From NCBI GenBank assembly GCA_018268315.1, contig JAFDWU010000005.1, positions 62,001 through 126,000 of the forward strand: a stretch of 64,000 nt of DNA. Reading direction: 5' to 3'. This document shows, one piece after another, positions 1 through 64,000 of the stretch. A program made the position numbers and the translations under genes. The notes beneath the pieces were generated by a model, which was not told the origin of the DNA, ran no database searches, and saw only the letters and a program-made list of their open reading frames with translations. The DNA comes from Armatimonadota bacterium. GTDB lineage: Bacteria; Armatimonadota; Fimbriimonadia; Fimbriimonadales; Fimbriimonadaceae. The stretch's first letter is position 1. Each line of letters starts with the position of its first letter.

Positions 1-2
1 AT

Positions 3-323
3 AGCCGCTCGGCGGACGATCAAGAGGTGTGGATCGCGGCCCAGATTCCAGTTTCGCTGCGCGGCAAAGTGAAGCTGCGGCTGGGGAGCCAAGTGCTTAC
101 CTTGCCGGATCGCTCGGTAAGCCCTTACGGAATGGGTTTTGCTTGGTATCGGCTCGGTGTCACCCGGCTGCCGCTTGGCGAAAGCACGATTCGGCTGGAG
201 GTCGAGGGCTCCTCGGGCGCCAGCATGATGGTGGATTCGATCGTCCTCAGCCCCGGCGTCTTCAAACCGAACGGCACGTTCGGGCCGGAACTCACGCCCA
301 GCGACGTGATCAAGGGGGGCTAA
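3..323 (+). CDS. C-terminal end of an unidentified protein (5' end outside window)
   Basis: The reading frame is open from the first bases of the window, so this is the last ~106 codons of a longer gene that starts upstream. The visible part alternates short hydrophobic and polar stretches and contains several Gly/Ser turns, as in a beta-sandwich (for example a carbohydrate-binding or ligand-binding module). I do not recognise a family. It ends in TAA and the trmD GTG start follows with no gap (TAAGTG), so the two may be co-transcribed. No function is proposed. Confidence 0.55.
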   Translation, partial: SRSADDQEVWIAAQIPVSLRGKVKLRLGSQVLTLPDRSVSPYGMGFAWYRLGVTRLPLGESTIRLEVEGSSGASMMVDSIVLSPGVFKPNGTFGPELTPSDVIKGG

Positions 324-1010
324 GTGCTGCTTTCGTTTGTCACCCTGTTCCCTGCGATGATCGAGGAGTCGCTGCAGTACGGCGTCATCGGTCGGGCGAT
401 TTCCGGCGGGCTGTGCCAGGTGCGGACGGTGGACCCGCGCGCCTTCACCACCGATAACCACAAGACAGTCGACGATTCACCTTACGGCGGCGGCCCGGGG
501 ATGCTGATGAAGGCGGAGCCGCTGATTAAGGCGCTGGCATCGCTCGGCGTCCAGCCTTTTGAGCGCTTGCCTTCGCGGGCGGTGGTGATGACCGACCCCA
601 GCGGCGGGCTCTTTACTCAGCCGGTGGCCGCCTCTTTGGCTTCGTTCGAAGAAGTGGTGTTTGTTTGCGGGCGGTATGAGGGGATCGATGGCCGCATCGA
701 GGAGGCGTTCGCTACCCACGTGCTGAGCATCGGGGATTTCGTGCTTTCGGGCGGGGAGCTGCCGGCGCTGGTGATGGCAGATGCCGTTCTGCGGCTGCTG
801 CCGGGGGTTTTGGGAAACAGCGAGAGCCTTGCGATTGACTCGTTTTCGGATGGGCTGCTCAGCGCGCCGCAATACACCCGGCCCGAGGAGATCATGGGGC
901 TGAAGGTTCCGAGTGTGCTGCTCAGCGGCGATCACGCCGCGGTCGCGAAGTGGAAGGCGCAAGCCGCTCGTGAACGGACAGAGCGGTTTAGACCGGATTT
1001 GCTCGATTAG
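324..1010 (+). CDS. trmD: tRNA (guanine-N1-)-methyltransferase TrmD
   Basis: The product methylates N1 of G37, next to the anticodon, in tRNAs reading CNN codons and so prevents +1 frameshifting; it acts in the cytoplasm with S-adenosylmethionine. The 228-residue length is normal. TrmD hallmarks are in order: the VTLFP start, DDSPYGGGPGM near residues 49-59, the trefoil-knot SAM loops CGRYEGIDGR and IGDFVLSGGE near residues 113-143, and the catalytic-Asp region DSFSDG near residue 172. The start is GTG, directly abutting the preceding stop. The usual neighbours rpsP, rimM and rplS are not visible downstream, but could lie upstream of the window. Confidence 0.96.
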   Translation: MLLSFVTLFPAMIEESLQYGVIGRAISGGLCQVRTVDPRAFTTDNHKTVDDSPYGGGPGMLMKAEPLIKALASLGVQPFERLPSRAVVMTDPSGGLFTQPVAASLASFEEVVFVCGRYEGIDGRIEEAFATHVLSIGDFVLSGGELPALVMADAVLRLLPGVLGNSESLAIDSFSDGLLSAPQYTRPEEIMGLKVPSVLLSGDHAAVAKWKAQAARERTERFRPDLLD

Positions 1011-1080
1011 ACTTGTCATAACGCATGGGGTCAGATCAGGGTAGATTCTCGTTTCCGAAGCACCACGAAAGGAATCCACT

Positions 1081-1524
1081 ATGAAAAGAAGCCTCTGCCT
1101 CCTCCTCCTCGCCTCTGCCGCCCTTGCCAGCGCCGGACATGTCCCGCAAGAGTGGAAGGACCGGTACGCATACGAGAAGAAGGTGATTGTGGGCAAGGAC
1201 CTGGAAGCCTTCAAGGCGATGTACGCCGAGGACTACGTGTGGACCCAGCCCGACGGCAAAAAGAAGAACAAGAAGGAGACCTTTGAAGAGGTCGGCCCGA
1301 TGTTCCAGGCCGACAAGATCGAGATGCATGAGACGCTAAAGAGCGTGACCAAGCGCGGCGACATCGTGGACGTCAGCTTCGATGCCACCCTAAAGCTGAC
1401 CTTCAAAGGCAAGCCAACCATGGCTTACCACGAGATTGGGATCGACAGCTGGAAGAAGGTCAAGGGCAAGTGGCTCATCGTCGGGACGGTGGACAAGGTC
1501 TCGGAAGAAATCAAAGCCAAGTAG
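1081..1524 (+). CDS. exported NTF2-like (SnoaL/DUF4440-type) protein
   Basis: A 147-residue protein. It begins with a clear signal peptide (KR, then a Leu/Ala-rich core, probable cleavage after ASA near residue 18). The remainder has the cone-shaped NTF2-like pattern: an early helix with the family-like DLEAFKAMYAEDYVW stretch, then alternating beta-strands ending at WLIVGTVDKV. Members bind small molecules or act as isomerases or cyclases; the substrate here is unknown. AAGGA eight bases before the ATG supports the start. Its stop faces the copA stop with a 3-bp gap, and a short GCGGC-TAA-GCCGC hairpin sits across both stops. Confidence 0.7.
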   Translation: MKRSLCLLLLASAALASAGHVPQEWKDRYAYEKKVIVGKDLEAFKAMYAEDYVWTQPDGKKKNKKETFEEVGPMFQADKIEMHETLKSVTKRGDIVDVSFDATLKLTFKGKPTMAYHEIGIDSWKKVKGKWLIVGTVDKVSEEIKAK

Positions 1525-1536
1525 CGGCTAAGCCGC
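1524..1536. terminator. short hairpin across convergent stops
   Basis: GCGGC, a 3-nt loop, then GCCGC (1524-1536) lies at the convergent 3' ends of the NTF2-like gene and copA. A five-pair stem with no U-run is weak; a bidirectional terminator role is only suggested by position. Confidence 0.25.
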
Positions 1537-3723
1537 GAAAGAGCGTAGGCGCAGTGAGTTCAGCACCACCGAAATGCTGGAGAAAGCCATTGCGCCTGCG
1601 GCAAGCATCGGGTTAAGCAGCCCAAGCGCCGCCAGCGGAATCATTACAACGTTGTAGATGAACGCCCAAAACAGGTTGCCGCGAATCGTGCTGAGCGTTG
1701 TGCGGGCAAGGCGCACCGCCTGAGGAACCCCGCGCAGGTCCGCCCGCAGCAGCGTAACGCCTGCCGTCTCCATCGCCACGTCGGTTCCCGTGCCCATCGC
1801 GATTCCCAAGTCCGCCTGCGCCAACGCGGGCGCATCGTTGATGCCATCGCCGACCATCGCGGTCGCGCCTTGCGCCTGATACTTCTGCACGAACCCCGCC
1901 TTATCCGCCGGGAGAACCTGGGCTTCCACTAGCTCAATGCCGACCCGCTTCGCAACCGCCTCAGCGGCCCGCTGGTTATCACCGGTCACCATCACCGGCG
2001 TGATGCCAAGCTCCTTTAGCTGTCGAACGGCTTCAATGCTGTGCTCGCCGATGCTGTCCGCAACCGCCAGCACTGCCAGGTCTTTGCCCCTTGCGGCAAG
2101 GAAGACGGTCTTGCCTTCGTCTTCTAGCCGGACGGCGGCGTCTTTTACTTCCCTGCTCTTCTCTGCAACCCAATCCACCCGGCCAACTGAGCCGGAAAGC
2201 CCGCCGACTACGCCGGAAACGCCTTGGCCACGCACGGACTCGAAACTTGTCGGCGAGCCGAAGGCGATGCCGTGCTCCCGCGCGGATTGGACCACCGCCC
2301 GGGCCACCGGATGTTCGCTTTGAGATTCCAGCGAAGCGGCAAAGCTGATGGCTTCCGTTTCTGACCATGCGCCAAATACCTGCACGTCGGTCAGCTTCGG
2401 TTTACCTTCGGTCAGGGTGCCGGTCTTGTCGATGAGGATCGTCTTCACCCCGCCTGCTCGCTCAAGCGCCTCGCCATCTTTCACCAGGATGCCAAGCTCC
2501 GCTCCGCGCCCAGTCCCCACCATCAGCGCGGTGGGGGTGGCAAGGCCAAGCGCGCATGGGCATGCAATGACGAGCACCGCAACCGCCGCCAGGACGCCCG
2601 CATCCACGCCCCGTCCGAGGGCTAAATAAGTCACCAGCGTCGTAACCGCGATAAGGATGACCACCGGCACGAAGATGCTTGAAACCTTATCGGCGAGACC
2701 CTGCATCGGCGCCTTGGAGCCCTGCGCCCGCTGGACCATCTTCGCTATCTGCGCCAGCATGGTGTCCGCTCCGACCTTCTCGGCACGGAAGACAAACGAG
2801 CCCCTCTCGTTCACCGTGCCACCGGTGACGATGTCGCCCGGCTTCTTGCCGACCGCAAGTGGCTCGCCGGTGATCATGGATTCGTCGACATAGCTTTCGC
2901 CCTCGGTGACCACGCCATCGACCGCTACTCGCTCGCCAGGCCGAACGCGGATGAGGCCTCCGGGTTTAAGCTGGTTCAGGGGAACCTGCGTTTCAGCGCC
3001 ATCGGGTGAAACCAGCCAGGCGACCTTGGGGGCGAGGTCCATCAGCTTGCGGATGGAATCCGACATCCGGCTTTTGGCGCGGGATTCCAGATAGCGCCCG
3101 AGCAGGATCAGCGTAACGATCACCGCGCCGGTTTCGAAATACATGTGCTCGCTTTGTAGGTCGCCGCGAATGGCGAAGAGCGAATAAACGGAGTAAGACC
3201 AAGCCGCGCCGGAGCCCATCGCGATCAGCGTGTCCATGGTTGTCGTGCCATGCTTCAGGGCTTTTCCAGCAACTAGGAAGAACCGGCGACCGCACCGGAA
3301 GGTGACGGGGGTTGCCAGCGCAAACAGCAGCCAGTTCGCCCACTCGGGCCGCATGTGCCAGCCCATCGAAATCAATACGAGAGGCGCGGTGAGGATTGCG
3401 GCAAGCCAAAGATTGCGCCTCGCGCTGGCCAGATCGGCTTCAGAGTCCAGCCGCATGTGCTCGGCGTGATCGTGCTGGGCATGCACAACAGGGCTGGCTT
3501 CGTATCCCGCCTCCTCAATCGCCGCCACGAACTCGGCAGCGCCAACGTGGGGGCTATGTTTAACCGTGGCTTGCGCGGTTGCGAAATTGACGTTGGCCGA
3601 CTCAACGCCGGGTGTGTTCGTCAGGGCTTTTTCAACCCTGCGAACGCACGAGGCGCACGTCATGCCCTGGATATCGAGTTGCGTCTCTTCGGAAGCCGGT
3701 AGGTTAGAAACGACTGAACTCAC
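1528..3723 (-). CDS. copA: copper-translocating P1B-type ATPase CopA
   Basis: A Cu+ efflux pump of the inner membrane, driven by ATP hydrolysis. The 731-residue protein has one N-terminal heavy-metal-associated domain with GMTCASC (Cys23, Cys26), eight predicted membrane helices, the intramembrane metal site CPC within IACPCALG near residue 386, the phosphorylation site DKTGTL near residue 430, TGE in the actuator domain, and GDGINDAPA near residue 624. There is a His-rich linker ([10 protein letters not shown]) after the HMA domain. The start is GTG and overlaps the stop of the small HMA protein by four bases (GTGA), so the two are translationally coupled. All key residues are intact. Confidence 0.96.
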
Positions 3724-3932
3724 ACCATCGCTTTTGCATCGTAGCCTTCGCTGTGAACCGCAGCGATGAGCATGGCCGGGACGATAGAGCCGTCGTGTTC
3801 TACCTCGGCATGAGCCTTGGCAAGATTGACGTCTGCCGAAATAACGCCGGGCACGGCGGTCAGGGATTTCGTGACGCTCTTTACGCAGTGATTACAGGTC
3901 ATTCCATCAATCTTGAGTCTGGTTCTTTCCAT
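3720..3932 (-). CDS. copZ: small heavy-metal-associated protein, CopZ-like copper chaperone
   Basis: A 70-residue stand-alone HMA domain with the copper-binding GMTCNHC motif (Cys13, Cys16) and the usual beta-alpha-beta-beta-alpha-beta length. Proteins of this family carry Cu+ through the cytoplasm and pass it to the N-terminal domain of CopA. It is immediately upstream of copA and overlaps it by four bases, so the pair is an operon for copper efflux. The gene symbol rests on this context. No CsoR or CueR regulator is adjacent, so copper control must come from elsewhere or from the poorly understood upstream stretch. Confidence 0.85.
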
Positions 3933-4412
3933 TTGCTGTCGTATTTCTACCTTGGCCGATCTTCCTCGGCCGTCAATAATTCAACTAATCGTCGTCCCTT
4001 AAGCCGGGCCCGCCTCATGCGCGCGGTAACCCTAATGAGGGCAGAGCCCATATGTTCCCTACGTTCAGAGGCTGTTAATCGCAAGGTGGCGATGGTCAGA
4101 TGGAAGGCTGACCCTCGATTGCCGACTTTTGTAGCACGATCAGGAAGGGCTTGCAGGCAGATCACGAAGGATTTGTCAGCCAACCCCGAACGCATTACGG
4201 TTCTGATGCGGTTTGTACACATGGCGTTTTCTTGTCGATGAGTCGCTAGCCACTCGTCCATGTTCAAAAGTTGGACCTAACCGGATCCCTCTGACAACAT
4301 CACCAACCCTCGAAGCATAGTCGTTCAAGGCTGCAGGAACAAGTCGTTTCTTTGCTGTCTACCAACCGTTGGACATAGAGTCTCACACGTGTTAGGAGAG
4401 GGTTCTAAATGA
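3933..4412. other. gene-poor stretch of ~480 bp
   Basis: Apart from the doubtful 106-codon frame, I see no gene here. It lies between the copper operon and the convergent-side terminator of the ABM-like gene. It contains small inverted repeats, such as CCTCAT (4013-4018) with ATGAGG (4035-4040). It must hold the promoter of copZ-copA, which I cannot place with confidence. Confidence 0.4.
3947..4267 (-). CDS. doubtful small ORF in the gene-poor stretch upstream of copZ
   Basis: A 106-codon frame starting at ATG that would end 14 bp before copZ. The product is Arg/Leu/Ala-rich with no recognisable motif, signal or membrane segment, and the opposite strand is equally open over the same bases, which argues against real coding. 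No Shine-Dalgarno and no convincing -10 hexamer precede it. It is listed only because it would fit the copZ-copA operon direction; the stretch 3933-4470 may instead be non-coding leader or decayed DNA. Confidence 0.2.
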   Translation of the reverse strand: MNMDEWLATHRQENAMCTNRIRTVMRSGLADKSFVICLQALPDRATKVGNRGSAFHLTIATLRLTASERREHMGSALIRVTARMRRARLKGRRLVELLTAEEDRPR

Positions 4413-4440
4413 GAAACAGGGCCACAAGTGGCCCTGTTTC
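4413..4440 (-). terminator. perfect 13-bp hairpin downstream of the ABM-like gene
   Basis: GAAACAGGGCCAC (4413-4425), loop AA, then GTGGCCCTGTTTC (4428-4440): a perfect 13-bp stem with three A/T pairs at its base. It lies 30 bp past the stop of the minus-strand ABM-like gene. Flanking bases give only a weak U-tract, but stem strength and position make a rho-independent terminator the natural reading. Confidence 0.75.
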
Positions 4441-4470
4441 AATATGCGTTACCTCTAAATTGGGGTCAGG

Positions 4471-4758
4471 CTAGTCGACCATTTCGCCGCGTTCGGATCG
4501 AACCCACTTGGCAACATTCTCGATCTGGTGCTTCGCAGCGATCTTGGCGAAGGCGCCGTTATCACCCATGATCTCTTCATAAACTGACTTCGACTTGTAG
4601 CCGATGATGGCGATGCGGGCGCCGTCTTCGGTCGTGAAGCCCATAACGGTTTCCACGCCCGGCGTGTTACGGATTGCGTCACGAGCTGCAAGGCCCTGCG
4701 CTTCAAATTCCTTCTCTTTGCCGGGAAGTGGCTCCCAACGCGATACAACTAGATACAT
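4471..4758 (-). CDS. small ABM/Dabb-like ferredoxin-fold protein
   Basis: A 95-residue protein that begins MYLVVSRWEPLPGKE, a pattern typical of antibiotic-biosynthesis-monooxygenase or related dimeric alpha/beta-barrel proteins (beta-strand, then a helix with EFEAQGLAARDAI, then strand GVETVMGF). No catalytic residues can be assigned. I chose the ATG at 4758 because AGGAG lies six bases upstream; an in-frame ATG seven codons earlier lacks this. The gene is divergent from the YjbR-like gene and is closed by the hairpin at 4413-4440. Function unknown. Confidence 0.65.
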   Translation of the reverse strand: MYLVVSRWEPLPGKEKEFEAQGLAARDAIRNTPGVETVMGFTTEDGARIAIIGYKSKSVYEEIMGDNGAFAKIAAKHQIENVAKWVRSERGEMVD

Positions 4759-4802
4759 ATTTAACTCCTGAATGCACACTCAGTCTGCCACTTATCCCGC
4801 AG

Positions 4803-5222
4803 ATGAGTCAACACGATTGCATAATCACCACTGAAGTGGTCACTCACGATCAAATTCGGGCTATATGCGCCAAACTGCCAGGCTCCGTTGAGGGTGAGGA
4901 GCGTTTCGGTTTCGGTGTGCCGCGCAAAGGCAAGATAAAGGGTTACTGCTGGTCTTGGCGAGAGCGAGTCGATCCGAAGAAGCCGAAGGTCATCAACGAT
5001 TCGGTTCTCGCGGTGATGGTCCCGAATCTCAGCACCAAAGACATGCTGCTTGCCTCCGACACGGTAAATCTGTTTACCGAACCTCATTACAACAACTATC
5101 CGGCGGTGCTTATTCGCCTGGATGTGATCAGTGAAGCGGAAGTCGAAGAGCTACTCATCGAGGCTTGGAAGTGCGTAGCCGGTAAAGATCTCTTGACGGC
5201 GTACGCGACTGTGGGTGAATGA
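4803..5222 (+). CDS. MmcQ/YjbR-like protein
   Basis: About 139 residues. The order of elements matches the MmcQ/YjbR fold (a CyaY-like, putative DNA-binding fold): helix THDQIRAICAKLPG, then a GEERFGFGVP strand, a short PKKPKV loop, the strand SVLAVMVPNL, then helix/strand YPAVLIRLD and a C-terminal helix EVEELLIEAWKCVA with the family's conserved late Trp. I chose the ATG at 4803 because homology begins just after it; the longer frame upstream runs through the divergent promoter region. The end overlaps the next gene by eight bases. Confidence 0.75.
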   Translation: MSQHDCIITTEVVTHDQIRAICAKLPGSVEGEERFGFGVPRKGKIKGYCWSWRERVDPKKPKVINDSVLAVMVPNLSTKDMLLASDTVNLFTEPHYNNYPAVLIRLDVISEAEVEELLIEAWKCVAGKDLLTAYATVGE

Positions 5223-5670
5223 CATGTGTGAACTGTGCGGCTATGCTCCCTCGGGCTTGAATCCTCAAACATGCCTTGAGGCTCGCAATGAGCTTTTCCT
5301 CTACACGCTTGCCCAACCAAGACCGCCGTTCATCCACCAGCTTGCGGTGGATGCGTATTCTGCGCAGCACCTGAGGGAGAACGCGACGCCGATTACCAAG
5401 CTCTTTCCGCTGATGGGGCTATTTATGGTCTGCGAGCAAGGCGCGACGGGGCTGGAAGTACAGATGGCGCACAAGCGGAAGGCGGGCGATGTTGACCGCA
5501 AGAACTGGCCTAACCCGCCGATTCACCCTTCCCCTTTCCTAATGAATGTCGGCGATGTCTTGCGGGAGACCGAAGGATTGGACCGCGACCGGGCAATTCA
5601 CAAGTGGGTGGTAAGCACTTGGGCATCGTACGCTTACATTCACGACATTATTCGCGCGTTTTGTAGTTAG
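5215..5670 (+). CDS. DUF5946-like protein with N-terminal CxxCG
   Basis: A 151-residue protein with an N-terminal zinc-knuckle-like CELCG and a further Cys near residue 20, then a helical core (FIHQLAVDAYSAQHL, ITKLFPLMGLFMVCEQG) and a C-terminal tail WVVSTWASYAYIHDIIRAF. The pattern fits the uncharacterised DUF5946 family, assigned from memory of the family's CxxCG, HQLxVDxYxxQH and C-terminal features. The start may be GTG at 5215 (overlapping the YjbR stop) or ATG at 5224. It is probably translated from the same mRNA as the YjbR-like gene. Role unknown. Confidence 0.6.
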   Translation: MNDMCELCGYAPSGLNPQTCLEARNELFLYTLAQPRPPFIHQLAVDAYSAQHLRENATPITKLFPLMGLFMVCEQGATGLEVQMAHKRKAGDVDRKNWPNPPIHPSPFLMNVGDVLRETEGLDRDRAIHKWVVSTWASYAYIHDIIRAFCS

Positions 5671-5686
5671 CAAGTGGATTCATCGG

Positions 5687-5692
5687 TATTCT
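5687..5692 (+). promoter_or_regulatory. -10 hexamer of a probable leaderless promoter (Cj0069-like gene)
   Basis: TATTCT followed by seven bases and the ATG at 5700, with no Shine-Dalgarno. The expected transcription start would fall at or next to the start codon. Confidence 0.55.
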
Positions 5693-5699
5693 TGCGGGC

Positions 5700-6758
5700 A
5701 TGGCTGGACCGTATAAGATGGGCCTTGTTTGGCACGGCGACCGTGCAGCCCGTGATAGCGCTGACCTAGAAGGCAGCCGTTTCGCAAAGGCAGGCGCCGC
5801 TTTGCGCGCCGTGGGGATCGACCCGGAAGCGGTGATCTACAACGATGACTTCATCGACGAAGTCCGCAAGCAGATGCTAACTCTCGACGCAATGCAGGTT
5901 TGGGTGAACCCGATCGAAGACGGGCGGGATCGAACCAAGCTTGATGCCCTGTTACGCGAGGTTGCCGATGCGGGCGTCATCGTAAACACCCACCCCAACA
6001 CCATCATGAAGATGGGCACGAAGCAGGTTCTGGTGGATACGCGCGATGCCGACTTTGGCTCCGACGTTCGCTCCTATGAATCTCTGGAGGAATTGCGAAC
6101 CGCACTGGGCGAGAGGCTCAAGGCTGGCGCGAAGGTCCTGAAGCAATTCCGCGGTCACAGCGGCGGCGGGATTTGGAAGTTCGCCCTCGCCGAACCCAGC
6201 CAGACCGTGGACGGATCGACAAAAGTGCTTCTGCGACACGCCGAGCGCGGCTGCCCCGAAGAACTTGTCACCTACGACGAAGCGGTTAACCGCATGCAGC
6301 CTTACTTTGAAGCCACCGGTAAGATGATCGAGCAGCCGTTTCAAGATCGCATTGGCGACGGCATGATCCGCATCTACATGGTGAAGGAGGAGGTCGGCGG
6401 GTTCGGCCATCAGGCGGCGGTCGCCCTCGTGCCCGCCGCGCCGGGTCAGCCCCTGCCAGAGATGGGGCCGCGCCTCTACTATCCGCCCACTGATCCGCAG
6501 TTCCAAGCCTTGAGGGGCAAAATGGAATCTGAATGGATGCCTCAGCTTAAGCGCTGCTTAGGTTTAGCCACCGAAGAATTGCCGCTGCTTTGGGATGCCG
6601 ACTTCATGTTCGGCCCTAAGGATGAGAAAGGCGAAGACACCTACATTCTCTGCGAAATCAACGTCAGCTCAGTCTCGCCTTATCCGGAGTGGGCGAACGA
6701 GCCCCTTGCCCGAACCGCGCTTGAACAGATCAAGGCCAAACAGGGCATCACTGCCTGA
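5700..6758 (+). CDS. Cj0069-like ATP-grasp family protein
   Basis: A 352-residue protein resembling the Cj0069 family (uncharacterised ATP-grasp-like enzymes). Visible signs: an N-terminal pre-ATP-grasp part with VWVNPIEDGRDR near residue 66, then NTHPNTIMKMGTKQVL as in ATP-grasp linkers, VLKQFRGHSGGGIWK as the nucleotide-binding loop near residue 147, and the C-terminal metal-ligand segment ILCEINVSSVSPYPEW near residues 321-336. ATP-grasp enzymes join a carboxylate to an amine or thiol via an acyl phosphate; the substrates here are unknown. It starts 29 bases after the DUF5946-like stop with its own -10 hexamer. Confidence 0.7.
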   Translation: MAGPYKMGLVWHGDRAARDSADLEGSRFAKAGAALRAVGIDPEAVIYNDDFIDEVRKQMLTLDAMQVWVNPIEDGRDRTKLDALLREVADAGVIVNTHPNTIMKMGTKQVLVDTRDADFGSDVRSYESLEELRTALGERLKAGAKVLKQFRGHSGGGIWKFALAEPSQTVDGSTKVLLRHAERGCPEELVTYDEAVNRMQPYFEATGKMIEQPFQDRIGDGMIRIYMVKEEVGGFGHQAAVALVPAAPGQPLPEMGPRLYYPPTDPQFQALRGKMESEWMPQLKRCLGLATEELPLLWDADFMFGPKDEKGEDTYILCEINVSSVSPYPEWANEPLARTALEQIKAKQGITA

Positions 6759-6791
6759 AACATAGGCGCTCGCGCCACTTGAGGAACAAAC

Positions 6792-7685
6792 ATGAAAATT
6801 AAATCTGCCCTCCTGCTAGCCATCTCCTTACTCGGCTCAATTGCCTATTCACAGACGCCAACGCCGACCTATCTTCTGGACTTCGGCAGAGTTGTCGGCA
6901 AGAATGGATCAGTGAATGCTGACGGCTCTTACCGCATCAATATCCCGCGTACCGACGTGAAGTTCATCAGCTCAAGCGGTATGCCGATTCCGCCAGACCT
7001 GGGCCTGACCACCTACATCGCGCTGTCGGGTACCGAAGAAAACTCGCTTGCGGTTGGAGACATCGCTTTGCTTCAGACCGAAATCGACCCGGTAATCGAT
7101 CGATTGCGGGCGGGCGGAATCCAAGTGGTGGCGCTTCATAACCACATGACCACGGAGGAGCCACGCCTGTTCTACATGCACTTCCAGGCGACCGGCAAGG
7201 CCAACCATATCGCTAACGCATTTCGAAGCGCTCTAGACGTTCTTGGCAGCACAAAGCCGTCGGTCGCACCGGCAAAGGCTACAAAACCGACGCTCGACAC
7301 TAATGCCCTCGCGGCAATCTTCGGCGCCGTGCCGCAAAAGTTTCCAAGCGGTGTCTTGAGGTTTAGCCAGCCGCGAAAGGACGTTCATGTAACGGTCGAA
7401 GAGCTTCCCTTTACGCCCGCTATGGGACTTGCTTCCTGGGCAGCGTTTGCCGCTTGCGAGTGCGGACAAACAATGGTGATGGGGGATACGTGCTGTCTGC
7501 CGGCTGATTTGCAGGATGCGATTGATGCCTACCGCAAGGCTGGCATCCACATCGCGGCGATTCACAATCACACGCTGAACGCCTCGCACCAAGTGATCTT
7601 CATGCACTATGAAGCCGAGGGCGATTCGATTGCGATCGCCCACGGCATCAAGGCCTGCTGGGAAGAGCTTGAACGCAAACGCTAG
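6792..7685 (+). CDS. exported protein with two DUF1259 (LppY/LpqO-like) domains
   Basis: A 297-residue protein with an N-terminal signal peptide (KIK, hydrophobic core, cleavage near AYSQ). It has two copies of the DUF1259 domain, roughly residues 25-150 and 170-295. Each copy has the signature of a strand ending in a domain-specific A(L/I)HNH motif (VVALHNHMTTEEPR in copy 1, IAAIHNHTLNASHQ in copy 2), followed by FYMHFQATG or IFMHYEAEG. These His residues suggest metal binding, but the family's function is not known. GAGGA precedes the ATG. It ends in a 4-bp tail-to-tail overlap with the DoxX-like gene. Confidence 0.75.
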   Translation: MKIKSALLLAISLLGSIAYSQTPTPTYLLDFGRVVGKNGSVNADGSYRINIPRTDVKFISSSGMPIPPDLGLTTYIALSGTEENSLAVGDIALLQTEIDPVIDRLRAGGIQVVALHNHMTTEEPRLFYMHFQATGKANHIANAFRSALDVLGSTKPSVAPAKATKPTLDTNALAAIFGAVPQKFPSGVLRFSQPRKDVHVTVEELPFTPAMGLASWAAFAACECGQTMVMGDTCCLPADLQDAIDAYRKAGIHIAAIHNHTLNASHQVIFMHYEAEGDSIAIAHGIKACWEELERKR

Positions 7686-8548
7686 AAGGCTCTCGGCGCT
7701 ACCCGCAGATGCGTACGTGATACGGCCCGGCTTGGAGCTGTCCCGAGCACGCTCACCGCAGCGAGCGAAACCAGCACGCTGAAAGGAAACGCGCTGCCTT
7801 GCCCGAAGGGTGCAATCGCCAGCAGAAAGATGACTACGCCCGCCACGCCGAACGGCAGCAGCCGACCGCCGAGCGCCAGTGCAGCCGCTATCAGCAACTG
7901 GCCGATTGCGATGGCAGCGACCATCGCTGTGACAATCGACTGGAAGCTTCCGAGGATGAAGTCTTTGTATGCGGGCACGATGACGAAGTCGGCGTAGGTG
8001 AAGTATTCCTGTGGGCTGGCGAGGGCCATCCAAAGATTGATTCCGCCAGCGTAGGCAAACCCAAAGGCAATCATTCCGCGGGCAACTTGGGGTTTGAAGA
8101 GCGAGAACGCCAAGGCGACAACAGCCACGACCACGCTGATGATGTGCGGCCAGTGCCAACGGTCATCAAGCCCGTGAGCAGCGATTGGGGGCGCGAAAAG
8201 GGTGCATGCAGGCACAAGGAGCCAAACTCGCCCTTTCGAGGCATCGTAGTCACCCAGAAGCTTGTCCCAACCGTTCTTGAACACGTAGTGTCCAGCTAAG
8301 AACTCGAAGGCAAGCGTCATGGATAGCCACCCAAATCCTAGCCACCATGCGGATGCGAGGGTCGTTGCGCCAATCCAATCAAGGAAGGCGAAGGATGTCG
8401 TCCAGATAACGCCGGACAGGATCAGAGTGCTTAGAAAATGCGCCCACCGCTCTCCGAGCCGAGGTTTAAGAATCGCCTCCCGAAAAGCGCCGTTTAGAAT
8501 GGCGAGGACACACAACAACAGCCAAATAATGATTGCCCTAGCAATCAT
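7682..8548 (-). CDS. multi-pass membrane protein, possible fusion with a DoxX-like C-terminal half
   Basis: A 288-residue protein with about eight to nine hydrophobic helices. The first ~100 residues resemble a small uncharacterised inner-membrane family (features AILNGAFREA, ERWAHFLSTL, and GRVWLLVPACTLFAP). The second half, from YADFVIVPAYKDFILG onward, has the helical pattern and length of DoxX-like proteins. I see this as two families joined in one chain, but the split is inferred by eye only. AGAGG precedes the ATG by about ten bases. No partner gene suggests a substrate. Confidence 0.6.
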   Translation of the reverse strand: MIARAIIIWLLLCVLAILNGAFREAILKPRLGERWAHFLSTLILSGVIWTTSFAFLDWIGATTLASAWWLGFGWLSMTLAFEFLAGHYVFKNGWDKLLGDYDASKGRVWLLVPACTLFAPPIAAHGLDDRWHWPHIISVVVAVVALAFSLFKPQVARGMIAFGFAYAGGINLWMALASPQEYFTYADFVIVPAYKDFILGSFQSIVTAMVAAIAIGQLLIAAALALGGRLLPFGVAGVVIFLLAIAPFGQGSAFPFSVLVSLAAVSVLGTAPSRAVSRTHLRVAPRAF

Positions 8549-8701
8549 GGTTAATTCACCTCTTATGCAAGGATCAAAGCTTTATCGAGATTTAGGCAAG
8601 TTGCCCGAAGTCTCTTAGCTTTAGTATGGTGCGCGGGTAAGCGCGAGCCTGTCGCCAGTTCCCCTGACAAGCTCGTAAGTCGGTGGTGCAAGGCAAACGC
8701 C

Positions 8702-10090
8702 TTAGTGGATTTGCCTTGCCAACTGAAGCGCGACTTCCATCTCTTTATCGCGCCCGCTCATGAACTCTTGAATCGTGTAGGTAACCGGCCGATCTGGCAT
8801 GATTCCTCGAATACTCTTGCTGGTCACCGCCATCTCGTACCGCATGAGCGGTACCACGACTTGAACCTTCGAATGAGGAAGTGTTACCTCGGCGGTTGGG
8901 CCCGAGTTGTTACCCTGGAGCCCGGCGCCGCTTTCCTCTCCAATAAAGGTTGCCCGCTTCTGCTGATAGGTGGTGGAGAGGAATTCTCCTGTGGTCGAGA
9001 AGCAGCCGCCGTTAATAAGAACGAAGACCTTGCCGGTGAACGTTGGCTTTTGCGGTTGCTGCGTACCCCAATTTGGATGGCCAGTTGCGTGGAAATAGCC
9101 ATCCTTGCCTTTCACGATGAGGCCCTTAGGTACATCGAGCTTCTGGCCATCCACGAATTCAAAGTGATCGTCATTCAGGACGAGGTCGCGGTAGTACGGG
9201 AAGGGCTTAAGCGCAAAGTGAGCGAATAGGTCCTTGCCCAGAGCGTCCGCTCCGCCGCCATTATTGCGAACATCGACGATCAGTGCTTTGGAGTGATTCT
9301 CTGCGATCTTCGCGAACGCCTCGTTGAAGAACTTGTCGAGAGGCCCGTTAAAGACGATAACCTTCAAAATCGCAATCTTCCCGCCGTCTTCGAACCGGAT
9401 TGATCCGTTGATATCACCTTGCTTCGGGGTCGGATACTTGGTGTTTTCAATGGCACTTAGCTTTGGCTCAAGCTCGCCATTTAGTCTTACCGGCGCTGAG
9501 CTGCCCGCAAATTCGACTCTGTAGGGTGCATAGAGGCCGCAGCAGGTGATGAGATGCTCGCTGAACGCCCAACCCTTCGACATTCGAGAGTCGGTTGAGG
9601 TTCGCACATCGCCATCATGCCCCTTCATCTCGTTGATCTGCGCCATGATCGACTTGGCCGGCATTCCGTTTATGGACCGGATTTCCTTGCCCGCGTATTG
9701 CTCGCAACCGATGGCGTGGTAGGCATACACTTTTCCGCGCAGCACCTTCACGTGGATTGGAAATAGGGGCGTCTTTGTCTTTATCTCGGTAATGACCGCC
9801 TCAGGAAGAATGGCGCCAGAGTGGACACAATGCATATCCGCAACCAGCTTTGAGGCAATTCTGAAGACCTGTACGCTGGTCATCGGCTGCCTAATTGATC
9901 GCTCGGCTTCGTCGAATGCGCGGTCCATCTGAGACTTGGGGTTGTAGCGGTAGATGCCAGGGTGGCACTTCTCGAGCGTCGTCCGAAGAGCCTTAATGTC
10001 TTCCCTAGCCTCAGCCGCCGTCAGTTTTTGAAGGGCGGCTTCGTTGAATCCGTCAGCGAGAGGAAGAGCTAGGGCCAAAGGGACGATCAT
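8702..10090 (-). CDS. S41-family (tail-specific/C-terminal processing) serine peptidase
   Basis: A ~462-residue protein, exported by its hydrophobic N-terminus (IVPLALALPLADG). The core has S41 features: ALIVDVRNNGGGADALG near residue 275, the nucleophile Ser in GGCFSTTGEF near residue 375, and the following GEESGAG strand. The N-terminal helical part (EDIKALRTTLEKCHPGIYRY) is common in this class. A Cys pair near residue 160 (CCGLYAPYR) is unusual. The catalytic Lys position is not obvious and activity is uncertain. I prefer the ATG at 10090 since TATCAT lies seven bases upstream; an in-frame ATG at 10099 is the alternative. Confidence 0.8.
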   Translation of the reverse strand: MIVPLALALPLADGFNEAALQKLTAAEAREDIKALRTTLEKCHPGIYRYNPKSQMDRAFDEAERSIRQPMTSVQVFRIASKLVADMHCVHSGAILPEAVITEIKTKTPLFPIHVKVLRGKVYAYHAIGCEQYAGKEIRSINGMPAKSIMAQINEMKGHDGDVRTSTDSRMSKGWAFSEHLITCCGLYAPYRVEFAGSSAPVRLNGELEPKLSAIENTKYPTPKQGDINGSIRFEDGGKIAILKVIVFNGPLDKFFNEAFAKIAENHSKALIVDVRNNGGGADALGKDLFAHFALKPFPYYRDLVLNDDHFEFVDGQKLDVPKGLIVKGKDGYFHATGHPNWGTQQPQKPTFTGKVFVLINGGCFSTTGEFLSTTYQQKRATFIGEESGAGLQGNNSGPTAEVTLPHSKVQVVVPLMRYEMAVTSKSIRGIMPDRPVTYTIQEFMSGRDKEMEVALQLARQIH

Positions 10091-10097
10091 GACGGAC

Positions 10098-10103
10098 ATG
10101 ATA
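10098..10103 (-). promoter_or_regulatory. -10 hexamer, S41 peptidase gene
   Basis: TATCAT seven bases before the ATG at 10090; no Shine-Dalgarno. Consistent with a leaderless mRNA. Confidence 0.45.
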
Positions 10104-10158
10104 CTTTCCGCGTACTGCCGTAATCGAAGCAGTAGGCCCTCAAGCCCACGGCTAAAAG

Positions 10159-10710
10159 CTATGGCAATGAGAGAATGATGGGAGTGATTTCGTCAAGCCA
10201 GGCAATCCGTGCCCTAGTCTCATGAATAACCCCTCGGTTGGCGAGCAACACGAACGGGTCTGCATCCTCTCCATCCCCAGCTACGACGGCCTCGCACTCT
10301 TGTAAGAACGATTCCAAAGTCGCTCTGGCGCTGGTAAGGAATGGTTGACGCAGTTCGCGAGGCAACGCGCCCAAGAAATTGATGCGAAGACGCAAGAGAT
10401 CGCGGGAGAATCTGATCTCGGCTTCGGGCGTCGGTGGCTTTAACCACTCCGTCAGTTGGCTAACGCCGGCTGAAGTGATAACAAGACGACGTTCTTTGCG
10501 GGCGCCGACGCCTTCCTCGCAGTAGTCAAGCAATCCGCCTTTGACAAGTCTCTCCACCGTAGGATATGTCGTCCCCGCCCGGTTTCGGTAATAGGTGGAG
10601 CTCGAGGACTTCAGCTCGCGCATGACTCCGTAGGTGGTGCACGGCCCAATCAGCCAAACAATGCCGAGTACGGTCTGCTCGATCGTTGAAAGTTGTTTCC
10701 TCTTGGCCAT
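10159..10710 (-). CDS. PadR-family transcriptional regulator
   Basis: A 183-residue protein. The winged helix occupies residues ~1-85 with the PadR order TIEQTVLGIVWLIGPCTTYGV, a recognition helix SSTYYRNRAGTTYPTVERL, and a wing with ARKERRLVITSAG. The C-terminal ~90 residues are a helical dimerisation part (LESFLQECEAVVA). PadR proteins usually repress neighbouring genes and their own. The gene is divergent from the aspartyl-protease-like gene, and a palindrome lies in the shared promoter (10736-10758), so these two genes are the likely targets. Confidence 0.85.
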   Translation of the reverse strand: MAKRKQLSTIEQTVLGIVWLIGPCTTYGVMRELKSSSSTYYRNRAGTTYPTVERLVKGGLLDYCEEGVGARKERRLVITSAGVSQLTEWLKPPTPEAEIRFSRDLLRLRINFLGALPRELRQPFLTSARATLESFLQECEAVVAGDGEDADPFVLLANRGVIHETRARIAWLDEITPIILSLP

Positions 10711-10735
10711 TGGTCCTACAGTTCTATGCGCCTTG

Positions 10736-10758
10736 ATATATTATGATTCGTAATATAT
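10736..10758. promoter_or_regulatory. probable PadR operator
   Basis: ATATATTA (10736-10743), seven bases, TAATATAT (10751-10758): a perfect 8-bp inverted repeat in the divergent promoter of the PadR gene and the aspartyl-protease-like gene. The AT-rich dyad fits PadR-type sites (ATGT/ACAT-like), though the exact consensus is not matched. Confidence 0.55.
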
Positions 10759-10775
10759 ATCGGACGTCTTCAATA

Positions 10776-12275
10776 ATGATCTTATCTCTTTTGCTCGCAA
10801 CTTATCTTCAAGACCTTACGGTCATCGACGTGCTTGCTCACGCAAGAGGTGCGGTCGGCGTCACCGCTGCGCCGACATGGAAGGAGGCTTCGCTAACCGG
10901 CAAGGCGGTCTATAACGGTGTCGACTGCCAATACTCCATGCGCTTTCAACCCAATGGTCAGTTCGTCGAAAACCTGCGCGGAGACTTAATGGGTGGCGGC
11001 GGATTTGACGGTAAGCAAAGCTGGCTCATTGACTCCAGCGGCATGGCCAGGCGGACGTGCGGAGAAGACGCGGCCATTGAGGAAACTATCGCTTCGTTTG
11101 TCACAAACCGCTGGCTGCGAGAAGGCGTGCTTGAGAAGAGCTTCTTGATATCGCAGAAGAACGGGGAGACCACTTTGCTGGTTAAGAACTGGGAGAGCAA
11201 GCTATTTGAAACCGTAACCATCGACAGCCAGACTTGGCTGCCGAAAAAGCTGAGTCTCGATACTCACAACGGCCCTGTGCAGATAACGCTTGCCAACTGG
11301 CAGTCGGTTGGATCGGAGCAGATACCATTCCACGCGGAGATCAATGATCGCGGCTCGATTTCGACACTTGATGTTCAGCAGGGCTCAACATCGGAGGTGT
11401 TGAACGAAGGGGCGTACGCCATGCCGACGGAGATGCCGGACGACTGGTCCTACGACTCGGCCATCCCAGCTCAGATCGAGGCGAAGACCGTCCGAGGGCA
11501 CATCTTCGTGCATCCACTGATCAACGGCAAGGACGTAGGCTGGTTCATCTTGGATACCTGCGCGGAGATCATGATGATCGACGAGCACACCGCAGATTCC
11601 ATCGGCCTTCAGAAGTTTGGCGGAGCGGCGATTTCGGGTGTAGGCGGCACGATAATCGAGCCTTTCCGCCGCGCCTCGGAGATGACGCTTGGACCGGCGA
11701 AGGTTCGGAACATCGTCTTCAACCAACTCGACACCACGGGGTTCTCAAAGGTATTTGGCATTCAGGTCGCCGGCATCGTAGGCGGCGATGTGCTTAAGCG
11801 ATTCGTTGCGAGCGTCGATGTAGAGAAGCCAGCGGTAGCGCTTTATGATCGCCGCTCGTACCAGCTGCCTACGGGCTCATGGCTTCCGCTTACGTTTCTT
11901 GACGGCAACCCCGCCGTCGAAGGGACGATTGAGGGTGATCGACGAGGCCTGTTTCACTTGGACGCGGGCTCCGACGGCTCGCTCGTCATTCACACGCCCT
12001 TCGTGAACGCCCTTCACCTGCTGGATAACCGCGAGACAAAGGCGGGGGCGACCGGCGGCTTTGGCGGGCAGGTCTCAACTCAAGAAGGAACCTTGGAATG
12101 GTTTACGTTGGGAGGGCATCGCTTCGAGCAGGTCAGGACGACGTTCTCGAAAGCCGAGACGGGCTCGTTCGCAAACACGGATGTCATGGGCAACGTCGGA
12201 CAGCTGTTGATGAAGCCCTTCACGCTCATCTTCGACTTCGGCGGCTACCGGGTTGCGTTCTTGCCGAAGGGCTGA
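10776..12275 (+). CDS. exported retropepsin-like aspartyl protease family protein
   Basis: About 499 residues with a signal peptide (ILSLLLATYLQ). Residues ~25-210 resemble the LolA/outer-membrane-lipoprotein-sorting beta fold. Residues ~240-360 form a retropepsin-like domain where the catalytic triplet reads DTC (WFILDTCAEIMMID) instead of DTG/DSG; the partner glycine-loop GAAISGVGG follows. A second copy at ~375-495 has DAGSDGSLVI. Such tandem domains occur in bacterial predicted aspartyl proteases. The substitution of Gly by Cys makes activity uncertain. The ATG at 10776 is preferred because an upstream in-frame ATG at 10743 lies inside the operator palindrome. Confidence 0.7.
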   Translation: MILSLLLATYLQDLTVIDVLAHARGAVGVTAAPTWKEASLTGKAVYNGVDCQYSMRFQPNGQFVENLRGDLMGGGGFDGKQSWLIDSSGMARRTCGEDAAIEETIASFVTNRWLREGVLEKSFLISQKNGETTLLVKNWESKLFETVTIDSQTWLPKKLSLDTHNGPVQITLANWQSVGSEQIPFHAEINDRGSISTLDVQQGSTSEVLNEGAYAMPTEMPDDWSYDSAIPAQIEAKTVRGHIFVHPLINGKDVGWFILDTCAEIMMIDEHTADSIGLQKFGGAAISGVGGTIIEPFRRASEMTLGPAKVRNIVFNQLDTTGFSKVFGIQVAGIVGGDVLKRFVASVDVEKPAVALYDRRSYQLPTGSWLPLTFLDGNPAVEGTIEGDRRGLFHLDAGSDGSLVIHTPFVNALHLLDNRETKAGATGGFGGQVSTQEGTLEWFTLGGHRFEQVRTTFSKAETGSFANTDVMGNVGQLLMKPFTLIFDFGGYRVAFLPKG

Positions 12276-12372
12276 ATTACTTGGCGTGGATGAGCGCCTG
12301 ATTGCAGAGCCTTTGTGGCGAAGCTGGCTAAGTGATTTCCGTAAGAAACTCGCCCAACGTGGCAGTTCTAGC

Positions 12373-12394
12373 TATAATGTTGCTCGATTGGAGG
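12373..12394 (+). promoter_or_regulatory. promoter -10 and ribosome binding site of the DUF1326 gene
   Basis: A consensus TATAAT (12373-12378) is followed by GGAGG (12390-12394), ten bases before the ATG at 12405. No good -35 is visible. This gene is leadered, unlike many neighbours. Confidence 0.6.
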
Positions 12395-12404
12395 TATTTC
12401 TATC

Positions 12405-13052
12405 ATGATCGCGCCCTTCTTTGGACACTTGCTCCTGCTATGGTCGGCAGGCACGGTGAACTACGAATTCGATGCCCTGTTCACGGAGGGTTGCAGTTGC
12501 GGCAACGTGTGCGCGGCTGAAATAACCGGGCTGGATACGAAATGCCACGGCATCAGCGGCATGCAATTTATCAGCGGCAAGGTTGGAGGTACGGACATAA
12601 GCGGCGCAAAGGCGGCGTGGGTCTTCTTTCCGGGAAGCGTCGAGCTATTCATCGATGCGCCCAAGGCGCAACAGGCGGGGGTGGAATTCCTTATCCGGCA
12701 TCTGATTTCTGATTGGGGAAAGATGGAGTCGGTGGAAAACCTTCCCATCTCAATAACCAGCGAAAGCGTGATGATCGACAGTGGCAAGGTCGCAAGAATG
12801 GCGATCAAGCCGGTCACGGGTAAGACCGGTAGCTTCGTCAGTCACGGCAACTTGGCGAGTCCTCTGCATGACACGATCTACCAAGGGGTGACGAAGTCAG
12901 CCGAATTCAACGACCGGGGAGTGATGGGCCGCAGCTTCCAGATGAAGGAAACCAACGCCTACTTCTATCCTCATTGCAAGATGAAGGGCAGCTTCACCGA
13001 CGGCGCTCAAACGGCGAGGGTTACGGCTTCACACGGGTACGGCCCTTTGTAA
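12405..13052 (+). CDS. DUF1326 domain protein
   Basis: A 215-residue protein. An N-terminal hydrophobic stretch (MIAPFFGHLLLLWSAG) may be a signal anchor. Then comes the DUF1326 start with a Cys cluster, EGCSCGNVCAAE near residue 27, followed by alternating strands to the conserved end QMKETNAYFYPHCKMKGSF. The family's function is not established; Cys clustering suggests metal or redox binding. Consensus -10 and GGAGG precede it. Its 3' end overlaps the convergent methyltransferase gene by 24 bp. Confidence 0.7.
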   Translation: MIAPFFGHLLLLWSAGTVNYEFDALFTEGCSCGNVCAAEITGLDTKCHGISGMQFISGKVGGTDISGAKAAWVFFPGSVELFIDAPKAQQAGVEFLIRHLISDWGKMESVENLPISITSESVMIDSGKVARMAIKPVTGKTGSFVSHGNLASPLHDTIYQGVTKSAEFNDRGVMGRSFQMKETNAYFYPHCKMKGSFTDGAQTARVTASHGYGPL

Positions 13053-13757
13053 GACGGCGACCGTAAACGGTTGAACGTCTCCCCAAGGCGTCCTATGGGA
13101 AATCTCGTCGGATGCAACCAATGCGAACCCGTTGCTGAAGATTGCCGCGAGCTGAGTGGCGCTATAGCGACACACCGGCAAGTTGCTACAGCTTTCAGGG
13201 CCGCTAGGGGCGAACGTGAGTAGCACGAGATGCCCACCGGGCACGATTGATCGCGCGGCCAACATAGCGTAATGACTCCTGTCGGTCTCGTTGGTCAGGA
13301 AGTGGAAAAGCGCGCGATCGTGCCATAGCTCAAACTTGCCAATCTCCTCAGTCGTCAGGATATCCGCGGTGATAAACGTCACTTTCTCCGCCTTTGCGCC
13401 TAGCCTGGCTCGGGTGGAATCCAGGGCAGCTTTGGATATATCCAGGAGGGTGATATTCGCGTAGCCATCGGTCAGAAGGAGGTCGACCAATCGCGACGTC
13501 CCCGCTCCGACATCGATGATTCGGGCGGACTTGTCAAGGCAATGTCGCCGTACGAGATCGAAGGAAATCTGAGGATTGAGCTCGAACCAACTTAGCTCTT
13601 CCTCGGGCTTCCCGCCGTAAACCTTCTGCCAATGTTCAGAGTCATTGTGCACATGCACCTCCCCCACTTCGCCCTTCCCGAGGGTACCCGTCTCGTAATG
13701 GTTGTCAGAACAAGTGAGGAGGTACACGGCGTCGCCGCTTTCCCGGAGAGCCGTCAT
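13029..13757 (-). CDS. class I SAM-dependent methyltransferase
   Basis: A 242-residue protein with a Rossmann-like core: motif I IIDVGAGTSRLVDLL near residue 88, acidic strand end ITLLDIS, motif II-like FITADIL, and post-motif GGHLVLLTFAPSGP. The early HWQKVYGGKPEEELSWFE matches small methyltransferases related to TehB/thiopurine types; the substrate is unknown. The first ~35 residues before this are not typical, but the start at 13757 is supported by a TAATG overlap with the upstream DinB stop, meaning coupled translation. Confidence 0.8.
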   Translation of the reverse strand: MTALRESGDAVYLLTCSDNHYETGTLGKGEVGEVHVHNDSEHWQKVYGGKPEEELSWFELNPQISFDLVRRHCLDKSARIIDVGAGTSRLVDLLLTDGYANITLLDISKAALDSTRARLGAKAEKVTFITADILTTEEIGKFELWHDRALFHFLTNETDRSHYAMLAARSIVPGGHLVLLTFAPSGPESCSNLPVCRYSATQLAAIFSNGFALVASDEISHRTPWGDVQPFTVAVLQRAVPV

Positions 13758-14245
13758 TAAATGGTCATCGGGCCGATCCAGTCAATCTCGATATCCCGCG
13801 CCATCAGAAGCTCCGACAGTTGGCCGACATGACCCTGCAGGTGCCGCAAGGCAAGGAACAGATGCTCGATCTTTGACAGATCCTGGTACCACGGGAAGCC
13901 ACAATACGGGGCGGTTAAATCTAGGGCCTGCATCCGCTCTGGTGCAATCTGGGCGATGAAGTCGATGTACTCAAGGATCTCGGCTTTCGAGTAGGGTTCT
14001 TCCACCTTTGGCTGATCCCAAAGAATTCGGCAATCGACACGCGTCTTGCCCCAGGGCTTAAACGACTCCAAGTCCTGACTGAGATACATGTGGGCGTAAT
14101 AGGAGGCGTGAAAGGCGATGCGCCAGTAGGCGCGGGGGTGTTTCCCCGCCAGCCACAGATCATCTGGGCAGCGGTCGACGGTCTGCCTGAACATCTCCAA
14201 GGCGGACAAGGTTTGACGTAACAGAGGTGCGCGAAGTCCTTCCAC
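13757..14245 (-). CDS. DinB-family putative metal-dependent protein
   Basis: About 162 residues forming a four-helix DinB-like bundle. Likely metal-ligand His residues are seen in the helix FHASYYAHMYL near residue 50 and in LRHLQGHVGQL near the C-terminus. DinB/YfiT-like proteins include thiol-S-transferases using bacillithiol or mycothiol, but most are uncharacterised. The chain could start at ATG 14254, but TACAAT lies seven bases before the in-frame GTG at 14245, which I prefer. It is coupled to the methyltransferase downstream. Confidence 0.75.
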   Translation of the reverse strand: MEGLRAPLLRQTLSALEMFRQTVDRCPDDLWLAGKHPRAYWRIAFHASYYAHMYLSQDLESFKPWGKTRVDCRILWDQPKVEEPYSKAEILEYIDFIAQIAPERMQALDLTAPYCGFPWYQDLSKIEHLFLALRHLQGHVGQLSELLMARDIEIDWIGPMTI

Positions 14246-14252
14246 GGGCGGC

Positions 14253-14314
14253 ATTGTACCGGGGCGAATTTAGCGGAATCGGCGACATTGGCCGCATGGT
14301 TTCTGGGTTACCCT
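14253..14314. promoter_or_regulatory. back-to-back -10 hexamers (DinB gene and CHAD gene)
   Basis: On the minus strand TACAAT (14253-14258) is seven bases before GTG 14245. On the plus strand TACCCT (14309-14314) is six bases before ATG 14321. Neither gene has a Shine-Dalgarno. Together they define a compact divergent promoter region. Confidence 0.5.
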
Positions 14315-14320
14315 GATCTT

Positions 14321-15202
14321 ATGGGATCGAACGATCCTGTCAGTAATAAGCTTGCCGGCGATCCTGATAGTCCGTTGGGGCAGGAGATCGCACGCCGGGC
14401 GAAGTCCCATCTCAAGAAGATAAGAAAGCTTTCCGTGGGCGCATGTCTGGGGGACGTGGACGCCGTTCACGATATGCGGGTTGAGGTTCGCCGCCTAAGG
14501 GCGCTCATTCGCCTAAAGCGAGATTTCCTGAAGCGGAAGGGGCTAAAGCCGCTCGCCGCGTTCGCCAAGGACCTTGGCTGCAAGCTGGGCGCGGTAAGGG
14601 CGGAAGATGTGCTCATTATGAGATTGCGCGAGCTTTGCCCGTCTGATGCCCTTCGGATTCTTGAGATAGGAGTTGCGCTACGCCGATCCGTTTGCGCAAA
14701 GCAGCTCTGCTCGCTTCTTGAATCCGGCGGCTTTAATGCTTGGCTCAAGGGCGTTGAAAATCATCTGTGCTGCGAAGACGGCCCGAATGAACACGTTCGT
14801 GACTTCGCAGATCGCGCCCTCAAGCGCGCTTTCGAGCCGTTAGGCGCCCGGTCAGGGATGGATGGGCTTGCGACGCTGCAAGAGATGCATTCCCTTCGCA
14901 TCCATGCGAAGAAGTTTCGTTACGTGCTGGAATTCTTTGCCCGCTCCACCTCGTGGGACGCCTCCTCCACATTGGCAAAACTGCCCGACCTTCAAGACTA
15001 TCTTGGCGAGCTGCACGATGAAGACGTTCTGCTGCAAGAGCTGCACGGCGCGCAAAAGCTGGCTGTTGAATGGCGAGCGAAGGAAGTGGAAGAGCTGAAG
15101 GAAGCTGCCACGAACGTGCAAAGAAGTATCGACCAGCAGCGCAAGGCCGCGCCGGAACATTGGGCGTTCTTGTTTAAAGACCTTCCCGCCGTACTTCGAT
15201 AG
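14321..15202 (+). CDS. CHAD-domain protein
   Basis: A 293-residue helical protein with the CHAD features: KIRKLSVGACLGDVDAVHDMRVEVRRLRALIRL near residues 34-66 (the conserved His and Arg/Lys-rich helices) and LHSLRIHAKKFRYVLEFF-like residues near 190-210 (here MHSLRIHAKKFRYVLEFF). CHAD domains bind inorganic polyphosphate. There is no polyphosphate kinase or CYTH domain nearby. I chose the ATG at 14321 over 14288, since TACCCT sits six bases before it. It ends six bases from the convergent mgtA stop. Confidence 0.85.
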   Translation: MGSNDPVSNKLAGDPDSPLGQEIARRAKSHLKKIRKLSVGACLGDVDAVHDMRVEVRRLRALIRLKRDFLKRKGLKPLAAFAKDLGCKLGAVRAEDVLIMRLRELCPSDALRILEIGVALRRSVCAKQLCSLLESGGFNAWLKGVENHLCCEDGPNEHVRDFADRALKRAFEPLGARSGMDGLATLQEMHSLRIHAKKFRYVLEFFARSTSWDASSTLAKLPDLQDYLGELHDEDVLLQELHGAQKLAVEWRAKEVEELKEAATNVQRSIDQQRKAAPEHWAFLFKDLPAVLR

Positions 15203-15208
15203 GAAGGG

Positions 15209-17833
15209 TCACTCGCCGAAGCGACGGATGAACCAGACTTTAACCAGCTGAGTCAGGGTGGCGTAGGCGAGCAGCATTACTGCCAAGTATCCCCAGAACA
15301 AAGCGGGAAGCCGAACGAAGCCGAGCGTATCCGCGAGCGGCGAAACCGTCAGCCATGCGCCGACCGCGACAATGATCAACGAAGTCAGAAGGAGCGGCCA
15401 GCTTGCGCGGCTCTCGATAAACGGAATCTTGTTGGTTCGAATGATGTGGATGATGAGCGTCTGCGTGAAAAGCGACTCCACAAACCAGCCGGTGTGGAAC
15501 AGCGCCGGGTTTTGCCAGCAGTGAAACACATTCAGCATCAGGAAGAACGTGAAATAGTCAAAGATCGAGCTAATTGGCCCGATGAAGAGGATGAAACGCA
15601 GTATCTTGCTGATCTTCCACTGACGAGGCTTGTTCAACCAATCGGCATCCACCTGGTCGGTGGGGATCGTGGTCTGTGAGAAGTCGTAAAGCAGGTTGTT
15701 GGTCAGCACCTGGATCGGCAGCATCGGCAGGAACGGCAAGAAGGCGCTTGCGCCGACCACGCTGAACATGTTGCCAAAATTCGAGCTCGCCGCCATCTTG
15801 ATGTACTTCACGATGTTGGCGAAGACACGCCGCCCTTCGATGACTCCTTGCTGCAGTACGAGAAGGCTGTTCTCCAGCAGGATGATGTCAGAGGACTCCT
15901 TGGCGATATCCACCGCGCTGTCGACCGAGATGCCGACGTCCGCTGCCTTCAACGCGGGAGCGTCATTGATGCCATCCCCCATGAAGCCGACCACATGCCC
16001 CTTGCTTTGCAACGCGCGGATGATTCGCTGCTTGTGAGCGGGCACAAGCCTTGCGAATACGCTCGCCGTGTTCGCAGCCTCAGCTAGCTCAGCATTGCTC
16101 ATCTTTTCGATATCGGAACCGAGCAGCAGGTGCTCAACGGGAATGCCGACTTGCGAGCAGATATAGGTGGTGATGATCTGGTTGTCACCAGTCAGCACCT
16201 TAACGCCAACGCTCAGGTCGGATAGTTCCTTCAGGGCTTCGCTAGCGGTTTCTTTCGGCGGATCAAGGAAAGCGAGGAAGCCGAGAAGAATTAGATCGGA
16301 CTCCTCTTTGATCGTATACACGGGCTCGTCGGGACCGGTTGGCAATTCCTTATAAGCAAGCGCGATCACTCGAAAACCCTCGCCGTTCAGGTCGTCAGCA
16401 AGCTTTCGCCGAAGGGCATCGTGCTCAGGCAGCACCTCGATGACTTGGCCTTCAACCTCAACGCGAGTGCAAAGGCTAACCACTTCATCCACCGCGCCTT
16501 TGCAGATCAGCGTGTTCAACCCCGTTTGGTCTTCGACCACCACCGACATGCGCCGACGCACAAAGTCAAACGGCAGCTCATCGATCTTCTTGTATTTCTC
16601 TTTGGCATTCACCCGCTCGCCCATCTCCTCATGGTCGAGCACGGCTTCATCCATCATGTTTCGAAGGCCGGTATGGTAGTAGCTGTTCAGATAGCAGTAC
16701 TGCAGCACGCGCTCGCTGGGGTTGCCGTGAACGTCAAGGTGCTTGACGAGGACGATTTTGCCTTGCGTGAGGGTGCCGGTCTTATCGGTGCAAAGGACGT
16801 CCATCGCCCCGAAGTTCTGGATGGCGTTGAGGCGCTTTACGATGACCTTCTTGCGCATCATCGCCAACGCGCCCTTGCTCAGGTTTACCGTCACGATCAT
16901 CGGCAGCATTTCCGGGGTTAGGCCCACCGCTACCGCCATCGCGAACAGAAACGCCTCCATCCAGTTGTGTCTGCTGAAGCCGTTGATGAGGAAGACTGCC
17001 GGGACCATCACGCCGATCAGCCGGATCATGAGCCAGGTGAATTTGTTGACCCCCTGATCGAAGCTGGTCAGCTGTCGTTGGCCCACGATGCTGGTTGCAA
17101 GCGATCCAAAGTAGGTCCGGTTGCCGGTGTTAACCACCACCGCCGTCGCCGAGCCGCTCTCCACGTTCGAGCCAAGGAAGCAGATGTTGGACAGTTCCAG
17201 AGGATTGCCACCAGTCGCCTCACACGGGGCAGGTTTCTTTTCAACCGGCAGAGACTCACCAGTGAGAGCCGCTTGATTCAAAAACAGGTCTTTGGCAGAG
17301 AGCACCCGCACGTCGCCGGGGGTCATATCTCCGGCCGCCAGCTGGATGATGTCGCCTGGCACAAGCGTCTTAAGGGCAACCTCTTCCGGCTGACCACCAC
17401 GCACCACCGTTGCGGTGTTGCGGACCATTGCACGCAGTTCCTCCGCAGCATTGTCGGCGCGCATTTCCTGCACGAAGCGCAGCACGATGCCGAGGATGAC
17501 CATCACGAATATCACCGCGGTCGCGCGCATGTCACCGGTGAGAAACGAAACGGTTCCCAGCGCCAGTAGCAGTAGTACGAGCGGGTTCTTAACGTTCGTC
17601 AAGAGGCGCATCAGCGCGGAAAGATGCTTTTCTCGGGCGATCTCATTTGGGCCGAGTTTCTTCAGGCGTAGGGCGCTCTCAGCGGCGCTTATCCCATCGA
17701 TTTGCGATCCAAGCTCTCGAAGAACGGTGTCGCAGTCTTTCCGTGCAACTTCAAGAAGCCGAGCGGATTGATCGGAGTGTCCGGATAGCGTCGGCGGTTC
17801 TGTTGACCGCTCGTTAATATTTGTACTGGGCAT
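15209..17833 (-). CDS. mgtA: magnesium-translocating P-type ATPase MgtA
   Basis: An 874-residue P3B-type ATPase that imports Mg2+ across the inner membrane. It shows the actuator TGES, the membrane motif LTPEMLPMIV near residue 305, phosphorylation site CTDKTGTLTQG near residue 348, family-typical YLNSYYHTGLRNMMDEA near residue 385, [10 protein letters not shown] near residue 616, and the C-terminal signature TNNLLYDFSQ with six further membrane helices. Length is normal. Only ~40 bp separate it from the upstream S41 gene, so there is no room for an M-box or long mgtA leader. TATCCT lies 18 bases before the ATG. Confidence 0.95.
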   Translation of the reverse strand: MPSTNINERSTEPPTLSGHSDQSARLLEVARKDCDTVLRELGSQIDGISAAESALRLKKLGPNEIAREKHLSALMRLLTNVKNPLVLLLLALGTVSFLTGDMRATAVIFVMVILGIVLRFVQEMRADNAAEELRAMVRNTATVVRGGQPEEVALKTLVPGDIIQLAAGDMTPGDVRVLSAKDLFLNQAALTGESLPVEKKPAPCEATGGNPLELSNICFLGSNVESGSATAVVVNTGNRTYFGSLATSIVGQRQLTSFDQGVNKFTWLMIRLIGVMVPAVFLINGFSRHNWMEAFLFAMAVAVGLTPEMLPMIVTVNLSKGALAMMRKKVIVKRLNAIQNFGAMDVLCTDKTGTLTQGKIVLVKHLDVHGNPSERVLQYCYLNSYYHTGLRNMMDEAVLDHEEMGERVNAKEKYKKIDELPFDFVRRRMSVVVEDQTGLNTLICKGAVDEVVSLCTRVEVEGQVIEVLPEHDALRRKLADDLNGEGFRVIALAYKELPTGPDEPVYTIKEESDLILLGFLAFLDPPKETASEALKELSDLSVGVKVLTGDNQIITTYICSQVGIPVEHLLLGSDIEKMSNAELAEAANTASVFARLVPAHKQRIIRALQSKGHVVGFMGDGINDAPALKAADVGISVDSAVDIAKESSDIILLENSLLVLQQGVIEGRRVFANIVKYIKMAASSNFGNMFSVVGASAFLPFLPMLPIQVLTNNLLYDFSQTTIPTDQVDADWLNKPRQWKISKILRFILFIGPISSIFDYFTFFLMLNVFHCWQNPALFHTGWFVESLFTQTLIIHIIRTNKIPFIESRASWPLLLTSLIIVAVGAWLTVSPLADTLGFVRLPALFWGYLAVMLLAYATLTQLVKVWFIRRFGE

Positions 17834-17872
17834 GGGCCCTGGTCCGCATGTAGGATACCCACGGAGTCTGCG

Positions 17873-19066
17873 CTAGTCTTGTTTCACACAGAGGGCTTGC
17901 GACGCGGCACGAAACCACGGATCACCAGTATCTTTGGCATCAATAAGTACGGGCGGAAGCCACTCATGTCGTGGGGTCCCGTTGATATGGAACACCTGCT
18001 CGGTTGGGAAGGTGACGGAAATGCCCGACTTTGGAAGCTTGATCTGGTCGACTGCTCCGCGCAGGCCGGCCATCTTCGTTCCGATCACGGTTGCCCGGCG
18101 CATGGCGTCGAAGCCTATCGCGAGTCCCTCGCCCATACTTCCGGTCCACGCTCCAACAAGCACCACTAGGGACGCCTTTATGGGAATGCTTAATCGAGGT
18201 GTGGCGTACTCAACCCAGTCACGAACCGTTCCCGTTTCCCGCTCTTCAACCCGGTGGCGTTGAAATGGCAATCGCTTGCCGATGAACAGCCCCATGATCC
18301 CGCGCGCAACGGCGCTGTTGCCGCCGCTCGGCGTGTTCCGCAAGTCGATCACAATGCCTTTGGCCGAGCGCATCATCGGGATGGCTCTGTCGAAGGCGGG
18401 GATCAGGCCATTCTCACCCAGGCTGTTCTCCGGTCGCAGGTAAACAATCGCTCCCGGTCTTTGCTCAATTGCCAGGAGGCGTTTGCTTTCAGACTTTGAG
18501 GCAGTCGGCATCTCTAATGCCTTGTCCGGTCCCTTTGAACGAAGCACAACCTTTCGGGGAGTATCCCATCGTCCAGCAAGCGCCGAATTAAGCGCCCAAT
18601 CCCAAGCCCTAGCGTCAGGTTTCCTAAAACCAAGCCAGTCCTCGCAAGCCTTTCGTGCCTTTGTGCCGTTAATGCCAACAATCTCGTCTCCGGCATGGAC
18701 TCCGGCTCGCTCCGCAACCGAACCTTCCCGAACCTGATCGATTAGCGCGCGGCCGCTTGCCCAGTGCGCAATCATGTCAGTCCCACTCGGAACCAGCCTC
18801 GGCGAAGAACTGCTGTTTGTTCCCAGGCTCGCGTGGAAATCATGAAGCTCTCCAACCACTGCCTCCAAATCCTTCAGCAGCTCCCGCTTATCGGCAACCT
18901 GCGCAAATCTTGGCGCATAAGCCGCCTTGAGCGCATCAAGATCAATGCCGTCCTGCCGGACGTAAGCCCCGTACTGTTTCAGCGAATTGATGAGAAAGTC
19001 CAGATCGCTGCGGAAGTCCTGAACAGGTCCAGCGGAAACAGACAGAACGGCTACGGCGGCAAGCAT
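17873..19066 (-). CDS. PDZ-containing S41-family serine peptidase
   Basis: A 397-residue protein exported by an N-terminal hydrophobic segment (LAAVAVLSVSAGP). After a helical N-domain (HDFHASLGT near residue 76) comes a PDZ-like part (EGSVAERAGVHAGDEIVGING near residue 115-135). The S41 core has GIVIDLRNTPSGGNSAV, the nucleophile Ser in GAWTGSMGEGLAIGF near residue 310, and the catalytic Lys in GTKMAGLRG. Such enzymes cleave exported proteins or peptides. It is unrelated in detail to the other S41 gene in the window. CAGAAT lies seven bases upstream of the start. Confidence 0.85.
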   Translation of the reverse strand: MLAAVAVLSVSAGPVQDFRSDLDFLINSLKQYGAYVRQDGIDLDALKAAYAPRFAQVADKRELLKDLEAVVGELHDFHASLGTNSSSSPRLVPSGTDMIAHWASGRALIDQVREGSVAERAGVHAGDEIVGINGTKARKACEDWLGFRKPDARAWDWALNSALAGRWDTPRKVVLRSKGPDKALEMPTASKSESKRLLAIEQRPGAIVYLRPENSLGENGLIPAFDRAIPMMRSAKGIVIDLRNTPSGGNSAVARGIMGLFIGKRLPFQRHRVEERETGTVRDWVEYATPRLSIPIKASLVVLVGAWTGSMGEGLAIGFDAMRRATVIGTKMAGLRGAVDQIKLPKSGISVTFPTEQVFHINGTPRHEWLPPVLIDAKDTGDPWFRAASQALCVKQD

Positions 19067-19123
19067 TCTGCTTATTCTGACTTGTTACCGCTGCCCCTTC
19101 ATTACGCCATTCCATCAATACAC

Positions 19124-21526
19124 CTAATTGGTTCGCTCCTTGAACGCTCGGGCGAGATCGATCCGGTTTAGATAGGCAATCGATGGCGGTAGGGACAGCA
19201 GGGTCACCAGGATGATGGCAACCGCCGCCTGCACATACGTGAAAGGCAGGATGACCACCGAAAACGAGAATAAATTCTGCTGTTCCTCGGTCATCGAGGC
19301 GGCCCAGAACATCTTGACGAACTCCCGGCCGACCGGAAGTCCGATCGCAACACCGATGACCGCGACCACTAGATTCTCGGCGGCAATCATCAGCCCGATG
19401 CTCTTTCTGGAAACGCCCAACGTGCGAAGCGTGGCCACCTCGGATTGCCGCTCAAGCACGTTCATGCTGATCATGTTGAAGATGGTGGCGAATGCAAGGG
19501 CGGCCCCAAACAGCTCCATGATCCGCACGAATCGCGAGGATGTCTTGATGAGGTCCGTCACCATCGTGCGCATCGTCTCAGCTGAAATTGCAGAAGCCAC
19601 GCGAGGCAGGTTCAGCAACCGCTTTCGCAGCATTTCTTTGTGCAGGGGATCGGCAACGATGAGAATGCCGGTAATCGCGTTGCCAGGTAAGTCCAGATCG
19701 GCTCGGAAGAGGGTCTCTAGCTGCCATCGGGGCATGTAGACCTGGGTTCCGATCGCCTCGTCGCAGAAGCCGACCACTTTCACCTCTTTCGTGGTCGACT
19801 TATCCTTCGTAAGATATTCAGGAAGCGCTATCTGGACCGTATCGCCGACCTTCAGTTTCAGTTGGGAGCGCAGCGTTGGTCCAAAAATCGCGCCTTCTTC
19901 GGAGACCTTCATCGGCTTGCCGTCAAAACCGACAAGCGGGACAAGGCGTGAACCCGGCTCAATCCCATTCAGCAGAGCCGAGTACGAGCGCTTGCCGAAC
20001 CGGAACTCCATCGGTAGCTCCAATACGCCTTCCGCCCAGTTGATCCCGCTCCAAGAGCGCACCGTCTGGACCACGCGTTTGGACTGATAATCGTAGAAAT
20101 CCGCCCGAAGGTCGTAGCCAAACTCGGCGGAGAGAAGCTGGTTGATCGCGACATTCATCGAGTCCAGCAGCCCGCTGGCGGTTATCATCAGGCACATGCC
20201 CGAAACCACCCCGATCAGCGTCGAAACCGTTCTACGCGGCTGTCGGAAGACGTTTCGAAGCGGAATTCTCGCCATCATCGGCAGCCCTGGAAGAAGGGCG
20301 TCCAGCCGTAGCGACTGCCTGCCAAATGAGGGAGTAACAGGGCGCATCGCCTCTGCCGGGCCGATTCGGGAAGCCGCAATCGCCGGCAGCCACGCGGAAA
20401 CCATGCAAACCGCAACGCCGACAACGGAGCCGACTGTCGTAACACCCAGCCTCGGAATGATCTCCGGGAAGGGCACTTGCACTTGGGACATGTAGTAGCG
20501 CGAAAGCGCGTTCCCCAGCCATATCCCGAGGAGCACACCGAAGAAGCTTCCGACCACGCCAATCAGAATTGAGCCGGAAAGAAAGTGTCCGACGATCTGA
20601 CTCGGTGAAAGGCCAAGGCTTCGAAAGAGACCGATTTCCGGCCGTTGGGCTCGCACGAACCGGTTGAGCATGCTGTAAACCGAAACCGCGGCGGCGCCCA
20701 GAAATAGCATCGGAAATAGGACCGCGTACATCCTGAACCCCCGAACGTCCTGTTGCAGCATCTGATAGCTTGGCTGCTCCTTTCTCGGAATCGGATCTTC
20801 GGGATCGCTATCGATCAGAACCGATCGAGCGGCGTCCATCACCTTCTCCAAAGATGCGTTTGCGGCCGTTGTGCAATGAATTTCATTGATCTGACCGCTC
20901 TTCTGGAATAAGGCGCCGAGCACATTCTCATCCATGAACAGAACGCCGAATGTGTCGGGCATCGCGACAATATCCTGCTTGCTTCGAACCACGTAGAGGT
21001 ATTCATCGCTCTGGACGATGCCCGCAATGCGCAGGGATAGTCGGCTGTTCTGCCGGACCGCAATCAAGTAATCCCCCGGTTTCAATTCGTGATGCTTGGC
21101 AAATGCCGATTCCAGCAGGACTTCAGGAAAGCCGACTTGCGGCATTCTGCCTTTTGTAATGTGTAAGCGATTGACTTTGAGCTCGCGGTCTACCGGCATT
21201 CCAATGAGGCGGCCCAGCATCTTCTTGCTGGTGTCCTTGCTCAACTCAAGCGCCGTCTCCTCCACCAATCGACCTTCTACAGCGGTGACGCCCGGTATCT
21301 GGGCGATTCGATTCACGATCCGCTCGGGGGCGGAATTAAAGCGCACGGAGAAGTCCTCAAATCCAAGCTTGCGATAACTTCCCTCGTACGACCCGGCTAG
21401 GTTTTCATAAACCGAATAGGATCCGATCAGGAAGGCCACGCCAAGCGCGACCATGAAGGAGATGGAAACATACTGCCACCTTGACCTGGCTATGTCTCGA
21501 AGCGTCTTCCGCCAAAGGATGTTCAC
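19124..21526 (-). CDS. ABC transporter permease with two FtsX-type domains (MacB/LolCE-like)
   Basis: An 800-residue inner-membrane protein. A first helix (WQYVSISFMVALGVAFLIGSY) precedes a periplasmic domain, then three helices near residues 270-400. A second half repeats the plan (RRTVSTLIGVVSGMCLMITASGL, a second periplasmic part, then three C-terminal helices near 660-790). Eight-to-ten-helix duplicated FtsX permeases export lipoproteins, peptides or drugs by mechanotransmission. It starts with GTG in a TAGTG overlap with the ATPase gene, and it completes an operon with an adaptor and an ATPase. Confidence 0.9.
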   Translation of the reverse strand: MNILWRKTLRDIARSRWQYVSISFMVALGVAFLIGSYSVYENLAGSYEGSYRKLGFEDFSVRFNSAPERIVNRIAQIPGVTAVEGRLVEETALELSKDTSKKMLGRLIGMPVDRELKVNRLHITKGRMPQVGFPEVLLESAFAKHHELKPGDYLIAVRQNSRLSLRIAGIVQSDEYLYVVRSKQDIVAMPDTFGVLFMDENVLGALFQKSGQINEIHCTTAANASLEKVMDAARSVLIDSDPEDPIPRKEQPSYQMLQQDVRGFRMYAVLFPMLFLGAAAVSVYSMLNRFVRAQRPEIGLFRSLGLSPSQIVGHFLSGSILIGVVGSFFGVLLGIWLGNALSRYYMSQVQVPFPEIIPRLGVTTVGSVVGVAVCMVSAWLPAIAASRIGPAEAMRPVTPSFGRQSLRLDALLPGLPMMARIPLRNVFRQPRRTVSTLIGVVSGMCLMITASGLLDSMNVAINQLLSAEFGYDLRADFYDYQSKRVVQTVRSWSGINWAEGVLELPMEFRFGKRSYSALLNGIEPGSRLVPLVGFDGKPMKVSEEGAIFGPTLRSQLKLKVGDTVQIALPEYLTKDKSTTKEVKVVGFCDEAIGTQVYMPRWQLETLFRADLDLPGNAITGILIVADPLHKEMLRKRLLNLPRVASAISAETMRTMVTDLIKTSSRFVRIMELFGAALAFATIFNMISMNVLERQSEVATLRTLGVSRKSIGLMIAAENLVVAVIGVAIGLPVGREFVKMFWAASMTEEQQNLFSFSVVILPFTYVQAAVAIILVTLLSLPPSIAYLNRIDLARAFKERTN

Positions 21527-22263
21527 TACCAGTGGACCTCCGAAGGTGGGATCGGCGAGGCGTTGATTTCGTCGCTCACGATCTTGCCGCTGCGAAGCCT
21601 CACCGTGCGATCTGCTATCTGCGAGATCGCCGCATTGTGAGTCACAAGCAGGACGGTCTGGCCCCGCTCATGGGTGGTTGCATGCAGGAGATCAAGGATT
21701 CTGCGGCCGGTTTCCTCATCCAGTTCGCCGGTCGGCTCATCGCACAACATGATCGGCGCGCATTTAACGAGGGCGCGCGCAATCGCAACCCGTTGCTGCT
21801 CGCCCCCACTAAGCTCTGCAGGAAAATGGGCGCGCCTTTCCCCCAGTCCAACGGCTTCAAGCACTTCCCCCACGTTGAGCGGATTGGTGGAAAGGTCGGC
21901 AACGAGTTGGACATTCTCCTCAGCAGTCAGGGTGTTGACCAGATTGAAGAACTGAAAGATGAAGCCTACGGCGTCTCGGCGAAAGCGGGTCATCTGCCGC
22001 TCATCGAAGTGGGAGATGTTTTGACCGTTGATGACGACCTCGCCGTCGGTTGGCCGATCGAGCCCGCCGATTAGGTTCATGAGCGTGCTCTTACCGCAGC
22101 CGCTGGGGCCGAGGATCACGACGAATTCGCCCTTTTGGATGTCGAGGCTCACCTCAGAGAGCGCGCTGACCTTGACTTCGCCGACGGCGTAGGTTTTAGA
22201 CACGTTCTGAAGGTGGATGACCGCCTTATCGGCGTCAGGAAGCAACTTCCACCTCTTGTCCAT
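21526..22263 (-). CDS. ABC transporter ATP-binding protein (MacB/LolD type)
   Basis: A 245-residue nucleotide-binding subunit. Walker A GPSGCGKSTLMNL lies near residue 53, Q-loop FQFFNLV near 101, signature LSGGEQQRVAIARAL near 150, Walker B PIMLCDEPTGELDEETG near 172, and the H-loop VTHN near 208. The ELD variant and short length match LolD/MacB-type ATPases that power FtsX-like permeases. It overlaps the adaptor gene by 29 bases and the permease by one, so the three are one operon. Confidence 0.93.
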   Translation of the reverse strand: MDKRWKLLPDADKAVIHLQNVSKTYAVGEVKVSALSEVSLDIQKGEFVVILGPSGCGKSTLMNLIGGLDRPTDGEVVINGQNISHFDERQMTRFRRDAVGFIFQFFNLVNTLTAEENVQLVADLSTNPLNVGEVLEAVGLGERRAHFPAELSGGEQQRVAIARALVKCAPIMLCDEPTGELDEETGRRILDLLHATTHERGQTVLLVTHNAAISQIADRTVRLRSGKIVSDEINASPIPPSEVHW

Positions 22264-23647
22264 CCTTCAGCTTCTGGGGCTCCGACACCACCACGGTGTC
22301 ACCTGCTTTCAAACCTTGAAGCACCTCGACTTTATCGAAAGCTGATCGCCCAATCTTGACTTCTCTTCGGCTGACCTTAGCGCCAGACACAACAAAGACG
22401 GAAGCCGCGCCGCCGCTGACCATTACGGCATCGCTCGGAACGCTGATGGCTATTGGTTGCTTCTGCTCGCCATGCACGTCAACTTCAAGCCCAGGGACAA
22501 ACCGTTCTTTGCTTTCAAGAATCCTGATCCAAGCGCGGACAATTCGGGTCCGGATCGTTGCATCCGGCTTCGGCTCGGCTATCGAAGAAAGTCTTTCGAT
22601 CCTTCCTTTTAGGGGAGTGCCTGGCTGGGAAGGAAGGGTGATACCAACCATCATTCCTTCTCTGGCAACGTCAAGGTCTTCGGATCGTATTTCGGCCTCG
22701 ATGTGAAGGTCTTCGTTGGTGGCAACCCTTAGGGCAACGGTAAGGGGGCTGCTTAACGTCCCCGGTTCGGCATACCTACGAATGACAACACCAGAGACCG
22801 GCGCCCGAACCGAATATTTGGAAAGTTGCGTGCGCAAACGAGCAATATCGGCATCCGCCTGCTTCAGGCGCGCTTCCGCGCTTGCCACCTGCGCTCGGCG
22901 AACGTTTAGCTCATTCTCGGTCCTCTGGCTGAGGGCCAAATCCGTTTTCGCGACGTTAAGGGCCGCCTGAGCCGCTTTCACCTCCTCTGGAAGCGGGTCG
23001 TTTTCCATTTGTCGCAAAGCGTCCCTTGCGGCCCTGACCTGGGCGGCAGCGGCATCGTGCTCCATCTTTACGGAATCACGCTGAGCGGGAGCGATCGCGC
23101 CCTCCTTGAGTAGCATCTCGCTACGAGCAAGACGCTTACGGCTCTCAGATTCTATAGCTGCAAGGCGTTCGACCTCGTGCTTAGCCTGATTGATCGCTTC
23201 CACCCTCGTTCCGCGGTTCACACGCGCTAGATTTGCATCTGCCTGTTGAACTAGGGCGCCCGCCCTCTGCTTTGCCGATTCGGTTGAAATCTTGGCCGCC
23301 TGATAGCCCGAGAGAGCTTCCGAGACGCCCGCGCTTGCCGCGGATCGCGCCATATCAGCGCCCGCGAGCGCAATCTTCGCGTCGGCATCATCAAGCTGCA
23401 TCAATAGTTGTCCAGCGACAACCTGATCGCCTTCCCGTACGGGAATCTGCGTAATGCGACCGGCTATTTCTGAAGTCAGGTCATAGGTCTTTCCCACGAC
23501 AAATGCCTCGGCGGTAAAGGAAAGATCAAGACTTGCCTTTTCAGCTTTAGCTACGTGGACCGTAGTGGGGCGCTGATCCCGCATCCACATCCAGGCGCCG
23601 ATGACGCCGACTAGGAGCACTCCGAGCACTATATAAATTCGCCGCAT
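22235..23647 (-). CDS. MacA/HlyD-type periplasmic adaptor subunit
   Basis: About 470 residues. One N-terminal membrane anchor (RIYIVLGVLLVGVIGAWMWM) is followed by a lipoyl-like half (GRITQIPVREGDQVVAGQLLMQLDD), a long alpha-helical coiled-coil hairpin (~residues 85-265), the second lipoyl half (YSVRAPVSGVVIRRYAEPG) and a beta-barrel domain ending near GLKAGDTVVVS. It would bridge the FtsX-type permease to an outer-membrane channel; no TolC-like gene is present here. AAGGA precedes the ATG at 23647; a GTG two codons earlier is possible. Confidence 0.9.
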   Translation of the reverse strand: MRRIYIVLGVLLVGVIGAWMWMRDQRPTTVHVAKAEKASLDLSFTAEAFVVGKTYDLTSEIAGRITQIPVREGDQVVAGQLLMQLDDADAKIALAGADMARSAASAGVSEALSGYQAAKISTESAKQRAGALVQQADANLARVNRGTRVEAINQAKHEVERLAAIESESRKRLARSEMLLKEGAIAPAQRDSVKMEHDAAAAQVRAARDALRQMENDPLPEEVKAAQAALNVAKTDLALSQRTENELNVRRAQVASAEARLKQADADIARLRTQLSKYSVRAPVSGVVIRRYAEPGTLSSPLTVALRVATNEDLHIEAEIRSEDLDVAREGMMVGITLPSQPGTPLKGRIERLSSIAEPKPDATIRTRIVRAWIRILESKERFVPGLEVDVHGEQKQPIAISVPSDAVMVSGGAASVFVVSGAKVSRREVKIGRSAFDKVEVLQGLKAGDTVVVSEPQKLKDGQEVEVAS

Positions 23648-23792
23648 GGGCACTTCCTTGGAGTCCTATTCCAACCTGGAGTCTACCTACGGGTTCGCGG
23701 AAGTCCTTTGCTTAGCGACAGACTATTGAGGTTTGACCTTGATAATAAGGACGGTGAGTTCTAACCTTCGCCATCTTGCCGAAAGGAATAGC

Positions 23793-24611
23793 TCAGACGT
23801 GGAAGTCCGCGCCCGCCACGTACACCCCAAATTCCGAGACCTGTCTGAAGCCGATCTTCTCATACAGGCTGCGAGCCATCGCCGAGGAGTGCAGTACGCC
23901 AAGCCGGTAACCCGCCTCCCTCCCGGCATGGAGAGCCTCCAGCGTCAGGGTTCGCGCCAAGCCTTTGCCGCGCGCCTCATCCTTGGTTGCTACCCCGTGC
24001 ACCCCGGCAGAAGTTCCGTCCATATTCAGGAGGGCTTTAGAAACTGCTTGGCCATTCATGTACGCAAGCCAGCAGCGCGCTGGCGAACCTGGCTTCCCTA
24101 TAGGAAAAGAGTACGAGAGCTCGCGATGTTCTTGTTGTTGATCGTCCGGTACGCCCCAGCGCCAAGCAACCAAGCTGTAAGCTTGGGCAAGGTCCTCGTC
24201 CGTCGTCGCTTCGCGAATTACTACTCCCTCTGGGCACGGCTCGCGGGGTGGTAAGTCGGCCAGATCCATCGTCATGCCCGGCACAATTTCCGCTTTCGTC
24301 ATGCCGCGCGCCCTCAACAGCTCCGCAAGGTTGGCAGGCGTGGCGCTTGGGTGTACAACCCATGCGAACGGCACTCCCCGCTTCTGATAGTGATCAAAGA
24401 TTCGATCGATGAGCGGCTCTGCGTCCCCTTCCGGTCGGAACCGCAGGACGGCGTTGTAAGGCAAGTAGGATAACGGAGTATCAAACCAAAGCGCGCTTTG
24501 CTCGTCGTGCAGCGCGCAACCCGGACCCTTGCCGAAGTTCGACCACAGAGCCCAGAAGTTCTCTTCTGTGGCGCCGACGCAGGCTTCAAGCGATAGGTCA
24601 TTGGCGATCAT
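23793..24611 (-). CDS. GNAT-family N-acetyltransferase
   Basis: A 272-residue protein. The C-terminal half is a GNAT fold: VVIREATTDEDLAQAYSLV as the first strand and helix, the acetyl-CoA loop VATKDEARGKGLARTLTL near residue 208-225, then GYRLGVLHSSAMARSLYEKIGF with the usual YEKIGF. The N-terminal half (~130 residues) resembles a degenerate second GNAT-like or substrate domain. Substrate unknown. TAACAT six bases before the ATG suggests a leaderless promoter; the gene is divergent from the DinB gene across 69 bp. Confidence 0.85.
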   Translation of the reverse strand: MIANDLSLEACVGATEENFWALWSNFGKGPGCALHDEQSALWFDTPLSYLPYNAVLRFRPEGDAEPLIDRIFDHYQKRGVPFAWVVHPSATPANLAELLRARGMTKAEIVPGMTMDLADLPPREPCPEGVVIREATTDEDLAQAYSLVAWRWGVPDDQQQEHRELSYSFPIGKPGSPARCWLAYMNGQAVSKALLNMDGTSAGVHGVATKDEARGKGLARTLTLEALHAGREAGYRLGVLHSSAMARSLYEKIGFRQVSEFGVYVAGADFHV

Positions 24612-24617
24612 GCCGGT

Positions 24618-24674
24618 ATGTTATCAGAGAAGGTCGTCCGACAAGGATTTTCCGGAGTTGGGCCGTGGTAGCCT
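24618..24674. promoter_or_regulatory. divergent leaderless promoters (GNAT and DinB genes)
   Basis: Minus strand TAACAT (24618-24623) is six bases before ATG 24611. Plus strand TAGCCT (24669-24674) is six bases before ATG 24681. Spacing is identical on both sides and neither has a Shine-Dalgarno. Confidence 0.6.
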
Positions 24675-24680
24675 GTCCTC

Positions 24681-25148
24681 ATGGAACCTCAGACCCCAGC
24701 CGCCAAGTCCCTTGCAGGCGCGTGCAAGATATTCCGCCAAGACCTTGAAGCGCTGCCGGAGGACGCTTACTGCAAACAATTTGGCCCGGCCACCCGCACC
24801 GTAGCCGACATCGTGTTCGAAGTCAACATGGTGAACGATCATGTGTCGATGGAAATTCGCGGCGAGAAGCCGTTTGAATGGCCGGAAGATGGCTGGGTTA
24901 AGGCGCCTACTGATTTCAACACGAAGGCGATTGTGCTGGACGCTTTCAATAAGTCCGCGCAGGCAGCGATGGACACCGCAAACGGACTCACTGCTGAGCA
25001 GATGGAGGAGCCGATGACCAAGGATGACGGCAGCCCGACCACCCGCGCGGAGCGATGCCGATTCATGGGTCTGCACATGTGGTACCACAGCGGCCAGTTG
25101 AACTTCATCCAGACTCTACTCGGCGATGATGCTTGGCACTGGAACTAA
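24681..25148 (+). CDS. DinB-family protein
   Basis: A 155-residue four-helix DinB-like protein. Probable metal-ligand His residues: NDHVSMEI near residue 52 and HMWYHSGQLNFIQTLLG near residues 132-148, which is the typical C-terminal DinB helix. Uncharacterised; the fold is shared with thiol-dependent transferases. It has its own leaderless-type -10. Convergent with the CPT-like gene, six bases away. Confidence 0.8.
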   Translation: MEPQTPAAKSLAGACKIFRQDLEALPEDAYCKQFGPATRTVADIVFEVNMVNDHVSMEIRGEKPFEWPEDGWVKAPTDFNTKAIVLDAFNKSAQAAMDTANGLTAEQMEEPMTKDDGSPTTRAERCRFMGLHMWYHSGQLNFIQTLLGDDAWHWN

Positions 25149-25154
25149 GCCGTT

Positions 25155-25721
25155 CTATGATTTCGGAGAATGCCTCATGCGCTCAAACGCGCAGGGGCTT
25201 TGCCGTCCTGCCCACGACTGAATAACTCGTTCCACGTTCTCATTCAGAGGCTGAGTGGAATCGACTTCCAGATCATAAAGGCAGAGTCCCTGAAGGGTTT
25301 CGAAATCCCTCTTCGCATCGCCGGCTGGGCGATCACCACGCGCTGCCTCCCGCCTCTCCAGTTCCGGCAATGTGCAACGCAGGCCCACCGTGAAGACGTC
25401 AAAGTGCCCAAGCAGACCAAGCAGCCGTACCATCCACTCTCGGGTTTCGATGATGTGCTCGACGATCAGGTTGTTGCCGGCATCGGCGAGGGCGGGCAAG
25501 GTTCGGTGGAAGCCATCGAAGAACGCTTCACGCATCTGCGACCATTCGAACTCGCCCGATCTCATCCGCGACATTGGCAGGCAGCCTGCGGCAAAGATAT
25601 GGTCAATCGAGTAGTGCCAGAAAGGCTCTGTCAAGGCGTCTTGGAGAGCCTTCGCGAGCGTCGACTTTCCTGAACTCGACGGCCCGTCAACCAGGATGAT
25701 CTTTCCTGGAGAGGTACTCAA
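25155..25721 (-). CDS. chloramphenicol phosphotransferase-like P-loop kinase
   Basis: A 188-residue P-loop protein. Walker A GPSSSGKSTLAKAL lies near residues 14-27, then HYSIDHIFAAG (Asp in the CPT active site), VEHIIETREW, and the CPT-family FTVGLRCTLPELERREAARGDR near residue 110-131. Family members phosphorylate chloramphenicol or other small hydroxyl substrates; resistance is not implied here. The start is TTG, six bases after the cytochrome gene's stop, so it is likely in the same operon. Confidence 0.8.
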   Translation of the reverse strand: MSTSPGKIILVDGPSSSGKSTLAKALQDALTEPFWHYSIDHIFAAGCLPMSRMRSGEFEWSQMREAFFDGFHRTLPALADAGNNLIVEHIIETREWMVRLLGLLGHFDVFTVGLRCTLPELERREAARGDRPAGDAKRDFETLQGLCLYDLEVDSTQPLNENVERVIQSWAGRQSPCAFERMRHSPKS

Positions 25722-25726
25722 TATCT

Positions 25727-27007
25727 CTATTTCGGCTTGTCCTTATCCTTGGGCTTGTGCACAACCTGGAAAAGCTCGAAGAAAAGCATTTCATCCTTTG
25801 ATGAAGGCCCGGCGTCGACCACTCTTGGGGGCGAATACGGGTTTCGTGGATTGCCTGCGCTGTTGTCGTAGGTGCCGGTCACATAGATGCGAGAGCCAGC
25901 CGGAATCTCCAACGGCTTCTTGAGATAGTAAAGCAGTTGCCAATCGGGATCCCAATCATTGATGCAGACTAGCGGTTTCGAGTAACCCGCCGGGTATTTC
26001 ACCCACGCCTTGAAAGTGCGCCCAAGATAGTGCATGTGCGGCCAAACCGCATAGATTGTTGTGGGGTGCTTCGTCTTGTTGCCCAAAGCGAACACCCGGA
26101 CGTCACGCTGGCCCGGTTCTAAATAGATTGAATCCGAAGCCACAACGTGAACATTCATCTCATCCTTTGGCGGCTCTGAGCTGAAGTAGAGCCCAACCTG
26201 AGTTTGCTCAACCTCCGGTTTGCCGGTCGTTTTGTAGTGCATGTCCATCAGAATGCAGTCACCCGGGTTGATAAGAAACGCGGTCCCTTGTGGCGATTCA
26301 AATGGAGGCGCTCCGGTAGACCAGAAGCCAAGCGTGTTGTATGTCTCGATTGGCTCTATGGACCGCTGATCCCAGCTGTTATCTTCGTGGTCGAATTTGA
26401 TCTTCCGACACTTTTCCGCTTCCTCTTTCTTCACAAGAGAAGGAATGACGTGATGCACGGTTCCCTTCTGGCTCGGCCGGAAATCAACAGCGCGAACCCA
26501 AGTTGGCTTGGTGATGTGCGGATCGATGAGGTAGTCGCGATAGAAGTCGACGCCCTCGGCCGAGATTTTGGTGGGTTTCTCGGGAGCGATGACCATGTCC
26601 GGTTGGCCTAGGCGCCATCCAGGCGTGATCTTTGGGGGTTCGGGTGCCGATTTAGGGTCACCTTCCGGCGCACCTGTAGCCGCCCACTTGGCGATAATGC
26701 TCTTCTCCTGCGGAGTGAGAACCGGAATATCCTTGAACTCACCATAATGCGGGTTCGCCTTCCACGGCGGCATGAAATTGGTGGAGGTCACGCTAGCGAT
26801 GGTGGCGGCATGCTTGCGGGCGTTCTCGTAGCCGACCAGCGTGAAAGGGGCGACCCGGCTTTCGCTGTGGCAGCTTACGCAGCGCTTGTACAGAATGGGC
26901 GCAACGTCCTTGGAGAAGGTCGGGGCGCTTGGGGCGGCACGCTGTGGTCCACTCATGCCGATAGTAGCGATGGCGCAAGTGCCCGCCAAGAGAAGTCGCC
27001 TGATCAT
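25727..27007 (-). CDS. exported cytochrome c / copper type II monooxygenase-like protein
   Basis: About 426 residues. After a signal peptide (MIRRLLLAGTCAIATIG) comes a c-type cytochrome-like domain with one haem motif CVSCHS near residue 42 and the planctomycete-like NFMPPWK. The remainder resembles peptidylglycine-monooxygenase-type copper proteins: a His-His pair in GTVHHVI, DMHYKTTG, and HMHYLG (possible HxH ligands). Such fusions are seen in planctomycetes, acidobacteria and relatives; the substrate is unknown. I chose the ATG at 27007 because TATCCT lies six bases before it. Longer starts run into an intergenic repeat and are not credible. Confidence 0.7.
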   Translation of the reverse strand: MIRRLLLAGTCAIATIGMSGPQRAAPSAPTFSKDVAPILYKRCVSCHSESRVAPFTLVGYENARKHAATIASVTSTNFMPPWKANPHYGEFKDIPVLTPQEKSIIAKWAATGAPEGDPKSAPEPPKITPGWRLGQPDMVIAPEKPTKISAEGVDFYRDYLIDPHITKPTWVRAVDFRPSQKGTVHHVIPSLVKKEEAEKCRKIKFDHEDNSWDQRSIEPIETYNTLGFWSTGAPPFESPQGTAFLINPGDCILMDMHYKTTGKPEVEQTQVGLYFSSEPPKDEMNVHVVASDSIYLEPGQRDVRVFALGNKTKHPTTIYAVWPHMHYLGRTFKAWVKYPAGYSKPLVCINDWDPDWQLLYYLKKPLEIPAGSRIYVTGTYDNSAGNPRNPYSPPRVVDAGPSSKDEMLFFELFQVVHKPKDKDKPK

Positions 27008-27013
27008 CCCCAA

Positions 27014-27019
27014 AGGATA
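27014..27019 (-). promoter_or_regulatory. -10 hexamer, cytochrome/monooxygenase gene
   Basis: TATCCT six bases before the ATG at 27007; no Shine-Dalgarno. This decides the start against the longer frame. Confidence 0.55.
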
Positions 27020-27084
27020 GATCATTACATCGTGATTACGCACTCGTCTTCTTGACTTATTGTAGAGGGTGGTCATTGCATTCG

Positions 27085-27425
27085 CTGGGTTTGTCCCCTC
27101 CACGTCTTCAGCGCCCTCTGCGGTTCTTGATGAACCACGGAATACACAGAATGCACTGAAGAGATGATCCGAGCAGGTTACTGTTATGGGTTCCTTCCGA
27201 GGCTTCAACGATTTCCGTGGCTCTTCATAACCACAGAACGCACAGAATTCACTGAAAAGCTGACCCAAAGTAATTACTTCTTCAGGGGTTCGGTTCCGAG
27301 ACTTCAGCGTCTTCTGTGGTTCTACTAAACCGCAGAGCGCACAGAGGACCCCAACTAATGGCCAGGCGCGTGCTCTTGAGTTTCCCCCTGTGTTTTCTGC
27401 GCCTTCTGTGGTTGATCATTTTCTG
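27085..27425. repeat. tandem imperfect palindromic repeats, ~97-99 bp units, about 3.5 copies
   Basis: The core AACCACAGA-like element recurs at 27133, 27229 and 27328 (spacing 96 and 99). In each copy it is preceded by a matching CTTCTGTGGTT-like arm, giving a dyad, and followed by CACAGAATGCACTGAA-like bases. A fourth partial copy (TTCTGCGCCTTCTGTGG) ends near 27415. The units lie between the cytochrome gene and the divergent DUF899 gene. Similar CTGTGG-rich palindromes are scattered in many environmental genomes. The repeats produce misleading open frames at the cytochrome 5' end. Confidence 0.75.
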
Positions 27426-27448
27426 GGTGGTAGGCTGACTACAAAGAC

Positions 27449-28174
27449 ATGAACGAAACCGCAACTGCCCATCCGCCGATCGCCTCTCGTGAAGAGTGGC
27501 TCACCCTACGCAAGGAGCTACTTGCCGAAGAAAAGGCGCTCACCAAGGAGTACGACAGGCTCAACGCGAAGCGGCGTCGGTTGCCGATGGTGAAGGTCGA
27601 GAAAACGTATTCGTTCGAAGGCGTCGATGGCACGAAGACCCTAGAAGAGCTATTCAAAGGGCAAACCCAGCTCATCGTCTACCACTTTATGTTCGACCCG
27701 ACCTGGGAAACCGGCTGCGAGGGATGCACCGGCTATATCGACGCCCTAGCCGATCTCTCTGCCCTTCCGAAGCGAAGCGTGAACTTCGTGGTGGTTTCGC
27801 GGGCGCCGCTTGCCAAGCTGCAAGCCTACAAGAAGGAGCGCGGATGGACGATCGACTGGTATTCGTCAGGAGAATCGGACTTCAATTACGATTTCGGAGT
27901 TACCCTCGACCCCGCTCGCGGTCCGATAACCTACAACTACAAGACCGCCGAGGAATTAGGCGAGCTAGGCAAGGTCACAAAGGTCACCGAGATGCCGGGC
28001 AGCAGCGTGTTCTTCCGGATCGGGCACGACGTGTACCACACGTACTCGACTTACGCGCGCGGCGGCGAAGCCCTTTGCGACTCGTATCGCCTGCTGGACA
28101 TCACGCCGTTCGGGCGGCAGGAAGACTTTGAAGACTCGCCCGCCGGTTGGCCCCAGAATCCCACATACGGATAG
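27449..28174 (+). CDS. DUF899 thioredoxin-like protein
   Basis: A 241-residue protein with the DUF899 order: helix [37 protein letters not shown], then [23 protein letters not shown] with a CEGC pair near residue 92, [15 protein letters not shown], the [20 protein letters not shown] stretch near residues 131-150, and the DITPFGRQE end. The fold is thioredoxin-like but the biochemical role is unproven. It lies immediately after the palindromic repeats. No neighbour suggests a substrate. Confidence 0.88.
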
Positions 28175-28302
28175 GCATGAATCGAAGCGCTGTAGGCAGA
28201 CGGCAGACGTCGCGAGTCTGCCTCGAGCGGGCGGTCGGTACGGTCTGTGTAATTACTTCACTGTGCCAGATCGCGGCATGTCCAAGGGCGTAGAGAGACA
28301 CG

Positions 28303-29580
28303 ATGCACAGACCCAAGGTTGTAATATTGGGCGGCGGATTTGGCGGGTTGAACGTGGCAAAGGCGCTTCGCCATGCGCCTGTCGACGTGACCCTTATCGA
28401 CAAATCCAACCACCACGTATTCCAGCCGCTTCTCTATCAGGTGGCAACCGCTACCCTCTCGCCATCGGATATTGCCGTTCCGATTCGCCACATCCTGCGC
28501 AAACAGAAGAACTGCGAAGTCAGGTTGGGATGCGTATCGGGTCTTGACCTAGCCCACCAAAAGGTGTGCCTAGATGATGGGTCGTTTGTTAATTACGACT
28601 TTCTGGTCATCGCCACGGGGGCCACGCATAGCTACTTTGGACATCCGAATTGGGAGAAGCTCGCAAGGGGTCTGAAGTCAATTGACGATGCAACGTTCAT
28701 TCGCGGTGAGGTCCTTGCCGCCCTTGAGTATGCCGAGCGCGCCACCGATGTTGAAGAGCAAAGGAAGTGGATGAGGTTTCTTATCGTTGGTGCGGGTCCC
28801 ACCGGCGTCGAGTTGGCGGGCGCATTCTCGGAACTCGCGCATCGCGTAATAGAAAGGGAATTCCGACATATCACTCCCGACATGCTGAAGCTCGTTCTGA
28901 TAGAGGCCGGACCCCGAGTACTTCCTGCCTTCGCAGAGGACTTGTCTGAGAGAGCACGCCAAGACTTGGTTCGGCTAAAGGTCGACGTTTGCTTGAACAC
29001 GATGGTGAAAAGCATCGATCCTGAAGGCGTGGACACGAATGCCGGTCGCATCGAAGGAAGAACGGTCATTTGGGCGGCCGGCGTGCAGGCATCACCGGTT
29101 GCCAAGTGGCTGAAAAGTGAGGCAGATAAAGCCGGCCGTGTACCGGTTGATGGCCACCTTCGATGGGAAGGAAGCGAAAACGTTTACGTGATCGGCGATG
29201 CCGCTTGCGCAATGGGTCCGCACGGCCCCCTTCCGGGTTTGGCTGCGGTTGCGTCGCAGCAGGGATCTTACGTCGGAAAGGAAATTGCCGCGTGCGTACT
29301 GGGATCGGGCCAAACAAAGCCATTTAGCTACTGGGATAAGGGGACCCTCGCCGCTATAGGGCGAAGTAGAGCAATTGCCGAGTTCGGTCGCTATAAACTG
29401 GCAGGCTTCCTTGCCTGGTTGGCTTGGCTCTTCATCCACATCATGTTGTTAGTTGGTTTTCGCAACAAGGTCAGCGTCTTCCTTGAGTGGGCTTATGATT
29501 ATATAACTTGGGATCACGGCCCGTGGCTTATTACTCTTCCCGATGGGTCAAAGCAGCACCCTCACGATCTGAAGAACTGA
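28303..29580 (+). CDS. ndh: type II NADH dehydrogenase (NAD(P)/FAD-dependent oxidoreductase)
   Basis: A 425-residue flavoprotein. The FAD fingerprint VVILGGGFGGLNVA lies at residues 6-19, the NAD-binding LIVGAGPTGVELAGAF near residue 161, and the second FAD contact YVIGDAACA near residue 297. QPLLYQVAT and the C-terminal amphipathic helices (FLAWLAWLFIHIMLLVGFRN) are the type II NDH membrane-attachment signature. It passes electrons from NADH to quinone without pumping protons. TAGAGA lies six bases before the ATG but lacks the final T. It stands alone, not with respiratory genes. Confidence 0.9.
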   Translation: MHRPKVVILGGGFGGLNVAKALRHAPVDVTLIDKSNHHVFQPLLYQVATATLSPSDIAVPIRHILRKQKNCEVRLGCVSGLDLAHQKVCLDDGSFVNYDFLVIATGATHSYFGHPNWEKLARGLKSIDDATFIRGEVLAALEYAERATDVEEQRKWMRFLIVGAGPTGVELAGAFSELAHRVIEREFRHITPDMLKLVLIEAGPRVLPAFAEDLSERARQDLVRLKVDVCLNTMVKSIDPEGVDTNAGRIEGRTVIWAAGVQASPVAKWLKSEADKAGRVPVDGHLRWEGSENVYVIGDAACAMGPHGPLPGLAAVASQQGSYVGKEIAACVLGSGQTKPFSYWDKGTLAAIGRSRAIAEFGRYKLAGFLAWLAWLFIHIMLLVGFRNKVSVFLEWAYDYITWDHGPWLITLPDGSKQHPHDLKN

Positions 29581-29618
29581 CAATAACCGCCCTTGGAGTC
29601 AGGGGGCGCCTCAGGCTT

Positions 29619-30086
29619 CTAGACCGAACGTTGACGGAACACTTGAGCCAAATATCTCTCACTGTCAGGCTTGCCGTTGAGCATCGTTTGAATGTAGCAA
29701 TTCCGTTCAAACCAAATGATCTCATGATCCCAAACGCAGGGTGAGAACCGGTGGTCGTCGGCAATCCATGTTGTTCCATCGTCTTCGGAAGCCACGGTGC
29801 GAAGGCATAGCTCGTTGTAACTGAACCAGTAGCCAAGAACCACGTAATGCACTGAACCATTGGGCCCAACCCCTTGGTGATGAACCACAAAGCCAACCCC
29901 AGTGGTGCCAGGTTCAAGCTGTGCGGGTAACGACTTGGCGGCAAAGTCAATCCCTGATTCGAACACGGCGGGCTGGGGTTGCACGGCAGGGTCATAGACG
30001 AAGTATTTCTTCAGTCGAAATGGTCCAACCGAAACAAAACCGTCAAATCTGATCGGACGCTCTTCAAAGACTGCAAACCCTGCCAT
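29619..30086 (-). CDS. conserved hypothetical protein
   Basis: A 155-residue soluble protein rich in aromatic residues. The sequence ends with VWDHEIIWFERNCYIQTMLNG, an arrangement I associate with an uncharacterised family common in actinobacteria (VWDLxVIAFERxAW near the C-terminus); the match is from memory. The middle GYWFSYNELCLRTVASED is also typical. It starts with ATG and has TATATT six bases upstream. Divergent from the CBM9-like gene. Function unknown. Confidence 0.6.
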   Translation of the reverse strand: MAGFAVFEERPIRFDGFVSVGPFRLKKYFVYDPAVQPQPAVFESGIDFAAKSLPAQLEPGTTGVGFVVHHQGVGPNGSVHYVVLGYWFSYNELCLRTVASEDDGTTWIADDHRFSPCVWDHEIIWFERNCYIQTMLNGKPDSERYLAQVFRQRSV

Positions 30087-30092
30087 GCGGGC

Positions 30093-30189
30093 AATATACC
30101 GCCGTCAGCCTGCTTTGATGACTGCGAATTGAACTCGCCTGTGTCAGCTGTGTACCCGCGCTTCCGCCATGCCCACCGGTGGGTAATGT
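30093..30189. promoter_or_regulatory. divergent leaderless promoters with a 12-bp palindrome
   Basis: Minus strand TATATT (30093-30098) is six bases before ATG 30086. Plus strand TAATGT (30184-30189) is six bases before GTG 30196. Directly upstream of TAATGT is CCCACCGGTGGG (30172-30183), a perfect 12-bp palindrome in the -35/-10 spacer, where a repressor would block transcription of the CBM9-like gene. Confidence 0.5.
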
Positions 30190-30195
30190 CTGCAA

Positions 30196-30969
30196 GTGCT
30201 AATCGCCCACCACATCAAGCAATCGCCAAACCTTGACGGCACTCTCACCGATCCCATTTGGCAGTGCGCGGAAAGGTCGCCCGGCTTCGTAGACATGGCG
30301 ACCGGCGGACCCGCCATCCTGCAAACTCAAACCGCGGTGCTGTGGAGCGATGAGCATGTTTACTGCGGATTCTGGCTAGAGGAACCCTTGCCCACCGCCA
30401 ACCTGACCGAGCGTGACTCCCTGATCTTCCGCGAGAACGACGTGGAGCTGTTCATCGATGGCGGCGACTGCTACTACGAGCTTGAAATCAACGCTCTTAA
30501 CACCGTTTACGAAGTCTTCTTCATCTGGCGAGACGCCTACCAAAGGTTCGATCAGAAGGAGTTCGATGTCCACCGCCGCAAGGCGTACACTTTTGGCGGA
30601 GACTTCGACCGCACCCCAGATCACTTCTGGGACGGCAATCACCCGCGCGGAACCCGCTGGGCTTTTCGGGATTTCGATATGCCGGGATTGCGCACCGCGG
30701 TCCATATCGATGGCGAATTGAACAATCCAAACGTCAGAAGCAAGGGAGTCACGGTCGAAATCGCTATCCCCTGGGCGAGCCTTGGGCTGCTTGCCAACGG
30801 GCGCTCCGTTCCGCCGAAAGACGGCGACACTTGGAACATGTTCTTCGGCCGGTTCCAACAGTTAGCAATAGGGGAGAAGCAGGTGCAGGCCGCCTGGTGC
30901 CTCACTCCTCATGGCCGGTACGACACTCATATGCCGGAGAAGTTCACGCCCGTTATCTTCAGAACGTAG
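30196..30969 (+). CDS. CBM9-like (carbohydrate-binding family 9-like) protein
   Basis: A 257-residue protein made almost entirely of one CBM9-like beta-sandwich: PNLDGTLTDPIWQCAE at the start, VLWSDEHVYCGFWLEEP, the calcium/ligand strand FRENDVELFIDGGDCYYELEIN near residue 79-100, and IAIPWASLGL near the end. No signal peptide is seen, so it may be cytoplasmic, as in many stand-alone CBM9-like proteins. The ligand is unknown. The start is GTG with TAATGT six bases upstream. Possible regulation through the palindrome at 30172-30183. Confidence 0.8.
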   Translation: MLIAHHIKQSPNLDGTLTDPIWQCAERSPGFVDMATGGPAILQTQTAVLWSDEHVYCGFWLEEPLPTANLTERDSLIFRENDVELFIDGGDCYYELEINALNTVYEVFFIWRDAYQRFDQKEFDVHRRKAYTFGGDFDRTPDHFWDGNHPRGTRWAFRDFDMPGLRTAVHIDGELNNPNVRSKGVTVEIAIPWASLGLLANGRSVPPKDGDTWNMFFGRFQQLAIGEKQVQAAWCLTPHGRYDTHMPEKFTPVIFRT

Positions 30970-30978
30970 CGGCTGGCT

Positions 30979-33216
30979 CTAGGCCGCTTCGATGTCCACG
31001 GCTGCATTCGGGACAACGCTACGAAGCGCCTGCTTAAGTTCGTCCTTGTTGATCGGCTTCGAGATGTATCCGTTCATGCCCGCGGCGAGGCACCGCTCCT
31101 TATCGCCCGCCATCGCATTGGCGGTGAGGGCAATGATCGGAATCGTGTCGCCGCCTTCCATCGCGCGGATCATACTCGTGGCTTCGAAGCCATCCATGAA
31201 CGGCATTTGAAGGTCCATCAGAATTGCATCAAAGCGTCCGGGAGGGTTTAGCCCCACTGCTTCCACGCCGTTTCCAGCGACGGTTACGGTGTGCCCAGAC
31301 TTCTCAAGTATCCGCACCGCAACTTTCTGGTTCACGGGATTATCCTCAACTAACAAGAGGTGCAGGGATCTGATGGTGAAATCACTTTCCGCTACGGCTT
31401 CAACATGATCATTTTCCGACGCCTGAGCGAAAGGCAGCTGAATCTCAAACTCAAAGGTCGATCCCTGATTAAGCTCGCTTGAAAGCACGATTTTGCTGCC
31501 CATGAGACCCACTAATCGATTGCTGATAGATAGCCCGAGACCGGTGCCGCCGTATTTTCTCGTTGTCGAGGAGTCTGCCTGGGTGAAGGCTTCGAATATC
31601 TTCTTTTGCTTCTCCTTTGGGATGCCGACGCCGGTATCCACAACGGAGAACTTGACGAAGATGTCGTCAGGGCCAGCCTCATTGGTCGTTACCGCCAGCG
31701 TGACGCATCCGCCTTCAGGCGTGAACTTGGCGGCGTTTCCGAGGAGGTTCAGCAGTACCTGGCGAACCCGAAGCGCATCAATCAGCACGTGGTGGTCTTT
31801 CTCGGGTTTGAGCTGAATATCGAATTCAATTCCCTTCGACTCAAAGCCCTGCCGCATCATCGCGTCGATCTCTTTCAGCAACTCGGTCAGCGATGCCGGC
31901 GCCGGATTGAGTTCCAGTTTGCCTGCCTCGACCTTTGAGATGTCGAGGATGTCGTTAATCAGAGTTAGCAGAGACTCGCCGCACAGCTTTACCGAGAGCG
32001 CGATCTCGTTTTGCTCCGGCTGTAGCCCAGAGTCGATGAGGATGTCAGTCATCCCGATGATGCCGTTCATCGGCGTGCGAATCTCGTGGCTCATCGTGGC
32101 CAGGAAGTCGCTCTTGGCTCTTGTCGCCGCTTCCGCTTTCAGGAGTGCCTGCTCAAGCTGGTTTTCTGCTTGCTTTCTTGCGGTGATGTCGATTGCAATG
32201 CCGACGAATCCTATGAGCTCGCCATCCATGCTTCGCAACGGCGTTACGAGAAGAGATGCGAGAACTTGAGTGCCGTCTTTGCGGATGAAGGTCCAATGCT
32301 GCTCGTCGGAGCCATCTCGCAGAGGCACAACGGAAAAGATTTCTATCCCCTCAATGGGTCGACCAAACTCCTCACTCAAGAATTTGGAACGCGCCTCAAG
32401 CTCAGAGGGTACGTGGAAGATGATCGGGGTTACTTTGCCAACCACTTCCTCTGCAGGATAGCCGAACATCTTTTCCGCGCCGCGATTGTAGAGGGTGATA
32501 ATGCCTTCGCGGTTGATGGCGACAATGCCCACTTCCGAGGTGGCGCTCATGAGGTTCGAGAACAGCGTGCTTGCGTCTCGGAGCTCTTCCGTTACCTTCT
32601 TGGTTTCCGTAATGTCCGTCTGGACCGCGATATAGCCCTGCAACCGGTTAGCCTTGTCGTATCGCGGCGATATCGTGCAATCCACCCAATAGAGGCTGCC
32701 ATCTTTGGCACGATTACAGATCTCCCCGCGCCAAATCTCCCCGGCGCGAATCGTCTTCCAAAGCTGTTCCCAAAACTGCCTGTCATGCTGATGGGAGTTG
32801 AGTAATGCTGGCGTCTTGCCCTCAAGCTCATCGAAACTGTACTGGCTGATCTGCTGAAAGGCGTTGCTGATGTAGAGAAACCTGCCATCCAAATCGGTTT
32901 CTGCGACGATAAAGTGACTGTCTAGGATGTTGCGGTGGGTTTGCAGCTTTGCCCACGTCCTGCCAAGTTGCGATCCAGAGCGCCTCTTTTCGATCCAGTA
33001 GGCGGTCAGCAGGATCACCCCGGCGCTGGCTACCAACACTGCGCTTGCAAGCTCGATATTGAGCGAAGGAATAACTTGGTACCCCGTTGCGAGCGCAATC
33101 CCAAAGGCGATCAAGAACGACCCGAAGCAAGCAAGGGGCGAACCGCCGATTGGGCGCCACCTCGACGTTCTTTTTGAGTCGCTAGTTATCGTCTTATCAA
33201 CAGTAGCCATGGCCAA
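30979..33216 (-). CDS. hybrid sensor histidine kinase/response regulator with PAS domains
   Basis: A 745-residue inner-membrane protein. Two helices near residues 25-75 anchor it; two PAS/PAC units follow (residues ~95-215 and ~220-350). The HisKA box FLATMSHEIRTPMNGIIGMTD has its phospho-His near residue 375. HATPase motifs are NLLGNAAKFTPEGG (N box, ~492), DTGVGIPKEKQ and GGTGLGLSIS. A receiver domain fills ~615-735, with phospho-Asp in ILMDLQMPFMDG near residue 665. It lacks a periplasmic domain of size and an HPt. The output partner is not adjacent. Confidence 0.93.
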   Translation of the reverse strand: MAMATVDKTITSDSKRTSRWRPIGGSPLACFGSFLIAFGIALATGYQVIPSLNIELASAVLVASAGVILLTAYWIEKRRSGSQLGRTWAKLQTHRNILDSHFIVAETDLDGRFLYISNAFQQISQYSFDELEGKTPALLNSHQHDRQFWEQLWKTIRAGEIWRGEICNRAKDGSLYWVDCTISPRYDKANRLQGYIAVQTDITETKKVTEELRDASTLFSNLMSATSEVGIVAINREGIITLYNRGAEKMFGYPAEEVVGKVTPIIFHVPSELEARSKFLSEEFGRPIEGIEIFSVVPLRDGSDEQHWTFIRKDGTQVLASLLVTPLRSMDGELIGFVGIAIDITARKQAENQLEQALLKAEAATRAKSDFLATMSHEIRTPMNGIIGMTDILIDSGLQPEQNEIALSVKLCGESLLTLINDILDISKVEAGKLELNPAPASLTELLKEIDAMMRQGFESKGIEFDIQLKPEKDHHVLIDALRVRQVLLNLLGNAAKFTPEGGCVTLAVTTNEAGPDDIFVKFSVVDTGVGIPKEKQKKIFEAFTQADSSTTRKYGGTGLGLSISNRLVGLMGSKIVLSSELNQGSTFEFEIQLPFAQASENDHVEAVAESDFTIRSLHLLLVEDNPVNQKVAVRILEKSGHTVTVAGNGVEAVGLNPPGRFDAILMDLQMPFMDGFEATSMIRAMEGGDTIPIIALTANAMAGDKERCLAAGMNGYISKPINKDELKQALRSVVPNAAVDIEAA

Positions 33217-33399
33217 GAGCTGAACGGAGCGCAGCCCGGCATCCGTGTCATTCAGCCTTTCCGCGCTATTGCAAGATTTCGTCTAAAGAAATCATCGGCA
33301 AGCTGGCCCGGGAAGCTAAGGATTTTGAACGATAGTTTTCAATTTCAATGCCAGGTTTTTGACGGTACTGATCGCGAATACGGCCACTGAGACGACTTA

Positions 33400-34113
33400 C
33401 TAAAAATCGGCCTTCTTGAAAAGCACAATGGCAAAGCCGAGAACGCCCCGGCCTTCTCTCTGATACATTTCCCACCACTTGCTTGCCCGCTCACGGAATG
33501 GCTTCGCATCAGGGTCTTCAGGGTGTTCATCGCACCAGGTGATCATCGACTCGTAGTAACTAAGTTCAAAGGAATCCCAGTCTTGTGGCGAAGATACATA
33601 GGATTTCAATGGATCCAATCCGTAAGCGCGGCCAGCATCGCGGAACTGATCGAATGACGGCATCTCCTCTTCTTTAGCCCCCAGGAATTCCAGATACTCT
33701 TGGGAGGGAGTTCTCTCCCAGATTCCATCACCGAACAGCAGGTAGCCACCTGGCTGCAGGAGCTTGGAGAAGTACGCAAGAGCCTCTTCTGGAGTGCCAA
33801 TTGCCTGCGAAGCACCTAAACACACGATCAAATTTGGCTGTATGGTCAGCTTGCCAAGCGCCTCTTTGGCATCCTCTGCGAAGAATTGCGCGTTAGGATT
33901 CTCTTGTGCGGATGCTTCGACAAAGCTCGGGTTCAGGTCTATTCCGACTGCTGGCTGACCAATCGCCCTGATGACCGCACCCTTTCCGCAACCGACATCT
34001 AGCACCGGCCCCTTCAGACCCTGCGTGAGACTCAGCACGGCCTCGCGTGAATAGGGCCCAAGAAACTCTCGATTCGCAAACGCGATTGTCGTGTACTTGT
34101 AAGGGTCAGTCAC
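33400..34113 (-). CDS. class I SAM-dependent methyltransferase
   Basis: A 237-residue protein with motif I GPVLDVGCGKGAVIRAIG near residues 34-51, the acidic loop VGIDLNPSFVEAS, and GGYLLFGDGIWERTPSQEYLEFLG near residue 125-148. It fits the UbiE/Methyltransf_11-25 group; the substrate is unknown. The start is GTG. TAGGCT lies six bases upstream, squeezed into the 15-bp gap after the M1 peptidase stop, so it can be transcribed on its own. Confidence 0.85.
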   Translation of the reverse strand: MTDPYKYTTIAFANREFLGPYSREAVLSLTQGLKGPVLDVGCGKGAVIRAIGQPAVGIDLNPSFVEASAQENPNAQFFAEDAKEALGKLTIQPNLIVCLGASQAIGTPEEALAYFSKLLQPGGYLLFGDGIWERTPSQEYLEFLGAKEEEMPSFDQFRDAGRAYGLDPLKSYVSSPQDWDSFELSYYESMITWCDEHPEDPDAKPFRERASKWWEMYQREGRGVLGFAIVLFKKADF

Positions 34114-34119
34114 CCATCA

Positions 34120-34125
34120 AGCCTA
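34120..34125 (-). promoter_or_regulatory. -10 hexamer in a 15-bp gap (methyltransferase gene)
   Basis: TAGGCT six bases before the GTG at 34113, immediately after the upstream gene's stop codon. No Shine-Dalgarno. Confidence 0.45.
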
Positions 34126-34128
34126 CCG

Positions 34129-36141
34129 CTAGCCCAACATCTTCAGCAGCGCGCGCGCCTCCGTGGAAACGACGTCAACACCCTGCTGCCGCTCATAACT
34201 CAGGCAAGCTTCAGCCGCCCAACGGGCGCGATCCTTGTCGCCAAGCTTCTGATACGCATCGGCCAGATAGAGATAGCATCGGGCAATCGAGCGATCCAGC
34301 CTCACCGGGCATGCGAGCGCAAGTTCAAGCTGTTTACGCGCCTCCGCCGGATCAGACCCATGCGCAAGATAGCCAAGGGCAGCGCGAGCGCCAAACTCCA
34401 CACCATAGGGGTCAGGCGAAGGCAAGTTCTTCAGCACCGATTCGTACACTGCCTTCGCTTCAGCAGCCTTTCCGCCCCACCGGAGGTAGTTCGCCCTCGT
34501 CAGCAGCGCTCGAGCCTGACACGCCGCTAGGCTCTCGGGCGTGTAATGCGGGATTTCATACAGCGGATCCACCTCAACTTTGGCTACGGGTTTTGTTACT
34601 TCAATCCGCAGCGGTGTCTCAAGTTCATTAGTTTCGATGTAACAGACCTCCGCGCTCCCATCGCCGTACTCGATTCGAAGTGGCACGCGAAGCCGGTAAA
34701 CGGGGGCTGACTGCCGGAGTACGCCGGTGATGCCCTTCCCTTCGGTCTTCCAATTCAAATCCAGCATCGGGGCGCCTTCGCGCATTGTCCACTGATCCCA
34801 GAACCAGCCGAGGTCTTGGTGCGCTTGCTTGGCAATCTCAGCTTTGAAATCGGTCCAACTCACGGAACCGTATGCGTGCTTTCGCAGTACTTCTCGGAAT
34901 GCGGCGTCAAGAGCGGGACGGCCGATCAATCGGCTGAGCTGGTCGTACACCAGGAAGCCCTTTTGGTCCGCAAGCTCGTGACCCATGCCTTCGTTTGGCA
35001 TATCCGCCAGGCGATGATCTAAGCCGGCGGCGGCCACCTCAAGAAAGCCGTCGATGCACTGGGTGAAGTTGTAGCCAGGAAAGCCAGTGTGCCGATAGCG
35101 AGCGGCCATCGCTGGGCCATCGATCGCTTCCACAACTCGGAGGGAGCCATATTGCGCCATTCCCTCATCCATCATATAGTTGCCGTCCGGGCCAGCGTTA
35201 TTGATCACGTTGCCCCACCAACTGTGTCCAATTTCGTGGCCGTAGAACGCAAGGTTGAAGGGTTGGTTCAGCACTGAAGACACGGACAGCATAAAGCCAG
35301 GCAAACTTGCGCCGCCGAAGCCAGCTTGGTTGGAAACGGTGTCGTCGGTCTCGACCACCGAGAACTCGGGAAACGGGAACTTGCCATACATCTTGGTGAG
35401 CTGGTCGATGACATTGCGGCAGCCCGTCGCATAGCTATCGATGTTGGCGCGCTCTTTGAAGAAATACATCGTGACGGGAATGGTCCCTTCAATCCGCTTC
35501 ACTACGAACTTTGCCGCCGCAAACGAGAGCGAGCAAGGAGTCGGAACGTTGTAATCGAAGACCTCGTGGTCTCCCTCTCTGGATTGCCCACTCTTCCCTC
35601 CGCACGCCGTAGCAGTGAAGCCTGCTGGCACCGTCATCCGGATGTGCCCGATGCCGCGGTCCGTAGTATCGGAAGTCAGTTTGCCGTCTTTCAGGCTCAC
35701 GTCCCCGAATTGCGGGTACCAGGCGGCATTTCCGCCACCCGCAAAGCACCCCTCGGGTCCAATATGGAAGACGAATTGCGTCTTCTCGCCTCCGTGGTAA
35801 GTGAAACGGATTACCGGTGTTACGCCCGCCGGGAAAGGCGTTGCGGGCTTGAGCGACCACCCTGTTTCGCCTGATTGCGATCCAAGTTTTGTTAGTTGCG
35901 CTTTGCCCGCGCACTCTCTGGGTTCAAGCACTTCAGCCTCGACGTCGGTCATCTGCTCGATTAGAAGGAAGGATATTTCCGGCGTTGCGGTTGCCTTGGA
36001 AGGAAGCGCTACCTTGGCGGTAACGGCAAGACTGCGCTGATCAGGTTCGATTGCAAGCTTAAGATCATAGTTCGCAGGCAGATCGGCAGCGCGCGAGAAG
36101 GCAACGAGGGCCGAGAAGAAGGCGTACAGAAGCGGCTTCAT
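34129..36141 (-). CDS. M1-family zinc metallopeptidase with C-terminal TPR-like repeats
   Basis: About 670 residues, exported (signal KPLLYAFFSALVAFSRA). The catalytic zinc motif HEIGHSWWGN lies near residue 298, with the third ligand Glu expected in the following EGMAQYGSL. The N-terminal ~200 residues form the beta-saddle domain. The last ~130 residues have helical repeats (ALLTRANYLRWGGKAAEAKAVYES and YLADAYQKLGDKDRARWAAEACL) of TPR type. Homologues are secreted aminopeptidase-like enzymes of unknown substrate. I prefer the ATG at 36141 over 36156 because the signal peptide begins there. Confidence 0.88.
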   Translation of the reverse strand: MKPLLYAFFSALVAFSRAADLPANYDLKLAIEPDQRSLAVTAKVALPSKATATPEISFLLIEQMTDVEAEVLEPRECAGKAQLTKLGSQSGETGWSLKPATPFPAGVTPVIRFTYHGGEKTQFVFHIGPEGCFAGGGNAAWYPQFGDVSLKDGKLTSDTTDRGIGHIRMTVPAGFTATACGGKSGQSREGDHEVFDYNVPTPCSLSFAAAKFVVKRIEGTIPVTMYFFKERANIDSYATGCRNVIDQLTKMYGKFPFPEFSVVETDDTVSNQAGFGGASLPGFMLSVSSVLNQPFNLAFYGHEIGHSWWGNVINNAGPDGNYMMDEGMAQYGSLRVVEAIDGPAMAARYRHTGFPGYNFTQCIDGFLEVAAAGLDHRLADMPNEGMGHELADQKGFLVYDQLSRLIGRPALDAAFREVLRKHAYGSVSWTDFKAEIAKQAHQDLGWFWDQWTMREGAPMLDLNWKTEGKGITGVLRQSAPVYRLRVPLRIEYGDGSAEVCYIETNELETPLRIEVTKPVAKVEVDPLYEIPHYTPESLAACQARALLTRANYLRWGGKAAEAKAVYESVLKNLPSPDPYGVEFGARAALGYLAHGSDPAEARKQLELALACPVRLDRSIARCYLYLADAYQKLGDKDRARWAAEACLSYERQQGVDVVSTEARALLKMLG

Positions 36142-36208
36142 GGACCCGGCTAGCATAATCGAGTTCGCTCGTGGGTGTCTTGAATGAGGCTATCGCTTTT
36201 GTCTTTGC

Positions 36209-37024
36209 TTAGCGTCGGCCATCTCGGTAGGCGCTCGGCGTCATGCCGGTAAGGGCTTTGAACGTGCGCGTGAAATGGGCCTGATCCGAGAAGCCAGCCG
36301 CCAGTGCGATCTCTCCCAGAGCAACGTCCGACGAGCTTAAAGCCACGCAAGCCCGCTCAATGCGCGTCCTTCGAACGTATTCGCCCACCGAACAGTGATA
36401 GTAGCGGCGGAACTCACGGGCGAGATGGACAGGGTGGACATTTGCGATTTTCGCAAGTTCTGCAAGGGTTAGCGAGGCATCCGGCTGCTCGCTCAGCCGA
36501 TCTCGCACCGAGCTGAGCCATTTGGGAGCAACTGGACCCTCCTCACGTTGCTTCTCGCGAAGCAGCTCAGCAAGAAGGAGAGAGACTAGCCCCTCGGCGG
36601 CAAGCTGTGACCAGTTATCTGGCTTGCAGAACTCTCGATAGAGACGTTGGGCGAGCCAGGACATCTCCCCCTTCGACGTTATAATCGATTGAAGCTGTTG
36701 GGCGTCTGCCTCGCAAGCTGATTCGAGCCAGCATGGATCGACTTCGATGCTGAAGCAGCGTCCCCCCTGCGGGCCAAACCGGTCGGCGTGAACGTGCCCG
36801 GCCGGTTGGAACACCACCTCATTCTTGGCGTGCTGGCGCGATTCGCGGCGGTAAGTTTCTTCAAAGGCGCCATCGACAAGGAGGCAGAAATAGGGTCTTT
36901 CGTGCGAATGCTGCGGAAGAACGGAGCTATGGTCGTACACATTCTCGCTCAGGCAGAACAAAGGCATCGCCGTGCTGCGCACGGTCTTTCCAAAGTAGTC
37001 GCCTGGCCCCAAATGAACGTTCAA
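36209..37024 (-). CDS. AraC-family transcriptional regulator
   Basis: A 271-residue regulator. The N-terminal ~150 residues form a cupin-like sensor domain (LPQHSHERPYFCLLVDGAFEE). The C-terminal two helix-turn-helix units are LTLAELAKIANVHPVHLAREFRRY near residue 183 and LGEIALAAGFSDQAHFTRTFKALTG near residue 237-261. Target and effector are unknown. The start is TTG with GAGGG close upstream. Neighbours on either side run in the same direction. Confidence 0.9.
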   Translation of the reverse strand: MNVHLGPGDYFGKTVRSTAMPLFCLSENVYDHSSVLPQHSHERPYFCLLVDGAFEETYRRESRQHAKNEVVFQPAGHVHADRFGPQGGRCFSIEVDPCWLESACEADAQQLQSIITSKGEMSWLAQRLYREFCKPDNWSQLAAEGLVSLLLAELLREKQREEGPVAPKWLSSVRDRLSEQPDASLTLAELAKIANVHPVHLAREFRRYYHCSVGEYVRRTRIERACVALSSSDVALGEIALAAGFSDQAHFTRTFKALTGMTPSAYRDGRR

Positions 37025-37082
37025 TAACCCTCGCTACGTAGACTATACGTTAGCTGACCGCGGGTCCTTGAGACTACTGGGC

Positions 37083-37577
37083 CTACGGAATCGAGTAGTG
37101 CAACCGAAGGATGCCCTCGCCAAGCTCCCGGACATCCAGCAAGGTCATTGATTTGAACGTCGCATCGGGAAGGCAAACGTGACTGCCCACCCCGCCAAGC
37201 TCCGGTGTGAGATTGATCACAAGCTCATCGCCAAATCCGTCGGCAAGAAACGCGTTCAATATCGAATCCCCACCGCCAACTAGAACCTTCTTAAACCCCT
37301 TCTCTTCCAAATGCTTAATGGCTTCGGTGGGAGAGGTAACGCAGGAGATGCCCGGAATCTCTCGATTGGTCCGGCTGACGACCACGATTTCAGTGTTGCC
37401 AAACGAACCGCCCGCTCCAGCGTACTCTTCGTACGTCTTGCGGCCGATGATGCAGTTCCCTGCTTCCAGCATGCAGGCGTCGAAGTCTTCAAAGACCTGC
37501 TTCTTCCAGCGATAGCCGCTGTCGCCGTGCATGTAGTTTCCGTTGGCCATGAGGGCCGCCCAAAGGATGGTTGTCAT
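37083..37577 (-). CDS. dihydrofolate reductase/RibD C-terminal family protein
   Basis: A 164-residue protein of the RibD-C/DHFR-like fold: MTTILWAALMANGNYMHGD at the N-terminus, the nucleotide-binding NCIIGRKTYEEYAGAGGSF near residue 40, then VVVSRTNREIP and KVLVGGGDSILNAFLADG near residue 95-112. Members reduce pteridine- or pyrimidine-like substrates; the true role is unknown. It overlaps the nitrilase-like gene by four bases (ATGA), so they are one operon. Confidence 0.85.
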   Translation of the reverse strand: MTTILWAALMANGNYMHGDSGYRWKKQVFEDFDACMLEAGNCIIGRKTYEEYAGAGGSFGNTEIVVVSRTNREIPGISCVTSPTEAIKHLEEKGFKKVLVGGGDSILNAFLADGFGDELVINLTPELGGVGSHVCLPDATFKSMTLLDVRELGEGILRLHYSIP

Positions 37578-38347
37578 ATCGAAAGCTCCTTAACGTAGCA
37601 AGGGTACTCCTGCTGCTGCCTTTTGCTGACGGCAGGATCAAGATCGAAGACGAATACCGGTTGCTGCGGCGAGGTCTCGCCGATGAGCGAGCCATCGGGC
37701 GCGATGCAGAATCCGCGTCCGCCGAAGGTCAAATCATCCGAAACGCGGCCCACTCGGTTTGAGCTTGCGACGTGGCAGCCAGAAACTATCGCCGCCATTT
37801 TGGCGGCAGGCAGCCACTTCTCCACGCTCTCCCCAGAGGCCCTTGGAACCGCGATGAGGTTTGCGTCTTGGCGTCGGTACTCGCGCGCCCATTCATTGAA
37901 GAAAAGCTCTGTGCAAAGCAGAAAGCCTGCCCGCAGCGCTCCTGCTTCCACAGAATGGAAACCTGGCTTTCCGGCTTGAAACCACTCCGTTTCAAAGAAA
38001 CCCGGTTCGGCGGGAAAGTAATGCTTGTGGTGGCCAAAGATGTATTCGCCGCCTGCCAACGCGAACGCCTCGTTCGCTAAACGGTCGCCAGCTGGCACTG
38101 GGCGAGATGACAACACAACCGGTATCTGCAGGGCACGAAGCGCAACCAGACCTTCCTCGTGAAGGGCAATCGATTTCGCCGCAAGAGCAGCCTCGTACGT
38201 ATTAGATTCCGCGAGCCAAGGGCCAAAGGGCATCTCGTTCGTGATCAGCACCTCTGGCTTCTCGTCCCGAATCTGCTGGGCCAGAACTCGCCATTCCTCG
38301 CTGCCCGGCAACAGCCCATTTGGAGCCTGGATGATGGCGACTCGCAT
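37574..38347 (-). CDS. carbon-nitrogen hydrolase (nitrilase superfamily)
   Basis: A 257-residue hydrolase. The catalytic Glu-Lys-Cys triad can be placed as Glu in LITNEMPFG (~39), Lys in HHKHYFPAEPGF (~108) and Cys in AGFLLCTELFFNEW (~142). The family hydrolyses nitriles, amides or carbamyl groups; the substrate is unknown. TATCCT six bases before the ATG suggests a leaderless start. It is the first gene of an operon with the RibD-C-like gene and is divergent from a DinB gene. Confidence 0.85.
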   Translation of the reverse strand: MRVAIIQAPNGLLPGSEEWRVLAQQIRDEKPEVLITNEMPFGPWLAESNTYEAALAAKSIALHEEGLVALRALQIPVVLSSRPVPAGDRLANEAFALAGGEYIFGHHKHYFPAEPGFFETEWFQAGKPGFHSVEAGALRAGFLLCTELFFNEWAREYRRQDANLIAVPRASGESVEKWLPAAKMAAIVSGCHVASSNRVGRVSDDLTFGGRGFCIAPDGSLIGETSPQQPVFVFDLDPAVSKRQQQEYPCYVKELSI

Positions 38348-38353
38348 CGGGGC

Positions 38354-38382
38354 AGGATACCTTTGCCACCGCGGTGTATATT
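38354..38382. promoter_or_regulatory. divergent leaderless promoters (nitrilase and DinB genes)
   Basis: Minus strand TATCCT (38354-38359) is six bases before ATG 38347; plus strand TATATT (38377-38382) is seven bases before ATG 38390. The two start codons are 42 bp apart and neither has a Shine-Dalgarno. Confidence 0.6.
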
Positions 38383-38389
38383 AGCCAGC

Positions 38390-38926
38390 ATGTCCAACAT
38401 CGATCAAATGCAAAGCGAGCTTGAAGTGTGCGAAATGATGACGGCTGGCTTTGCGGGCGCCCTCGCCCGCTTTGCAAAGCAAATCCCGCTCGATAAGTGG
38501 AATTGGAGCTTTTCCGAGCGCACTCCAACACCGCGCGAAGCGTGCGAGCATGCTTTTCTTTGGATGTGGTGCGACCGTCAACAGATGACTGTGCCTGATC
38601 GATCTCAACACCGCCCTACACCGGAATTACCGTCGGACCGCGACGCGCTGATCGGCATGTTGGAAGAAGAGGCTGAGGAGTGGCGGATGATGATTCGCGG
38701 GCTAAAACCCGAGCAGTTGCTGGATGAGCGAGAGTCATTTGGCGGCGAAATGCGTAATTTACGCGGCTTCCTATTCCACATCGGCCAGCAAGTGATCTAT
38801 AAGACGGGCCAAATGTCGGTTCTCTATTACGGGTTGGGATTGGATGGCGGCGAGCCGTACGCGGCCGCTTACCCGAATGGCGTCTACGGTTTCCCAGGGC
38901 CGAAGTGGCCCGCGCCACGGGCATAA
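38390..38926 (+). CDS. DinB-family protein
   Basis: A 178-residue DinB-like four-helix protein. Helix starts are clear (MTAGFAGALARFAKQIPLD) and His residues occur in REACEHAFLWMW near residue 50 and LRGFLFHIGQQVIYKTGQ near residue 130. The Gly/Tyr/Pro-rich C-terminal tail (GVYGFPGPKWP) is unusual for the family. The ATG at 38390 is preferred over a long upstream extension that is a shadow of the nitrilase gene. Function unknown. Confidence 0.78.
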   Translation: MSNIDQMQSELEVCEMMTAGFAGALARFAKQIPLDKWNWSFSERTPTPREACEHAFLWMWCDRQQMTVPDRSQHRPTPELPSDRDALIGMLEEEAEEWRMMIRGLKPEQLLDERESFGGEMRNLRGFLFHIGQQVIYKTGQMSVLYYGLGLDGGEPYAAAYPNGVYGFPGPKWPAPRA

Positions 38927-38939
38927 TAGACAGCCAAGG

Positions 38940-39326
38940 ATGGAGCCACTCGACACAATTAGGACCGCCTACGACGCCTACGAAGCGGGCAACTTTGCTC
39001 AAGTCTTTGCGTTGCTAAGCCCTTCCATCGTCATCACCCAGACTGACCTCTTGCCTTGGGGCGGTGAGCATCGCGGACATGAAGGCGCCCGCGAATTCTT
39101 CCGCTTACTTGGCGTGCATACGGACGCTCGCCCGCATCCCGTGGAGTTCGTGCCCGCCGGCAATCAGGTTGCGGTTTTCGGAAGGCTTAAAGGAAGCGCT
39201 CGGGCAAGCGGTAAGCCCATCGATCTTGCCATCGTCCATTTGTGGACCGTCGAAGGCGGCCTGATCACGCGCTTTGAAGCTTATATCGATACGCCGGCGA
39301 TGCTAGACGCCCTTGCTGCCGATTGA
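38940..39326 (+). CDS. SnoaL-like/NTF2-like protein
   Basis: A 128-residue single-domain NTF2-like protein: IRTAYDAYEAGNFAQVFALLSPSIVI, GHEGAREFFRLLGVH, VAVFGRLKGSAR, and the C-terminal strand VEGGLITRFEAYIDTPAML. This order is characteristic of the SnoaL/SnoaL_2 family. It lies 13 bases downstream of the DinB stop and is probably co-transcribed. AAGG just before the ATG at 38940 may serve as a weak ribosome site. Substrate unknown. Confidence 0.82.
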   Translation: MEPLDTIRTAYDAYEAGNFAQVFALLSPSIVITQTDLLPWGGEHRGHEGAREFFRLLGVHTDARPHPVEFVPAGNQVAVFGRLKGSARASGKPIDLAIVHLWTVEGGLITRFEAYIDTPAMLDALAAD

Positions 39327-39387
39327 CTGACCGCCAGTAGTTTTGCGAGGTTGGCAGCCATTATTTCGCTATTCTGTTGAAATAGCA

Positions 39388-39393
39388 TAGAAT
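39388..39393 (+). promoter_or_regulatory. -10 hexamer, PEP-CTERM gene
   Basis: TAGAAT six bases before the ATG at 39400. Just upstream a small inverted repeat (GCTATT 39368-39373, AATAGC 39381-39386) lies in the spacer and may be an operator. Confidence 0.5.
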
Positions 39394-39399
39394 GACGGT

Positions 39400-40017
39400 A
39401 TGCGTTACCCTGTAATTTTTGCGATGGCTGCCTTTGCTTCGATTTCGCAAGCAAACCTTCTGTCGAACGGCAGTTTTGAATCCGGCGCCTTTGTCGGCGA
39501 TGCTTTCGGCGATATGCAGCTCTTGGGCGGCAGCACCACCATCACCGGCTGGACCGTTATGGGCGATGAGATTGCCTGGGTGAAGAACGGCAATTTCGAT
39601 AACATCACGGCCTCTGACGGCGTAATGTCGCTCGACCTGGCTGGCTATGCCAATAGCGGCTCGCAGGGCGGCGTTCAGCAATCGTTTGCTACCGTTGTGA
39701 ACCAGCAGTACTTGGTGTCGCTTGACCTTGGAACCTTCAGCACTGCCTGGGGAAACACCCGAATTACGGTTGATGCCGCGGGTCAGAATCAGTCCTTCAC
39801 CGAGGTGCCGAACGGCACCCAGCGATGGGACACGCACACGTGGCTGTTCACCGCGAATTCCACCACCACCACGCTTTCGATTTTCGAAACCAACCCGACC
39901 GGCAGCATCTACAATGGCCTGGACAACATCTCGGTTGAAGCGGTTCCGGAGCCTGCAAGCATGGTCGCGCTTGGCGTTGGTGTCGCGGCTATGATTCGTC
40001 GTCGCCGAAGCGCCTGA
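39400..40017 (+). CDS. PEP-CTERM exported protein
   Basis: A 205-residue exported protein. A signal peptide (cleavage after SQA near residue 18) precedes a beta-rich domain with NLLSNGSFESG, TITGWTVMGDEIAWV and a Thr/Ser-rich end, similar to DUF642/choice-of-anchor domains. The C-terminus is a textbook PEP-CTERM signal: VPEPASMVALGVGVAAM then RRRRSA. Such proteins are sorted by an exosortase to the envelope or matrix. No exosortase is in this window. It has a leaderless-type -10. Confidence 0.85.
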   Translation: MRYPVIFAMAAFASISQANLLSNGSFESGAFVGDAFGDMQLLGGSTTITGWTVMGDEIAWVKNGNFDNITASDGVMSLDLAGYANSGSQGGVQQSFATVVNQQYLVSLDLGTFSTAWGNTRITVDAAGQNQSFTEVPNGTQRWDTHTWLFTANSTTTTLSIFETNPTGSIYNGLDNISVEAVPEPASMVALGVGVAAMIRRRRSA

Positions 40018-40021
40018 GGCT

Positions 40022-41209
40022 TTACTTCAGCTTGATGGTCTTTGAAAGGCTTCGTATCTTCGGGTCGACGCCTTTCTCGACCTGTATCTTGCGCGCTGAG
40101 CAGTAGCGCATAAATTCTCGCAACGCTAGCTCTAGCGCCTCCATGAACCCAGGGCCGGGTTCCTGTGCTTCCCAGTGCCAGCGGCGCAGCTCTAGCACAC
40201 CATCCCGACAGAAGAACTCCACCCGGGCGACCATCGCATCCCCGTAAACGATGGGCAGCACGTAGTATCCCCACCGGCGCTTAGCCTCCGGCGTGTAAAT
40301 CTCCCAGATGTAGTCGAACCCGAACAGGTGCGCGATCATCTTGCGATCCCACATGAACTGATCAAGCGGCGCCACGAACACGCATCGGGGCTCCAGCGAC
40401 GGTTGATCCAGTAGCGAAAGGAATTCCGGGGTGGCGTGGGCCTTAACGCCCTCGACTTCTACCGGCACGATTTTGCCCATCTTCACCAGTGCGTCTATCG
40501 CTTCCCTCTTGCGCGGGTTCAGCACTTCCAGAGACCAAATCTCCGGCCCCGCGCTCGGCCGCACGATACCCATCGCCACATGCCTATCCAGCACCAGTTC
40601 TCTGATGGCATCGTCGTGCTTAACCGTTGGCTGATTCAAGACATGGCCAGGAACCACGCGCTCGGTGAGGTCGTAAACATGCTGCCCGCTCTTGCGCCCG
40701 GAGGTCATGATGAGGCCCGAGTGCCAGAGGGCGCGCAGGGTTTGCTTGGTTACGCTAGGGCCGTGCCAGTGGCCCTTCCACTCTTCCCTTCGCATCTGAA
40801 AATCGAAGTCCCTGGGCATCAGCGGTCCGCGCTCGCTTAGCTCTTTAAGAATCAGGTCGACCGCCTCTTTGTGGTCCTGGAATATCTTCTGCTCGAACCA
40901 CTTGCGGTGGTAGCTGTGGAAAATCCTTCGTACGGACCAGCCCTCAAACGGCACCAGCGAGGCCTGCTTATCCCACCCGTCGTAGATGTGGCGGTCCTTG
41001 TAGGCAAGCCGCTCCCAATCGCCGACCTTATAGCCCGGCACGCGGGCTTGCAGGACGAGGTCGTGATTACACCCAACCGGAGCGATGGGATCGAACTGTA
41101 TGCTGCGCAGCTTGTGAAAGGCTTCTTCCGGCGTCGCGCAAAGCGCGAAGTGGTGGCGCACCATCGCTCGTCTGGCGTCGGCTTTGGAGAGTTGGACCGG
41201 GCTGCGCAT
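40022..41209 (-). CDS. YcaQ-like (HTH_42) winged-helix DNA-glycosylase-type protein
   Basis: A ~395-residue protein resembling the YcaQ/AlkZ family, HTH_42 winged-helix proteins that unhook DNA interstrand crosslinks. Features: LSKADARRAMVRHHF at the start, FHKLRSIQFDPIAPVG near residue 28, Arg-rich wings, and the family's VAPLDQFMWDRKMIAHLFGFDYIWEIY near residue 280-306 followed by RWGYYVLPIVYGDAMVARV. The catalytic QxQ/QxD could not be assigned with certainty, although IQFD near residue 33 fits that position. The ATG at 41209 is chosen since TAACAT is seven bases upstream, overlapping the previous stop. Confidence 0.82.
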   Translation of the reverse strand: MRSPVQLSKADARRAMVRHHFALCATPEEAFHKLRSIQFDPIAPVGCNHDLVLQARVPGYKVGDWERLAYKDRHIYDGWDKQASLVPFEGWSVRRIFHSYHRKWFEQKIFQDHKEAVDLILKELSERGPLMPRDFDFQMRREEWKGHWHGPSVTKQTLRALWHSGLIMTSGRKSGQHVYDLTERVVPGHVLNQPTVKHDDAIRELVLDRHVAMGIVRPSAGPEIWSLEVLNPRKREAIDALVKMGKIVPVEVEGVKAHATPEFLSLLDQPSLEPRCVFVAPLDQFMWDRKMIAHLFGFDYIWEIYTPEAKRRWGYYVLPIVYGDAMVARVEFFCRDGVLELRRWHWEAQEPGPGFMEALELALREFMRYCSARKIQVEKGVDPKIRSLSKTIKLK

Positions 41210-41216
41210 TTCGGGA

Positions 41217-41222
41217 ATGTTA
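41217..41222 (-). promoter_or_regulatory. -10 hexamer overlapping a stop codon (YcaQ-like gene)
   Basis: TAACAT seven bases before the ATG at 41209; its first three bases are the TAA stop of the preceding CrtA-like gene. Confidence 0.45.
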
Positions 41223-41948
41223 CTTCCAGGCGAGCGGATCGCCACCATGCCATAGGCCGAACGAATTCACCACCTTAAACCGCGTGAATGAGGTTCGGTC
41301 GCCAAGGTTCTCTTCCCTTTGCCGCTTCATTTGATGCTTGTGCAGCCCAGGGCCGTAAGCGAAGTCCCGCGCGGAAACGAAATCCTTCCAAATCGTGACG
41401 GTGATGCCATCCGTTACCAGCCCGCCCGGGAAGTTGAAGGTCTGCTGGGAATGCAGGCCGGGGACCGCGGTCATCGATACCCGCACCCCCGTCACGCCTT
41501 CGCTGAAATCCTGAATGCGTGCCATATCTAGATTTTCCCCCTGCTCCCAGCCTGCGGACGTAACGATCACAATCGGCGTTCCCGCGGGCGGCTCGGGGAC
41601 CATCGCCTCGAACTGCGAGCCTGGGTTTTGGGGGTTAACAAAGTTCGCTTCGCCGAAGTGCCGGAACGGCGCAAGGCTAGCTCCCCAAACCTCCATCGCT
41701 CCCTCTAGCCACGGGGCGATCTCATTTCGCCTTTCCAGAGCTTGGTTGGCATGTTCGAGCGTGCTGTGAAGCCCAAAGATGGCAAATTTGAACGCGGTCT
41801 GGGTTTGCGCAGGTTGTGCCGCGGCGCGCGTATCGGCGCCCACTTTCAGGAACAGCGCATCGGGGAGCACACTGGCATTGATTTCGCCAGCCGGACGCAT
41901 GGGATCGAAGCGGGCAAGGATGAGGGAAGCATAGGAGGCTTTGGGCAC
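41220..41948 (-). CDS. CrtA (spheroidene monooxygenase)-like protein
   Basis: A ~242-residue protein. It starts as an alpha+beta barrel-like chain (PKASYASLILARFDPM) and ends with a region resembling the CrtA family: TVTIWKDFVSARDFAYGPG, then HKHQMKRQREENLGDRTSF, and FTRFKVVNSFGLWHGGDPL. CrtA-type enzymes add keto groups to carotenoids; the assignment is by remembered family pattern. No carotenoid genes lie nearby. The start may be GTG at 41948 (TAAACT five bases upstream) or an ATG at 41975. Confidence 0.55.
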   Translation of the reverse strand: MPKASYASLILARFDPMRPAGEINASVLPDALFLKVGADTRAAAQPAQTQTAFKFAIFGLHSTLEHANQALERRNEIAPWLEGAMEVWGASLAPFRHFGEANFVNPQNPGSQFEAMVPEPPAGTPIVIVTSAGWEQGENLDMARIQDFSEGVTGVRVSMTAVPGLHSQQTFNFPGGLVTDGITVTIWKDFVSARDFAYGPGLHKHQMKRQREENLGDRTSFTRFKVVNSFGLWHGGDPLAWK

Positions 41949-42002
41949 GACACAGTTTATCAAATGCCCGGCCAAACCGGATGGCTGCCACCGATGATGA
42001 CT

Positions 42003-42296
42003 CTATTTATCGCCCTTGTTCGCTTGCGGTGTTTTCTTCTTGGCTTTGTGAAGCTCAAGTAAGGCGATGGGAAGGCTCGGGTTCTTTGCAAACGCCTCTG
42101 GATCAGCGCGAAACGCTGCCGGACACGCTCCGCAACAAAAGTAGTACCGCCGCCCCTTATAGTCTGCAAACTGGCGATGCTTAGTTGCGGAAGCTACCTC
42201 TACCGTGTTGGATTTCATCACGGGGCACAGAATTTCCTTCGGCAACGGCGGGAGCTGGGTGAAAACAGACGCCAAGACAAGGCCCATCGATATCAT
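42003..42296 (-). CDS. exported small YHS/TRASH-type metal-binding protein
   Basis: A 97-residue protein with a short N-terminal hydrophobic segment. The core CPVMKSNTVEVASATKHRQF...YYFCCGACPAAFRADPEAFAKNP has the YHS-like pattern of a first Cys pair region (CPVM) and FCCGACPAAF, typical of TRASH/YHS heavy-metal-binding modules. The C-terminal end is Lys-rich. It lies nine bases after the stop of the porin-like gene and is probably in the same operon. This pairing suggests metal handling in the periplasm, but the metal is not known. Confidence 0.68.
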   Translation of the reverse strand: MISMGLVLASVFTQLPPLPKEILCPVMKSNTVEVASATKHRQFADYKGRRYYFCCGACPAAFRADPEAFAKNPSLPIALLELHKAKKKTPQANKGDK

Positions 42297-42305
42297 AGGG
42301 TTCCT

Positions 42306-42965
42306 TCAGAAGTCGCTGGCATAGATTGCCTTCAGCTGGTTGTCCTGCTTGTTCAGGGAGACGCCAAAGTGAACGATTAAGGCTGACGACGAGGTCAATT
42401 TCATGCCGTACGTCGGCCCGACGAAGTGCTCCTTATCAGTCCAGCTGCCGTATGCCTCAAGGCCGTACCAGTTCTTGGGGTTCATCTTCACCGCCCCTGC
42501 CGCATAGCCATGGTTCACGGCTTCCCCGCGCTCCATCAAGCGAGTGAAAACCAGATTGCCGGACAGGAGGACGTCGAAACTGGTTGAGGGGTAGTAGGAA
42601 CCAATCAGCCGACCCTCCATCGTCATTGCCCTATCTCCTGCCATCTGTTGAGGTTCTAGGTAGATTGCGGGCAAGATAGTCCTCGCCTTCAGATCGCCGA
42701 ATCGATAGCGCATTTCCAGCGCCCATCCGCCAAGGGTTGGGCTATCTTTGGCAAATTCAAAGTTCAGATAGGGAGCAAGGGTGAATCGATCAGTGATTCC
42801 AGTTTCGAATTCATTCTCCGAAACCCAGGTGTTGCGGTCGGCGCGGGTCAATTTCAGCTCAATTTCGTGCTGCCCTTTGGCTTCGGTTAGCCAGGTGTAG
42901 GTTTGGGCGAAGCGCGTATCTTGCGCCATCGTGCTACTGGCGATCAGCGTGAGGAAAGCTGCCAT
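42306..42965 (-). CDS. exported porin-like beta-barrel protein
   Basis: A ~219-residue mature-type protein after a signal peptide (AAFLTLIASSTMAQ). It alternates strands (HEIELKLTRADRNTWVSENEFETGITDRFTLAPYL) and ends in aromatic/hydrophobic FHFGVSLNKQDNQLKAIYASDF-like residues (here IVHFGVSLNKQDNQLKAIYASDF), typical of an outer-membrane barrel. I propose ATG 42965 since the signal peptide starts there; the longer frame is not credible. It precedes the YHS-type gene. Cargo unknown. Confidence 0.62.
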   Translation of the reverse strand: MAAFLTLIASSTMAQDTRFAQTYTWLTEAKGQHEIELKLTRADRNTWVSENEFETGITDRFTLAPYLNFEFAKDSPTLGGWALEMRYRFGDLKARTILPAIYLEPQQMAGDRAMTMEGRLIGSYYPSTSFDVLLSGNLVFTRLMERGEAVNHGYAAGAVKMNPKNWYGLEAYGSWTDKEHFVGPTYGMKLTSSSALIVHFGVSLNKQDNQLKAIYASDF

Positions 42966-43117
42966 GCCGCTATTTCGGCAGCTGAGTCTATGCCAGTGAA
43001 CGCCTTCAAACACTCCAAGACGATACCTAAGCGGCAAGGCTTGTGATGGGGCTTGCCATACCTCAGAGGTTAAGCTGCCTTATGGATCCTCGGTATTGGC
43101 GCCGCCGCTTACCCACC

Positions 43118-43176
43118 CTGCCCTCGGCACCGGCTTCGCCGCTTCCTCCCGCGGCGGCGCGGGAAGGGAGAGGAGA
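43118..43176. repeat. short GC-rich palindromic repeat-like element
   Basis: CCCTGCCCTCGGCACCGGC followed by TCCCGCG (43147-43153), GCGG, CGCGGGA (43158-43164) and AAGGGAGAG. This pattern resembles the scattered CTCTCCCTTCCCGC palindromes common in bacterial intergenic DNA. It lies between the porin-like gene and the hypothetical gene at 43211. Confidence 0.35.
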
Positions 43177-43205
43177 TTGACATATAGCTTGGGTACTGCC
43201 ATGAT
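43177..43205 (+). promoter_or_regulatory. promoter of the hypothetical gene at 43211
   Basis: A consensus -35 TTGACA (43177-43182), 17-bp spacer, and -10 CATGAT (43200-43205). The ATG is five bases further on, at the predicted transcription start, so the mRNA would be leaderless. This is the best -35/-10 pair in the window. Confidence 0.65.
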
Positions 43206-43210
43206 TAGCT

Positions 43211-43792
43211 ATGGAGCGGCCGAGCCGTCTGATCAATCCAGAAACGGGAGAAGTTGAGCTTCTTCTCTATCCGTATCATCTCGATCGCCTTCATGGGCCG
43301 TATCAGGGTGACAAGGAAGCGGATGAGGCGATTAAGGCGGGCCTTTCTTTTCCTTTGCTAGTGGGCTTAAAGCCGACTATAGTAGTTTTCCGTGCGAAGA
43401 TGACGCCTTATGAAATCTTAGCTGCTGCTCCAAATGATTCCTCTTTCTTTGAAGATAACAGGAGGCTGCATGCCTATGCGCTAACGCCAGTCGGGTGGAC
43501 ATACTCGCCGGATCTATTCTTCGAGGACAGCAAGCTTAATCTTCTCCACCTTTTCATCGCAGGCATGGCGTCGCGCCAAGAGCGGCTAGCCTCGGCGATC
43601 CGATACCTGTCAGGCTCACTCGAACAACCCGACTTGCTCATCAAGCAAGGTTGGTTTAAGAATAGGCCCGTACGTTCAGGCGAAAATCCCGATGCTTACA
43701 TTTGGAACCGCCCCTGGGGCAAAGTGATAGCGGACTTAGACTATCGGGACAACGAACCAGAAATCTTTGTAGATTGGCGATCTCCAGACTGA
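43211..43792 (+). CDS. hypothetical protein
   Basis: A 193-residue protein that I do not recognise. It has no signal peptide or membrane segment. The N-terminus (RLINPETGEVELLLYPYHLDRLHGPY) and Tyr/Trp-rich patches (YALTPVGWTYSPDLFFED) suggest a compact alpha/beta domain. It has a strong promoter with TTGACA and a leaderless start. Base use looks slightly more AT-rich than neighbours, judged by eye. Confidence 0.6.
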   Translation: MERPSRLINPETGEVELLLYPYHLDRLHGPYQGDKEADEAIKAGLSFPLLVGLKPTIVVFRAKMTPYEILAAAPNDSSFFEDNRRLHAYALTPVGWTYSPDLFFEDSKLNLLHLFIAGMASRQERLASAIRYLSGSLEQPDLLIKQGWFKNRPVRSGENPDAYIWNRPWGKVIADLDYRDNEPEIFVDWRSPD

Positions 43793-43801
43793 CTGATAAC
43801 C

Positions 43802-44305
43802 CTAATTATCGACCGTCTCGTGACCCAGCAGATGCCGCACTGAATAGCACTGCCCGGTGTGATAGCCCAGATGGAAGACCTGATACTCCAAGGCGAAACC
43901 CCAAGTCGACTTAGGCTGCGACGGGATTGGGTCTTCGCTATCGGGATTCGCATTTGTAATCACTGCCTTCGTAAAGGCATGAATACGCTGGACCTCCGCC
44001 CACATCTCCTCCGCGCCCATGCTGAGAGCCTTGGTGTTTTCAACGTTGGAGGTGTAGTAGCGGAAGGCGTGGTCCACCAGCGGGCTCTTCACACCCACTT
44101 CAGAGAGGTCTAGGTCTTCGCTCAGATTTGGGCCGGTGAAGCGAACGGCTTCCCAATACATCATGTGCCCCACAAGCTCGCCAAAGCTCAACAGACGCGG
44201 ATGCGCCCGTCGCCAAACATCCTCGTCGGGCAAGCCCTTGAAAGCCTCGCCAAGCTCGAAGTGGCAGGTATCCCACGCCTTGATCATCAAATCCAAATTC
44301 GCCAT
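43802..44305 (-). CDS. DinB-family protein
   Basis: A 167-residue DinB-like four-helix protein. Features include LMIKAWDTCHFELGEAFKGLPDEDVWRR in the first helix, the His-bearing FGELVGHMMYWEAV near residue 46, and the C-terminal YQVFHLGYHTGQCYSVRHLLG with two or three His ligands. Function unknown. The ATG at 44305 is chosen; CATACT lies six bases upstream. The long N-terminal extension from 44449 overlaps the promoter region of the PhzF gene and is not credible. Confidence 0.75.
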   Translation of the reverse strand: MANLDLMIKAWDTCHFELGEAFKGLPDEDVWRRAHPRLLSFGELVGHMMYWEAVRFTGPNLSEDLDLSEVGVKSPLVDHAFRYYTSNVENTKALSMGAEEMWAEVQRIHAFTKAVITNANPDSEDPIPSQPKSTWGFALEYQVFHLGYHTGQCYSVRHLLGHETVDN

Positions 44306-44447
44306 GCCGCCAGTATGCCGCATAGTAGACATGTGATGCAATGCGCCTCGAATAAACCTGCGAACCCATCGTCGCATTACAGCGATGCAGCCCGACAGGG
44401 TTATCAGTGCTTTGTATCTCTTCCCCAGTGCCAGAATCGTTTCACCC

Positions 44448-45233
44448 ATGCGAATTCCCTTCTTTCAAGTAGATGCCTTTGCTGATGCGCCCTTCGGCGG
44501 GAACCCCGCGGCGATCGTTGTCATGGAACAGTTCCCGGAGGACCGTGTCATGCAGTCCATCGCAGCGGAGAACAACCTCGCGGAGACCGCTTTTCTTGTT
44601 CAAAAGGGCGAAGAAACCCAGCTGCGATGGTTCACTCCGGTGCTTGAGGTTCCGTTATGCGGGCATGGCACGTTGGCGACGGCGGCGGTAGTGATGGAGA
44701 AGCTAAAACCGGGAGCGAATGAGGTGGTCTTCCAAACGAAGAGTGGCCCGTTGCCGGTCAAACGCGAGGGCGTGGGGTATGCGATGAACTTCCCTGCCAG
44801 ACCCTGCACGGAGACTGCCGTCTGGCCCGAACTGACGTTGGCGTTAGGCGTCGAGCCCCAGGCGGTGTACCAGAACACCTTTAACTACATGGCAATTCTC
44901 GACACAGCGGAAGCCGTGCGCGGACTGCGGCCCAACCTTGACCTCGTTGCCAAACTTGATCGCCCTGGAGTCATCGTTACCGCCCCGGGAAGTGGCGAGT
45001 GGGATTTCGTGAGCCGATACTTTGCCCCGCAGAAAGGAATTCCAGAAGATCCCGTGACTGGCGCAGCGCACTGCATGCTCACGCCCTACTGGGCTAACGT
45101 GCTGGGCCGAACATCGTTGGTTGGGTATCAAGCTTCCAAGCGCGGAGGAACCGTCTTATGCGAACTGCACGGAGATCGTGTGGTGCTTAAGGGCAAGTGT
45201 GCCTTCGTAATTGAAGGCCACATGACGATCTAA
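44448..45233 (+). CDS. PhzF-family isomerase-like protein
   Basis: A 261-residue protein of the PhzF/diaminopimelate-epimerase fold. Hallmarks: FFQVDAFADAPFGGNPAAIVV at residues 4-24, ENNLAETAFLV with the catalytic Glu near residue 45, PVLEVPLCGHGTLATA near residue 65, and DPVTGAAHCMLTPYW near residue 205. PhzF isomerises DHHA in phenazine synthesis, but most homologues act on unknown metabolites, and no phenazine genes are present. Start ATG at 44448 since homology begins there. Confidence 0.88.
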   Translation: MRIPFFQVDAFADAPFGGNPAAIVVMEQFPEDRVMQSIAAENNLAETAFLVQKGEETQLRWFTPVLEVPLCGHGTLATAAVVMEKLKPGANEVVFQTKSGPLPVKREGVGYAMNFPARPCTETAVWPELTLALGVEPQAVYQNTFNYMAILDTAEAVRGLRPNLDLVAKLDRPGVIVTAPGSGEWDFVSRYFAPQKGIPEDPVTGAAHCMLTPYWANVLGRTSLVGYQASKRGGTVLCELHGDRVVLKGKCAFVIEGHMTI

Positions 45234-45292
45234 AGCGCGAAGCAGCTAAGCTCCTAAGTGCCGAGTTGCGATGGTCGGCGTAGGAGGAGAAG

Positions 45293-45688
45293 ATGCAGAT
45301 AACACGAAATGGCGAAAGGCCCTCCGGCAAGGGTCCAGCAGATTGGTTCACCGGCTCGGTGCGCATCGATCCCCTTTTTCAAGCCCCAGACCCAGCGCGA
45401 GTCGCTGGTGCATGCGTGACCTTCGAGCCAGGCGCGCGCACTGCATGGCACACTCATCCGCTCGGGCAAACATTTATAGTCGTGTCCGGATTAGGCTGGG
45501 CGCAACAAGAGGGCGGGCCGGTTGAAGAAATCCGGCCCGGCGACGTTATCTGGTTCCCACCCGGAGAGCGGCACTGGCACGGCGCAACGCCAACCACCGC
45601 GATGACCCACATCGCCATTCAGGAAGCGCTGGATGGCAAGACGGTGGAGTGGATGGAGAAGGTCAGCGACGAGCAATACGCGAAGTGA
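45293..45688 (+). CDS. cupin-domain protein
   Basis: A 131-residue single cupin. Metal-ligand motif 1 is [20 protein letters not shown] near residue 47, and motif 2 is [17 protein letters not shown] near residue 82. The opening [20 protein letters not shown] and the end [17 protein letters not shown] match the small manganese cupins related to (R)-hydroxynitrile lyase type proteins. The reaction is not predictable. AGGAGGAG five bases upstream is a strong ribosome site. It is close to the PhzF and aminotransferase genes in the same direction. Confidence 0.88.
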
Positions 45689-45713
45689 AGATGTGTCACC
45701 ATCTACGTCGCTG

Positions 45714-46892
45714 ATGGACTCTGCACTCATTCACTTTCCGCCGATGGGCGTCTATGAGACGCTGTTCAAGTTCCTTGATGCCACCGGCAAGTACATGGGG
45801 ACCGAGGGGACGCACCCCTGGGCGCAGGGCTTCCCTCTTACCACCCCGATTCCCGGTGGGCCAGACATCCCCACCAGCATCAGCTTCACTCACACCGACC
45901 TGAAATACCCACCCGCGACCGGCGGCAAGGAACTGCTGGAAGCGATCCGCGATTACTACAACCACTTCTACGGAAGCAGCATCACCACCGACAACGTGGC
46001 GATCTTCGCGGGCGGCCGGCCCGGAATCTACACAACCCTCGCCTTCCTAAAGCCCGAGTTTCGGGTGCTGATCGAGGAAACCGAGTACACGCCTTACTGG
46101 GACGCGCTGAAGCTGCTAGGGCGGGATCATGCGATCATCCCCAGCAATCCCTACAACCGATTCCGCCCTTCTCTGAGCGACTATCAAGGCTTTGCAGCGC
46201 CTTCGTTCGTGGTGAAGAGCAACCCCTGCAATCCGACCGGCGTGACCTGGCGCGGCGAGACGCTGAAACAGCTGGTGGATTTCTGCAAAGAGGAAGGCCG
46301 AGGCGGTCTGTTCGATGAAGCCTACGAGTTCTTCCAAACGGGCGAACCGGATAGCGCCATGCGGTATGTGGGCGATATCGATAAAACCAATCTCTTTGTG
46401 GTCAGCGCGGCTACTAAAGGGCTGCAAGCGCCGGGCCTGCGGGTCGGCTGGGTCGTGGCGTCCAAGCAGAACATTGAACTATTCCGCAACTTCTCCAGCA
46501 TCGCGATGGGCGGTGTTGCGCGGCCGTCCCAGATTTGCACGGCTGGCTTGTTGCAGCTGCAGCGGGCGAAGCAGGCGCGCGAAGCAATTGGAGCGTTTTA
46601 CGGCTCTCAGCGAGCTCGATACGGTGAGGCCTTGACCGAGCTTGGGTTTGAGTTGTTCACGGGTGACGGAGGCTTCTACCACTGGGGTCGCTTGCCCGGC
46701 GGCCTGACCGCCGATGAGTTCAACGAACGGCTCTTCAAGCACGAAGCCGCGATCCTGCCGGGCACGCTCTGCGATATGTTTCGGCGCGGGTCAGCGTCGC
46801 CGCTGGCTAGTTTCGTTCGGTTCTCGTTTGGGCCGCTAAAGCAAGAGAGCTTTGACAGTGATGTGGCGATCCTGCGCGCGGCTTTAGGCTAG
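45714..46892 (+). CDS. class I/II PLP-dependent aminotransferase
   Basis: A 392-residue enzyme of the fold type I class. PLP site: the Schiff-base Lys in VVSAATKGLQAPGLRVGWV near residue 237; Asn in NPCNPTGVTW near residue 175; Asp and Tyr in FDEAYEFF near 202; C-terminal Arg in ASFVRFSFG near 367. It transfers the amino group of an amino acid to an unknown 2-oxo acid. The start chosen is ATG 45714, 25 bases after the cupin stop. A terminator hairpin follows. Confidence 0.9.
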   Translation: MDSALIHFPPMGVYETLFKFLDATGKYMGTEGTHPWAQGFPLTTPIPGGPDIPTSISFTHTDLKYPPATGGKELLEAIRDYYNHFYGSSITTDNVAIFAGGRPGIYTTLAFLKPEFRVLIEETEYTPYWDALKLLGRDHAIIPSNPYNRFRPSLSDYQGFAAPSFVVKSNPCNPTGVTWRGETLKQLVDFCKEEGRGGLFDEAYEFFQTGEPDSAMRYVGDIDKTNLFVVSAATKGLQAPGLRVGWVVASKQNIELFRNFSSIAMGGVARPSQICTAGLLQLQRAKQAREAIGAFYGSQRARYGEALTELGFELFTGDGGFYHWGRLPGGLTADEFNERLFKHEAAILPGTLCDMFRRGSASPLASFVRFSFGPLKQESFDSDVAILRAALG

Positions 46893-46896
46893 ACGG

Positions 46897-46927
46897 AATA
46901 CGGCCCAGCTTGAAGCTGAGCCGTATT
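46897..46927. terminator. bidirectional terminator hairpin
   Basis: AATACGGC (46897-46904) pairs with GCCGTATT (46920-46927) and CAGCT with AGCTG inside, with one C-A mismatch and loop TGA. It lies between the convergent aminotransferase and PEP-CTERM genes, and A/T pairs at the base suit termination in both directions. Confidence 0.75.
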
Positions 46928-46938
46928 GAAACAGAAAG

Positions 46939-47685
46939 TTAGGCAACCTTACGTCGTCGAACCAGCGCAACCCCAGCAATGCCAAATCCGAGCAGGGTGC
47001 AAGGCTCCGGTACTGCGGTGTTACCCGGGAAGCCCGATGGCCTCACTCCAAAGCCTTGAATCTCCATCTGAGCGTCGCCTTGATGGATCAGGAGCAAGCT
47101 GTTCGGAATCCAGAAATCTCTTCTGTAATTTAATCCGCTATATCCGAACGACGAGTAGTTCCTCAAGTAGTCGTCCATCTTCCGATTGTTGTTTTCTTTA
47201 AGCAGCCAGACGTCGCGGCCCTGCGGCTGCAAGGTAACCAAGTATTTGCTGCCAGCTACCAAACCGGAAATGTTTACCAATGCGGTGACGTCCGTCGCGT
47301 ACTTGTCGAAGCTGCCTCCATTTGGATATTTATCGATCCCCAGATCAATGATCGAGACTGAAGTCTGCTGCTGGCCCACCAAGGACCCCACCGCACCGCC
47401 AGACATCTTGAAAATCTGAACCAGGGCCCCCGTGGCGGAAGGTGACTCAATGTTGTTGCCGAAGATTGCCTCCACCCGGGTCAATGAGCCGGTGATTGAC
47501 GAAGTGATCACTTGTCCGGCCTGGACTCCTGCGCCATATCCCAAAGCGTTCTGGCCACCATCAAAACAAAGGGAGCCGTTTGTTGCTGTCGTGTCGTGAA
47601 GATTGCTGAATAGGACGGTTGCTGAACAGCGTGCAGCCGCCAAGCAAGCTGTCAGTGCGAAGAACGAAATCGACGATGCTCTCAT
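46939..47685 (-). CDS. PEP-CTERM exported protein
   Basis: A 248-residue exported protein. The signal peptide runs to about residue 22. The body is a beta-rich, Gly/Ser-rich choice-of-anchor-like domain (ATNGSLCFDGGQNALGYGAG). The C-terminal sorting tail is VPEPCTLLGFGIAGVALVRRRKVA, where VPEP precedes a short hydrophobic helix and RRRK. No catalytic motif is seen. A second member of this sorting class in the window. It shares a terminator with the convergent aminotransferase gene. Confidence 0.83.
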   Translation of the reverse strand: MRASSISFFALTACLAAARCSATVLFSNLHDTTATNGSLCFDGGQNALGYGAGVQAGQVITSSITGSLTRVEAIFGNNIESPSATGALVQIFKMSGGAVGSLVGQQQTSVSIIDLGIDKYPNGGSFDKYATDVTALVNISGLVAGSKYLVTLQPQGRDVWLLKENNNRKMDDYLRNYSSFGYSGLNYRRDFWIPNSLLLIHQGDAQMEIQGFGVRPSGFPGNTAVPEPCTLLGFGIAGVALVRRRKVA

Positions 47686-47839
47686 TTAATATCCTCCCAA
47701 TCAGTACCAACAAGGTTTAACAGTACGAGCTCTATTGTAACAAAAAAAGTTCGAATTTGCAGAGGTTGGAATCTGTAGGGCGCTGGCGTCAAGTTTGTTG
47801 GGTTAGAAATCTATCGGCGGCACTAGGAAGAGTGTTAGA

Positions 47840-48811
47840 TTAACCTGGAGCGAGCGCTGCCGAGCACTCTTGCCAGAGCCGTTCCACCAGTTCACCCGCA
47901 GGGGGAATATCGGTAATCGCGGCAACTCCAGTTCCCGAGTACAGGCACATCGCTTCGATATCGCCAACATATCCCTGCTTCGGCGCTGTGTCCTCGTAGC
48001 GGAAGATGGCTTCCCCGTCCGCCGTCTGCGCAATGGTCTCGCCTTCACCGGGTCGGTTTCCAACTTTAGGGCATCCATGCGCTTCCCAAGTTTCAAGAGT
48101 GCTATTGCGCAGCACACGATGCGCGGAGTATGGCCAAGCGCCGTCGAAGCAGACCGTAAGAGCCGTTGCACCCTGTGCCTCGACCAACTGTCGCTTGTAC
48201 TCCGGATGCGCGCGGCTCTCTTGGGTTGCCAAGAAACGAGTGCCGAGAATCGCGCCTTTCGCGCCGAGAGCAAGAACCTTAGCGATATCCGCTCCGCTCG
48301 ACATTCCTCCGGCGGCGATCACCGGCACTTTGCCGGCCGCTTCGATAACGCGCGGAAGGAGTTGCAGTAATGGGGTGCTGGACTGAACATGGCCGCCCGC
48401 CTCGACGCCTTGGCAAATAAGAAAGTCGGCGCCTTGGTCAATCGCCCGCTTCACGCCAGGGATATTGGTCACCTGAATTCCCACGAATGCGCCCGCGGCT
48501 TTTACCTTTGGCAAATGCGGCTCCGGGTCGCCCCAGGAGAATGTTACGATGAGAACGCCGACTTCCAAAGCCGCATCGAGCGATACCGGCGGAAAGGCGA
48601 GGGCAAAGTTCACGAAGAAGGGGTTTGCCGTCGCCTCTCGTACCTGACGTACCAGCTCGGCCGCGATGTCGGGCGGCGTCCAGGTCAGCGCCATCGAGCC
48701 CATCCCGCCTGCCTTTGAGACCGCTGCTGCTAATTCCGGGCCGGCAAGACTCGCGGTTGGCGCTTGCCAGATGGGATAGCGCAGGGACTCAAGGACCGCC
48801 TGAAACTTCAT
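47840..48811 (-). CDS. NAD(P)H-dependent flavin oxidoreductase / nitronate monooxygenase-like
   Basis: A 323-residue TIM-barrel flavoprotein. Order: YPIWQAPTASLAGPELAAAVSKAGGMGSMALTW at the N-terminus, NPFFVNFALAFP, VQVTNIPGVKRAIDQGADFLICQGVEAGGH near residue 112-141, PVIAAGGMSSGADIAKVLALGAKGAILGTRFLAT near 167-200. These are the FMN and substrate-contacting segments of the nitronate monooxygenase family. The true substrate is uncertain, since many homologues are enoyl-reductase-like. GATACT six bases before the ATG suggests a leaderless start. Confidence 0.9.
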   Translation of the reverse strand: MKFQAVLESLRYPIWQAPTASLAGPELAAAVSKAGGMGSMALTWTPPDIAAELVRQVREATANPFFVNFALAFPPVSLDAALEVGVLIVTFSWGDPEPHLPKVKAAGAFVGIQVTNIPGVKRAIDQGADFLICQGVEAGGHVQSSTPLLQLLPRVIEAAGKVPVIAAGGMSSGADIAKVLALGAKGAILGTRFLATQESRAHPEYKRQLVEAQGATALTVCFDGAWPYSAHRVLRNSTLETWEAHGCPKVGNRPGEGETIAQTADGEAIFRYEDTAPKQGYVGDIEAMCLYSGTGVAAITDIPPAGELVERLWQECSAALAPG

Positions 48812-48817
48812 GGCGAC

Positions 48818-48823
48818 AGTATC
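48818..48823 (-). promoter_or_regulatory. -10 hexamer, nitronate monooxygenase-like gene
   Basis: GATACT six bases before the ATG at 48811. Weaker than the TANNNT examples but with the same spacing. Confidence 0.35.
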
Positions 48824-48864
48824 GCACAGCGACTATTCGTGGAGCACCCTGCTAGCTGAACCCC

Positions 48865-50010
48865 TCAGCTACCCGTTCCGCCTCGCCTCTCACCGCCCAC
48901 AGTCCGCTGCATTTGACCAGGGGCAACAGGACCAAACAACGGCACCAACTCGGCAAGATTGAATTGCATGAAGTCCGTCTCATCCGAATTAGTGCAGTTA
49001 AACACAAACACGCGCTCAACAGGATAGATCGTGATCGAAGCGCGGAATCCCCACATGTTGCCACCACCAGCGTTAAGGCACGGCGTGTTACGTCGACTGT
49101 TCTGAACCATCAGACCATAGCCCTCCTGAGCCGGTCGGCCCTCATACTGCACGTAACCCTTTAGCCACTTAGCTCTTTCCGCCGAATTCAGAATGCGGCC
49201 ATCCATGATGGCTTGGTACCAGGCGAACATGTCCTTCGGGCTCGAGACTATCCCACCGGCACCTTTCAGTCCCCAGAACAATCCTGGAACAGCATCCGGG
49301 CTATTTCGGCCAAACTTCCGTCGCCCGTAACCAACGGCAATATTCTTGGGCTTCCAAAGCTTCTCCGCAAAGAATCCGCTGTTGGACATGTGCGCAGGCT
49401 TGAACTGGGATGAACGAATGTAGTTCTCCCACGTCATCCCGCTAGCCGCTTCGATGATGGCGGCCAGCAACACATAGCCGTTGTTCGAATACTGTGGCTT
49501 TGAGCCAGGGGTGAACAGAAGCTTCTCGTTCAATATCCTCCTAATGCCCTCTGCCTTCGAAAGCTTTGCAAAGTCGCCGCCCTCTTCGCGCGTTGAGTTC
49601 GTCATCCCGAGTCCGGCTGTGTGAATCAGGAGTTCATGGACAGTGATGTCCTGCTTTTCTGCCGGAACGTTGTCGAAGAACTTGGTGATTTTGTCGTTGA
49701 CGCTTAGCTTTCCTTCCTGTTCTAGATGGAGGATCGCGACGGCCGTCAAACACTTCGTTAGCGAGCCGATGGCGAAAGCGGTGTCTTTCGTGTTCAGGAA
49801 GTTTTCCTCTTTGCACGCGTAGCCGTATCCCTTATTCAGAAGCACATGGTGACCCTTGGCAACCAGAACTGCCCCTTGCGCATTCGAAATCTTGGTAAGC
49901 GCGCTGTCTATCTTCGTACCCAAATCATCTTGTGACTGAGCATTTGAATAAACATGCAAGCTAAGGAAAGCCCCAGCGATGGCCGTAGATCGGAGTGTCT
50001 GTGTCAACAT
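48865..50010 (-). CDS. exported serine hydrolase (class C beta-lactamase/PBP-like)
   Basis: A 381-residue exported protein (signal STAIAGAFLSLHVYSNAQS). Catalytic SxxK is SLTK (IGSLTKCLTAVAILHLE, Ser near residue 82); YxN is YSN (PQYSNNGYVLLAAII near residue 168); a C-terminal HxG/KTG-like motif is NAGGGNMWGF near 318. Such proteins include esterases, D-aminopeptidases and resistance proteins, so no antibiotic role is implied. It is divergent from an HTH regulator over a long perfect inverted repeat. TATTGT lies ten bases before the ATG. Confidence 0.88.
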   Translation of the reverse strand: MLTQTLRSTAIAGAFLSLHVYSNAQSQDDLGTKIDSALTKISNAQGAVLVAKGHHVLLNKGYGYACKEENFLNTKDTAFAIGSLTKCLTAVAILHLEQEGKLSVNDKITKFFDNVPAEKQDITVHELLIHTAGLGMTNSTREEGGDFAKLSKAEGIRRILNEKLLFTPGSKPQYSNNGYVLLAAIIEAASGMTWENYIRSSQFKPAHMSNSGFFAEKLWKPKNIAVGYGRRKFGRNSPDAVPGLFWGLKGAGGIVSSPKDMFAWYQAIMDGRILNSAERAKWLKGYVQYEGRPAQEGYGLMVQNSRRNTPCLNAGGGNMWGFRASITIYPVERVFVFNCTNSDETDFMQFNLAELVPLFGPVAPGQMQRTVGGERRGGTGS

Positions 50011-50024
50011 GAAGGGGGAAACAA

Positions 50025-50060
50025 TATCTGGTGTAAAGTAGTTCCTGTTTACACCAGATA
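50025..50060. promoter_or_regulatory. probable operator: perfect 13-bp inverted repeat
   Basis: TATCTGGTGTAAA (50025-50037), ten bases, TTTACACCAGATA (50048-50060). The half-sites are 23 bp apart centre to centre. It fills the divergent promoter between the serine hydrolase gene and the winged-helix regulator gene, so the regulator (50082) is the natural ligand. No such repeat occurs at the other promoters I examined. Confidence 0.72.
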
Positions 50061-50081
50061 ATTATAGGATTCGGTGATTCT

Positions 50082-50621
50082 ATGAAAATAGTTGCGACAT
50101 TCGAGCAATTGGAATGTTTGGCCTCCCTTGCCCGGAGGGAGGTTTACTACGCTTTCTTGACCTACGGTGACCTGACCGTTAAGCAGCTTTCCGAAAAAAT
50201 GGGCCGACCTACGAAGTCGCTTTACTACCCCGTCCGACAATTGGTTCAGTGTGGATTGCTGGAAGTTGCGGAGACGCACCGGGTAGCCAAGAGGACCGAG
50301 GCTACATACCGCGCGACTTCTGATGAAATCGACCTACCCCCCGCGGATCCCAGGAACCTTAAGGTCATTTCAAAATCAATGCGCCTAACCTTGAGGAGAG
50401 CCTTAGGCGACGTCAATAGCCTTAGGACTCCGGAGGAGTTAAACAAGGTGTTCATTGATCGCTCCCGTATTAGGATGAGCGCTGAGGTCTATCGTGAGGT
50501 TTGCAGACTGATAATGGAAGCCATACATTTTGCGAAAGAGCACTCCGATCCGCAGGCGGAAGAGTTCTCAATGCTGGTGCTCGGTCTTCCGACCCCTCGA
50601 GACTCAAGTCGAGGGAAATAG
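50082..50621 (+). CDS. winged-helix (ArsR/HTH_20-like) transcriptional regulator
   Basis: A 179-residue protein. The winged helix is at residues ~8-85: ASLARREVYYAFLTYGDLTVKQLSEKMGRPTKSLYYPVRQLVQCGLLEVA, followed by wing KRTEATYRATSDEIDLP. The rest is helical (SMRLTLRRALGDVNSL, EVYREVCRLIMEAIHFAKEH) and probably dimerises. No metal-binding Cys set is seen. It most likely represses the divergent hydrolase gene and itself through the 13-bp dyad. The start at ATG 50082 is the first in frame. Confidence 0.82.
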   Translation: MKIVATFEQLECLASLARREVYYAFLTYGDLTVKQLSEKMGRPTKSLYYPVRQLVQCGLLEVAETHRVAKRTEATYRATSDEIDLPPADPRNLKVISKSMRLTLRRALGDVNSLRTPEELNKVFIDRSRIRMSAEVYREVCRLIMEAIHFAKEHSDPQAEEFSMLVLGLPTPRDSSRGK

Positions 50622-50627
50622 AGGCCA

Positions 50628-51416
50628 CTACCCGATTGGCATCGGGAGCGCTTCGCGACGCTTGTCTCGGATGGTGGTGTAGGCAATAAAGAAGATAAGT
50701 ATGACTGCGAGCACCAAGGAGGAGCCAATTGTGCCCAGATTCAGCCCACCTTTCGAGACTGGCTTGGTCATAAGGTCTCCGAACGTTGCCCCGAAGGGCC
50801 GCGTCAGAACAAATGCTGTCCAGAAGAGAATGACGCGGTTGATCTTCGTGAAATAGTAGGCGAGCGTGGTCAGCCCAATCAAAGCGCCGATAAGCACTGC
50901 TCCACCGATAAAGCCAAGGCCCGAACTGTCGGCCAAGAAGTCTCCTAACGCGGTGCCGAGCGTGTTGGAGAACAAGATGGCGGTCCAATAGAACACCTCC
51001 GCCCGCCTTGTTCGGATGGAATCGACGGAAAGGCTCCCTTCCACAAATCGCCAAACAATCAATACGACGGCTAGGCACGAAACAAGAATCGCGCTGCCCA
51101 CCGCGTAGCCCAGCTTGAGTGTTCGATCCATGTAGTCCGACATCGTGGTGCCGGCTGTACTCGTGGACAAAATCACTGACCAGTAGAGCACGGGATGGAA
51201 CTTCTTGGAGGCAAGCTGGCCGGAAAGCGAGATTAGGAAGATGCTGATGAGGATGAGGGAGCTGATCGCGTAGCCCACGTTTAACGTCATCGAAAGGAGG
51301 TCGCCGCCTGTCTCGCCCAAGGTTGTGGCGCAGATCTTCATGATCCAAAAGAAGATCGTGACTGCTGGAACCTTGTTCAGAAGCTCCCTACCTACCGCCG
51401 AAGCCTGGTCATCCAT
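50628..51416 (-). CDS. DUF347-type integral membrane protein with four internal repeats
   Basis: A 262-residue membrane protein with eight hydrophobic helices. Four repeats of the DUF347 type are visible: KVPAVTIFFWIMKICATTLGETGGD near residue 15, YWSVILSTSTAGTTMSDYM near residue 78, FYWTAILFSNTLGTALGDFL near residue 143 and LFWTAFVLTRPFGATFGDL near residue 202. The repeated (T/G)xGD-like ends are probable functional sites. The family is COG4705-like and uncharacterised. The DUF6176-like gene stops ten bases upstream in the same direction, so they form an operon. Confidence 0.8.
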   Translation of the reverse strand: MDDQASAVGRELLNKVPAVTIFFWIMKICATTLGETGGDLLSMTLNVGYAISSLILISIFLISLSGQLASKKFHPVLYWSVILSTSTAGTTMSDYMDRTLKLGYAVGSAILVSCLAVVLIVWRFVEGSLSVDSIRTRRAEVFYWTAILFSNTLGTALGDFLADSSGLGFIGGAVLIGALIGLTTLAYYFTKINRVILFWTAFVLTRPFGATFGDLMTKPVSKGGLNLGTIGSSLVLAVILIFFIAYTTIRDKRREALPMPIG

Positions 51417-51426
51417 CTTGGAGTAA

Positions 51427-51759
51427 TTACCGCGACCAGCTCATGATCCGCTTCGGCAATTGCGGTAAAGGCTGGTTGGCATCGATGCCGGTGATATCCA
51501 TGATTTGATCCTTGAACCAGACGTCAAAAGGCTCTTGCGACGCTGTCAGGCTTTCGTTCACCTTATTTCCGTCGTCGGCAGTGAAACAGATGATGAGAAA
51601 ATCGCCCATCGGAGTTTCCTGCAGGAACCAGCTTTCCTTTGTGACTCTCACCTGAGTCTTGTCGAGCTCTGCGCGGCGCGTGGTGTTTAGAGCCTCGGCA
51701 AACGCAAGGGCTGCCTCTGTTTTGCCGGGAAGAATCGGAACGAAGAAAGCGTTGTCCAT
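51427..51759 (-). CDS. DUF6176-like small protein
   Basis: A 110-residue soluble protein of the ferredoxin-like type. It has the pattern FVPILPGKTEAALAFAEALNTTRRAE, then VTKESWFLQETPMGDFLIICF, and the C-terminal PFDVWFKDQIMDITGID, typical of DUF6176 (assigned from memory of the pattern). ATG 51759 is preferred; TATGGT lies eight bases upstream. It precedes the DUF347-type membrane gene with a ten-base gap, so they are probably co-transcribed. Function unknown. Confidence 0.66.
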   Translation of the reverse strand: MDNAFFVPILPGKTEAALAFAEALNTTRRAELDKTQVRVTKESWFLQETPMGDFLIICFTADDGNKVNESLTASQEPFDVWFKDQIMDITGIDANQPLPQLPKRIMSWSR

Positions 51760-51888
51760 AAGGACCCACCATACCCCCAGGGGGTTAAGCAACACTCAGG
51801 GCATGCTTTCAGCGTAGGAAGTAGTAACGACTGGCCTCTTTTGCCCGCTGGGCAAAGTGAACTTACCAACCGTGATTTGGAGGTTAAG

Positions 51889-52254
51889 ATGATTACTGGA
51901 CAAGATCGCGAGACAGAGCATCAGATTGCTGAAAGCCTTGCCGAAGAGCTGGGAAAGCATGCAAGTCCGCGAAGTGTATTTGCTGCGCCGATTGAGAGGG
52001 ATGGTCTAACCGTTATCCCAGTTGCGAGGATGCGCTACGGCTTTGGCGGCGGCATGGGACGAGGGAAAGACAATTCCACGCCAATTGGTGAAGGCGGCGG
52101 AGGCGGTATTGAAGCCGCGCCGGTAGGCTACATTGAAATCCGCGAGGGCAAGGCGTTCTTCCGACCGATATTCGATGCCAACACCGTTCTGCGAATCGCG
52201 GCGGTCACAAGCGTACTCACGATGTTGCTTATGGGAAGGCGTCGAAGGCGCTAG
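51889..52254 (+). CDS. GerW/YtfJ-like protein
   Basis: A 121-residue protein with the GerW family look: helix HQIAESLAEELGKHASPRSVF, then GLTVIPVARMRYGFGGG near residue 44, the glycine-rich stretch GEGGGGGIEAAPVGYIEI near residue 72-90, and a C-terminal hydrophobic segment TVLRIAAVTSVLTMLLMG with an Arg tail. In Bacillus YtfJ/GerW is sporulation-linked, but homologues occur widely in non-sporulating bacteria. ATG 51889 has GAGG about six bases upstream. Confidence 0.7.
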   Translation: MITGQDRETEHQIAESLAEELGKHASPRSVFAAPIERDGLTVIPVARMRYGFGGGMGRGKDNSTPIGEGGGGGIEAAPVGYIEIREGKAFFRPIFDANTVLRIAAVTSVLTMLLMGRRRRR

Positions 52255-52308
52255 CCGGCGACTGACCGTCAGCCTCTCGCCCGGTGAATAAGCAAGCCAG
52301 CCAGTTTG

Positions 52309-52314
52309 TATACT
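52309..52314 (+). promoter_or_regulatory. -10 hexamer, DUF1905 gene
   Basis: TATACT seven bases before the TTG at 52322. It supports a leaderless TTG start, since there is no ATG or GTG at the same place. Confidence 0.5.
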
Positions 52315-52321
52315 TGGCCGG

Positions 52322-52615
52322 TTGATTCTGGAATTCACCGCCGAAGCGATTTATTGGAGGGGGCCCGCTCCATTCGTCTATGTGCCAGTTCCGACTGATC
52401 TCTCCCAGGAGATCAAGTCGGTTTCGTGTCTGGTGACCTACGGCTGGGGTTGTATTCCGGTGCGGGTGCGTATCGGCAATACCGAATTCAAGACTTCCCT
52501 CTTCCCGACGGACGGCGTGTATCTGGTGCCGGTTAAGGCCGCGGTGCAAAAGGCGGAAGGCGTGAATGTGGGTGAAGTGGCTAAGGTTCGGCTGGAGCTT
52601 GAATTCAGGCGCTGA
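52322..52615 (+). CDS. DUF1905 domain protein
   Basis: A 97-residue protein, entirely one DUF1905 domain: ILEFTAEAIYWRGPAPFVYVPVP at the start, SVSCLVTYGWGCIPVRVRIGNTEFKTSLFP in the middle, and GDVV-like YLVPVKAAVQKAEGVNVGEVAKVRLELE at the end. The beta-barrel may bind small molecules, but no role is established. It starts with TTG and has TATACT seven bases upstream. It ends in an 11-bp overlap with the convergent GNAT gene. Confidence 0.78.
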   Translation: MILEFTAEAIYWRGPAPFVYVPVPTDLSQEIKSVSCLVTYGWGCIPVRVRIGNTEFKTSLFPTDGVYLVPVKAAVQKAEGVNVGEVAKVRLELEFRR

Positions 52616-53198
52616 GTGACGGGTCTTTGGCAACTTCAAGGGTCATCACCCAGTGGTGCATCGCCACCGGACGCAGTTTGGTAAATCCTCGCTTCTCGAA
52701 CATCGGGATCGTTCCCAAACAGATGAAAGCGCTGGCGATTTTGCGTCCCGCAACATTCTCCGGATACGCTTCAACCAAACCACCGCCTTCCCGAGCGATC
52801 ATTTCCAGAGCGCCGTCGAGCGCTAGGGCGGAGACCTTCTTGCCGCGGTAGCGCTTGTCGACAAAGAAACATGTGATCCGCCAGTCGGGTTCGCGCTCTA
52901 GCCCTGGCAGGTACTTGGTCTTGAATTTGTTCTGCGGCCGAAGCTCCCGCGCGGGGCCGTATTGGCACCAGCCCACGGCCACGTCCCCATCGAACACCAA
53001 AGCCGCATGCGCCGTGCCATCTTGAACCCGCTTTAGCTTGCGATCGCGCTTACAGATGGTAGTGTCGGAGTCTTCGGGCGTGCCTATGTGGAAGCCCATG
53101 CACCAGCACCCGCCCCAAACGCCGTTGTGCCGCTCAATGAGATCGGCATAGGCGGGCCAGGTTTCTTCGCATAGCGGCTTGACGGTCAATTCGCTCAT
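52605..53198 (-). CDS. GNAT-family N-acetyltransferase
   Basis: A 197-residue protein. Acetyl-CoA loop: ITCFFVDKRYRGKKVSALALDGALEMI near residues 108-134, and the C-terminal FEKRGF-type turn IPMFEKRGFTKLRPVAMHHWVM near 167-189. The N-terminus has GGCWCMGFHI, typical of a GNAT branch that carries Cys/Trp-rich early strands. Substrate unknown. The CATAAT nine bases upstream may be its -10. Confidence 0.85.
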   Translation of the reverse strand: MSELTVKPLCEETWPAYADLIERHNGVWGGCWCMGFHIGTPEDSDTTICKRDRKLKRVQDGTAHAALVFDGDVAVGWCQYGPARELRPQNKFKTKYLPGLEREPDWRITCFFVDKRYRGKKVSALALDGALEMIAREGGGLVEAYPENVAGRKIASAFICLGTIPMFEKRGFTKLRPVAMHHWVMTLEVAKDPSLSA

Positions 53199-53254
53199 GA
53201 CGAGCTAATTATGCGGCCTCAGCCGAAAAGAACTATCGGCACGGATAATGCCTC

Positions 53255-53887
53255 TCAGCCGAGCGAAAGTCTTACCAAGTGGTGACCGAAGAACGCAACC
53301 ACGGAAGCTAAAACGAGACAAAGCATCGTGCCTGCGACCACAATGACCCCATCGCGGTTAAGGATGCCAATGCCAATCAGGGTGATTCCGATGCCGGGAA
53401 GCGTGTTCATGAATGGCATCGGCAAAAAGAGCACAAGTCCAATCGCTATTAGCGTCAGCCCTACAAATTTCTGCCCTAACGGTACAAGCACAGACCTCCA
53501 TCGCCGGCGAGAAACCCTCTCCATTCTCTTCAATATTCCCACGCCTTTGTCCTTAAGCGTCGCAAGCGCCTTTGGCGATAGGTGCTTGCGACGAACGCGA
53601 GCAGGCAGCCATGGTTCCGGAAGGCCGACAAGCATTTGCAAACCAATCAGGGAGCTAAGTAGACCGACGACCGCCGAAGCGCCCGGAGGCAAAATTGGGA
53701 TGAGAGTTGGCAGTCCCAGGAGAACCAGCACGAAGCCATAACCTCGGTCGGCAACCTTGTCCGCAATCTCCCCTAAGGTTGGGGCATCCTCTGCATCTGA
53801 ATTCAGGGCTTCGCTGAGAATCGCCGATACGGCGACGTCATCAGGTGCTTCTATTGGTTGCGGTGATTGGGTCGTGTTGCCATCCAT
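53255..53887 (-). CDS. ExoD-family membrane protein
   Basis: A 210-residue membrane protein of the ExoD type (linked to exopolysaccharide in rhizobia, mechanism unknown). Features are APTLGEIADKVADRGYGFVLVLLGLPTLIPILPPG near residues 34-68, SSLIGLQMLVGLPEPWLPA, the basic KHLSPKALATL helix, and PMPFMNTLPGIGITLIGIGIL near the C-terminus. Three or four membrane helices are predicted. AAGAAGG precedes the ATG by about nine bases. No polysaccharide genes flank it. Confidence 0.88.
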   Translation of the reverse strand: MDGNTTQSPQPIEAPDDVAVSAILSEALNSDAEDAPTLGEIADKVADRGYGFVLVLLGLPTLIPILPPGASAVVGLLSSLIGLQMLVGLPEPWLPARVRRKHLSPKALATLKDKGVGILKRMERVSRRRWRSVLVPLGQKFVGLTLIAIGLVLFLPMPFMNTLPGIGITLIGIGILNRDGVIVVAGTMLCLVLASVVAFFGHHLVRLSLG

Positions 53888-54167
53888 GATCCGCCTTCTT
53901 CATTCGATTTCGATTGCTTCTGGGCGGAGTCCCGCGCATGCCATACCGTGCGAGCCTTCAAAACTCAAGTCAACTTTATCCGGCTTCCCATCGAGGTTAC
54001 CTTTATAGGATGAGGTGGATTATGGGGATGCTAACCGCTAACCGCAATCCGAGGACGTAGAATTTAATGAGGAAGGGCCCTTGGCTCATGGCGAGAATCT
54101 TCAGTTTTGATTGTTACCGGCAAGCAGATGTCAGATCGTTGAAGAGCCCCCTGCAAATGGGTTAGAA

Positions 54168-56888
54168 ATGGCTCTTCCCGCAACGCCATGGCCCCAGATA
54201 TCTGCGGAAGCAGCCTGTAAGGAAGTCGGTTGCGACCCGATGGTTGGCCTTTCAAGTCAGGAAGCCGCGCGAAGGTTGGCGGAGTATGGTCCCAACGCTC
54301 TGCCCGAAGACAAGTCGAGTCCGTTCTGGCGCCTTGTTCTGGGGCAGTTCGCCAGCCCCCTCATCTATATCCTCTTTGCAGTCGCGGTCCTCTCTTTCGC
54401 GCTCGGCAAGCATCAAGACGCCCTCGTTATCCTCCTCGTCGTCTTCGTTAATGCGATCATTGGCGCCTTTCAGGAGGGTCGCGCGGAGCGCTCAATGGCT
54501 TCGCTTCGCAAGCTTTCAGTGCTGCAAGTGCGAGTATTGCGCGACGGCAGGGAGGCACTAATTGCCGCCAGAGAGCTTGTGCCCGGCGATGTCATGCTGC
54601 TCGCTGCCGGAGATGCAGTCGGAGCGGACGCTCGCCTCCTCCATACCGTTTCAATGGAAGCTGGCGAGGCGGCGCTTACCGGTGAATCCTTGCCGGTCTC
54701 GAAAGACTCTCAGCAGCTGCCCGCAGACACCCTTATTGCTGACTGGCGGAACATGGTTTTCTCCGGCACTCACATCACCACCGGGCGGGGCAAGGCGGTG
54801 GTGGTGGCTACCGGGTTATCCACCGAAGTCGGAAAGATTGCCCGCATGACCGCAGGCGCGGTGGAGCCGAAGACGCCCCTCGCGATTCGAATGGACGTGT
54901 TTGGCCGCCAGTTGGTGGCCGCCTCCTTCATCCTGGTGATGACGGTTATTGCGGCGGGAGTGCTCCGAGGGATGGATCTTGCGGACGTCATCATGGTCGC
55001 GATTAGCCAGATGGTCTCATTGGTGCCGGAAGGCTTGCCGGTTGCGCTAACCATCGCGCTTGCCGTCGGCATGCAACGCATGGCAGAGAAAGGAGCCATC
55101 GTTAGAAGGCTGGCTGCCGTAGAAACGCTAGGCTCCACTAACGTTATCTGCACCGACAAGACCGGCACGCTAACGAAGAACGAGATGACGGTGACGGCGA
55201 TGTCTCTGCCCGATGGTCGCGAAATCGCGGTCTCTGGCATTGGCTACGAGCCAGAAGGCAGGTTTTCGTGCAACGGAAGCGACCTCGAGCCCGCAAACGA
55301 GGCCGCGCTTCGCCTCATTCTCGAAGGCTGCGTCCTCTGCAACGACTCGCAACTAATAGCGCCCACCGACCAAGAGACGCGGTGGCGGGCACTGGGTGAT
55401 CCGACGGAATCCGCATTGCTTACCGTGGCTTTGAAGGGCTCCATCGAACCCACGAAGCTGCGTCGCGAGTGGCCGCGCCGCGCCGAGATTCCATTCGACT
55501 CTGCGATCAAGCTCATGGCCACTCAGCACGGTCATCCGGGCCAGCCCAACCGATGCTTTATCAAGGGCGCACCCGAAATACTGCTGCCACTCTGCAGCCA
55601 AGCTCGCCACAAAAACGAGGTCCTTCCGCTTGACGAGCAAGGGCGTCGAGCGATTCTGGATACGGCGGAACAGAAGGCAATACAGGGTTTACGCCTGCTC
55701 GCATTCGCGATGGTTGAAGGAGCTGAGCTAGATGAAAGGGCCGGGTTCGATCAATTCAACGGCTTCGCTGTATTTCTCGGGCTCATCGGCCAGGTAGATC
55801 CGCCGCGTGAGGAAGCAAGGGCCGCGGTCGAAGAGTGCCGCGCAGCCGGGATTCGGCCGGTGATGGTCACCGGCGACCACAAGGCCACCGGCATTTCGGT
55901 TGCTCGCGCATTGGGTATCGCCAGAGATGGCGACCTCGCAGTCGATGGCCGGGAATTGGAGGCGATGCCTGAACAGGATCTCGTTACTCAACTCGATCGT
56001 ATTGCCGTCTTTGCGCGGGTGCATCCAGCGCAGAAGCTTCGCATTGTCGAGGCGTTTCAGTCGCAGGGCAATGTGGTTGCCATGACCGGCGATGGCGTCA
56101 ACGATGCTCCCGCGCTCGCCCGAGCTGATGTCGGCGTGGCGATGGGGATTACCGGGACCGAAGTCGCCAAAGGCGCGGCGAAGATTGTAATCACAGACGA
56201 CAACTTTGCGACCATCGTCAGTGCCGTCGAACAGGGCCGGTTGGTGTACGGCAACATCCAGAAATTGCTGCTATTCCTCTTCGCCACATCGCTTGACGAA
56301 GTTCTCATCCTGCTCGGCGCGCTCTTGCTTGGTTATCCCCTGCCCCTGGCTGCGGTGCAAATCCTGTGGATCAACCTCGTTACAGAAGGCACACTCACCA
56401 TCAATCTGGTGATGGAAGGCCCCGAAGGGGATGAGATGCTGAGGAAGCCGCTCCGTGCAAATGAACCCCTCATCACCCGCGAGATGCTTCGCCGGATGGC
56501 GGTGATGGCTCCGACCTCGGTAACCGCGACGCTGAGTTACTACATTTGGCGGCATTCGACCGGGGCTCCTTTTGCCGTAGTCCAGACAGAAACCTTCACT
56601 CTTCTGGCGGTATGCCAATGGTTCAACGTCTTGAACTGCGAGAGCGCCACGCGCTCGGTGTTTAGGCTTGGTCTTCTTAAGAATCCGTGGTTACTGGGCG
56701 GTCTGTTGCTTGCCAATCTGCTTCAACTCGCGGTTGTTTACACCGTTCCATTGAACGAGCTTTTCCACACCGTGCCAATAGCCCTCAGTCACTTCTTCAT
56801 CGTGGGCGCAGTTGCCAGCAGCACCTTGTGGACGGAAGAAGCACGGAAGTATTTTGCTCGTCGGCGTCTGGCCAAGAGGAACCCTTGA
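54168..56888 (+). CDS. calcium-type (P2-like) cation-transporting P-type ATPase
   Basis: A ~906-residue P-type ATPase. It has the cation-ATPase N-domain (GLSSQEAARRLAEYGPNALPE near residue 28), the actuator TGESLPVSKDS near residue 171, PEGLPVALTIALAVG near residue 287, CTDKTGTLTKNEM near residue 327, KGAPE, TGDHKATGISVAR near 570, GDGVNDAPALARADVG near 640, and six C-terminal helices with WINLVTEG. PEGLP and NDAPALARADVGVAMG fit Ca2+-type pumps, but ion selectivity cannot be read for certain. The start at 54168 begins just before the conserved region; a TTG at 54111 is an alternative. Confidence 0.9.
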   Translation: MALPATPWPQISAEAACKEVGCDPMVGLSSQEAARRLAEYGPNALPEDKSSPFWRLVLGQFASPLIYILFAVAVLSFALGKHQDALVILLVVFVNAIIGAFQEGRAERSMASLRKLSVLQVRVLRDGREALIAARELVPGDVMLLAAGDAVGADARLLHTVSMEAGEAALTGESLPVSKDSQQLPADTLIADWRNMVFSGTHITTGRGKAVVVATGLSTEVGKIARMTAGAVEPKTPLAIRMDVFGRQLVAASFILVMTVIAAGVLRGMDLADVIMVAISQMVSLVPEGLPVALTIALAVGMQRMAEKGAIVRRLAAVETLGSTNVICTDKTGTLTKNEMTVTAMSLPDGREIAVSGIGYEPEGRFSCNGSDLEPANEAALRLILEGCVLCNDSQLIAPTDQETRWRALGDPTESALLTVALKGSIEPTKLRREWPRRAEIPFDSAIKLMATQHGHPGQPNRCFIKGAPEILLPLCSQARHKNEVLPLDEQGRRAILDTAEQKAIQGLRLLAFAMVEGAELDERAGFDQFNGFAVFLGLIGQVDPPREEARAAVEECRAAGIRPVMVTGDHKATGISVARALGIARDGDLAVDGRELEAMPEQDLVTQLDRIAVFARVHPAQKLRIVEAFQSQGNVVAMTGDGVNDAPALARADVGVAMGITGTEVAKGAAKIVITDDNFATIVSAVEQGRLVYGNIQKLLLFLFATSLDEVLILLGALLLGYPLPLAAVQILWINLVTEGTLTINLVMEGPEGDEMLRKPLRANEPLITREMLRRMAVMAPTSVTATLSYYIWRHSTGAPFAVVQTETFTLLAVCQWFNVLNCESATRSVFRLGLLKNPWLLGGLLLANLLQLAVVYTVPLNELFHTVPIALSHFFIVGAVASSTLWTEEARKYFARRRLAKRNP

Positions 56889-56969
56889 TAGCACTGGCCC
56901 TCGCTAGGGCCGCACTTCTCAATCACCACTACCCTTGGGAACCGACTCACTAAGTGCGAGCTTCCGCGG

Positions 56970-57374
56970 CTAAATTCCCTTCGGCTTGCCGAAGAACAAG
57001 ACGTAGCCGTTGGGATCGATGACTTCGAAGCCCCTCAGCCCATCCTCGGTGTCCTTCACGACCGCAATCTCCCTCTTGGCTAAGCGATTGAATTCCGCGG
57101 CCAAGCCATCGGGATCTTCGGTATGCGCGAAAGCGTCCCACCGCGCCCATTCGTGACGCTCAGAGTTCGGAACCGGAGGCACATCCTCGGCGATCTGCTT
57201 CAAGAAAACCTGAACGACGTCGCGACGCAAGATCGCAAAAAACGGCTTCTCTTCCGGGGCGGAATAACCAACCTCATAGCCCAGGCAATCGCGGTAGAAG
57301 GCAACCGTTTCCTGAAGATCCCTAACAATGAAGAAAGGCGCTATCGAAGAAATCTCGGCCTTGGTATCCACCAT
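56970..57374 (-). CDS. VOC-family (glyoxalase/bleomycin-resistance fold) protein
   Basis: A 134-residue protein with the two beta-alpha-beta-beta-beta modules of VOC proteins: APFFIVRDLQETVAFYRDCLGYEVGY near residue 12-37 and HTEDPDGLAAEFNRLAKREIAVV, ending in FEVIDPNGYVLFFGKP. One or two ligand positions (Glu/His) look present, but the metal set is not certain. Substrate unknown. CATAAT five bases before the ATG. It is divergent from the redoxin gene. Confidence 0.85.
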   Translation of the reverse strand: MVDTKAEISSIAPFFIVRDLQETVAFYRDCLGYEVGYSAPEEKPFFAILRRDVVQVFLKQIAEDVPPVPNSERHEWARWDAFAHTEDPDGLAAEFNRLAKREIAVVKDTEDGLRGFEVIDPNGYVLFFGKPKGI

Positions 57375-57449
57375 GCCGGATTATGGGCACGAGTAGCGAC
57401 CAACCGTTTGCATTTTCAAGCACGAGAAGATATCTTCTTGCGAAAAGAC

Positions 57450-57478
57450 TTCACGCGCGTGAGAAGAAGGCTTATTAT
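57450..57478 (+). promoter_or_regulatory. promoter of the selenoprotein-like redoxin gene
   Basis: TTCACG (57450-57455), 17-bp spacer, TATTAT (57473-57478), then six bases to the ATG at 57485. The -35 matches TTGACA at four of six positions. This fixes the start and shows that the gene is independently transcribed. Confidence 0.6.
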
Positions 57479-57484
57479 AAGGTT

Positions 57485-58024
57485 ATGCAAATAACGCGCG
57501 GGATTTCGGTCGTCCTGGCCTTCGCGTTGCTCGCATCTTACGGCGTCACAGCACGCGCGCAGGATGAGAACACGCCTGAGGCTAAGGCAAGAAAGGCAAT
57601 GGTTGGCAAGATGGCGCCAGCCCTAGCGGTTGACCAATGGGTCAACAGCGGTGGCAAGCCACTTTCGCTCGAGAGCCTTCGAGGCAAGGTAGTCGTCCTT
57701 GATTTCTTCACCTTCTGGTGAGGGGGTTGTGTGGCTTCCATGCCCGAGAACAATCGGGTTTATGGAAGGTACAAGGGCCAAGGTTTGGTCCTTATAGGAG
57801 TTCATATCGATCCGGACGTCAAGCAACGCAACGCTATCATCAAGCAGCAAGGCGTGACTTACCCAGTGTGCGAAGACAAGTTCGCAGACAAGCCGAACGG
57901 GGTCGGGAGGGCCTATCACATCGAGTACATCCCGACGATCTTCGTTATCGATAAAACCGGCAAGATCATCGCCGTTGATCCACCGAAGCTCGAAGAGGCG
58001 GTTAAGCAAGCGCTCGCCAAGTAG
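57485..58024 (+). CDS. exported TlpA-like redoxin with in-frame TGA (probable selenocysteine at residue 79)
   Basis: A 179-residue protein when the TGA at 57719-57721 is read as Sec. It has a signal peptide (QITRGISVVLAFALLASYGVTARAQ), then a thioredoxin-like fold: SLESLRGKVVVLDFFTFW, the redox site U-G-G-C (Sec79, Cys82), VASMPENNRVYGRYK, GLVLIGVHIDPD, and the cis-Pro strand YIPTIFVIDKTGKIIAVDPP, running to a normal end. In TlpA/ResA relatives the same position is Cys, used for periplasmic disulfide reduction. The frame on both sides is intact and ends at TAG. A SECIS-like hairpin follows the TGA. A nonsense mutation or base error remains possible; selA, selB, selC and selD are not in this window. 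Confidence 0.72.
57736..57767 (+). promoter_or_regulatory. bacterial SECIS-like hairpin
   Basis: TTCCAT (57736-57741) pairs with ATGGAA (57762-57767). Inside, CCCGA (57743-57747) pairs with TCGGG (57754-57758), with a small G/UUU internal bulge and apical loop GAACAA (57748-57753). The loop begins with G, 26 bases after the TGA. These match the known bSECIS rules (stem-loop 16-37 bases past UGA, a G in the first two loop positions). It lies in coding sequence. Confidence 0.62.
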
Positions 58025-58034
58025 ATCTTAGTCT

Positions 58035-58060
58035 GCTCTCCTCTCCTTTTTGAGGAGAGC
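58035..58060 (+). terminator. hairpin after the redoxin gene
   Basis: GCTCTCCTC (58035-58043), loop TCCTTTTT, GAGGAGAGC (58052-58060): a perfect 9-bp stem ten bases past the redoxin stop. No U-tract follows, so it may be a weak or factor-assisted terminator. Confidence 0.55.
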
Positions 58061-58124
58061 GGACGATTGCGCCATCGAGCCAATTTCGCGCGGTAAATCG
58101 TGGATTCACGAAGTCGCGTTCGCG

Positions 58125-58130
58125 TATTCT
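58125..58130 (+). promoter_or_regulatory. -10 hexamer, frameshifted DinB gene
   Basis: TATTCT seven bases before the ATG at 58138. It supports translation from 58138, not from the internal ATG at 58206. Confidence 0.5.
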
Positions 58131-58137
58131 CCAAAGC

Positions 58138-58646
58138 ATGAGTTTCAATCCAGTTGACGCCAGGGCAGAAGGATTACGATCCCTGAATCAAAGCAAGTCT
58201 TTCAAATGTCCGTTGATCGCATCAAGCGGATTTTGGAGAGGACGCCCGATGACCGGCTGCTGTGGTCGCCTGCTCCCACTGCTCGATCCCCGTTGGCGCA
58301 GGTAGTTCACGCGGCAACTTCGATTCAGCACATGCACAACATGATGATGGGCAACACCTACGCCACTCCCACCCGGGAGGAAGCGGACGCCGAATTTCTT
58401 GCCATTGAGAAGGAAGTCACTCGCCGCGAGGACGCGCTTGCCCTATTGGATAAGAATAGCGGCGCCTTCATTGCATGGCTCGATCAGCTCTCTGAGGACA
58501 AGCTTTCGGATATGGTCAAACTTCCGTTTGATCTTGGCGAAGCGCCATTGGGATTCATGATCATGATGCCGACTTGGCACACCAATGATCATGCGGGGCA
58601 AATGGACTACATCCAGACTTGCTACGGCGATCGAAGCTGGAACTAG
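58138..58646 (+). CDS. DinB-family protein with an apparent -1 frameshift
   Basis: From ATG 58138 the frame gives a good DinB first helix (SFNPVDARAEGLRSLNQSKSFK) but soon stops. From ATG 58206, one base back in phase, the frame gives MSVDRIKRILERTPDDRLLWSP and a full DinB body (146 residues) with PTWHTNDHAGQMDYIQTCYG at the end. Joined around 58200-58206, the two frames give a normal DinB N-terminus. The break may be a one-base indel, an assembly error or a slip at TTTCAAATG. If only 58206 is used, the first helix is short. TATTCT seven bases before 58138 supports the longer start. Confidence 0.6.
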
Positions 58647-58711
58647 ACGTCAATGAAACTCCTACCGACTCTCATCGAATCGGCAGGAGCTTTGCGCTGC
58701 TTATAGGTTGC

Positions 58712-59152
58712 TTACGAGCAGCATGCCTTCTGATCGCCTGCGCAGCAGGCGGTAGCTTGGTCGCCCGCGCAGCACGAGATGGCAGGGTTGTCATTGAGGA
58801 TCGTGTAGATTTCCCACATGTTCTTGTCCGGATCGGAAACCCAAAACTTGTCCTGCGTGGCGTGACAGCAGTCGACACTTTCTTCCACCTGGGTTGTCAG
58901 GCCAGCCTTCTCCAACCGCTCCTTCGCGCGCCAGACCTCTTCGGATGAGTCGACCAAGATGCCAAGGTGATTCAGCGAACCTTGCCCACCGGGCTTATGC
59001 TGATTGAGAGCAAGCTTAAGCGCCGGCAGCTCAACATCGAAGTTGGCGTAGCCTTCCCTGACCTTGTGAGGCGGCTGGCCGAAGAACGCCTCATACCACT
59101 TGGTGGATTTTTCAACGTCGGTCACGTTCAATGAAAGGTGTGTCTTAGTCAT
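58712..59152 (-). CDS. arsI: ArsI/CadI-family VOC metalloenzyme with Cys-rich tail
   Basis: A 146-residue VOC protein of the ArsI (C-As lyase)/CadI family. Features: THLSLNVTDVEKSTKWYEAFFGQPPHKV, GSLNHLGILVDSSEEVW, and VDCCHATQDKFWVSDPDKNMWEIYTIL with the conserved vicinal Cys pair that binds trivalent organoarsenicals. ArsI cleaves the carbon-arsenic bond of MAs(III) using Fe(II) and oxygen. The C-terminal tail has CCAGDQ twice and ends in CCS, unusual extra thiols. Start ATG 59152 has AGGAG seven bases upstream. It overlaps arsR, forming one operon. Confidence 0.83.
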   Translation of the reverse strand: MTKTHLSLNVTDVEKSTKWYEAFFGQPPHKVREGYANFDVELPALKLALNQHKPGGQGSLNHLGILVDSSEEVWRAKERLEKAGLTTQVEESVDCCHATQDKFWVSDPDKNMWEIYTILNDNPAISCCAGDQATACCAGDQKACCS

Positions 59153-59480
59153 GGTTTTCTCCTGATGCCAACCTTGTCGCATAGCTTGCCAATTCAAGCA
59201 GCGTTTCCTGATTCAAACGACAAAGGGCGGCGGTGCCCCGCTTCTCCATTCGAATCAGACCCGCAGCTTCAAGCTCGTGTAAGTGGTGCGAGATCGTTGA
59301 GTTGATCTTCTCCGCGCCAGTTACGTGGCAGCAAACTTGACCCGCTGTCGGGCTCTCCACGTCGCCACTTTCGCGAATGGTCGCCTGAGCGCAGCAACAG
59401 GTCGAAAGGAATCCTATGATTTGCAGTCGAGTTGGGTCGCCAAGCGCCTTGCAAGCTTTGCCGAACGTTTCGTTGTTCAT
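59145..59480 (-). CDS. arsR: ArsR-family arsenic-responsive repressor
   Basis: A 111-residue winged-helix repressor: ACKALGDPTRLQIIGFLSTCCCAQATI near residue 9-36, a recognition helix INSTISHHLHELEAAGLI near residue 60-77, and wing MEKRGTAALCRL. Cys residues near 29-31 (CCC) and 49-50 (CC) are likely As(III)/Sb(III) ligands, placed as in some ArsR variants. Release from the operator on binding As(III) would induce arsR-arsI. It overlaps arsI by eight bases. TAGAAT lies seven bases upstream of the ATG. Confidence 0.88.
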   Translation of the reverse strand: MNNETFGKACKALGDPTRLQIIGFLSTCCCAQATIRESGDVESPTAGQVCCHVTGAEKINSTISHHLHELEAAGLIRMEKRGTAALCRLNQETLLELASYATRLASGENHD

Positions 59481-59520
59481 CGAAATGATTCTACGCTATA
59501 TTTCGATGACATGCGAAATA
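59478..59520. promoter_or_regulatory. ArsR operator with three half-sites over the arsR start
   Basis: TATTTCG (59499-59505), eight bases, CGAAATA (59514-59520) is a perfect 7-bp dyad. A third half-site forms CATCGAAAT (59478-59486) with ATTTCGATG (59500-59508), a perfect 9-bp dyad with a 13-bp spacer. It covers the -10 TAGAAT (59488-59493, minus strand) and the start codon, so ArsR would block its own promoter directly. Confidence 0.66.
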
Positions 59521-59707
59521 GGGGAGGAAAAATGTGAGAAAAAAGCTCATTGTAGGCCTTCGGGCTCAATTTGAACCTTCGCCGCTGGCGGAACCGGTCC
59601 CATAATTCGTGACGCGTCGCGTGTTAGCCTTGTCGTGATCAACCTCTTGGAATCGACTAGATTGGTAAAGCGCGGACCTGAAGAGGGAAAGGGAGTAAGG
59701 AGAAGCC

Positions 59708-60046
59708 ATGAAGTATTTAGTTGCCATTCACCGCCCGCTCGATTACGACGCGGCCACCGCCGAGGACGAAGCGATGCATCGCGAAATCGACGAGCTTAAT
59801 GAGGAGATGGAGGCGGCGGGTGTGAGGCTCTTTGCCGGCGGGTTGCAGCCCCCCGCTACCGCGAAATCAGTGCGCGCACAACCCGATGGGACGTTTCTCG
59901 TCACCAACGGGACGCACTTGGATACAAAAGAGGTCGTCGGAGGATTCTGGATCCTGGAATGCGCGAATATGGATGAAGCGCTGACGTGGGGGCGGAAGGC
60001 TGCCGTCGCCTGCCGGGCGCCGGTTGAAGTGCGCCCGTTTCATTAA
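59708..60046 (+). CDS. YCII-related domain protein
   Basis: A 112-residue YCII/DGPF-type protein: MKYLVAIHRPLDYDAATAEDEAMHREIDELNEEMEAAGVRLFAGGL at the N-terminus, then VRAQPDGTFLVTNGTHLDTKEVVGGFWILECANMDEALTWG, a common ferredoxin-like fold. DGPF-type proteins are found near ECF sigma factors, but none is here. Function unknown. GGAG precedes the ATG. Confidence 0.87.
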   Translation: MKYLVAIHRPLDYDAATAEDEAMHREIDELNEEMEAAGVRLFAGGLQPPATAKSVRAQPDGTFLVTNGTHLDTKEVVGGFWILECANMDEALTWGRKAAVACRAPVEVRPFH

Positions 60047-60079
60047 GGGCCGGTTCGCTCCGACCGTTCTGGTGTCAAC

Positions 60080-60922
60080 ATGGAGGACGTGCCGGGCAAA
60101 CCCCTTCTGATCGTTGACGGTGACAACCTCGCCCACCGCGCCTACCACTCCACCCCGAAGAGCGTTAAGGGCGAGGGCGACCGCCCGATTAACGCGATCG
60201 TGGGATTCTTCAGCATGCTCAGCCGTATCTGGAGCGAGGAGTCGTTGCGCGGCATCTTCGTGGCCTGGGATACCCTCGGGGTCGACACCTACCGCAACAC
60301 GCTGTGGCCGCCTTACCAGAGCGGGCGCGTTTTCGATCCCGAAATTGTGGAGCAGCTCAACCGCTTGCCCGAGTTGTGCCTTCCCTTTGGCATCGGGTTC
60401 GGCAAGGCCGAAGGGTTTGAAGCCGACGACATCATGGCCTCCGCCGCCAAGGCGGAGGTCGCTCGCGGGGGCAGTGCCTACCTTCTGACCACCGACCGCG
60501 ACTCGTACCAGCTCGTGAGCGAGCACATCACCGTCATCAGTCCCCAACGCGGAACACGCGAGCTCAGCCGGATCGGGCCAAGGGAGGTTGTGGAGCGGAT
60601 GGCGGTCCTACCCGAGCAGGTTGCCGACTTCAAGGCGCTAAGCGGGGACGCCTCCGACAAGATTCCCGGCATCCGCGGCATCGGCCCCAAGGCAGCCGCC
60701 TCTCTTCTGCTTCGCCACGGCAACCTGGATAGGATCGTCGAGGGGTGGGGCGATACGCCCGACGCCAAGCTCGCACTCACCTTTCGAGAAGTAGTAAGGA
60801 TGCGACCGGACGTAGCCGTCGTGCTGCCGGAAGACCCGCCGGACTGGCTTCGCGGCTCGCAAGTACTGCGAGAACTTGGAGCTCACAATTTGGCGGACAG
60901 AATCAGCAAGCTGGGCAGTTAG
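60080..60922 (+). CDS. 5'-3' exonuclease (DNA polymerase I exonuclease-domain protein)
   Basis: A 280-residue stand-alone member of the FEN/PolI 5'-3' exonuclease family. Acidic metal-binding sites: LLIVDGDNLAHRAY near residue 9, AWDTLGVDTYR near residue 63, GFEADDIMASA near residue 114, and TTDRDSYQLV near residue 136. The helix-hairpin-helix DNA-binding motif is GDASDKIPGIRGIGPKAAASLL near residue 191-212. It removes RNA primers or flaps. Polymerase domains are absent, so it acts with a separate polymerase. Confidence 0.93.
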   Translation: MEDVPGKPLLIVDGDNLAHRAYHSTPKSVKGEGDRPINAIVGFFSMLSRIWSEESLRGIFVAWDTLGVDTYRNTLWPPYQSGRVFDPEIVEQLNRLPELCLPFGIGFGKAEGFEADDIMASAAKAEVARGGSAYLLTTDRDSYQLVSEHITVISPQRGTRELSRIGPREVVERMAVLPEQVADFKALSGDASDKIPGIRGIGPKAAASLLLRHGNLDRIVEGWGDTPDAKLALTFREVVRMRPDVAVVLPEDPPDWLRGSQVLRELGAHNLADRISKLGS

Positions 60923-61050
60923 CGCATCGCACCGGCACCCCCTAAACACCCAGATTGCGCGGTTTTGCCAACGCGACTCCAAGTACCGGCGACAAACTGC
61001 TGTGATGAGTCCGGATTACGGTCTCAAAGCTGTTTGGAGAGGAACAAAAA

Positions 61051-62133
61051 ATGCGTCGCTCAATCTATCTCGCTATCGGCCTTTGCGCCGCCCAAGCTGC
61101 CAATGCGGCAGCTCCTTATCACCTTACCGACCTCGGAACTCTTGGGGGCGGTAACTCACATGCAATGGGAATCAACATCCTAAATCAAGTCGTCGGCGAT
61201 TCGGATTCCGCAACAGGATTGCATGGGTTCCTGTTCAGCGGGGGCTTGATGAAAGATCTAGGCACTCTCGGTGGCACCAAGTCAACGGCCGCCGCAATCA
61301 ACGACGCCGGTCAAATAGTGGGATCGTCCCAGACTTCCGGTAATAGCACTCAGCGTGCCGCCATTTACACGGGAGGCGCCTGGCACGACATTGGTGTACT
61401 GGGTGGAAATTGGTCGCAAGCAAACGGGATTAGCCCGGATGGCAAGATTGTCGGGATGAGCAGCACAAGCAATCCAAGCGTATACCGCCCATTTCTTTAC
61501 TCGGGCGGGAATATGATCAATTTGGGCACCCTCGGCGGCCCCTTTGGATATGCCCTCGGCATGAATGCCTCAGGGCTTGTCGTCGGCGACTCCGATACCG
61601 CAGCTAGCCAAGAGCACGCCATGTTCGTGACGGGAGGAGTGATGACCGACATCGGGGTTCTGCCCGGAGGTTACGGTTCAACGGCCTATTGCGTCAATGC
61701 ATCGGGGCAGATTGGCTGCTATAGCTACCAAGTGAACGCTGGATCTGAAGGCTTTATTTACGATCATGGAGCCGTGACCAGGCTCGGCCTCCTTAACGGC
61801 GTGGGATCGATTATCTATGGCATTAATGACAATGGTGATGTTGTCGGAGCTTCCGACGAGCGCTTAAAGAGCGATGCGCGCGGATTCTTTTGGTCGCATG
61901 GCGTACTTAAAGACCTCAATACGATGATGGACTCCAGCGCCACCGGCTGGACTATTCTCGAGGCTAACGGGATAAACAACAACGGATACATTAGCGCAAC
62001 GGCGGTTAACCGCGACGGGTTGCACCATGCGGTTCTTCTATCGCCAACCCGGGCGGTACCGGAACCTGCCTCCGTGGTTGCCATCGGAACCGCTATCGCT
62101 TGCTTATTCCGCAGAAAGCGTGCCTTAAGCTAA
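61051..62133 (+). CDS. exported HAF-repeat protein with PEP-CTERM tail
   Basis: A 360-residue exported protein. After a signal peptide come about six to seven HAF-type repeats of the LGTLGG...A.GIN..GQVVG form: DLGTLGGGNSHAMGIN, DLGTLGGTKSTAAAIN, DIGVLGGNWSQANGI, NLGTLGGPFGYALGMN, DIGVLPGGYGSTAYCVN and RLGLLNGVGSIIYGIN. These fold as beta-propeller-like blades. It ends with VPEPASVVAIGTAIACLFRRKRALS, a PEP-CTERM sorting signal. Its role is unknown, probably surface or matrix. GGAG lies 12-15 bases upstream of the ATG. Confidence 0.85.
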   Translation: MRRSIYLAIGLCAAQAANAAAPYHLTDLGTLGGGNSHAMGINILNQVVGDSDSATGLHGFLFSGGLMKDLGTLGGTKSTAAAINDAGQIVGSSQTSGNSTQRAAIYTGGAWHDIGVLGGNWSQANGISPDGKIVGMSSTSNPSVYRPFLYSGGNMINLGTLGGPFGYALGMNASGLVVGDSDTAASQEHAMFVTGGVMTDIGVLPGGYGSTAYCVNASGQIGCYSYQVNAGSEGFIYDHGAVTRLGLLNGVGSIIYGINDNGDVVGASDERLKSDARGFFWSHGVLKDLNTMMDSSATGWTILEANGINNNGYISATAVNRDGLHHAVLLSPTRAVPEPASVVAIGTAIACLFRRKRALS

Positions 62134-62287
62134 ACCCAAAACAAGACTTACGACCGTGCAATCAATTCACGATTGCCATAGCCGTTCGGAAGCGTCCCCC
62201 TACATATGCGCGTCCTGTTGCAAGACTCGACGCGCAATTTTTTGCTTGGCGTACATCGCAGGCAGTTCAGCTATAGGTGCTTTGTAG

Positions 62288-63139
62288 CTACTCGGTGGTA
62301 GGAAGTCCAGAGAGGTAGGATAGCCACTTGTTCGGCGTAACCCCGGAGAAGCGCTTAAACTCGTCAACCAGATGGGCGGTATCGGCCATCCTGCATTCGG
62401 CGGCGATTGACCACCAGGGTCGGCCCGGCTCATCGACTGCGCACCTCATGGCCGTCCAAAGCCGTGAAAGCCTCATCATTCCTTTCGGTGAGATCCCCAG
62501 GTCCTTTGCGAAAACCCTTCTTAGTTGACTTGCGCTAAGGCACGATCTGTTTACTACCTCGTCCAGCCCTTCATCACCCCGAAGGCGCTCAAGCATCGCT
62601 GCAGCCATTCGGACTTCCGGTCTAATCACGCTAACAGGCGGAGCAAGCTGGCGCAGGGCCGCCGTGAACAACTCGATCCTTGCATGCTTACCTGCTGAAG
62701 CGCCAATTTGCTCAACGGCGTAGCCCCAATCTCTGCCAACCGCTGAAACCCCTTCGACAAGATAGTCCTCTAACATCCGCGAACGAAATTCGTCGGGCGT
62801 AACGCCAAAAAACGCCTTGCCGGCGCCCCATCGAAAGCGGGCCTCTAAGATCGTGGTGTGGCCGGGGATTTCGGCAAGTTGCCATTCCAACGAAGGAGGG
62901 ATGAGGTACGAGCGCGTACGTGCGTCTTGTTCACCGATGAGCACAAGCAACTTGTAGCATCCGTCAGGCACCCGGTGCCGGATAAATGTGCGAGAGACCT
63001 CAATGTATGAAAGCCTGGCTATGAACGGGCTGAGGTCTGTCGGGGGACTCATTTCTGTCAGGCGACATTCGGTTGCACGGCGACAGAATCGAAGTTGATC
63101 GTAGAAGGCAGGCAGCATGCGTACACAACGAGGACGCAA
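62288..63139 (-). CDS. AraC-type transcriptional regulator
   Basis: A 283-residue regulator. The N-terminal ~130 residues resemble the DUF6597/cupin-like part of AraC relatives (FIARLSYIEVSRTFIRHRVPDGCYKLLVLI). The C-terminal helix-turn-helix region is LRGDEGLDEVVNRSCLSASQLRRVFAKDLGISPKGM near residues 192-226, followed by the second helix pair DTAHLVDEFKRFSGVTPNKWL. Target unknown. The start is uncertain: TTG at 63139, ATG at 63118 or ATG at 63052 are all possible. Confidence 0.8.
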   Translation of the reverse strand: MRPRCVRMLPAFYDQLRFCRRATECRLTEMSPPTDLSPFIARLSYIEVSRTFIRHRVPDGCYKLLVLIGEQDARTRSYLIPPSLEWQLAEIPGHTTILEARFRWGAGKAFFGVTPDEFRSRMLEDYLVEGVSAVGRDWGYAVEQIGASAGKHARIELFTAALRQLAPPVSVIRPEVRMAAAMLERLRGDEGLDEVVNRSCLSASQLRRVFAKDLGISPKGMMRLSRLWTAMRCAVDEPGRPWWSIAAECRMADTAHLVDEFKRFSGVTPNKWLSYLSGLPTTE

Positions 63140-63201
63140 TAGGATTTCGCCCTAGTTCGCGCGTAAGGTTAATATTGGACGCCGAGACCCCAATACGTCT
63201 T

Positions 63202-64000
63202 CTATTGCGCTGGTAGAACCTGCTTCGAACGAGCCCACTGGATTATGGTGTCAAGATCAAATTCGGTTCTGAAAACGGCTCTCTCTGAGCCAAGTATCAC
63301 CTGAAGCTTAGAGTCATCTGCTTGTATTGGCCCTAATCCAAAGTAGTACGGCCCTATGGTCGTTATCGAGGTGGTGTCACCCCTGTAGTTCGTCTCGGGC
63401 TTCGAAGCTGGTTTATCCAAATATGCTTCCAGTTCAAACTGCTTTGCTGCCCCGGTTTCCAGTTCAACAACCGCCATCGGAAAGTGAACGAGGGTGTCCG
63501 CTTTGTTCACGATGTAGGGCGCTCCGGCAGCCCGAATGACGTACTGTCCCGCACGTGCGGCGACTTGCGGTGTGCTTCCGAGCCGAAGCCAAGCTTTGGG
63601 GTTCACGTCTTCAAACTCCCTAAACCAAGCGATCCTTCCAACACAGTCCGGCGCGCCGGGTCCCATGCCGATTCCCCCGCTAGAGATAGCTGACTCAGAC
63701 GGTGAGACACGCACCATTGAATTGTTCTGGCAGGGCCAGACCGCTGAGCTTCCGTCTATCCATGCTCGCTCTGGCAGGACGTATCTTGGCATCGGCGTAA
63801 TGGAAACCGGATCGATTGAACCGTAGTTTGTTCGCAATTCGTATAAGAAAGAGTCTCCAGTGTAATCGGCATACATGCCAGGCCCTGACCTGTAGACGAC
63901 GAGAAAGACTAACCACCGGCGGCCCCCTTCCGTATCAATCTGCACGGAGACCGGCCCGGCAAGTATCTTTCCTGTTACCGGCTCATAGACTTTTTCCTTC
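63202..64000 (-). CDS. hypothetical protein, 5' end beyond window
   Basis: The frame is open to the window edge, so at least 265 residues are present and the start is outside. The visible chain alternates strands and turns, includes FLVVYRSGPGMYADYTGDSFLYE and WLRLGSTPQVAARAGQYVIRAAGAPYIV, and has Cys residues that may pair (CQNN, CVGR). I see no membrane segment or recognised domain. Gly/Pro-rich turns suggest an exported beta-rich protein. It ends in TAG. Function unknown. Confidence 0.55.
   Translation of the reverse strand, partial: KEKVYEPVTGKILAGPVSVQIDTEGGRRWLVFLVVYRSGPGMYADYTGDSFLYELRTNYGSIDPVSITPMPRYVLPERAWIDGSSAVWPCQNNSMVRVSPSESAISSGGIGMGPGAPDCVGRIAWFREFEDVNPKAWLRLGSTPQVAARAGQYVIRAAGAPYIVNKADTLVHFPMAVVELETGAAKQFELEAYLDKPASKPETNYRGDTTSITTIGPYYFGLGPIQADDSKLQVILGSERAVFRTEFDLDTIIQWARSKQVLPAQ

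Follow-up and report, generated by a model that had tools for sequence, protein, structure and literature searches.

A redoxin gene interrupted at its catalytic center by a lone in-frame TGA raises the question of whether that codon terminates translation or specifies selenocysteine (Sec). Such a gene lies on the forward strand of the stretch of Armatimonadota DNA analyzed here (the window, 64,000 nucleotides in its entirety), at positions 57485-58024. Translated from its ATG to a TAG stop (58022-58024), it has as its sole interruption the TGA at 57719-57721, and when read through this codon it specifies a ResA/TlpA-like redoxin of 179 amino acids. The residues around the TGA, ...VVVLDFFTFWUGGCVASMPENN..., would place Sec at position 79 as the first residue of a CxxC-type motif with the form U-G-G-C. 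The original prediction of a single in-frame TGA at the CxxC of a complete TlpA-type redoxin is borne out in its coordinates, its frame and its FWUGGC motif. On sequence grounds, we consider it very nearly certain that 57485-58024 encodes a selenoprotein in which the UGA at codon 79 is Sec, because the full Sec machinery of the genome, the conserved TGA/Cys site, a covarying hairpin past the codon and the fold of the protein all point to it.

With Cys substituted for Sec, residues 40-170 of the product match both the AhpC-TSA family of Pfam (PF00578; 3e-19, 69.6 bits against a gathering cut-off of 26) and the Redoxin family (PF08534; 2.2e-16, 60.4 bits against a gathering cut-off of 26.6), and the solved proteins nearest to it in sequence are ResA-type thiol-disulfide oxidoreductases. 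The AlphaFold model has a mean pLDDT of 85.7 and is good except for the N-terminal 30 residues; among solved structures, it comes closest to a thiol-disulfide oxidoreductase from Bacillus, to DipZ (C-terminal domain) and to ResA. The codon for Cys82, the resolving residue of the UGGC motif, occupies 57728-57730, and that for the cis-proline of the thioredoxin fold, Pro150, occupies 57932-57934; both residues are invariant in our alignment A3, and the latter sits in the YIPTIF strand, which had been foreseen as the cis-Pro strand. The N-terminus, in the low-confidence part of the model, is hydrophobic and, judged by eye from the sequence, constitutes a probable signal peptide, MQITRGISVVLAFALLASYGVTARA (57485-57559), with an AxA-type cleavage site and predicted cleavage just before the residues QD. 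We think it likely that the protein functions as a thiol-disulfide oxidoreductase that is predicted to be exported. A search for conserved neighboring genes that would name a partner found none, and the redoxin gene seems to stand alone. On the minus strand of the window, 58712-59480 holds an ArsR-type regulator and an ArsI/CadI-family metalloenzyme, the tail of which is repeated and Cys-rich (CCAGDQ...CCAGDQ...CCS).

Among the 22 regions of the genome with the AhpC-TSA fold, 21 are stop-free, and only the 57485-58024 redoxin is interrupted. UGA decoding generally competes with termination, and this competition would favor a selenium-dependent switch, wherein the short product, or termination itself under low selenium, is biologically relevant. 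The abundance in the same genome of Cys-type redoxins of this fold, which could back up the Sec redoxin, is also in keeping with such a switch. However, the part of the protein encoded past the UGA is conserved, including the resolving Cys and the cis-Pro, and the 78-amino-acid product of termination would be without an active site; hence, we regard a biologically relevant switch as highly improbable.

The distribution of TGA and Cys codons at this site was traced across the phylum. A first search, of 60 relatives, gave a list headed by homologs with exactly one TGA; a profile of these single-TGA homologs was then compared with 291 Armatimonadota genomes, and each locus was inspected. Including the window, 23 loci have a TGA at the residue-79 codon: 12 short forms, nine long forms of ~350 amino acids and two others (L079 and L144). 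The recurrence of TGA at the identical codon in the 22 loci besides the window is more than chance, and the other homologs have Cys at the same column. The alignment of homologs had been proposed as a check on the Sec assignment, and it speaks for it: residue 79 is either Cys or Sec, and stops are not scattered along the genes. One of the TGA loci comes from a genome of the same family, Fimbriimonadaceae (G127), that appears to be that of Fimbriimonas ginsengisoli Gsoil 348, the complete genome of which has been published (PMC4072686). Its Sec form is 66% identical in amino acids to the window redoxin before the TGA and 56% after it.

Several further loci came to light in this survey. L079 (G038) and L144 (G124) have their TGA at the CxxC position in the motifs GUGAC and WUGPC, respectively, and lie outside both Sec clades described below. 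At L083 (G042), the Sec redoxin is found near other small redoxin-like ORFs (around 5255-5527). A contig scan gave mostly distant redoxins; three of its loci, L064, L074 and L075, belong to Acidiferrales and Bryobacterales and are peroxiredoxin-like proteins with the TGA elsewhere, in a TSGU or TGGU motif (the TxxU type).

Just 3' of the TGA, the transcript is predicted to form a hairpin that is a candidate SECIS element (57735-57768, plus strand), with a lower stem of 7 bp, a small internal loop, an upper stem of 6 bp and the loop GAACAA, which lies 26 nt from the UGA. The 62 bases starting at the TGA (57719-57780) fold with an energy of -29.6 kcal/mol (z -4.5), and among synonymous recodings of the 54-base segment, just 0.4% give a fold as good. 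The lower stem, which pairs columns 16-23 with 44-51 as counted from the T of the TGA, is common to nine short forms; across these nine homologs 90.3% of the cells are paired, and eleven cells are changed on both sides. The covariation of this stem is 0.493 against 0.193 in shuffles, none of the 500 shuffles being as high, and it is at most 0.09 when the stem is slid. The Sec form of F. ginsengisoli retains all eight stem pairs, and the Cys form from the genome G006 has two of the eight. In the three remaining short forms, the hairpin is another one, with 7 bp and a distance of 17 nt from the UGA; L079 and L144 each have a hairpin of 7 bp located 17 nt past their TGA. In the long-form Sec homologs, the 57 nt that follow the TGA showed no conserved hairpin; hence, the hairpin is not a feature shared by every TGA form. 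A comparison of the hairpin with Rfam gave nothing above threshold. As coded here, the bacterial SECIS rule from the literature does fit the window, but it fits 164 of 400 random positions as well; since the rule so coded separates Sec from random positions poorly, we rely on covariation.

These comparisons bear directly on the idea that a recent nonsense mutation has left a decaying pseudogene, with the TGA acting as a real stop. The single window alone would permit such a mutation, and Cys is the usual residue at the site in the PDB and Pfam families. Yet the 22 other loci, spread over divergent genomes, have the TGA at the same codon in frames that are otherwise open, the protein sequence is conserved past the TGA, and the RNA stem in that region covaries, all of which leaves a pseudogene exceedingly unlikely. 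An error of sequencing or assembly that made the TGA from a TGC or TGT is just as hard to credit, given that the same TGA occurs in independently assembled genomes, including the apparent complete genome of F. ginsengisoli.

The genome to which the window belongs (2.8 Mb in nine contigs, 100% complete) codes for the complete Sec machinery, namely selA (473.9 bits), selB (366.2), selD (351.4), each above its curated cut-off, and a tRNA-Sec (selC; 75.3 bits) with the anticodon UCA. Hence, the search for selA, selB, selC and selD that had been suggested as a check on the prediction recovers all four. The selD gene (L016:1498-2484) itself has one in-frame TGA at the known place, in the motif GAGUASK, and is accordingly a Sec gene too, so that the genome has at least two such genes. 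The closest homologs of the formate dehydrogenase alpha subunit contain no in-frame TGA. Across the 291 Armatimonadota genomes searched, selA is found in 149 (138 above the cut-off). When only genomes at least 90% complete are considered, it is present in 14/14 of those with a close TGA form versus 99/180 of the others (Fisher p 3.6e-4, with relatedness not corrected for). The tRNA-Sec is present in 17 of the 20 genomes that carry a TGA form and absent from three, which are 61-73% complete. One genome, G035, has the tRNA-Sec and is without selA in an assembly that is 74% complete.

TGA is the stop codon of 14 of the 41 window ORFs of at least 200 amino acids and thus serves as an ordinary stop, in agreement with the claim made at the outset that it is not reassigned; several homologs with an in-frame TGA also terminate at TGA. 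A genome-wide reading of TGA as a sense codon (e.g., Trp or Cys), in favor of which there is nothing beyond the in-frame TGAs themselves, is therefore not the explanation and, with a tRNA-Sec in the same genome to read UGA, has a practically negligible probability.

Returning to the selenoprotein reading, what is established about Sec decoding in bacteria and about enzymes of the thioredoxin fold suggests how the gene and its product might work. The hairpin just 3' of the UGA would recruit SelB carrying Sec-tRNA-Sec, whereupon the UGA at codon 79 would be decoded as selenocysteine instead of ending translation. The resulting ResA/TlpA-like thiol-disulfide oxidoreductase, probably exported, would deploy Sec79 as the nucleophile that attacks disulfides or takes electrons, with Cys82 then resolving the selenenylsulfide.

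A tree of 43 redoxin domains, in which the bootstrap had not settled, unites the short Sec forms and two Cys forms in one clade (98/95), with the window redoxin as the sister of the Sec form from F. ginsengisoli (99/89). The long Sec forms (L027, L038, L077, L078, L102, L105-L107 and L109) make up a second clade (95/91), characterized by the motif WGFWUGPC, and L079 and L144 are placed among Cys forms; overall, the tree requires at least five changes between Sec and Cys. The Cys form of G006 is nested in the short Sec clade and comes from a genome that lacks both selA and tRNA-Sec. This locus (L022) and L021, a Sec form from G035, where tRNA-Sec is present, come from one genus. The contrast between G006 and G035 suggests that the Sec trait was lost recently, and the simplest reading of the G006 form is a change from Sec to Cys with loss of the machinery and the hairpin. 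On a larger scale, one could conceive that Sec moved into the TlpA-like redoxins of Armatimonadota several times independently—in the short exported clade, in the long clade and in at least two single cases—with the long clade decoding UGA without the covarying hairpin of the short clade, i.e., through a different or minimal SECIS. We put this forward tentatively, as a scenario more doubtful than probable.

Selenoprotein genes like that of the window redoxin are normally annotated as truncated, and its recognition would add one more phylum with a clear Sec-dependent redox protein. The Sec forms with their hairpin and machinery, set against the nested Cys form of G006, which lacks all three, constitute a natural experiment. 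The closest homolog, with a perfect stem, appears to reside in a cultured species, F. ginsengisoli, so that the insertion of Sec and the benefit it brings to an exported redoxin can be tested directly.

Among known systems, the closest in type are the UxxC selenoproteins listed in a 2026 review (PMC13188914), which include Prx-like thiol:disulfide oxidoreductases (PF00578), "Thiol-disulfide isomerase-like" proteins (cd02966) and "Redoxin family" proteins (PF08534). PMC9312934 likewise lists selenoproteins of the UxxC type from these Pfam families, and the Prx-like UxxC family has been known since 2005 or earlier (PMC1088965). The window redoxin shares with the families of the review their Pfam fold families and the position of Sec in U-x-x-C, a likeness at the level of family and motif; in contrast, the review names no Armatimonadota, and the motif seen here is FWUGGC or WUGPC. 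The published hallmarks of a selenoprotein, a conserved TGA/Cys pair, several Sec sequences and a hairpin, are found together in the window redoxin. ResA (PRK03147, Bacillus) and TlpA resemble it in having a single redoxin domain, exported in those proteins and probably so here, and ResA is both its best NCBIfam match and among its best solved structures. However, the window redoxin has Sec for the first Cys and no conserved neighborhood was seen around it; moreover, its score against the ResA equivalog PRK03147 (78.1 bits) is under the family cut-off of 170, and hence it is ResA-like and not ResA. It is likewise comparable to NF041054, a named family of ResA-like selenoproteins with a WAxxUGC motif, but its score there, 38.9 bits, is below the cut-off of 300, and it has FWUGGC instead of that motif. 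The long-form Sec redoxins of Armatimonadota have the TGA at the same codon, but are set apart by their length of ~350 amino acids, an N-terminal extension, a separate clade and the lack of a shared hairpin. In the open-licence literature, we found no report joining selenocysteine to Fimbriimonas or Armatimonadota, though it may have been published elsewhere; hence, the part of the original prediction that held such a protein to be new in this lineage is plausible. Since selenoproteins with this fold and a UxxC motif are already known elsewhere, the type of protein is not new. What is new here is the lineage, the presence of two Sec clades within it and a cultured species in which they can be put to the test.
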